From a virus: a DNA stretch of 23,375 nucleotides. A program made the translations under genes and the position numbers. The stretch spans positions 1 through 23,375 of IMG/VR virus record IMGVR_UViG_3300028859_000060. The stretch is one strand, 5' to 3'. Shown one piece after another: positions 1 through 23,375 of the stretch; within the stretch, counting starts at the first letter, position 1, and each line of letters opens with the position of its first letter. Below the pieces are notes generated by a model. It saw only the letters and a program-made list of their open reading frames with translations, was not told the origin of the DNA and did not search any database.

Positions 1-143
1 CAGTTAGTAAATTAGTAGATTATTTAGATGCTGAAACAAATAATGAGTTTGATTTTACTACACTTATCAGTCAATTTATGAAGGAAAATAATTATGAATT
101 AGTTCCTACTAATAGTTTGGAGAATTCTACTGGGAATGTATAA
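1..143 (+). CDS. C-terminal end of an unidentified phage protein (partial)
   Basis: An open frame enters from the left edge (codons in phase with base 3) and ends at TAA 141-143. The visible 46 residues are acidic and polar, with the stretch LVDYLDAETNNEFDF near the edge and a Ser/Asn-rich tail. I do not recognise the family. The stop overlaps the next gene's ATG by one base (TAATG), so the two are probably cotranscribed and translationally coupled. Upstream of a T4-like terminase it may be a packaging or head-neck gene, but that is only context. Confidence 0.6.
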   Translation, partial: VSKLVDYLDAETNNEFDFTTLISQFMKENNYELVPTNSLENSTGNV

Positions 144-517
144 TGGAAATAATAATTAGTGAATTGAGATCGAGACGAGCGCCTATGTTTGAGTCTGATG
201 CTGCTGGCAGCATGGATTCAAACACAACTTCTGCTATGCCTAATACTCGATACTATGATGGTGGAGATGCTTATTTTCATTATAGATCGATGGTAATGGT
301 CAGCAGTTTTCCAGACAAACCAAAAATTGATCCTTATGGACCAACTGCTGATTATCCATTTTCAAGTGCTTATACTCCAGAGGAAGATTCTATGATAGCA
401 GCCGCTGCAAAGTTGTGTGGTTATCCAGGTAAAAGGTTGGGAAATTCCAAAAGCATAGAAAATGATGATATTCATCGTGTTTCACCTAATAATCACAATA
501 GCGGGAAAAATAAATAA
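143..517 (+). CDS. Small phage protein of unknown function
   Basis: This 124-residue protein starts at an ATG that overlaps the previous stop. The N-terminus is Ser/Ala-rich and low in complexity. The middle carries the block DPYGPTADYPFSSAYTPEED followed by a short helix (MIAAAAKLCGY), and the C-terminus is basic and polar and ends in a V-SP motif with a Lys-rich tail. There is no signal peptide or membrane segment. From memory, a GPT-x-DxP-x(4)-YT block like this occurs in small proteins near the packaging genes of environmental T4-like phages, but I cannot give it a function. Position suggests a structural or packaging accessory role (inference). Confidence 0.6.
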   Translation: MEIIISELRSRRAPMFESDAAGSMDSNTTSAMPNTRYYDGGDAYFHYRSMVMVSSFPDKPKIDPYGPTADYPFSSAYTPEEDSMIAAAAKLCGYPGKRLGNSKSIENDDIHRVSPNNHNSGKNK

Positions 518-560
518 AGGAAATTTAAGTCAGCACATAAAATCAAAACATCTAAATAAG

Positions 561-569
561 CATAAATAC
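561..569 (+). promoter_or_regulatory. Late-promoter-like motif CATAAATAC
   Basis: CATAAATAC resembles the T4 late promoter (TATAAATA) and lies 4 bases before the ATG at 574, where no ribosome binding site is visible. If used, transcription would start near the start codon. AT-rich DNA yields such 7-mers by chance, so position is the main support. Confidence 0.35.
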
Positions 570-573
570 TAAT

Positions 574-1908
574 ATGAAAATAGATGAAGTTCTTAAAATT
601 GGAAAAATAAAGCCAGGAGGTTTTCGCAAAATTTCTCCTAAGAGAGTCAATGATGTAATTGGATTTATTCAAAACAATTGTACGGATATTTTATCTACAT
701 ACAAACAAACAAACAAATTACTTTATCGTGGTACAAAAGAATTTAACTTTTTAAGAAGTCCAGAATTTTTTTTAAAAAAATCCTATGATAAAAGAATACC
801 AAAAGATACTATCAAAAAATATCAAGATCAGTTAGATAGAAAATTAAAAGAAGCTGGATTTGAAGCATTAAGAAGTAACAGTATTTTTACAACTGGACAA
901 GAAAGTACAGCAGATTCTTATGGAGATAAGTATGCTATATTTCCAATTGATGGATTTTCATATACTTGGGCGGAAGGAGTAGAAGATTTAACTACTAAAT
1001 ATGGGTTGACTGATGAACATGAGCACGGAGATTTTAAACACGATTTGGAATTTTCTAAAGCAAAAGATTTTATAAAAGATTATCATTTTAGAAATGATGA
1101 TTTAAAACAGGCGATAAAAAATAAAGTAGAAGTTTATATTCATGGAACATTTGTTGCAGTAAAAGCAGAACATGGATTATTTGAAATTATAATGTATGCA
1201 TTGTTTGAAAATAAAATTGCTGAATTGTTTATAAAAGAAAGATTAAAAGTTGATGGAACTTTATTACAATACATAAAAAATCCAACCAAAACAATGATTT
1301 TTACAGCATTAAAAAAATCAGGAAATGCTATTAAATTTGTAAATAATCCGACGTATGCAATGCAACTGGCTGCTGTTAATAGTTTTGGATGCTCTATACA
1401 ATACATAGAAAATCCAAGCGAAGAATTAAAACTGGCTGCGGTTTCTGAGAATCCATATGCTTTAAAATATATAAAAGATCCAAGTTATCAACTTCAAAAA
1501 ATGGCAATAGAAAACGATGGTACTATAATTTATTATATAGAAAGACCAACTGAAGAATTACTAGTAATGGCTGTATCTGACTATCCTTCAATATTTGGAA
1601 GTATAGTTAATAAATTACCCAAAAATAAAATGTCATTAAAAGTATTACTAGCTGCTGTTAAAGATGTATCAAATCTTAGATTTATAAAAGAAATATTTGG
1701 AAGTATACCATTACAAGTTCAGATGGCAGCAGTAAAACACGATGCTTTTGCAATGCAATGGTTACGCGATGCGTCTAAAGAAGTACAGATAGCAGCAATA
1801 AAACAAAATAATACTGTTGTTCGTAATCTTTCTAATTTTCCATGGTGTACAGAAGCAAGAGATTTGGCATATAAACTATCAGGAATGAAGAAAGTTAACG
1901 ATAAATAG
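574..1908 (+). CDS. Probable ADP-ribosyltransferase-like protein with C-terminal helical repeats
   Basis: This 444-residue protein seems to have two parts. Residues 1-215 show the spacing of an ADP-ribosyltransferase fold: LLYRG at 49-53 (candidate NAD-binding Arg52), IFTTG at 104-108 in the place of the STS strand, a following A-x-SYG-x-KY-x-x-FP segment, and KVEVYI at 184-189 (candidate catalytic Glu186). Residues from about 228 to 430 are degenerate ~22-residue repeats of the form LAAV-x(4)-G/P-x-AIKYI-x-NPS, resembling DUF4116-type repeats and matching the repeat protein at 11294. T4 carries ADP-ribosyltransferases (Alt, ModA, ModB) that modify host proteins, and Alt is injected with the DNA. 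By analogy this may be a host-modifying protein whose repeats bind a target. The fold call is by eye and uncertain. A structural role is the alternative. Confidence 0.5.
   Translation: MKIDEVLKIGKIKPGGFRKISPKRVNDVIGFIQNNCTDILSTYKQTNKLLYRGTKEFNFLRSPEFFLKKSYDKRIPKDTIKKYQDQLDRKLKEAGFEALRSNSIFTTGQESTADSYGDKYAIFPIDGFSYTWAEGVEDLTTKYGLTDEHEHGDFKHDLEFSKAKDFIKDYHFRNDDLKQAIKNKVEVYIHGTFVAVKAEHGLFEIIMYALFENKIAELFIKERLKVDGTLLQYIKNPTKTMIFTALKKSGNAIKFVNNPTYAMQLAAVNSFGCSIQYIENPSEELKLAAVSENPYALKYIKDPSYQLQKMAIENDGTIIYYIERPTEELLVMAVSDYPSIFGSIVNKLPKNKMSLKVLLAAVKDVSNLRFIKEIFGSIPLQVQMAAVKHDAFAMQWLRDASKEVQIAAIKQNNTVVRNLSNFPWCTEARDLAYKLSGMKKVNDK
1900..1908 (+). promoter_or_regulatory. Late-promoter-like motif GATAAATAG
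   Basis: GATAAATAG overlaps the last codons of the upstream gene, 4 bases before the ATG at 1913. It fits the same ATAAATA pattern as other gene junctions here. Support is weak because it also encodes protein. Confidence 0.2.
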
Positions 1909-1912
1909 ATAT

Positions 1913-2137
1913 ATGCCGTCAAAACTTACAACTGAACAATTTATAAAAAAAGCTAAAATAAAGCATTCTAATATTTTTGACTATTCAAAATCAGTATATA
2001 TTGATTCTAGAACAAAGATAGAAATTATTTGCCCAATGCATGGTTCATTTTGGCAAGTAGCTCGCGCTCATTTATTTGGAAAAGGTTGTTATAAATGTAA
2101 TGGAAAAGAATTATTGAATTCACAAGCAAAATATTAA
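1913..2137 (+). CDS. Small zinc-ribbon protein resembling DUF723-type homing-associated modules
   Basis: This 74-residue protein has the pattern FIKKAK-x-KHSNIFDYSKSVYI, then KIEIICPMHG, then KGCYKC. This matches the short module (DUF723-like, recalled from family knowledge) usually found in phage homing-endonuclease genes, often in several copies and joined to a nuclease domain. Candidate zinc ligands are Cys40, His43, Cys59 and Cys62. Only one module is present, with a 12-residue tail and no nuclease domain, so it is either a fragment of a homing gene or a stand-alone DNA-binding protein. It sits 4 bases before the large terminase, and T4-type packaging genes are frequent homing targets. 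Confidence 0.6.
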   Translation: MPSKLTTEQFIKKAKIKHSNIFDYSKSVYIDSRTKIEIICPMHGSFWQVARAHLFGKGCYKCNGKELLNSQAKY

Positions 2138-2141
2138 TATA

Positions 2142-3713
2142 ATGAAAAATCAAGCGGATTACTCATTAATTAAAAAACCACACAGACCAATGGCTTTTAC
2201 AACGGATCAGTTGAAGGAGTTCGCAAAATGTGCTGACCCAATAACTGGTCCTGCTTATTTTTTAAATAATTATTTTTGGACGCAACATCCAACAAAAGGA
2301 AAGTTACAATATCATCCATATGATTATCAAGAAAATATGCTTAATGTTATGCATAATAATAGAAAAAGTGTTTTATTATGCGGCAGACAATTAGGAAAAA
2401 CTATTACTGCTGCTGGATATTTATTATGGTGTGCATCTTTCACTTCAGATTTAACGGTTATGATAGCAGCCCACAAATTTTCATTTGCTACTGAAGTTAT
2501 GGTTAGAATTAAATATGCTTATGAATCAATACCAGATTTTTTACGAGCAGGAGTAGTAGAATATAATAAACAGTCAATAACATTCGATAATGGTTCAAGA
2601 ATAATATCTCAAACTACTACACCCACTACTGGTAGAGGATTCTCAGTTGGATTATTCTTTGTTGATGAATTTTCTTATGTAGCTCCGTCTATTCAAGAAG
2701 CATTTTATACATCAATTTCTCCAACATTGTCAACTGGTGGTAAAATTATTATTTCTTCGACGCCGCAAAGTAATGAGGACAAATTTGCTAATATATGGAA
2801 TGAAGCTAATAAAACTGTTGATGCAAATGGAGATACTATTGCTGGAGAAGTTGGAATTAATGGATTTAAAGCATTTAAAGCGTTATGGTATGAACACCCA
2901 GAAAGAGATGAAAAGTGGGAAGCAGAAGCAAGAGCTGACTTAGGCCCTGAAAAATTTTTGAGAGAGCATCTTTGTGAATTTATTATTGATGAAGAAACAT
3001 TGATTAATCCTTTCAAATTAAATCAACTACAAGGGATAGAACCAATAGAAAAACAAGGCCAAATAAGATGGTATGGAAGACCTATAAAAGATAATACTTA
3101 TTTAGTAGCTCTTGATCCTAGTTTTGGAACTGGGGGAGACCCAGCAGCCATTCAAGTTATAGAATGTGAAACATTGAAACAAATTGCTGAATGGACACAT
3201 AATAAAACAGTTATTGAAAAGCAAGTAGATTTATTAAAAGAAATAACTACTCAATTGGTCAATGTTACGCCAAACGATAAAGTTTTTTGGAGTGTAGAAA
3301 ATAATAATTTAGGAGAAGCAGTTCTTGTAACTATTAGAAATATTGGGGAAGAAAATATTCCAGGAATATTTTTATCAGAGCCAGTAAAACTTGGTCAATC
3401 AAGAAAATTTAGAAAAGGATTTTGCACAACTAACTCTAGTAAATTAACTGCTTGCGCAAAATTAAAGAAATTAATTGAAAGTGATAAATTAAAAATATAT
3501 AGTAAAAAATTAATAAGTGAATTAAAAACGTTTATCGCTGTTGAAAATACATACAAAGCAAAAACTGGCGAAACTGATGATTTGGTTACATCAATGTTAA
3601 CTAATATAAGAATGCTAACTTTAATTCAAACCTATATTCCTAATTTAGATGAAGAAAAAGAAGAATCGGATGAAGATATTCCATTGCCATTTTTTGTTGA
3701 GCACTATTGGTAA
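2142..3713 (+). CDS. Terminase large subunit (T4 gp17-like DNA packaging ATPase/nuclease)
   Basis: This 523-residue protein is the motor that pumps phage DNA into the prohead and cuts the concatemer. N-terminal ATPase: Walker A GRQLGKT at 81-87, Walker B LFFVDE at 171-176, and the coupling motif SSTP at 205-208. C-terminal RNase H-like nuclease: LDPSFGTGGD at 324-333 (candidate metal ligand Asp325), VENNN at 385-389 (Glu386), and ETDD at 477-480 (Asp480). The order and spacing match T4 gp17, although T4 gp17 is longer (610 residues). The ATG at 2142 follows the previous stop by 4 bases and has no clear Shine-Dalgarno sequence. Met17 is an alternative start, but the reading frame is certain. 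Confidence 0.95.
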   Translation: MKNQADYSLIKKPHRPMAFTTDQLKEFAKCADPITGPAYFLNNYFWTQHPTKGKLQYHPYDYQENMLNVMHNNRKSVLLCGRQLGKTITAAGYLLWCASFTSDLTVMIAAHKFSFATEVMVRIKYAYESIPDFLRAGVVEYNKQSITFDNGSRIISQTTTPTTGRGFSVGLFFVDEFSYVAPSIQEAFYTSISPTLSTGGKIIISSTPQSNEDKFANIWNEANKTVDANGDTIAGEVGINGFKAFKALWYEHPERDEKWEAEARADLGPEKFLREHLCEFIIDEETLINPFKLNQLQGIEPIEKQGQIRWYGRPIKDNTYLVALDPSFGTGGDPAAIQVIECETLKQIAEWTHNKTVIEKQVDLLKEITTQLVNVTPNDKVFWSVENNNLGEAVLVTIRNIGEENIPGIFLSEPVKLGQSRKFRKGFCTTNSSKLTACAKLKKLIESDKLKIYSKKLISELKTFIAVENTYKAKTGETDDLVTSMLTNIRMLTLIQTYIPNLDEEKEESDEDIPLPFFVEHYW

Positions 3714-3717
3714 AAAG

Positions 3718-3726
3718 AATAAATAC
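3718..3726 (+). promoter_or_regulatory. Late-promoter-like motif AATAAATAC
   Basis: AATAAATAC lies in the 30-base gap after the terminase. A Shine-Dalgarno sequence (gagga, 3731-3735) and the ATG at 3744 follow at suitable distances for a short-leader late transcript. It resembles the T4 late element TATAAATA. Confidence 0.35.
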
Positions 3727-3743
3727 AATAGAGGAATTATAAT

Positions 3744-5324
3744 ATGCTAAAAGAAAATACCAGTTCATATGTATTTGAATTTTTAAAATCCCGCTTTGAA
3801 TTGGGAGAAGCAGTCGATGAAAATGGCAATTCTACTACAACTCCAGAAGATATGCGAGTTTTTTCTTTTGATTTTAAGAATAAAAAAGGAGAAGACCTTG
3901 GTTGTGTAGTTTGTAGTCTGGTTGATGATAGCGAGTCCTCAAATTCTTTAAAAATTTATTTTGGAGATGAATTAGCAAATGTTGATGCTGAATATCAAAA
4001 AGAGTGGTTGGATTTTCTTAAAAGCATTAGACAATTTGCCAAAATACATATGCTTGGTTTTGATATAAGAAATATTAATAAATCAACTATTACTAGAAGA
4101 GATGTTGACCCAATGTTTGAAAGTTCTTTTGGACCGATTGATGGCACAGTGAGAACTAGCCGCCAGCCATTGGAAAATATGCAAATAATTATTAAACATA
4201 CTGCAAATGTTGATCCTAAAATTAAAAATTCAAGAAGTAGAAAAATTCAAAAGATATATCTTGCTAATAATCAAGGAGAAAAGTTTTTACTTCCATTCAA
4301 GAGTTTAATGGCTGCAAGAGCAATGGCTCGTCATATATATGCTGGTGGGACCCCATATGATGCAGTTGGTTCTGATATTTGTAGTTTAGTTGAAGAAATG
4401 GTTTCTCTAAGCAAATTCGTTAGAAAAATGAAATCAAATACTTATGAAAATCCAGAAGCCATTAATGCAATTAATTCATCTATAGAAAGAATTCATGATA
4501 TTAAACGCCAATTATCTAGTTTAAGTTCTCAAGGTGGTTATGATAAAAATAAACCATCTTTGACTGGAAATATGGGAAAATTAGAAGAAGATGAAGATAT
4601 GCCTGATTTGTTTAATAATGAATCTCTAGATGACGAAAATAAAATGGCACTTCCTCATGTTATGAGAGCATATAGAAATAGAAAAACTCCAACAGAGACT
4701 GGTGAGTTTGAACAATGGGCAAATTCAGTTTCAACTGGCGAACCAGAACCAGGTGAAGAAATTTTGACAGATGAAGAGCAGAAAATATGTGGCACTTGCC
4801 CAAACACTATAGAAGGTAATGGTTTTGATGATTCAGGATTGTGTCAAGATTGTTACAAATACAGTAGAAATCAAGAAGAATCTGATAGATATTGGGAACA
4901 TAATAATTCATTGGATGAATCAGAAACATGGCAAGATAAATTGACTCAATGGGTAAATAGCAGTTTGGTTGATCCAAAATTAGAAGCAATTATAAAAGAA
5001 AGAGTCCCAACATTATATGCTCGTCTGGAAGATTTGAGACATGGCCGGGCAGCAGAAAAAATAACTAATAATGAAAAAATAAGAATAGAAAAAGCATTGA
5101 GAGCCATGTCTAAATTGACAGAAGCTGATATGCCATCGTCTGCTGGTTCTGGCTCTCCTTTATCATATCCAAATTTAAAACCAATGGACGATTTTCACTC
5201 ACCCAAAGAAATTAAAAAATTGAAAAATACAATCGGTAAAGAAAGTCCACTTTCACTTATTTCAAGCAAAGAGAAATTAGAAGAAAGTGAATTAAATGAT
5301 ATTATTCGATTAAGCGGAAGATAA
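3744..5324 (+). CDS. Large phage protein of unknown function with a CxxC-x14-CxxC cluster
   Basis: This 526-residue protein starts at an ATG with Shine-Dalgarno gagga 8 bases upstream. Residues 1-200 look like a compact alpha/beta domain. A helical segment, LMAARAMARHIYAGGTPYDA, and a predicted coiled-coil-like stretch follow up to about residue 265. Residues 270-350 are acidic and disordered-looking. A putative zinc knuckle has Cys349, Cys352, Cys367 and Cys370. The C-terminus is charged and Ser/Lys-rich. From memory, proteins with the LAARAMARH block are common next to terminase or replication genes in environmental T4-like phages and have no known function. Its place between terminase and gp32 does not settle its role. 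Confidence 0.7.
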   Translation: MLKENTSSYVFEFLKSRFELGEAVDENGNSTTTPEDMRVFSFDFKNKKGEDLGCVVCSLVDDSESSNSLKIYFGDELANVDAEYQKEWLDFLKSIRQFAKIHMLGFDIRNINKSTITRRDVDPMFESSFGPIDGTVRTSRQPLENMQIIIKHTANVDPKIKNSRSRKIQKIYLANNQGEKFLLPFKSLMAARAMARHIYAGGTPYDAVGSDICSLVEEMVSLSKFVRKMKSNTYENPEAINAINSSIERIHDIKRQLSSLSSQGGYDKNKPSLTGNMGKLEEDEDMPDLFNNESLDDENKMALPHVMRAYRNRKTPTETGEFEQWANSVSTGEPEPGEEILTDEEQKICGTCPNTIEGNGFDDSGLCQDCYKYSRNQEESDRYWEHNNSLDESETWQDKLTQWVNSSLVDPKLEAIIKERVPTLYARLEDLRHGRAAEKITNNEKIRIEKALRAMSKLTEADMPSSAGSGSPLSYPNLKPMDDFHSPKEIKKLKNTIGKESPLSLISSKEKLEESELNDIIRLSGR

Positions 5325-5418
5325 AATAAAATTAAAAGAAGGTCGGACAAAGTACAAATAGTATCTATTAAATATTACTGAATATCCAAAATAATTTCAT
5401 AATTACTGTAGAAAAAAC

Positions 5419-5448
5419 TTGACATGAGGATAAATACAATGTTACTAT
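5419..5448 (+). promoter_or_regulatory. Possible sigma70-like promoter upstream of gp32
   Basis: A perfect -35 TTGACA (5419-5424) is followed after 18 bases by TACTAT (5443-5448), a moderate -10. It overlaps the late-type motifs nearby, so gp32 may have both early and late transcription. The -10 match is imperfect. Confidence 0.4.
5429..5437 (+). promoter_or_regulatory. Late-promoter-like motif GATAAATAC
   Basis: GATAAATAC in the 5325-5512 gap before gp32, the same form as the copy upstream of the fibre gene at 23097. It could be one of two tandem late promoters for gp32. Confidence 0.35.
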
Positions 5449-5455
5449 ATAAATA
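5448..5455 (+). promoter_or_regulatory. T4-type late promoter TATAAATA upstream of gp32
   Basis: An exact TATAAATA, the T4 late consensus, lies in non-coding DNA about 58 bases before the chosen gp32 start. No competing coding explanation exists if gp32 starts at 5513. Confidence 0.5.
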
Positions 5456-5512
5456 GTAACAAACATGGTTGATACAAAATATAAATTAAATTATGGTATA
5501 TGGAGAAATGAC

Positions 5513-6490
5513 ATGGGAAACACATTAGCAGATATTCGCAAACGTCTTGCAGAAGCAGAAAAAAATAACAATCAACAATTTGATAATTCAAACTATGCTT
5601 TTTGGAATGCTCCAAATGGTTCAACAGCAGAAGTTCGTTTTGTCCCAGATGGCGATCCAACTAACACTTTCTTTTGGGTTGAAAAACTTCAGATTAAACT
5701 TCCATTTAATGGAATTAAAAATGGCGAATCAAAGCCAATTTATGTAAATGTTCCTTGTGTTGAAATGTTCGGGCGCACTGAATATCCACAAGGTTGCCCA
5801 ATTTTAAGTGAAGTTCGTGCATGGTATAAAGAAAAAGACCCTGCTTCAACTGAATTGGCAAACAAGTATTGGAAGAAACCAACATTCATTATGCACGGAT
5901 TTGTTCGTGTAAATCCAGTAGCAGATGATAAAGCACCTGAAAATCCAATTCGCAAATTTTCGTTCAATAAACAGTTGTTCAATATTATTAAAGCTGGTCT
6001 GATGGATAAAGATATGGAAAATATTCCATCTGATTATTCAACTGGGACTGATTTTAAAATCCTAAAGACAGCAAAAGGTCAATATGCAGATTATGGAACA
6101 AGTTCATATTCTCGCAGAGAATCAGCATTGACTCCTGTAGAATTGGCTGCAATTGAAACTTATAAACTAAACAACTTATCTGATTATTTGGGTAAGAAGC
6201 CAACAGCAGAGGACTTGGAAGTTATCAAAGAAATGTTTGAAGCTTCAGTTAATGGCGAGGCTTATGATGAAGAAAAGTGGGGCAAATTTTATCGTCCTGT
6301 TAATTTCAAAGTCAATGAAACTTCAACTTCTGCGGAAACTAGTGAACCAGTTGAAGCTAACTCAGTTGTTAGTGAGAAATCAACTCCAGTAGAAGATGCT
6401 CCTCCAGCAGTTCCAGCAACCACTGGAAAAAATAATGCTGCTGATATTTTGGCTGCAATTAGACGCAAAAAATCAGAAACACCCAAGTAA
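5513..6490 (+). CDS. Single-stranded DNA-binding protein, gp32-like
   Basis: This 325-residue protein coats single-stranded DNA at phage replication forks and in recombination. The N-terminus (MGNTLADIRKRLAEAEK) is a short basic helix, as in gp32 LAST-type regions. The core contains YAFWNAPNGSTAEVRFVPDG, FFWVEKLQIKLPF, a VPCVEMFG-x(5)-QGCPIL segment, FIMHGFVRVNP and KFYRPVNF, typical of T4-like gp32 OB folds. Only two Cys remain where T4 gp32 binds zinc with His plus three Cys, so zinc binding may be lost. The linker is Ser/Glu/Pro-rich and the end (ADILAAIRRKK) is basic-helical rather than acidic. I chose the ATG at 5513 because Shine-Dalgarno ggaga sits at 5502-5506; the longer frame from 5465 lacks one. 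uvsX, its recombination partner, follows. Confidence 0.85.
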   Translation: MGNTLADIRKRLAEAEKNNNQQFDNSNYAFWNAPNGSTAEVRFVPDGDPTNTFFWVEKLQIKLPFNGIKNGESKPIYVNVPCVEMFGRTEYPQGCPILSEVRAWYKEKDPASTELANKYWKKPTFIMHGFVRVNPVADDKAPENPIRKFSFNKQLFNIIKAGLMDKDMENIPSDYSTGTDFKILKTAKGQYADYGTSSYSRRESALTPVELAAIETYKLNNLSDYLGKKPTAEDLEVIKEMFEASVNGEAYDEEKWGKFYRPVNFKVNETSTSAETSEPVEANSVVSEKSTPVEDAPPAVPATTGKNNAADILAAIRRKKSETPK

Positions 6491-6504
6491 ATTGGAGAAT
6501 AATA

Positions 6505-6545
6505 CGAAAGCCAGTGTATAAAATCATTGGCTTTCGTTCTGTTTT
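6505..6545 (+). terminator. Rho-independent terminator between gp32 and uvsX
   Basis: A 12-bp stem with one G-U pair (cgaaagccagtg with cattggctttcg), an 8-base loop and the T-rich tail ttctgtttt lie 14 bases after the gp32 stop. This should separate gp32 mRNA from uvsX. Confidence 0.85.
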
Positions 6546-6577
6546 ATAATAAATTACAATTTTTATAGGAGTTCATC

Positions 6578-7510
6578 ATGGCAAAGCCTTTTGATGTAAG
6601 TCGTTTTAGGAAAAGCATAACCAAATCAATAGAAGGCATGAGCATTGGTTTTCGTGATCCAAAGATTTGGATTTCAACTGGAAACTATTGTCTTAATTAT
6701 TTAATTAGTGGAAGATTTGATACAGGCATCCCGTTGGGAAAAATTACAGTATTTGCAGGCGCTCCAGGAGCAGGAAAATCATTAATTGTATCTGGAAATA
6801 TTATAAAAGATGCACAAGAACAGGGAATTTATGTAATTTTAATTGATAGTGAAAATGCTCTTGATGAAGATTGGTTGAAAGCATTGGGAGTTGATACAAG
6901 CGAAGATAAGTTACTGAAATTAAATATGGCAATGATTAATGATGTTGCTAAAATGATCAGTGATTTTGTTAAGCAATATAAATTGATTCCAGTTGATGAA
7001 CGACAAAAAGTATTATTTGTGGTTGATTCTTTGGGTATGCTTTTAACTCCTACTATGGTAAATCAAATGGAAGCAGGATCTATGAAAGGAGATATGGGAA
7101 TTAAAGCCAAACAGCTAAAAGCAATGATTATTAATTGCGTTAATATGTTTGGTGATCTCGATATAGGAATGGTGGCAACAAATCATATCTATTCTTCTCA
7201 AGATCAATATTCAGATGATATAATTTCAGGCGGGTGTTTAACAAATGATCATAAAATACAGTTAGTTAACGATGAGTTAAAATTAATTGGAGATATTAAA
7301 GTTGGTGATATTGTTAAAACTTTGGATGGCGATAAAGAAGTTACAGAAACTTATAATTATCTTGATAAAGAAGTGTTTGAATTACAACTAGAGGATGGGC
7401 AAATTATTAAAGCTACTTCGGAACATAAATTTTTAGTAGAATCTGATGATGGTTATATTTGGAAAAAAGTAGCAGATTTAAATGAAGAAGATGAAATCTT
7501 ATCCCTTTAA
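6578..7510 (+). CDS. uvsX: UvsX recombinase N-terminal part fused to the N-half of a split intein
   Basis: Residues 1-219 are the N-terminal part of a T4 UvsX/RecA-family strand-exchange ATPase: Walker A GAPGAGKS (61-68), catalytic-Glu region IDSENALDEDW (89-99), Walker B VLFVVDS (145-151) and the loop region ending DDIISGG (213-219). Residue 220 is Cys, and residues 220-310 read as an intein N-half of 91 residues: block A starts CLTNDHKI, then IGDIKVGDIV, and block B KATSEHKFLV with the T-x-x-H motif. The frame then stops at TAA 7508-7510. The break falls where RecA-family proteins place the end of the DNA-binding L2 loop. Shine-Dalgarno sequence aggag precedes the ATG. Activity requires joining to the product of 7675-8205. 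A lone N-part would lack a complete recombinase core. Confidence 0.93.
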   Translation: MAKPFDVSRFRKSITKSIEGMSIGFRDPKIWISTGNYCLNYLISGRFDTGIPLGKITVFAGAPGAGKSLIVSGNIIKDAQEQGIYVILIDSENALDEDWLKALGVDTSEDKLLKLNMAMINDVAKMISDFVKQYKLIPVDERQKVLFVVDSLGMLLTPTMVNQMEAGSMKGDMGIKAKQLKAMIINCVNMFGDLDIGMVATNHIYSSQDQYSDDIISGGCLTNDHKIQLVNDELKLIGDIKVGDIVKTLDGDKEVTETYNYLDKEVFELQLEDGQIIKATSEHKFLVESDDGYIWKKVADLNEEDEILSL

Positions 7511-7694
7511 TCCTGATCCTCCACTAATATTATCATAAATAAGAGCAAAAAATATATGGAATGAAGATAATGAGAGAATAGAAGCAATAAAACGTCTTAG
7601 AAATTTTAAAGTATTCATTGTTTGGGAAAGTGAAGCGAAATTAATGATAACTAAAATTAAAGAGGAAATTAAAAATGAAATCAATAAAAATTAA
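7491..7694 (+). pseudogene. Remnant of a Vsr-like homing endonuclease between the intein halves
   Basis: In the frame of base 7491 an ATG opens 15 codons (MKSYPFNPDPPLILS), then TAA at 7536-7538, then the same frame runs open to TAA 7692-7694. The second part contains AKNIWNEDNERIEAIKRL and FKVFIVWESE, which fits the C-terminal end of Vsr/EDxHD-type homing endonucleases (W-x-x-D/E-x-x-R-x(4)-L, then V-x-VWE). No start codon, catalytic core or full domain remains. Known fractured split-intein genes carry a free-standing homing endonuclease at exactly this position, so this is best read as an internally deleted relic. The call rests on a short motif. Confidence 0.6.
7661..7666 (+). promoter_or_regulatory. 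Ribosome binding site for the intein C-half/UvsX C-part gene
   Basis: agagga lies 8 bases before the ATG at 7675. It supports independent translation of the second half of uvsX, as a split intein would need, rather than a frameshift artefact in one gene. Confidence 0.75.
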
Positions 7695-8205
7695 ATCAAA
7701 GCAATGTATTGGAATTAAGCCAGTTTACGATATTCAAGTAAAAGATGCTCATCATTATATATTAGAAAATGGAGTAATAAGTCATAATAGTGGTTTTCTC
7801 TTTGCCAGCAGTATTATTGTATCAATGGATGTTTTTAAGTTAAAACAAGATGAAGAAGGAAACAAAACTAAAGAAGTTGCTGGAATTAGATCAAAATGTA
7901 AAGTGGTAAAATCCCGTTATAATAAACCGTTTGAATCAGTGGAAATTCACATCCCGTATGCTTCAGGAATGGACCCATATTCAGGATTGTTCGATTTATT
8001 TTTTGAAAAACAGCATTTACTTACTAAAGCTGGCAATAGATATGTTTATACTGACTTAACTGGAGTAGAGCATTCACATTGGAAGAAAGATTATCTAACA
8101 AATAAAGATCAAATTCTTGATTTGATAATGAAAGAATTTGATCCAGAAAAAGTAAATATGACTAGTACTGTGGAAGATATTTCAGAAGAAACAGAAGAAG
8201 AATAA
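7675..8205 (+). CDS. uvsX: C-half of the split intein fused to the UvsX recombinase C-terminal part
   Basis: Residues 1-38 form the intein C-half: a basic start (MKSIKIKSK), block F VYDIQVKDAHHYILENG and block G VISHN ending in His37-Asn38. Residue 39 is Ser, a valid +1 nucleophile, followed by GFLFASSIIVSMDVFKL, which aligns with T4 UvsX just after its SGG. The rest (39-176) holds the C-terminal RecA-fold strands, SKCKVVKSRYNKPFE and the GMDPYSGLFD block typical of UvsX (T4 GIDPYSGLLD), then an acidic tail. Splicing would give 219 + 138 = 357 residues, a little shorter than T4 UvsX (391). The 91 and 38 residue halves match the sizes of known naturally split phage inteins. It shares an operon with 6578-7510. 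Confidence 0.93.
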   Translation: MKSIKIKSKQCIGIKPVYDIQVKDAHHYILENGVISHNSGFLFASSIIVSMDVFKLKQDEEGNKTKEVAGIRSKCKVVKSRYNKPFESVEIHIPYASGMDPYSGLFDLFFEKQHLLTKAGNRYVYTDLTGVEHSHWKKDYLTNKDQILDLIMKEFDPEKVNMTSTVEDISEETEEE

Positions 8206-8215
8206 TTCTACTTTG

Positions 8216-8224
8216 AATAAATAA
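8216..8224 (+). promoter_or_regulatory. Late-promoter-like motif AATAAATAA
   Basis: AATAAATAA sits just before the 8226-8245 hairpin, in the gap after uvsX. A transcript starting here would begin in the hairpin. Weak consensus match. Confidence 0.2.
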
Positions 8225-8225
8225 C

Positions 8226-8245
8226 GGGTGAAGGAAACTTCACCC
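8226..8245 (+). other. GAAA-capped RNA hairpin in the gap after uvsX
   Basis: A perfect 8-bp stem GGGTGAAG / CTTCACCC closes a GAAA tetraloop. No T run follows (tattaaat), so termination would be weak. It may stabilise or process the mRNA, or attenuate read-through into the genes at 8276 and 8521. Confidence 0.6.
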
Positions 8246-8275
8246 TATTAAATAATGTGCAAAAGGAAAGAAAAA

Positions 8276-8521
8276 ATGACCAAAGAAACTCCTGAACTTA
8301 TCGCTGAATGCTGGTTGCTTTTAGTGGAATACATCCCACGCAGAGATCATATTCCAGCCGCTGAACAATTATTGACATATTTAGAGTCTGTGTTGGACAA
8401 AGAAGAATTGGCAGAAATTGCAGATTTGGATGCTGATTTATCTAAAGCATACGATGTTATTTCAGAAGAAAATTCAGATGAATATGATGATGATTTTGAT
8501 GATACTGAAGAGGATGAGTAA
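8276..8521 (+). CDS. Small acidic protein of unknown function
   Basis: The protein has 81 residues from the ATG at 8276, chosen because aaagga (8262-8267) lies 8 bases upstream; a frame from 8255 has no such site. Residues 1-65 look helical (ELIAECWLLLVEYIPRRDHI, AAEQLLTYLESVLDKEELAEI). The last 20 residues are almost all Asp/Glu, giving a DNA-mimic-like or protein-binding acidic tail. The stop overlaps the next ATG (TAATG), coupling it to the possible UvsY. Its place between uvsX and uvsY-like genes hints at a recombination or replication accessory role, which is inference only. Confidence 0.7.
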   Translation: MTKETPELIAECWLLLVEYIPRRDHIPAAEQLLTYLESVLDKEELAEIADLDADLSKAYDVISEENSDEYDDDFDDTEEDE

Positions 8522-8979
8522 TGTGGTATAACAAAATAGTTTCCAATATTTCACTAATTCCTGATATGATATCATATTATGAAGGTGAATTATTGGAAGC
8601 TAAAAAAGAAGTTAGTATATATGGAAACTTAGAAAAGAATTTGGCTTGTCTTCCTGGTCAAACTGAATTTAGATTTTATCAACTTCAGGAAATTGAAGCT
8701 ATCCTAAATTATCTCAACATAGAATTAAGAAAGATTCAACAAAAATATTTCAAACAATATTCAGAATCATACAATAAAGCATTGACAAGTAGGGAATCTG
8801 AGAAGTATGCATCAGGAGAACAGGATGTTTGTGATTTTGAAATGATCATTAATGATGTTGCATTGGTAAGAAATAAATATTTGGGAATCCTTAAAGGCCT
8901 TGAATCTAAAGGATTTCAATTGAGTAGTATTACAAAGATTAGATGCGCTGGAATGGAAGATGTAACAATATCAAAATAA
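8521..8979 (+). CDS. Possible UvsY-like recombination mediator
   Basis: This 152-residue, mainly helical protein has no membrane segment. The C-terminal half (YNKALTSRESEKY, DFEMIINDVALVRNKYLGIL, LESKGFQLSSITKIR) resembles T4 UvsY in pattern: S-x(4)-Y near the middle, a long helix with a W/Y-x-GIL core, then a SKGF/SRGF-I-x-x-I-x-x-R ending. UvsY loads UvsX on gp32-coated DNA, and this gene follows uvsX and gp32 in the same operon, which supports the idea. Similarity is distant and judged from memory. A different conserved phage protein is possible. A terminator follows directly. Confidence 0.5.
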   Translation: MWYNKIVSNISLIPDMISYYEGELLEAKKEVSIYGNLEKNLACLPGQTEFRFYQLQEIEAILNYLNIELRKIQQKYFKQYSESYNKALTSRESEKYASGEQDVCDFEMIINDVALVRNKYLGILKGLESKGFQLSSITKIRCAGMEDVTISK

Positions 8980-9008
8980 AAGCCACTCAAATTGAGTGGC
9001 TTTTATTT
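8978..9008. terminator. Bidirectional terminator between convergent operons
   Basis: aaaagccactc pairs with gagtggctttt around a 5-base loop, with A and T runs on either side so that it works on both strands. It ends the plus-strand uvsX operon (stop at 8979) and the minus-strand small-gene operon (stop at 9003). Confidence 0.9.
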
Positions 9009-9317
9009 TGTTAATCTAAATTGAATCCATTTAATATATAATTTTTTCAGTGTTCGATTGATAGCATATATTTCTTTACGATCTGGCAAAACATTAAATG
9101 GTTCCCAAAAATGTGTTGTATATAACTCTCTTAAAATTTCCTTAGTATGATATAAATCATCACCTAAATTTATTAAATTTTGTGTATAACTATTTGGCTT
9201 TTCGCCAAAATAACAAGTTCCGACTAAGATGGTAGTATACTCATAGATTTTTGAAGAACATAAATCTAGTTCATTCATTACTTTGATTGTATCTTTTTTA
9301 CTTAATATTCTCCACAC
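9003..9317 (-). CDS. Small protein of unknown function with the L-x-x-R/K-L C-terminal motif
   Basis: This 104-residue protein uses a GTG start that overlaps the end of the preceding gene. ggaga lies about 7 bases upstream, while the first internal ATG (9278) has no ribosome binding site. It seems helical, with LSKKDTIKVMNELDLCSSKI, a cysteine-containing middle and the C-terminal segment KEIYAINRTLKKLY ending IKWIQFRLTK. The ending matches the C-termini of several other small genes here. It is the last gene of the minus-strand operon, before the bidirectional terminator. Function unknown. Confidence 0.6.
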   Translation of the reverse strand: MWRILSKKDTIKVMNELDLCSSKIYEYTTILVGTCYFGEKPNSYTQNLINLGDDLYHTKEILRELYTTHFWEPFNVLPDRKEIYAINRTLKKLYIKWIQFRLTK

Positions 9318-9318
9318 A

Positions 9319-9612
9319 TCAACTCTCCAGTTTGATAATTAACGCTAGATTATAGTTAGCTCTCAATAATTCATTTATTTCATAAAGTTTATTGCTACTT
9401 ACATTGGAATCCGCTGGTATAAGTTTTTCAATTTCATCTATACGCGCATCGAACACTCTAATGTTTTCATTTTCTTCTATATCCATAGAATCCATGTCAA
9501 ATCTTGAAATATAATTAAGAAATATATCAATCATTTCGTTACGAATTGGATCATAATCTTTGGCTTTTTTAATCTTCCACATATTTTCTTGCGATGCAAT
9601 GATCTGGTTCAT
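9319..9612 (-). CDS. Small protein of unknown function, member of the C-terminal-helix family
   Basis: This 97-residue acidic helical protein has an internal run DSMDIEENENIRVFDARIDE and ends with a helix NKLYEINELLRANYNLALIIKLES. The last residues IIKLES match the 10424-10627 gene exactly. Its ATG overlaps the stop of the upstream gene (ATGA), so the two are coupled. Function unknown. The shared terminal helix suggests a common partner or descent by duplication. Confidence 0.6.
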   Translation of the reverse strand: MNQIIASQENMWKIKKAKDYDPIRNEMIDIFLNYISRFDMDSMDIEENENIRVFDARIDEIEKLIPADSNVSSNKLYEINELLRANYNLALIIKLES

Positions 9613-9878
9613 TGAGATAATTTCTCCGCGACCCTATTTTGTACAACTGTCCATCCAAGCTTCCAAGCATGTTTTTCATTTTTGTGGCTGGCAGAAATTT
9701 CTTGATTATTAATAGAAACTACCCAAAGAATAATACTCTGTCCAATATTATCGTATGTATATCCTCTTTGCTGCTTATATTTTTTTTCAGGTCTGAAGTA
9801 AAAACGAATAGGCAAAGATATTGCACGAATGTATGCATCAGGATAAATGTTTAATATTTTTTGTTTATATGATTTCAT
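9609..9878 (-). CDS. Small basic protein of unknown function
   Basis: This 89-residue protein is probably beta-rich in the middle, with ISLPIRFYFRPEKKY, the Tyr/Gly-rich QRGYTYDNIGQSIILWVVSI and then AWKLGWTVVQNRVAEKLSQ. It differs from the helical neighbours but ends EKLSQ, a loose match to the L-x-x-K-L-x-x tail. It overlaps the downstream gene by 4 bases. I do not recognise the family. Confidence 0.55.
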   Translation of the reverse strand: MKSYKQKILNIYPDAYIRAISLPIRFYFRPEKKYKQQRGYTYDNIGQSIILWVVSINNQEISASHKNEKHAWKLGWTVVQNRVAEKLSQ

Positions 9879-9954
9879 TCGCTCATCTTTCTAAGTATTT
9901 GTTAAATTCTTTTCCAAGCATTCTTCCATGCTGAACTGTAAAATATAGATGGCA
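9879..9954 (-). other. Gap in the small-gene operon with a possible coding scrap
   Basis: On the minus strand this gap reads open in one frame as CHLYFTVQHGRMLGKEFNKY before TGA, without a usable start except an internal ATG giving 12 residues. It may be the end of a deleted small gene. Support is weak. Confidence 0.2.
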
Positions 9955-10182
9955 TTAGCTTGCCAACTTTCTAATAAGTAGTTCGTTTTTCAATACTTGT
10001 AGTTCTGCCATCACTTTGCTTTCATTATTGCGAATAAAAGAATCTCTAATACAATAAAAATGGAAGTTGGTAAATATAGTAAACTTTTTATCTTCTGGTG
10101 AAAATGGATACGATAATTTTTTTACTATGTCTTTATATATTCTTTCAATATCATTGATTTCTTTCATTAATTCATTTTTCAT
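9955..10182 (-). CDS. Small helical protein of unknown function, member of the C-terminal-helix family
   Basis: This 75-residue protein reads as two helices (LMKEINDIERIYKDIVKKL and a C-terminal one) joined by an aromatic linker FTIFTNFHFYCIRDSF. It ends ESKVMAELQVLKNELLIRKLAS. The ending fits the pattern shared with at least eight other small genes on both strands. The ATG overlaps the upstream stop (TAATG). Function unknown. Confidence 0.6.
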   Translation of the reverse strand: MKNELMKEINDIERIYKDIVKKLSYPFSPEDKKFTIFTNFHFYCIRDSFIRNNESKVMAELQVLKNELLIRKLAS

Positions 10183-10424
10183 TATCTGGCCAACTTTATC
10201 ATAAGCAATATATATTGAATTGTCATTTTTGGGTAACGCATTTCTAACATTGCTTCATTTATAAGCAATGTTAGAAATGCTTTAGTACATTCTGGATGTG
10301 CTAGAATTAGTTCTCTGCAAATTTTGATATTTTCAATAAGTGTGGCATCTGAAAAAGAACCTGGTAAGATTAGTGGAAGAAACTCTTTCAAAACTGTCTT
10401 CTTCGTTTTGTCTGATATTTTCAT
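10182..10424 (-). CDS. Small helical protein of unknown function, member of the C-terminal-helix family
   Basis: This 80-residue protein has Lys-rich residues 1-20, then DATLIENIKICRELILAHPE and LTLLINEAMLEMRYP, ending TIQYILLMIKLAR. Its end RYPKM-x-x-x-x-ILLMIKLAR is close to that of the 10424-10627 protein (RYPDM-x-x-x-x-IRLIIKLES), so these two are likely tandem duplicates. The gene contains a perfect 18-bp inverted repeat at 10238-10280, covering the LTLLINEAML codons. It is coupled at both ends by TAATG overlaps. Confidence 0.6.
   Translation of the reverse strand: MKISDKTKKTVLKEFLPLILPGSFSDATLIENIKICRELILAHPECTKAFLTLLINEAMLEMRYPKMTIQYILLMIKLAR
10238..10280. repeat. Perfect 18-bp inverted repeat inside a coding region
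   Basis: The arms 10238-10255 and 10263-10280 are exact reverse complements around the 7-base loop catttat. In the minus-strand mRNA this forms a strong hairpin in the 3' part of the 10182-10424 gene. Confidence 0.95.
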
Positions 10425-10627
10425 TATGACTCCAATTTTATTATTAGTCGAATATCTTCTGGTGACATATCTGGGTATCTCTCAAATAAAATTTGAGCAA
10501 GCATGAACATATTTCGCCCAAAGATATAGGAACCAACGTCTGAATGTTCACGTTCAGACGCAAATTCGCTAAGTAATCTGTCAATTAGGTCCAAGCACCA
10601 ATAACTTTCATAATTCTCAGTATTCAT
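10424..10627 (-). CDS. Small acidic helical protein of unknown function, member of the C-terminal-helix family
   Basis: This 67-residue protein contains YWCLDLIDRLLSEFASEREH, then a Gly/Phe-rich turn and a helix FMLAQILFERYPDMSPEDIR, ending IRLIIKLES. It is the shortest clear member of the family and resembles the next gene downstream over its last 20 residues, including RYP-x-M. The DNA for SEREHSDV forms an inverted repeat (cgtctgaa ... ttcagacg, 10537-10560). Function unknown. Confidence 0.6.
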   Translation of the reverse strand: MNTENYESYWCLDLIDRLLSEFASEREHSDVGSYIFGRNMFMLAQILFERYPDMSPEDIRLIIKLES

Positions 10628-10635
10628 TAAACCAG

Positions 10636-10974
10636 CTATTTCTTAGTAGATGCCAGATTCAATTCAGGATCAAACGTTTTGATAAGTTCAACTTCAAGAG
10701 CATGAGCAGCAGCCCTATCGCGAACAGTTTCAAGAATGAAAATTTTAGCACATTCAATTCCATGCTGTCTTAATGCAATATACAACGGCCAAGACTTGTT
10801 TTCGTTTCTGGCACGTTCAGAGTGCTTTTGAAAACGAATTTTTACGCTTTTCAGCATAGTGCTTTGCGTCTTTGCAGTGATTCCAATGTATGATTGACCA
10901 GCGATAACGATTTCATAAATCGCATGAAGTCGATCACAGCGTTTCTTTCTCGATTTGGTCTTGTTTTCCATCAC
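10636..10974 (-). CDS. GIY-YIG family endonuclease, probably a free-standing homing endonuclease
   Basis: The protein has 112 residues with the GTG start at 10974, or 111 from the ATG at 10971. GIY-YIG landmarks: AIYEIVIAGQSYIGIT (IY at 18-19 and YIG after 8 residues, counted from GTG), a following Arg/His helix VKIRFQKHSERA, a WPLYIALRQHG block and the metal-binding Glu region ALEVELIKTF with Asn near the end (ELNLAST). The enzyme would cut DNA with one metal ion. The small size and lack of a separate DNA-binding domain fit phage Seg-like homing nucleases or a repair nuclease. It heads the minus-strand operon right after a strong promoter, with almost no leader, so early expression is likely. 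Confidence 0.85.
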   Translation of the reverse strand: MMENKTKSRKKRCDRLHAIYEIVIAGQSYIGITAKTQSTMLKSVKIRFQKHSERARNENKSWPLYIALRQHGIECAKIFILETVRDRAAAHALEVELIKTFDPELNLASTKK

Positions 10975-10981
10975 TATTAAG

Positions 10982-11010
10982 ATGATAGCAAACTTTTGAG
11001 TCTATGTCAA
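10982..11010 (-). promoter_or_regulatory. Strong sigma70-like promoter for the minus-strand small-gene operon
   Basis: On the minus strand TTGACA (11010-11005) is followed after 17 bases by TATCAT (10987-10982). The spacer ends AAAAGTTTGC, sharing the AAAGTTTG box with the promoters at 12026 and 12293. The predicted start, 7 bases after the -10, falls at 10975, one base before GTG. Confidence 0.8.
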
Positions 11011-11258
11011 CCTAAATTAATCATTTCAAGCTTTATTGGCTGAATTTTTAGATGATATGCAGTTGGAAAGCTTAAAATTGAATTTTTAAGTTGTTGATTC
11101 TAAAGAGCAAAAATTGTATAAATTGCCCTATAAACCGCTCTAAGCCTTTTGGTTATGTCCAAGTGCTAGAAAGCAAAGAGAATCGCTGTATAGAGCATTT
11201 TAAGTGCTTTGTTTTGATATATTTATAAAATACTCATTCTAAAGAACTTATTTTCTTA

Positions 11259-11287
11259 TTGACAAATAAATTTATTTAGGATATTCT
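11259..11287 (+). promoter_or_regulatory. Sigma70-like promoter for the repeat-protein gene
   Basis: TTGACA (11259-11264), 17-base spacer, TATTCT (11282-11287). The predicted start is at 11294, the A of the ATG. The upstream part tattttcttattgacaa recurs at the promoter at 12026. Confidence 0.8.
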
Positions 11288-11293
11288 TTATAT

Positions 11294-11995
11294 ATGAATG
11301 AAAAAGCACAACTGGCTGCTGTTCAACAAAATGGTCGTGCAATTGAATACATCGACAATCCAAGCGAAGCTGTGCAACTGGCTGCTGTTCAACAAAATGG
11401 TTGTGCAATTTACCACATCAGCAAGCCAAGCGAAGCTGTGCAACTGGCTGCTGTTCAAGAAGATGGTTGTGCAATTGAATACATCAGCAAGCCAAGCGAA
11501 GCTGTGCAACTGGCTGCTGTTCAAGAAGATGGTTATGCAATTCAATTCATCAGCAATCCAAGCGAAGCTATGCAAATGGCTGCTGTTCAACAAAATGGTT
11601 ATGCAATTCAATTCATCAGCAATCCAAGCGAAGCTGTGCAACTGGCTGCTGTTCAAGAAGATGGTTGTGCAATTCAATTCATCAGCAATCCAAGCGAAGC
11701 TGTGCAAATGGCTGCTGTTCAAGAAAATGGTTATGCAATTCAATTCATCAGCAATCCAAGCGAAGCTGTGCAACTGGCTGCTGTTCAAGAAGATGGTTGT
11801 GCAATTCAATTCATCAGCAATCCAAGCGAAGCTGTGCAAATGGCTGCTGTTCAAGAAAATGGTTATGCAATTCAATTCATCAGCAATCCAAGCGAAGCTG
11901 TGCAACTGGCTGCTGTTCAACAAAATGGTTGTGCAATTAAATTCATAAAAAATCCAACAATTAATGTCAAATTAGTGGCTAAATTGCTGTCTTAA
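11294..11995 (+). CDS. Ten-copy 22-residue repeat protein (DUF4116-like repeats)
   Basis: This 233-residue protein consists almost only of ten tandem 22-residue repeats with consensus QLAAVQ-x-x-GCAIQFISNPSEAV, each probably a pair of short helices forming a solenoid. It ends in a short degenerate tail (INVKLVAKLLS). There is no signal peptide, membrane segment or catalytic motif. The repeats match those in the second half of the 574-1908 protein, so this looks like a detached binding-scaffold version. The promoter spacing places the transcription start on the A of the ATG and no Shine-Dalgarno sequence exists, so the mRNA is probably leaderless. Other frames are also open only because the 66-base repeat length is a multiple of 3. 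Function unknown; protein binding is the likeliest inference. Confidence 0.8.
   Translation: MNEKAQLAAVQQNGRAIEYIDNPSEAVQLAAVQQNGCAIYHISKPSEAVQLAAVQEDGCAIEYISKPSEAVQLAAVQEDGYAIQFISNPSEAMQMAAVQQNGYAIQFISNPSEAVQLAAVQEDGCAIQFISNPSEAVQMAAVQENGYAIQFISNPSEAVQLAAVQEDGCAIQFISNPSEAVQMAAVQENGYAIQFISNPSEAVQLAAVQQNGCAIKFIKNPTINVKLVAKLLS
11309..11960 (+). repeat. Tandem 66-bp repeat array (10 units) with a 132-bp higher-order repeat
   Basis: The motif caactggctgctgttcaa recurs every 66 bases from 11309 (next at 11375). Later units alternate between GCA/QM and GYA/QL types, giving a near-exact 132-base unit copied twice between about 11660 and 11925. This points to recent expansion by slippage or unequal recombination. 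Confidence 0.9.
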
Positions 11996-12025
11996 AATAT
12001 TCAAAACAAAGCATTTATTTTCTTA

Positions 12026-12054
12026 TTGACAATCAACCCAAAGTTTGATAATAT
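12026..12054 (+). promoter_or_regulatory. Sigma70-like promoter with CAAAGTTTG box
   Basis: TTGACA (12026-12031), 17-base spacer ending CAAAGTTTGA, TAATAT (12049-12054). The predicted start is at 12061, again the A of the ATG. Confidence 0.8.
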
Positions 12055-12060
12055 CTTTAT

Positions 12061-12291
12061 ATGACGAAAACTGAGACTGAAATTCTGAATGAGATAAAAG
12101 ATCGTGGATATTCTATTATCGAGCATGGTCATGGATTTTTGCGTCATTCTACATATGGAACTCGACGCATTAATGCTCGTAACAAACTCATTCATAAAGG
12201 GTTAGTAAAGATCGATATTAGAGGAACTGAAAAAGATTCTGAACATGGCCGATCATCCATTTCATATTGGTCAAGAATAATTTCAATTTAA
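12061..12291 (+). CDS. Small basic protein, possible winged-helix DNA-binding protein
   Basis: This 76-residue protein starts TETEILNEIKDRGYSIIEHG, then GTRRINARNKLIHKGLVKI, a helix-turn-helix-like pair in which the Arg/Asn/Lys-rich helix could read DNA, followed by a short beta-wing-like tail. No known family is certain. The promoter implies a leaderless transcript, and no Shine-Dalgarno sequence is present. A small DNA-binding protein expressed early from its own strong promoter could be a regulator (inference). Confidence 0.6.
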   Translation: MTKTETEILNEIKDRGYSIIEHGHGFLRHSTYGTRRINARNKLIHKGLVKIDIRGTEKDSEHGRSSISYWSRIISI

Positions 12292-12292
12292 C

Positions 12293-12321
12293 TTGACATT
12301 TAATCCAAAGTTTGGTATTCT
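12293..12321 (+). promoter_or_regulatory. Sigma70-like promoter with CAAAGTTTG box
   Basis: TTGACA (12293-12298), 17-base spacer ending CAAAGTTTGG, TATTCT (12316-12321). The predicted start is near 12328, leaving a 21-base leader before the ATG at 12349. Confidence 0.85.
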
Positions 12322-12348
12322 ATCTTTGTTGGACAAGAAAGAGAGCAA

Positions 12349-12783
12349 ATGAACTCATTCACTCGCACGAATCTGGCTGTTCTTCGCAACGATCTGAATA
12401 CAGCCATTGCGACTGTTGCTGCAAAGCATGGTCTGATTATCTCGCTCGGTAATTGTCGCTTTACCAATACTGAAGCGCATTTCACAAAGCTGTCAATGAT
12501 TACGAAGACTCTCCCAAATTCTGCTGTTGTAAATCCGTCTGCTGGATTTGGCAATGGTAGTGATCCATACAATACAGTTGAAAGCCGCGAGTATTTGCAT
12601 TTGGCTTATATGTTTAATCTTCCAAAAAATGGACTTGGCTGCAAGTTTCGCGCTGGCACCACTACATATACTGTGATTGGTCTAAAGGCATCTCGCCGCA
12701 AGTATCCGGTGCTCGGTGTTGGTCCTGCTGGTGGCCGCTACAAGTTTGCTGCTGATACTGTTCGGCGCGGATTGGTGGTTTAA
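12349..12783 (+). CDS. Phage protein of unknown function, probably early-expressed
   Basis: This 144-residue basic protein shows three visible parts. The N-terminal helix is FTRTNLAVLRNDLNTAIATV, followed by AAKHGLIISLGNCRFT, a segment I recall (without being able to check) from a widespread phage family of small unknown proteins. A middle region includes SREYLHLAYMFNLPKNGLGC. The C-terminus is beta-rich and basic, with TTTYTVIGLKASRRKYPVLG and then YKFAADTVRRGLVV. There is no catalytic motif. A Shine-Dalgarno-like agagag lies before the ATG and a strong promoter lies upstream. Base composition is richer in G+C than the flanking small genes, suggesting a separate origin. Confidence 0.65.
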   Translation: MNSFTRTNLAVLRNDLNTAIATVAAKHGLIISLGNCRFTNTEAHFTKLSMITKTLPNSAVVNPSAGFGNGSDPYNTVESREYLHLAYMFNLPKNGLGCKFRAGTTTYTVIGLKASRRKYPVLGVGPAGGRYKFAADTVRRGLVV

Positions 12784-12785
12784 TT

Positions 12786-13016
12786 ATGATCAATAATCTT
12801 GGACATATTAACATCGATCAATTCATTACTGATCTCACTGTTATTGATATTAAGGGAAATGCCGAAGTGCGCGACCTTCTTAAAGATGCCGTTCGTGATA
12901 TTTTTGGAATCGCTGCTATTTTGGCTACTGATAACAGAAAGAGCAATCGTCAGTTGATTAATTTGGAAGCAACCAGCGTGATTTTCAAGATGAATACTAT
13001 CAAAGAGTTGATTTAA
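12786..13016 (+). CDS. Small protein of unknown function
   Basis: The 76-residue protein starts 2 bases after the previous stop, so the pair is probably coupled. It looks helical: INIDQFITDLTVIDIKGNAE, then LLKDAVRDIFGIAAILATDN, then a basic linker and a final helix. The hydrophobic IFGIAAIL is too short for a membrane segment. I do not recognise it. Confidence 0.6.
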   Translation: MINNLGHINIDQFITDLTVIDIKGNAEVRDLLKDAVRDIFGIAAILATDNRKSNRQLINLEATSVIFKMNTIKELI

Positions 13017-13018
13017 TC

Positions 13019-13206
13019 ATGAAAATGATTGACGTTTAAAAGAATTTGTTGATCATAATTGTGATCTAACGGCTAAAGAAGTTGAAATTGAGAAAGGCAA
13101 ATCAATGATTGAGTATTGTTTGGTAGCTTATACATTTTTGTTTATGACATTTCTTACAGTTGCCCAGATTCGTTTTCGTCGTGCAATGGCAAGAATTGCA
13201 AAGTAA
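13019..13206 (+). pseudogene. Possible frameshifted gene upstream of and including a small membrane protein
   Basis: An ATG at 13019 reads MKMIDV then TAA (13037-13039). In the -1 frame the DNA stays open from 13033 and encodes LKEFVDHNCDLTAKEVEIEK leading without a stop into the membrane protein that starts at 13105. A single lost base near 13036 would turn one gene into this arrangement. It may instead be chance, with only the 13105 frame used. Confidence 0.35.
13105..13206 (+). CDS. Very small single-pass membrane protein
   Basis: The protein has 33 residues from the ATG at 13105, with aagg about 7 bases upstream. Residues 3-21 (EYCLVAYTFLFMTFLTVAQ) form one hydrophobic helix followed by a basic end (RFRRAMARIAK), so by the positive-inside rule the C-terminus should face the cytoplasm. 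Small phage membrane proteins of this type can act in superinfection exclusion or lysis timing, but nothing here identifies a role. It may be the tail of a longer frameshifted gene. Confidence 0.5.
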   Translation: MIEYCLVAYTFLFMTFLTVAQIRFRRAMARIAK

Positions 13207-13276
13207 TGTAAAATGAATTGCATCGTCGTTGCTCAGAGTGTAAGTTTTAGATAATCTGAATTGAAGGAGTAATAAA

Positions 13277-13567
13277 ATGCTATGGGTTATTAAACAAAGA
13301 AGTGATTATCTTACTCTTCGTAGTGATTTAATAACAATACATCGAAAAGAATCTCATCGCTCTTGCGGAGATGAAGTAGCAAATGCATTTAATTCAATGG
13401 TTTGTAAAACTGTTAATCAGTTGGATTCCATTTTTGGAGTTGGATATATACAAAAATATTGCACAGAACCAGAGTCAATGTATATATCAGAAAAAAATAT
13501 TTCCAGAGCGAATAGAATTTTGAAGAGATTGGAGCACGAATACTTGATTAAAAAATTAGCAGAATAA
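13277..13567 (+). CDS. Small helical protein of unknown function, member of the C-terminal-helix family
   Basis: This 96-residue protein has a good Shine-Dalgarno sequence (aaggag, 13264-13269, 7 bases from the ATG). It starts MLWVIKQRSDYLTLRSDL and ends ISRANRILKRLEHEYLIKKLAE. Although it is on the plus strand, its last helix and KKLAE ending match the minus-strand genes at 9319-10627. Function unknown. Confidence 0.6.
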   Translation: MLWVIKQRSDYLTLRSDLITIHRKESHRSCGDEVANAFNSMVCKTVNQLDSIFGVGYIQKYCTEPESMYISEKNISRANRILKRLEHEYLIKKLAE

Positions 13568-13575
13568 AGGAAATT

Positions 13576-13761
13576 ATGACACTTGACGCAGTAATTGAAA
13601 ATTTAAACCATACTATTGATGGAAAATTGAAATTGCATAAAGAATTGGTTTCAGCAAATAGTGCTATTTCTAATGTTGTTGCAAAGTTTTTGGAAATCAA
13701 TATTTGGGAACTAAAAACAATTCTTGGAGATTTAAATACTTTAAAAGAGGAGAAGCAATGA
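13576..13761 (+). CDS. Small helical protein of unknown function
   Basis: This 61-residue protein starts at an ATG with aaagga upstream. It is predicted to be mainly helix, possibly a coiled coil (LDAVIENLNHTIDGKLKLHK, ending LKTILGDLNTLKEEKQ). The stop overlaps the next start (ATGA), so translation is probably coupled with the 13758 gene. It lacks the L-x-x-K-L ending. Not recognised. Confidence 0.55.
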   Translation: MTLDAVIENLNHTIDGKLKLHKELVSANSAISNVVAKFLEINIWELKTILGDLNTLKEEKQ

Positions 13762-14132
13762 GTACAAGATCAGCAATCATTCGTCAAACAGAAGATGGCA
13801 CATATGAAGGAATCTACTGTCACTTTGACGGTTATTTGGAAGGAGTTGGTGCGACTCTGAAAGAGTATTATATTAATCCCAAGAAAGTTGCATTTCTAAT
13901 GGCACTTGGAGATTTATCATCTCTTGCAGAGAATGTTATGCCAACAAGATTCCATTCACTTGATAATCCAGAAAAAGGAGTTACTGTTGCGTATATGCGT
14001 GATCTCGGAGAAACTGATTGTGAGAAGAAAATTGGAAAGACGATCAAATCAGTTGCAAAACAAATTGAAAATAATGGTTATGTTTATGTATTCAAAGATG
14101 GAATTTGGAAGTGCAATGGAAAGAAATTTTAA
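13758..14132 (+). CDS. Phage protein of unknown function, possibly widespread
   Basis: This 124-residue protein starts MSTRSAIIRQTEDGTYEGIY and continues CHFDGYLEGVGATLKEYY, then ALGDLSSLAE. I recall this N-terminal pattern from many phage and bacterial small proteins of unknown function. The rest is alpha/beta, with a Gly/Tyr-rich C-terminal hairpin (NNGYVYVFKDGIWKCN). I chose the start at 13758 because gaggag (13746-13751) precedes it and the ATG overlaps the upstream stop; the frame upstream of it has no such site. No catalytic residues can be named. Confidence 0.75.
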   Translation: MSTRSAIIRQTEDGTYEGIYCHFDGYLEGVGATLKEYYINPKKVAFLMALGDLSSLAENVMPTRFHSLDNPEKGVTVAYMRDLGETDCEKKIGKTIKSVAKQIENNGYVYVFKDGIWKCNGKKF

Positions 14133-14144
14133 CGTTGACTGATT

Positions 14145-14176
14145 AAAATGGCCAGAAATTCTCTGACCATTTTTTG
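14145..14176 (+). terminator. Terminator with TGGCCAGA-type stem
   Basis: aaaatggccaga pairs with tctgaccatttt with one mismatch around a short loop, followed by a T run. It belongs to the same sequence family as the terminators at 15292 and 19606. Confidence 0.8.
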
Positions 14177-14211
14177 AATTAGCCTGAACCCAATATTGAA
14201 AGAGAAGGAAT

Positions 14212-14682
14212 ATGAGCACGTACAGAGAACTCATCGCACAGCGCTTGAACATCGAGAACGAGTGCTTCAAACTTTCCAAGGAAGCATTCAACAAGCTTCA
14301 GGACGCTCGTGTTATCCATGACGAAAACTGGAGACCGGATTTTGACTGGAGGTTTCCAGATGAAGACACTGAGGATCGGCTCAACCCGGCTCAAGGGTAC
14401 AAGTTTCACGAGGACGAGGTTACAACCAATGGAATCTGCCTCAATGGGTATAAGTACGTTGGTGGTGGGGAGAACTACTATGTCAGTATCGTCGTCCCTT
14501 TCGACTGTATCGACAACCTTGATTTATTCATTGAAGAGCGGCGTGTCTTTTACGCAGCCAAAGCGAAGAAACACAGGGAAGCCCGTCAGGCGTATCTCGC
14601 TGCACAGAAGATTGAACAAGCAGAGCATGACCGCTTGATGTATGAACGTCTGAAAACTCAGTTTGAAGGAGCTGCACAATGA
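14212..14682 (+). CDS. Protein of unknown function with C-terminal charged helix (G+C-rich cassette, gene 1)
   Basis: This 156-residue protein starts MSTYRELIAQRLNIENECFK, a helix, followed by an acidic/aromatic middle with DENWRPDFDWRFPDEDTEDR and GYKYVGGGENYYVSIVVPFD. It ends with a long Ala/Arg/Glu helix whose tail reads YERLKTQFEGAAQ. That tail matches the next gene's YERLKAKFEMKG. Its base and codon use is visibly more G+C-rich than that of the surrounding genes. The stop overlaps the next ATG. Function unknown. Confidence 0.65.
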   Translation: MSTYRELIAQRLNIENECFKLSKEAFNKLQDARVIHDENWRPDFDWRFPDEDTEDRLNPAQGYKFHEDEVTTNGICLNGYKYVGGGENYYVSIVVPFDCIDNLDLFIEERRVFYAAKAKKHREARQAYLAAQKIEQAEHDRLMYERLKTQFEGAAQ

Positions 14683-15134
14683 ACTACACAATTCTTGCAT
14701 ACAAACCAGACTCTGACGACTACTGCATGGGGTGTGTCAGGGCCAGATACTCTGCTGACTTTGAATATCGCTGCACTGAAAGTCGAGAAGAGGCTGTCAA
14801 ATTCATCATTGAAAAGTTGAAGGCTAATAAGAAAATGGAGTTCAATGAATCAGGATACGAAATAACCATCCTCATCAATGGCAAGGAAGTCGATTCAGGC
14901 ACATGGCTTGATGAAACTGAAACGTGGGATTATTCAGATAAGGAGACCGCCCAATCGATGATGCAGGAGGCTGAAGCGATGCTTGGGAGTGAAGAAGCAG
15001 ATGCTAAGGCAAAAGCTGAGGCCGCTGAGGAGGCTCAGAAGGCCGCTGACAAGGTTCGTAAGGCGCAGGAGAAGGAAGAGAACGACGCGAAAGAGTACGA
15101 ACGTCTCAAAGCAAAATTTGAAATGAAAGGATAA
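14679..15134 (+). CDS. Protein of unknown function with C-terminal coiled coil (G+C-rich cassette, gene 2)
   Basis: This 151-residue protein has an N-terminal alpha/beta domain: MNYTILAYKPDSDDYCMGCV, then a strand-helix with CTESREEAVKFIIEKL and YEITILINGKEV. From about residue 95 it is a strongly Ala/Lys/Glu-rich coiled coil ending EYERLKAKFEMKG. The shared tail with the upstream gene implies duplication of the end or a shared partner. It is coupled by the ATGA overlap and has the same G+C-rich codon use. Not recognised. Confidence 0.65.
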   Translation: MNYTILAYKPDSDDYCMGCVRARYSADFEYRCTESREEAVKFIIEKLKANKKMEFNESGYEITILINGKEVDSGTWLDETETWDYSDKETAQSMMQEAEAMLGSEEADAKAKAEAAEEAQKAADKVRKAQEKEENDAKEYERLKAKFEMKG

Positions 15135-15136
15135 CT

Positions 15137-15235
15137 ATGTTGATTGCTATCGCATTCGTTGTGTTATTCGTGACTTGTTTGAGAGAAGAGGCACACAGTA
15201 ATAAAAAACAAAGAACTGATTCGACTGTTGCTTGA
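15137..15235 (+). CDS. Very small single-pass membrane protein
   Basis: This 32-residue protein starts 2 bases after the previous stop, with aagga (15127-15131) upstream. Residues 2-15 (LIAIAFVVLFVTCL) are hydrophobic, enough for a short membrane helix, followed by a charged tail REEAHSNKKQRTD. It resembles the tiny phage membrane proteins found in accessory regions. Function unknown. It is the second such protein in this region. Confidence 0.55.
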   Translation: MLIAIAFVVLFVTCLREEAHSNKKQRTDSTVA

Positions 15236-15291
15236 AGAATACCCTAGTGGGAAGACTGGGAAACCGTGCCATCTTCTGGGATGATTAAATT

Positions 15292-15321
15292 AAAATAGCC
15301 AGATAATTTCTGGCCATTTTT
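15292..15321 (+). terminator. Terminator with TGGCCAGA-type stem
   Basis: aaaatagccaga pairs with tctggccatttt (one A-C mismatch near the base) around a 5-base loop, followed by T. It ends the 14212-15235 group and insulates the next operon. Confidence 0.8.
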
Positions 15322-15334
15322 GCATTGGAGAAAT

Positions 15335-15652
15335 ATGATTGAATTGCCATATATGAAAAGCAGAGAATGGCTGAAAAGACAATGTGAAAATTTTTCGTCA
15401 TTAGTTACAACAGATTTGTATGCTGGTATGCCAGCATACAAACTTCACAGATACATATTAATTAGAGGAATTCTCTTTAATATAGAAACTGACATTAATC
15501 AGTGGCAACGATTGGATCGTTGTCGTCGGAACCAAACAACTGGAATTTTTTTAAAAGGAAAAGCAGCGGTCCATCGTCGTCATACTAACAAACTAAATAA
15601 ACGTATTAATAAATTATATAATATTCTGTTGATTGATAAATTATCGATATGA
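15335..15652 (+). CDS. Small basic protein of unknown function, possible member of the C-terminal-helix family
   Basis: The protein has 105 residues from the ATG at 15335, with ggaga at 15327-15331. It is basic throughout, with REWLKRQCENFSSL, a Tyr-rich middle LYAGMPAYKLHRYILIRG and a basic cluster LDRCRRNQTTGIFLKGK. It ends HTNKLNKRINKLYNILLIDKLSI, a variant of the shared terminal helix. The DNA for LYAGMPAYK forms a perfect 10-bp inverted repeat (15417-15440). The stop overlaps the next ATG. It may bind nucleic acid. Confidence 0.55.
   Translation: MIELPYMKSREWLKRQCENFSSLVTTDLYAGMPAYKLHRYILIRGILFNIETDINQWQRLDRCRRNQTTGIFLKGKAAVHRRHTNKLNKRINKLYNILLIDKLSI
15417..15440. repeat. Perfect 10-bp inverted repeat in coding sequence
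   Basis: tgtatgctgg and ccagcataca flank the 4-base loop tatg. It could form a hairpin in the mRNA or be a site for a dimeric protein. No terminator tail. Confidence 0.9.
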
Positions 15653-15900
15653 CAAAAAATGAATTACATATATACGAGTTGAGCGAATGGCCAAAAAAAT
15701 ATAAAGTCATTATTAATTTAATATGTCCAATTATTGGATATTGGCTGCACCTAAATAACGAAATTAATTTAAAATTAAATGAAATTACTATAGATGTTGA
15801 TAATGCTGTGCAAATTGGAAGAATATTTGCATCAAATGAAATTAATGAAAAGATAGATAATCTTTTTACTCTAATTATGATAGCAAAGTTTATAGAATGA
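15649..15900 (+). CDS. Small helical protein of unknown function
   Basis: This 83-residue protein is coupled by ATGA overlaps at both ends. Segments include LSEWPKKYKVIINLICPIIG, the strand/helix EITIDVDNAVQIGRIFASN and the tail FTLIMIAKFIE. The ending is a weak variant of the L-x-x-K-L-x-x pattern, with Phe for Leu. Function unknown; it is probably expressed with its neighbours from one mRNA. Confidence 0.5.
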   Translation: MTKNELHIYELSEWPKKYKVIINLICPIIGYWLHLNNEINLKLNEITIDVDNAVQIGRIFASNEINEKIDNLFTLIMIAKFIE

Positions 15901-16175
15901 AAAATTCATATCAAGAATTAGAAAAACGATATAAATTATTGATGGGTTATATTCACGAATATTATATAAAATGTGATTATACTTATCCTTACATTATTTC
16001 TCTAGAAGAAGATGCATTTCTTAATAATGAATATAAATTATATAATTATTATTATTTCTTTATAAAAACAGTTAACGATATGCACTCTCACACCCGAAAA
16101 ATTAAATATAAACAGATAGTTAACTTAATGACTGAAATAGAAAATTATTTGTTAGAATGGAGATTATCATCATGA
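15897..16175 (+). CDS. Small Tyr-rich helical protein, member of the C-terminal-helix family
   Basis: This 92-residue protein is very rich in Tyr and Asn (YELHEYYIKCDYTYPYI-like composition) with basic patches. It ends YKQIVNLMTEIENYLLEWRLSS, matching the family pattern with Arg in place of Lys. Its ATG overlaps the upstream stop and its stop overlaps the next ATG. Function unknown. Confidence 0.55.
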   Translation: MKNSYQELEKRYKLLMGYIHEYYIKCDYTYPYIISLEEDAFLNNEYKLYNYYYFFIKTVNDMHSHTRKIKYKQIVNLMTEIENYLLEWRLSS

Positions 16176-16429
16176 CTATTTCTCAAAGATATAAATTTTT
16201 ATATACACAAATTAGAAAAATAAGTAATGCATATAATTTTCTTATTAAAGATGTAGAATTTCAAGAAATTTTAGATATATTGTCTGACTTGAAAAGAAGC
16301 ATTTATAATTAGGACAACGGATATTATCACTATTTAAGCGCAAAAGAACAATATGATTATCAGGAAGTATTAATTAATAAATTGGATGATTTAGAAAATA
16401 AAATTCTACTTTTTAAGTTGGCTCGATGA
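16172..16429 (+). pseudogene. Small family gene interrupted by an in-frame amber codon
   Basis: From the ATG at 16172 the frame encodes MTISQRYKFLYTQIRKISNA and continues to TAG at 16310-16312, giving 46 residues. The same frame stays open after TAG (DNGYYHYLSAKEQYDYQEVL) and ends NKILLFKLAR at TGA 16427-16429. The terminal helix matches the family, so an 85-residue gene seems to have been broken by one nonsense change. Other genes here end in TAG (for example 1908), so genome-wide TAG recoding is unlikely. Suppression or sequencing error remain possible. It overlaps the upstream stop by ATGA. Confidence 0.6.
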
Positions 16430-16446
16430 GAGATTTATTTGAACGA

Positions 16447-16454
16447 TATAAATA
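16447..16454 (+). promoter_or_regulatory. T4-type late promoter TATAAATA
   Basis: An exact TATAAATA lies 45 bases before the reductase ATG, overlapping the left arm of the 16452-16489 hairpin. The expected start, about 6 bases after it, lies inside that arm, so the late RNA would lack a complete stem. Confidence 0.55.
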
Positions 16455-16489
16455 TAACGAAAGAGACTATTATCTCTCTTTCGTTATAT
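16452..16489 (+). other. 15-bp perfect hairpin in the 5' region of the reductase gene
   Basis: atataacgaaagaga (16452-16466) pairs exactly with tctctttcgttatat (16475-16489) around an 8-base loop. The Shine-Dalgarno sequence agga follows at once. There is no T run, so it is not a classical terminator. Read-through RNA would form it, and late RNA would not. Confidence 0.85.
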
Positions 16490-16498
16490 AAGGAAAAA

Positions 16499-17401
16499 AT
16501 GAAGATATATGTGTTGGGCTGTGCTGGAATGCTTGGGAATGCTTTATATAAATATTTTACAAACAAACAGAATTATGTTTTTGCAACAGATATTAATTTA
16601 ATTGATAAATGGCTTTATTATAGAGATGTCAAAGATTATGAAGGAATGCTCCGAGATGTAACTATATTTAAGCCTAATGTGATTATTAATCTTGCTGCAA
16701 TGACTGACTTAGAAGAATGCGAACTTAATGCTAGAGAATCTATGGAAGTAAATGCTATTGGCTCTGCTAATTGTGCAGCTTTAGCAAGACTTCAAAATGT
16801 TCCATATGTTTACATAAGTACTGCTGGAATATTTGATGGTTCACAAGAAGAGTATTCAGAAGAAGATATTCCCAACCCTCTTAGTTGGTATGCAAAGTCT
16901 AAATATCAAGGTGAACTTTTTGCTGAAACTGCTCCAAAGCATATTATATTACGTTGCGGTTGGCAAATGGGAGGATGTAATGCAGACAAAAAATTTATTT
17001 ATAAAATTATGAAGCAATTAAAATCTGGAGTTACAGAATTAAATGTAGTGCAAGATAAATTAGGAAGCCCAACATATACCATAGATTTTACAAAACAAAT
17101 TGAAAAAATGCTCCAAACAAAATCATATGGAATATGGAATGCTGTTTGCCAAGGAAATGCAAGTAGATACGATGTTGCTATTGAATTAATAAAATTACTT
17201 AATTTAGAAAATACCATTAAAGTAAACATAGTTGCATCTGATTTTTTTTCTGAGACATTTTTTGCTCCCAGACCAGCGAGTGAAAAATTAATAACAAATA
17301 AAATTAAAAATTCAGGATTATATGTAATGAGACACTGGAAAGAATGTCTTAAAGATTATATTACAAATAATCCAGATTACTTTACATTGGATGAAAAATA
17401 A
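16499..17401 (+). CDS. RmlD-like sugar-nucleotide reductase (short-chain dehydrogenase fold)
   Basis: The protein has 300 residues from the ATG at 16499. That start leaves the Rossmann motif GCAGMLG at 7-13 near the N-terminus and has agga just upstream; an open extension back to 16439 crosses the hairpin. NAAMTDLEECE-like loops, the STAGIF strand (107-112) and Y131-x-x-x-K135 (YAKSK) match the extended SDR family, near dTDP-4-dehydrorhamnose reductase. It would reduce a 4-keto sugar nucleotide with NAD(P)H in the cytoplasm. The next gene, a glycosyltransferase, overlaps its stop (TAATG), so the two probably make or attach one glycan. Exact substrate unknown. Confidence 0.85.
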   Translation: MKIYVLGCAGMLGNALYKYFTNKQNYVFATDINLIDKWLYYRDVKDYEGMLRDVTIFKPNVIINLAAMTDLEECELNARESMEVNAIGSANCAALARLQNVPYVYISTAGIFDGSQEEYSEEDIPNPLSWYAKSKYQGELFAETAPKHIILRCGWQMGGCNADKKFIYKIMKQLKSGVTELNVVQDKLGSPTYTIDFTKQIEKMLQTKSYGIWNAVCQGNASRYDVAIELIKLLNLENTIKVNIVASDFFSETFFAPRPASEKLITNKIKNSGLYVMRHWKECLKDYITNNPDYFTLDEK

Positions 17402-19590
17402 TGAATTCAACACAAGATTGCATATTGGGAGTATTGTCAGGGACAAAATATGTTTTGAAGTATGAAGGTATTGAAGCATATTTAGTGTCTATAAAAAAGA
17501 GTGGGTTTAAAGGTAGAAAAGTGATGATCGTGTGGAACATCCATCCCATTGCACGAAAATTATTACAAGAATATGGTTTTGAATTAATTGATGTAAAGTC
17601 AAAATCTCATAATGAATCATTCTTTCATGCTAGAATAAGAGTAGCCCAAGAGTATCTTGGAAATCATTATAAAGAATTTCGTTACATTTTCTGGTTGGAT
17701 ATCAAAGATGTAGTTCTGCAATCTGATCCAAGTATTTGGATGGAAGAAAATATTGGAAATTATAAATTAGTTGGGTCCACAGAATGTGTAACTATTGAGC
17801 AAGAAGAAACTAATCAGTTATGGGCCAGAGACGTGCTTGGAAAAGATCGTTACGAAGAAATAAAAAATGAAGAAGTAATTAATGGTGGAACTTTTGCTGG
17901 AGAGGCAAAATTAATTGCAGAATTGTTTCATCAGACTTATTTAATTACAAAAGAATATTCTGGACCTCATCCTCCGTGCCAACCAGCAATAAATTATGTT
18001 TTTAGACAGCACCCATTTTCAGATCATTTGTATATTCCTAGATGGTCTAAAAGTTTTGCAGCATGTTTACATCCAGTTTGGTCATGGAGCGCCAGAGAAA
18101 AATTAAGATTCTATTTAAGAGATAAACCCCCAGTGCTTAATATGGAAACTGGTATTTTATATCCTGGAACAATCAGTGATCCAAAAAATGATATGATTGC
18201 TTTTAATCGTTATTCATTGGAGATAATTTCTGCTGAAGCAGGACCAATGATTGGCTGCGAATGCGTAAAATCGACAAACACTAAACCATTTGCCATAGTT
18301 CATGGATATGATAGAGATTGGCAGATAAGGGAATTAATGGAATCAAAATATACAATGGAGTATAAAGTGAATAATAAAGTTTCTATTTTTACACCAACAC
18401 ATAATTCTGAATTTTTACCAGAAATTTATAAAAGTTTGCAAGCACAAACAGACCCAGATTGGGAATGGATTATCATTTATAATCATGACGGGAAACCATT
18501 AACTTTTAATGATGACAGAGTAAAAGGATATGTAGTTTACAATGTTCCAGAATGGGTTGGTCCTCTAAAAGCAATGGCATGTGAAAAAGCTACAGGAGAT
18601 ATTCTTTTAGAACTCGATCATGATGATTTACTTATGCCAACAGCTATTGAAGAAGTAAAAAAAGCATTTGAAGATCCTGAAGTTGGATTTGCATATTCAA
18701 ATACTATTCATTGCACTGGAGATTATCAAAAAATTGATAGATTTAGCACTTATTATGGATGGAAATATAGAGAAGTAGAATTTCAAGGACATATTTTAGA
18801 TGAGCATATTTCATTTGAACCTACTCCTGAGTCTATATCTAGAATTTGGTTTGCTCCAAACCATTTAAGAGCATTTCGACGTTCAGCTTATGATAGTGTA
18901 GGCGGATATAATATGGAAATGAGAATTTTAGATGATTTGGATTTAATGTGTAAGTTGTATAGAGTTACAAAATTTAAGCATATAGACAAAGGGTTATATA
19001 TCTATCGAGTACATGGAAACAACACTTGGATAAAATATAATGCAGAAATTCAAAACAACGTTTATAGAATTTATGATCAATATATAGAAAGTTTGGCAGA
19101 AACTTGGGCTGAAAATTCTGGTCTTAAAAAAATAGAAGTTGGCGGAAGAATGGCTGCTAAATTTGGTTATGAAACTGTAGATTTAAAAGACGCAGATATT
19201 ATGTGTGATTTAAATGGAAGATGGCCATATGCAGATAGTTCTGTTGGAGTAATTAGATCATTTGATGTTTTTGAGCATTTGCTTGATCCAATTCATACTA
19301 TGAAAGAACTTCAAAGAGTATTAGCGCCAGGAGGTTGGGCATTTATACAGGTTCCCAGCACAGACGGAAGAGGAGCTTTCCAAGATCCTACGCATAAATC
19401 TTTCTGGAATATTAATTCTTTTAAATATTATACTGAAGCTAATATGGCAAAATATATTGATAATCCAGTTAGATTTCAAGCACCTAGATTATATGACACA
19501 GATAGAAATCCAGACGGAGTAATTTGGACTAGAGCGCATTTAATTTGTTGTAAAGATGGGTATCGTCCTTGTGGAGCATTAGATATTTAA
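17401..19590 (+). CDS. Three-domain glycosyltransferase / GT2 glycosyltransferase / methyltransferase
   Basis: This 729-residue protein has three parts. Residues 1-320 are a GT-A-like transferase with FWLDIKDVV (Asp100-x-x-Asp103, metal site) and GGTFAGE. Residues ~324-560 are a family 2 glycosyltransferase: VSIFTPTHNSEFLPEIYKSL, the LDHDD metal motif with Asp406-x-Asp408, and a late LDDLDLMCKL segment. Residues ~575-729 are a class I SAM-methyltransferase-like domain with DLNGRWPY and DVFEHLLDPIHTMKEL, then a PGGW strand, but no clear GxGxG loop. Such proteins build or modify polysaccharide or glycosylate phage proteins or DNA. The coupled RmlD-like gene suggests an unusual sugar. Fusion of three activities is notable. 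Target unknown. Confidence 0.85.
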   Translation: MNSTQDCILGVLSGTKYVLKYEGIEAYLVSIKKSGFKGRKVMIVWNIHPIARKLLQEYGFELIDVKSKSHNESFFHARIRVAQEYLGNHYKEFRYIFWLDIKDVVLQSDPSIWMEENIGNYKLVGSTECVTIEQEETNQLWARDVLGKDRYEEIKNEEVINGGTFAGEAKLIAELFHQTYLITKEYSGPHPPCQPAINYVFRQHPFSDHLYIPRWSKSFAACLHPVWSWSAREKLRFYLRDKPPVLNMETGILYPGTISDPKNDMIAFNRYSLEIISAEAGPMIGCECVKSTNTKPFAIVHGYDRDWQIRELMESKYTMEYKVNNKVSIFTPTHNSEFLPEIYKSLQAQTDPDWEWIIIYNHDGKPLTFNDDRVKGYVVYNVPEWVGPLKAMACEKATGDILLELDHDDLLMPTAIEEVKKAFEDPEVGFAYSNTIHCTGDYQKIDRFSTYYGWKYREVEFQGHILDEHISFEPTPESISRIWFAPNHLRAFRRSAYDSVGGYNMEMRILDDLDLMCKLYRVTKFKHIDKGLYIYRVHGNNTWIKYNAEIQNNVYRIYDQYIESLAETWAENSGLKKIEVGGRMAAKFGYETVDLKDADIMCDLNGRWPYADSSVGVIRSFDVFEHLLDPIHTMKELQRVLAPGGWAFIQVPSTDGRGAFQDPTHKSFWNINSFKYYTEANMAKYIDNPVRFQAPRLYDTDRNPDGVIWTRAHLICCKDGYRPCGALDI

Positions 19591-19605
19591 ATACAAAAAC
19601 AAATA

Positions 19606-19636
19606 AAAAATGGCCAGATAAAATCTGGCCATTTTT
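19606..19636. terminator. Bidirectional terminator with TGGCCAGA-type stem
   Basis: A perfect 14-bp stem (aaaaatggccagat with atctggccattttt) and a 3-base loop end both the glycan operon and the converging structural genes. It is the strongest of three related terminators. Confidence 0.95.
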
Positions 19637-19648
19637 ATTGAATTTAAA

Positions 19649-21109
19649 TTATTCAAATAATCCATTAATCATTACTGTTCCTTGAAATTGTTCTGAACCA
19701 GTCGCTGTTCCTACTGGAACACAAAGAATAATGTGAACATAGTTTCCAGCTTCACACATCAATGGATAAGGAAATTGAATATCCAAATCAGTTGTAGTTT
19801 GTCCAATTACAGCACCCACTGGAAAATATTGTTGTCCAAGATCAACAACGCGAGGAGCTTTTGCAGCAGCACCTTCAGCGCCAGTTAAAACGTTTGTTGA
19901 ACTTCCTACTCCAATAGCCCATTGCAGTACTGTTGGAGTAGTTGCTACAACCGCACCAAAGTTCATTGTTGAAATGTGTATTCCTCGAATATATAATGTT
20001 TTTCCAGGAACGTTTGCTGAAGCAACTGGCACTTGAAAAGCAAATAATGGAAAGTCAGTTACAGCAGCACCAACCGCAGTAAAGTTAAATCTTCCACCTA
20101 ACTTGGTATAGTTTGGTGTAGCTATGTTTAATGCTGTGTTTACTGCTCCAGTGCTGTTAGTGTGGTTTGCAGTAGAACCAAAAGCACCAGTTCCAGATTG
20201 GCCTTGAATTGAACTTGCGCCAAGACCAGCAAGTGTCATTTCATATGCACGGTTGGTATTTAAGTCAGGTTGCCAACATGAGCATGAGAAGATACCCAAT
20301 TGGACAGCTAATGCTGGAGCAATAGAAGTACTATTATATACTCGAAATGATATTGGCAAATCTTGTGTGATAACTGGCAAACCTGCTCCAGAAGGTGTTG
20401 CGACAATAGCTTGAAGAATGTTGTTAATCCAAAATTCAACAAATGCACGACCTATAATAATTCTGAATTTATATGTAGTATTAGCTATTGGAGGAGTAAG
20501 AGAGACAGTGTTGTATGTTTCAGTTCCGTTGAAGTTTACAACACAAACAAAATTTCCTGCTGCATTCCAACGAAAGAACACACCATCAGTTGGAGCGGCT
20601 GTTGTTGCAGCATAACCTAAACCAATTTCTACAGTAGAGTTCGGAACAATGTTGGATGCTGCTTGATATGCAGCCACAGTTTCAAATATTGTGCAAAAAC
20701 CAGAATAAATTGGAAATGTTCTCCAAGTTTTTAATACAGCAGTTGCGCTTGTAGCTGTAGATGATCCAGAATTTAAAGTCTGTTTTCCATTAGCCTGTGA
20801 TTGGGTAAAAGTAGTTAAGGCAGTATTCCATAAAGCAGTATTAGTTGCAGAACCATTGAATACTTCGTTAAATAATAAGTTATCCATTCCTACTTGAAGT
20901 CGGCGGAATTCGTGAGCATTTAAAGCGCGATTAAGTGGAGTTCCAGTAATAAGACCAGCATCAGCTTCAGCGACAAGTCTCTCTCCTCCACCAATGTTAG
21001 TAGGAACGCTGCTTGCATCCTGTGTTTTTGGTGTAACAGTTAGCTGACGATTTAAAGTATCAACTTCTGCGCCGTTTCCTGATGAAAATCCTTGTAATGC
21101 TAGTGCCAT
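19649..21109 (-). CDS. Presumed virion protein, tandem paralogue 1
   Basis: The protein has 486 residues from the ATG at 21109, chosen because gggaga lies 6 bases upstream; a longer frame starts at TTG. It is rich in Ala, Thr, Ser and Asn, with very few Lys, typical of phage structural proteins. Order: an N-terminal linker with TVTPKTQDASSVPTNIGGGE, a region FNEVFNGSATN, a lectin/jelly-roll-like part (SNIVPNSTVEIGLGYA, GVFFRWNAAGNFVCVVNFNG, RAFVEFWINNILQAIV) and a C-terminal beta part (VPGKTLYIRGIHISTM, DIQFPYPLMCEAGNYVHII, FQGTVMINGLFE). It is homologous along its length to the gene upstream. Likely a capsid decoration, tail or fibre-associated protein; no name can be given. Confidence 0.75.
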   Translation of the reverse strand: MALALQGFSSGNGAEVDTLNRQLTVTPKTQDASSVPTNIGGGERLVAEADAGLITGTPLNRALNAHEFRRLQVGMDNLLFNEVFNGSATNTALWNTALTTFTQSQANGKQTLNSGSSTATSATAVLKTWRTFPIYSGFCTIFETVAAYQAASNIVPNSTVEIGLGYAATTAAPTDGVFFRWNAAGNFVCVVNFNGTETYNTVSLTPPIANTTYKFRIIIGRAFVEFWINNILQAIVATPSGAGLPVITQDLPISFRVYNSTSIAPALAVQLGIFSCSCWQPDLNTNRAYEMTLAGLGASSIQGQSGTGAFGSTANHTNSTGAVNTALNIATPNYTKLGGRFNFTAVGAAVTDFPLFAFQVPVASANVPGKTLYIRGIHISTMNFGAVVATTPTVLQWAIGVGSSTNVLTGAEGAAAKAPRVVDLGQQYFPVGAVIGQTTTDLDIQFPYPLMCEAGNYVHIILCVPVGTATGSEQFQGTVMINGLFE

Positions 21110-21126
21110 AATAGTCTCCCACAATA

Positions 21127-21135
21127 TTATTTATG
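21127..21135 (-). promoter_or_regulatory. Late-promoter-like motif CATAAATAA
   Basis: On the minus strand CATAAATAA lies in the short gap between the two paralogues, followed by gggaga and the ATG at 21109. The placement suits a late structural gene. Confidence 0.4.
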
Positions 21136-21139
21136 ATTT

Positions 21140-22612
21140 TTATTCATAAACTCCATCAATAATTACTGTTCCTTGAAAATCTTGGTTTGCTGTAGTTGCT
21201 CCAACTGGTATGCATACACCGACATGAACAAAACATAAAGCTTCGCACATTAATGGATAATAAAATTGAATATCTAGATCAGGTGGAGCAAATCCGATGG
21301 GGGAACTTGTAGGGAAATATTGCATTCCCAAATCAAGAATTCTTGGAGCCTTTGTCGCAGTTCCTTCTGCTTGCGCCAAAGTTGCTGATGAACTTCCAAC
21401 ACCAATAAACCATTGAAGAGTTGATGGGGTTGTTGCACTAACAGCTACAGCAGACGCTTGGTTTCCAACCATTGTTGAAATGTGTATTCCTCGAATATAT
21501 AATGTTTTTCCAGGAACGTTTGCAGCAGCAGTTGCTCCTGCTTGCAAACCAAATACAATATAATCTGTGACTGCTCCAGCAATCGATGCAAATAAAAATC
21601 TACCACCTAATTTTACATATTCAGCAGTTGTATTGGCCAAAGCTACCGCAGTTGCAGCAGTACTAATAGTGTGATTTGCTGTTGATCCAAATGCTCCTGA
21701 TCCAGATTGACCTTGTGCTGAACTTCCCCCAAGACCAACAAGAGACATTTCATAAACTCGTTCTTCATAAAAATCAGATACATAAACACTAGTGGAAATA
21801 ACTGATAATTGAACGGCTGATGTTGGTGAAATAGAAGTACTATTATATACTCGAAATGATATTGGTAAATTTTGTGTTATTATGGGAAGTCCTTGTGTAC
21901 CAGGAGGAGAAATAATAGCTTGCAAAATATTATCAATCCAAAATTCAACTTGGTCAATTCCTGAAACAATACGATATAGATGAACAGAATTTGCAGTTGG
22001 GGGAGTTAAATTATTTGAAAAAGTTTCTGATCCTCCACTATTTTGGACACAGAAGAAATTACCACCAGACCATCTAAAAAATAATCCGTCAGTTGGTGTT
22101 GCTACGTTCGTTGCAACATATCCAAGACCAAGTTCAACTACTGTATTGTTTATGTTTCCTGATGCTTGATATGATGCAACCATCTCAAAAGAAGTTGTAA
22201 AACCAGAATATATAGGGAAAGTTCTATAGCTTTTTACAACAGCATAAGTGCTTGTAGCAACAGATAATCCAGCATTTAAGGTCATCTTGCCGCCAGCTTC
22301 AGTTTGAGTCATTGTTGATAATACAGAATTCCAAATTGCAGTATTTACAGCAGCACCATTAAATACTTCATTAAATAATAATGTATCTGCACCAGACTGT
22401 AATTTGCGAAATTCTAAAGAATTTAAAGCTTTAGTGGTTGCAGAGCCAGATACTAAACCAGCATCAGTCTCCACTACTAACCTTTCTCCTCCAGCTATAT
22501 TAGTCGGTACGCTCGATGAATCTTGAGTTTTTGGGGTTATATTAAACTTACGATTCAAAGAGTCATTTTCTGCTCGATTTTGTGTTGTAGAGCCAATAAG
22601 ATTAAATGCCAT
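21140..22612 (-). CDS. Presumed virion protein, tandem paralogue 2
   Basis: The protein has 490 residues from the ATG at 22612, two bases after the stop of the gene upstream; a longer frame would overlap that gene. The N-terminus (MAFNLIGSTTQNRAENDSLN, then NITPKTQDSSSVPTN) and the whole order of blocks match the paralogue at 19649: FNEVFNGAAVNTAIWNS, NINNTVVELGLGYVAT, FWIDNILQAIISP, ISFRVYNSTSISP, VPGKTLYIRGIHISTM and FQGTVIIDGVYE. Two coding segments are identical to the paralogue at the DNA level (54 and 36 bases). This is an old duplication with local sequence sharing. A structural role is likely, perhaps one paralogue per symmetry site. Confidence 0.75.
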   Translation of the reverse strand: MAFNLIGSTTQNRAENDSLNRKFNITPKTQDSSSVPTNIAGGERLVVETDAGLVSGSATTKALNSLEFRKLQSGADTLLFNEVFNGAAVNTAIWNSVLSTMTQTEAGGKMTLNAGLSVATSTYAVVKSYRTFPIYSGFTTSFEMVASYQASGNINNTVVELGLGYVATNVATPTDGLFFRWSGGNFFCVQNSGGSETFSNNLTPPTANSVHLYRIVSGIDQVEFWIDNILQAIISPPGTQGLPIITQNLPISFRVYNSTSISPTSAVQLSVISTSVYVSDFYEERVYEMSLVGLGGSSAQGQSGSGAFGSTANHTISTAATAVALANTTAEYVKLGGRFLFASIAGAVTDYIVFGLQAGATAAANVPGKTLYIRGIHISTMVGNQASAVAVSATTPSTLQWFIGVGSSSATLAQAEGTATKAPRILDLGMQYFPTSSPIGFAPPDLDIQFYYPLMCEALCFVHVGVCIPVGATTANQDFQGTVIIDGVYE

Positions 22613-22614
22613 AA

Positions 22615-23097
22615 TTAATACCACCACCAATTAGCATAAAAATTTCCAGTTACATATGTATCAGTTGAAGCAGTTATAGTAAAACCTATGCCAGGAGTTA
22701 TATTTCCACCAATTAGGGACATATCAGATAAAGTATATTCATCTTGAGAATGGCCACTCGCTGGAGGATTGGTGGAATCCAGCCATACTAAAAGATTTGA
22801 AGTTGCTAGTATATTTGCTTGTCCTGTAATATTTTTTGTTGTATAATTACTTCCTGGGGCTGACCCAAAATTTATCGCTACATTATTTCCAGTAGCACCT
22901 ATTGTTCCAATTGGTCCTTGTGTCCCTTGTGGACCAGCAGCCACATAAGGAAGGGAAGCCCACAAAGAAATACCATTTCCAAGTTTAAAATTGTTTGTAT
23001 CACTTTCTAGTCCCAATTCTCCTGCAAGCAATAAAGGATTATTGGCAGTCCAGTTGGCTGCTGTGTCGTACCTAAATTGGAATCTGGCAGAAATCAT
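22615..23097 (-). CDS. Collagen-like tail fibre or fibre-tip protein
   Basis: This 160-residue protein has an N-terminal domain MISARFQFRYDTAANWTANN, then LLLAGELGLESDTNNFKLGN and GISLWASLPY, a module common at the start of phage fibre and hyaluronidase-like proteins (A-x-W-x(4)-P-x-L-x-x-GE-x-G-x-E, LGNG). It is followed by Gly-X-Y triplets GPQGTQGPIGTIGATG, a short collagen-like trimer stalk, and a beta-rich end finishing NFYANWWWY. Shine-Dalgarno aaggag lies upstream and a GATAAATAC motif sits 41 bases before the start. It probably forms a trimeric virion fibre segment. Confidence 0.7.
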   Translation of the reverse strand: MISARFQFRYDTAANWTANNPLLLAGELGLESDTNNFKLGNGISLWASLPYVAAGPQGTQGPIGTIGATGNNVAINFGSAPGSNYTTKNITGQANILATSNLLVWLDSTNPPASGHSQDEYTLSDMSLIGGNITPGIGFTITASTDTYVTGNFYANWWWY

Positions 23098-23137
23098 AGT
23101 GATTTATTTCTCCTTGCTTTATATAATTTTCTTAATT

Positions 23138-23146
23138 GTATTTATC
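23138..23146 (-). promoter_or_regulatory. Late-promoter-like motif GATAAATAC
   Basis: On the minus strand GATAAATAC directly follows the stop of the upstream fibre gene and precedes the 23097 gene, which has aaggag. It is identical to the motif at 5429. Confidence 0.45.
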
Positions 23147-23375
23147 TTAGACAGACGCTCCCATAACTAATTGTAATACATAAGCGGATGGTAGAGTATT
23201 GGCATATCCTCCAAAATATGATGTTAAGTTCCCGCCAGGAGTTCCTTGATTGCCTTGATTGCCCTGCGCACCAGTTACACTAGCTCCTTGATTGCCTTGA
23301 TTGCCTTGATTGCCTTGATTGCCCTGCGCACCAGTTACACTAGCACCTTGATTTCCTTGATTGCCCTGCGCACCA
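23147..23375 (-). CDS. C-terminal end of a collagen-like fibre protein (partial)
   Basis: The gene enters from the right edge and ends at TAA (23149-23147). The visible 75 residues are Gly-X-Y triplets dominated by GNQ, spaced by GASVTGAQ, then a short cap TPGGNLTSYFGGYANTLPSA and the end YVLQLVMGASV. Collagen-like repeats in phage proteins form trimeric stalks of fibres. The repeats are also exact at the DNA level, so copy number may vary. The N-terminus lies outside the window. Confidence 0.8.
   Translation of the reverse strand, partial: GAQGNQGNQGASVTGAQGNQGNQGNQGNQGASVTGAQGNQGNQGTPGGNLTSYFGGYANTLPSAYVLQLVMGASV
23246..23375. repeat. 9-bp tandem repeats (TTGATTGCC) within the collagen-like gene
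   Basis: ttgattgcc recurs in runs of two to four, separated by the spacer ctgcgcaccagttacactag, which itself recurs. The array continues past the window edge. Confidence 0.95.

Follow-up and report, generated by a model that had tools for sequence, protein, structure and literature searches.

A candidate promoter-choice hairpin beside the ribosome-binding site of a nucleotide-sugar gene in a T4-related large phage

In phage T4, the Shine-Dalgarno sequence and/or the AUG of the genes e, soc, 49 and I-TevI is described as lying inside an RNA helix (PMC3014915, section 29). The same section names e, 49, I-TevI, I-TevII and segB as genes for which inhibitory structures are shown, predicted or implicated, and the effect reported for e is 100-fold (PMC3014915). 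The T4 late promoter motif occupies positions -13 to -6; other T4-like phages are described as conserving the first T of the motif poorly (PMC1524935). For hairpins upstream of ribosome-binding sites, a standby-site scheme of the form As = 15 + P + D - H has been set out (PMC3936740). Among the matches listed in our literature search on a promoter/hairpin device, T4 was the only system.

The element described here is located in a virus record of 23,375 bases, the whole of which is referred to as the window. A contig of 72,594 nt (G001) represents the same phage, with 99.79 and 99.95% identity in two main blocks. As it is identical to the window over the element, it provides extra sequence without offering an independent comparison. 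The terminase is 49.9% identical to that of PA5oct and 39.9% identical to that of 121Q, and the phage also encodes single-strand-binding (gp32-type), UvsX-like and UvsY-like proteins; on the basis of these proteins, we place it among the T4-related large myoviruses. A search of eight records with T4 gp55 retrieved Atu_ph07 (E 1.7e-6), PA5oct (E 0.003) and T4 itself; with this query, the partial 72.6-kb contig, G002, G006, G008 and 121Q gave no gp55 homolog. At gathering scores, no Rfam family matched anywhere in the window.

Several other features of the window deserve mention. The UvsX-like gene is split over two frames (6578-7510 and 7675-8205), the first of which ends in an intein-like N-terminal part (Pfam Intein_splicing and Hint matches, both below their cut-offs). 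The second has its own Shine-Dalgarno sequence and begins with an intein-C-like stretch ending in HN, followed by the remainder of UvsX; this arrangement may represent a natural split intein. A hairpin (TGTTACTAT...AGTAACA) with a late-type ATAAATA in its loop precedes the gp32-like gene. It occurs in two diverged phages (67% protein identity), at 5430-5470 of the window and at about 1088 of L035, 57 nt before the start in both. A long tandem-repeat protein of NPSEAVQLAAVQ units is encoded at 11294-11995 and resembles the DUF4116 protein (574-1908) in style, and the two assemblies align across these repeats in many alternative registers. At 19649-22630 (minus strand), two genes that look alike, about 490 aa each, stand in tandem; they adjoin a gene (22615-23097) whose product carries an Mtd N-terminal domain, and a frame with collagen-like GNQG repeats.

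The element sits between co-directional small frames (15649-16429) and a two-gene glycan cassette (Table 1). The start of the RmlD-like gene at ATG 16499 is backed by an ortholog (57% identity) whose alignment begins at residue 1, and this gene is likely to share one transcript with the glycosyltransferase/methyltransferase gene that follows. Located 44 nt from the ATG, the promoter TATAAATA is found exactly at 16447-16454 and shares 3 nt with the left arm of a perfect inverted repeat (16452-16466/16475-16489; 15/15 pairs, 8-nt loop). The stem ends at 16489 and AAGGA follows from 16490; the hairpin is retained in the fold of a 261-nt read-through RNA. Both AAGGA (16490-16494) and ATG 16499 are unpaired in the long-RNA fold. 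The Shine-Dalgarno duplex has an energy of -6.2 kcal/mol (with an assumed 16S tail), and an alternative longer pairing through UAAGGA would use U16489, which also contributes to the last stem pair. A preliminary description of this DNA had placed TATAAATA at the edge of a perfect 15-bp inverted repeat, with the whole hairpin next to the Shine-Dalgarno sequence in read-through RNA. This geometry of motif, hairpin and Shine-Dalgarno sequence is confirmed.

Table 1 Features of the element and its surroundings in window coordinates.
Feature	Position	Strand	Remark
Upstream co-directional small frame	16172..16429	+	in-frame TAG 16310-16312
Sigma70-like site TTGTCT-18-TATAAT, 10/12	16280..16309	+	could start long RNA across the hairpin
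21-codon open frame MRDLFERYKYNERDYYLSFVI	16426..16491	+	spans hairpin; ATGA overlap with upstream frame
Late-type promoter element TATAAATA	16447..16454	+	core ATAAATA 16448-16454; predicted +1 16460
Hairpin left arm ATATAACGAAAGAGA	16452..16466	+	first 8 nt 5' of predicted late start
Hairpin loop, 8 nt, CTATTATC	16467..16474	+	
Hairpin right arm TCTCTTTCGTTATAT	16475..16489	+	in long RNA and predicted late RNA
Shine-Dalgarno AAGGA	16490..16494	+	directly 3' of stem
RmlD-like dTDP-4-dehydrorhamnose reductase/nucleotide-sugar epimerase, 300 aa	16499..17401	+	PF04321 E 1.2e-53; phrog_540
Glycosyltransferase + methyltransferase gene, 729 aa	17401..19590	+	one-base overlap with RmlD stop

The 8-mer TATAAATA occurs close to chance both in the window (5 copies versus 3.7 expected) and in the 72.6-kb contig (15 versus 17 for the reversed control). 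It was therefore discarded as evidence in favour of the 7-mer ATAAATA, which is enriched and strand-biased. Indeed, ATAAATA is the most enriched 7-mer within 70 nt upstream of called genes (21 versus 2.1 expected, in a ranking limited to 7-mers seen at least 5 times), and 25 sense sites lie at most 80 nt from a start codon in this phage as against 3 reversed sites. Only 10 of these 25 lie at a spacing of 15-22 nt, which looks typical. Sense and reversed counts were 54/9 in G002, 13/0 in G006, 8/3 in each of G004 and G005, 15/5 in G008, 36/15 in PA5oct, 32/10 in T4 and 44/16 in Atu_ph07. G007 is the exception among the larger records tested, with no strand bias (6 versus 6). The late-type motif is thus real in this phage and in most of the relatives tested, and the enrichment and the strand bias fit the earlier designation of the site as a late promoter. 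Applying the T4 spacing, in which the motif lies at -13 to -6, the late start is predicted at 16460, inside the left arm. Late RNA would lose 8 of the 15 arm bases, and 7 of the 15 pairs could still form; the earlier claim that late RNA begins within the left arm agrees with this prediction, whereas its corollary, that such RNA lacks the hairpin, goes too far. A start 3-5 nt after the motif, instead of 6, would leave a hairpin of 8-10 bp in late RNA.

The hairpin has a minimum free energy of -18.7 kcal/mol (47 nt), and none of 200 dinucleotide shuffles folded as well. Perfect stems of at least 15 bp are expected at a mean of 0.025 per 72.6 kb (40 first-order Markov sequences). The real contig yields 6 stem entries of at least 15 bp and 9 of at least 14 bp, tallied per innermost pair without individual inspection. 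As there are 6 such entries, a strong stem by itself is not special here, but its position is. The placement of a strong stem after an early-type cluster and ahead of a new gene could also suggest an intrinsic terminator for the upstream small genes. However, no T-run follows the stem on either strand, and a terminator scan of 15000-17600 gave a single site at 15298-15314, with none called between 15315 and 16452; we reject this scarcely credible option. An RNase III site usually needs two helical turns, more than the 15 bp found here, and this candidate was likewise set aside.

We propose that the element may be a cis-acting timing switch operated by promoter choice, an adjacent-helix variant of the control of T4 e, 49 and I-TevI, and assign this model-based reading a probability of roughly one half. 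RNA reading in from the co-directional small genes would carry the full 15-bp hairpin, the base of which abuts the Shine-Dalgarno sequence of the RmlD-like gene. The 30S subunit would then be left almost without a single-stranded standby region, and translation would be reduced. Following a switch to the late sigma factor, RNA would begin at about 16460 within the left arm and retain at most a weak 7-bp remnant, leaving the ribosome site open, such that the RmlD and glycosyltransferase genes would be translated late. Control would be exerted by an adjacent helix, instead of by burying the Shine-Dalgarno sequence or AUG as in T4 e, 49 and I-TevI. Sigma70-like sites that might initiate long RNA occur near chance in the region (22 found versus 17.4 expected).

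To quantify the extent to which late initiation frees the ribosome site, we scored how much more it costs to open positions -20 to +12 in read-through RNA than in late RNA. A blind scan covered 258 motif sites from T4 and its relatives, using gene calls from our own simple script and no published gene finder. Sites less than 12 or more than 110 nt from a called start were dropped, as were those at most 60 nt from the beginning of a record or with the same 60-nt core as an earlier site. The bases used amounted to 398,100 of 490,380 for Atu_ph07, 238,900 of 239,163 for G002, 39,900 of 40,735 for G004 and 59,800 of 59,911 for G007. Loci L016, L019, L020, L026, L029 and L043 were omitted because their larger record was used, and L021 because a record resembling that of L020 was used. 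L041, L042, L044 and L046 were omitted because they appeared to duplicate L043; L034 belongs to the same phage, and L133/G010 lies outside the 258 sites. Matched controls were genes without the motif, drawn with replacement.

At the present site, the opening cost falls from 16.4 kcal/mol in the long RNA to 3.5 kcal/mol in the predicted late RNA, and the read-through cost was matched by 4 of 1000 upstream shuffles. The resulting score of 12.9 kcal/mol ranks 9th of 258, and no other of the 23 sites in this phage reaches 8 kcal/mol. In T4, 6 sites score at least 10 kcal/mol, corresponding to 5 genes: 49, e (two promoters), I-TevII, segB and I-TevI. All 5 are named in section 29 of PMC3014915, which supports the scan. 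T4 soc, which belongs to the four genes that the review lists first, scores just 1.6 kcal/mol (rank 153 of 258), and real cases thus escape the scan.

Outside T4, 16 of 224 sites score at least 10 kcal/mol (this site included, and one Atu_ph07 gene counted twice), compared with 1.7 in shuffles and 16 among 896 draws of matched controls (Fisher p 1.1e-4). Lowering the threshold to 8 kcal/mol gives 19 of 224 versus 38 of 896 (p 0.016). Taking all sites against matched genes, the ratio is about 3.4-fold at 10 kcal/mol (22/258 versus 26/1032) and about 2.1-fold at 8 kcal/mol (27 versus 51), much smaller than the enrichment over shuffles. A separate stem count over 83 sites found 14 with stems of at least 7 bp across the predicted start, versus 2.5 in shuffles. 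The upstream neighbour is co-directional at 21 of 22 strong sites and at 167 of 235 others (p 0.011), an excess that is not significant at cut-offs of 8 (p 0.17) and 6 (p 0.21). Among the genes downstream of strong sites are those for three orthologous neck-type proteins (phrog_211; G002, G006 and G005). Another matches a homing endonuclease weakly (phrog_7504, E 2.1e-4), and one encodes a member of the 'ATP-dependent protease' family (phrog_27368, E 3e-18), which we take to be ClpS-like; 5 of the 10 proteins scanned had no family match.

Helices extending as far as the ribosome site are enriched, a result that favours an RNA element and bears on the possibility that the dyad is a DNA operator, bound by a phage or host repressor and overlapping the late promoter. 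The perfect 38-bp dyad (8-bp spacer) does cover -8 to +30 of the predicted start. However, its arms are AT-rich, and a 401-base query centred on this region matched in the window only itself and its own other arm; we consider an operator very improbable.

Among neck-type orthologs examined by reading their folds, a hairpin covers the ribosome site in 3 of 8 and is absent in the other 5. In the phrog_211 genes of G002 (121884-122639, minus strand), G006 (7078-7833, plus strand) and G005 (23463-24230, minus strand), bases downstream of the late motif pair with the Shine-Dalgarno region in each case, and the stem sequences differ among the three.

The size of the predicted effect depends on the footprint chosen. 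For footprints starting at -10, -14 and -18, the difference between read-through and late RNA at this site is 2.2, 5.9 and 12.9 kcal/mol, respectively, while at -10 the T4 values are 13.7 (e) and 10.7 kcal/mol (gene 49). The small difference at -10 arises because the Shine-Dalgarno sequence is located beside the helix and not inside it. A similar profile is seen at G002:33040 (-2.3 at -10, 1.8 at -14 and 13.2 at -20), where a 12-bp RNA stem is directly followed by AGGA and a late-type motif lies at the left edge of the stem. This stem (MFE -18.3) is part of a 28-nt perfect DNA palindrome, and the gene downstream is unrelated to RmlD. The abutting sub-type thus has at least 2 strong cases. With assumed coefficients, the standby-site estimate is a 7- to 9-fold drop for 8 nt of free upstream RNA, and a 2- to 27-fold drop over the range of 2-12 nt. 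The translational block is predicted to be weaker here than at T4 e, its size hinging on how much free RNA is needed upstream.

This dependence on the footprint is one reason to ask if the late promoter might be real and the hairpin of little consequence for translation, serving RNA stability or persisting as a leftover. The unpaired state of the Shine-Dalgarno sequence and AUG in long RNA fits such a view, as do the hairpins at late-type sites G1:54614 and G1:57401, which are far from a ribosome site, and the description of ribosomes accommodating or partly unfolding upstream hairpins (PMC3936740). It leaves aside that the stem terminates right at the Shine-Dalgarno sequence, that the left arm spans promoter to predicted start, and that so few shuffles reach the opening cost. 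We regard a hairpin of little effect as unlikely.

The short frame that crosses the element invites the main rival explanation, in which ribosomes translating these 21 codons on long RNA would open up the hairpin and terminate at TAA 16489-16491, by the Shine-Dalgarno sequence of the RmlD-like gene. Translation of the latter would then depend on reading of the leader frame. The hairpin would in that case block uncoupled initiation and not early expression as such. In favour of coupling, an ATGA overlap marks the start of the frame, as it does for the frames upstream, and its end coincides with the Shine-Dalgarno sequence. On the other hand, motif-crossing frames that end near a start are similarly common at strong (10/22) and other sites (96/236), and the Shine-Dalgarno sequence of the 21-codon frame is weak (-4.0 versus -6.2 kcal/mol). 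Moreover, the upstream frame that would deliver the ribosomes is interrupted by TAG 16310 in both assemblies, and the closest analogue, G002:33040, is without such a frame. Translational coupling appears improbable.

The interrupted frame (16172-16429) has ATGA overlaps with its neighbours at both ends and is identical in the second assembly; its TAG may represent either a nonsense mutation or stop read-through. It ends in LLFKLAR, one instance of a signature of roughly LIIKLA[SRE] or IKLES that forms the extreme C-terminus of small, otherwise differing proteins of the early-type clusters, including those at 9319-9612 and 9955-10627 (minus strand) and at 13277-13567 and 15649-15900 (plus strand). 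The signature is present in 6 of the 68 ATG-started ORFs of at least 40 aa in the window. Among called short genes, L035 has it in 3 of 8 and L036 in 3 of 11, the three tails being shared by both loci; the counts were 0 of 7 in L037, 0 of 141 in G002, 0 of 208 in PA5oct, 0 of 124 in T4 and 0 of 410 in Atu_ph07.

Conservation does not extend from the gene to the hairpin, which is absent from both other RmlD loci found (L133 and L138). In L133, the closest cassette ortholog, the neighbour is divergent, a late-type motif occurs 61 nt upstream, and the start codon has no hairpin close by; an imperfect 11-nt inverted repeat (2997-3007/3025-3035) overlaps the motif and stops over 60 nt short of the start codon. 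In L138, the RmlD gene follows a glycosyltransferase-like gene with overlapping ends. Neither motif nor hairpin occurs just upstream of it, and ATAAATA precedes the first gene. The arrangement at these two loci is what read-through control predicts.

Beyond this locus, we tentatively consider that T4-related large phages might widely use promoter-choice hairpins to silence late genes in read-through RNA. An equally tentative part of this proposal is a standby-removing sub-type, in which the helix stops at the Shine-Dalgarno sequence, as seen here and in G002 before the gene of the ATP-dependent-protease family. If correct, a trick of a few T4 genes would be a general device of T4-related large phages that can be listed from sequence alone, and its abutting form would test whether a block of the standby region suffices to time a gene. 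The scan yields ranked candidates in the cultured phages T4, PA5oct and Atu_ph07, with PA5oct 135020 and Atu_ph07 219830 among the sites predicted to behave in this way.

The preliminary description had invoked the logic of T4 e and soc, in which early transcripts are blocked and late ones translated. In its favour, this architecture is over-represented in T4-related phages and the scan picks up T4 cases that the review lists; its geometry needed amendment, since the T4 Shine-Dalgarno sequence or AUG is described as part of the helix (PMC3014915), while here both lie outside it. With this correction the interpretation is plausible, with a predicted effect of moderate size, and we infer those steps that go beyond the sequence. 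In common with T4 hairpin control, the late-type promoter lies in or beside the left arm; here a late start is also predicted to remove part of that arm, and the helix to affect the ribosome site of read-through RNA. TATAAATA agrees with the T4 pattern of a late promoter placed where the DNA codes for the 5' strand of the hairpin, whereas the T4 placement of the Shine-Dalgarno sequence and/or AUG in the helix is not seen: T4 buries them, and here they are free, with the helix abutting the Shine-Dalgarno sequence. The T4 examples include a lysis gene and homing endonucleases, in contrast to the nucleotide-sugar gene considered here. A hairpin beside the ribosome site is also a feature of the split ribosome sites of T4 genes 38 and 25, where, as described in section 29 of PMC3014915, it lies between the Shine-Dalgarno sequence and AUG and aids initiation; here it is 5' of the Shine-Dalgarno sequence, and the normal spacing of the latter excludes a split site of this kind. 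In the synthetic 5' UTRs of E. coli described in PMC3936740, a tall hairpin with little proximal free RNA lowers initiation, a likeness to the present locus; those hairpins are constitutive, whereas here promoter choice would remove the hairpin.
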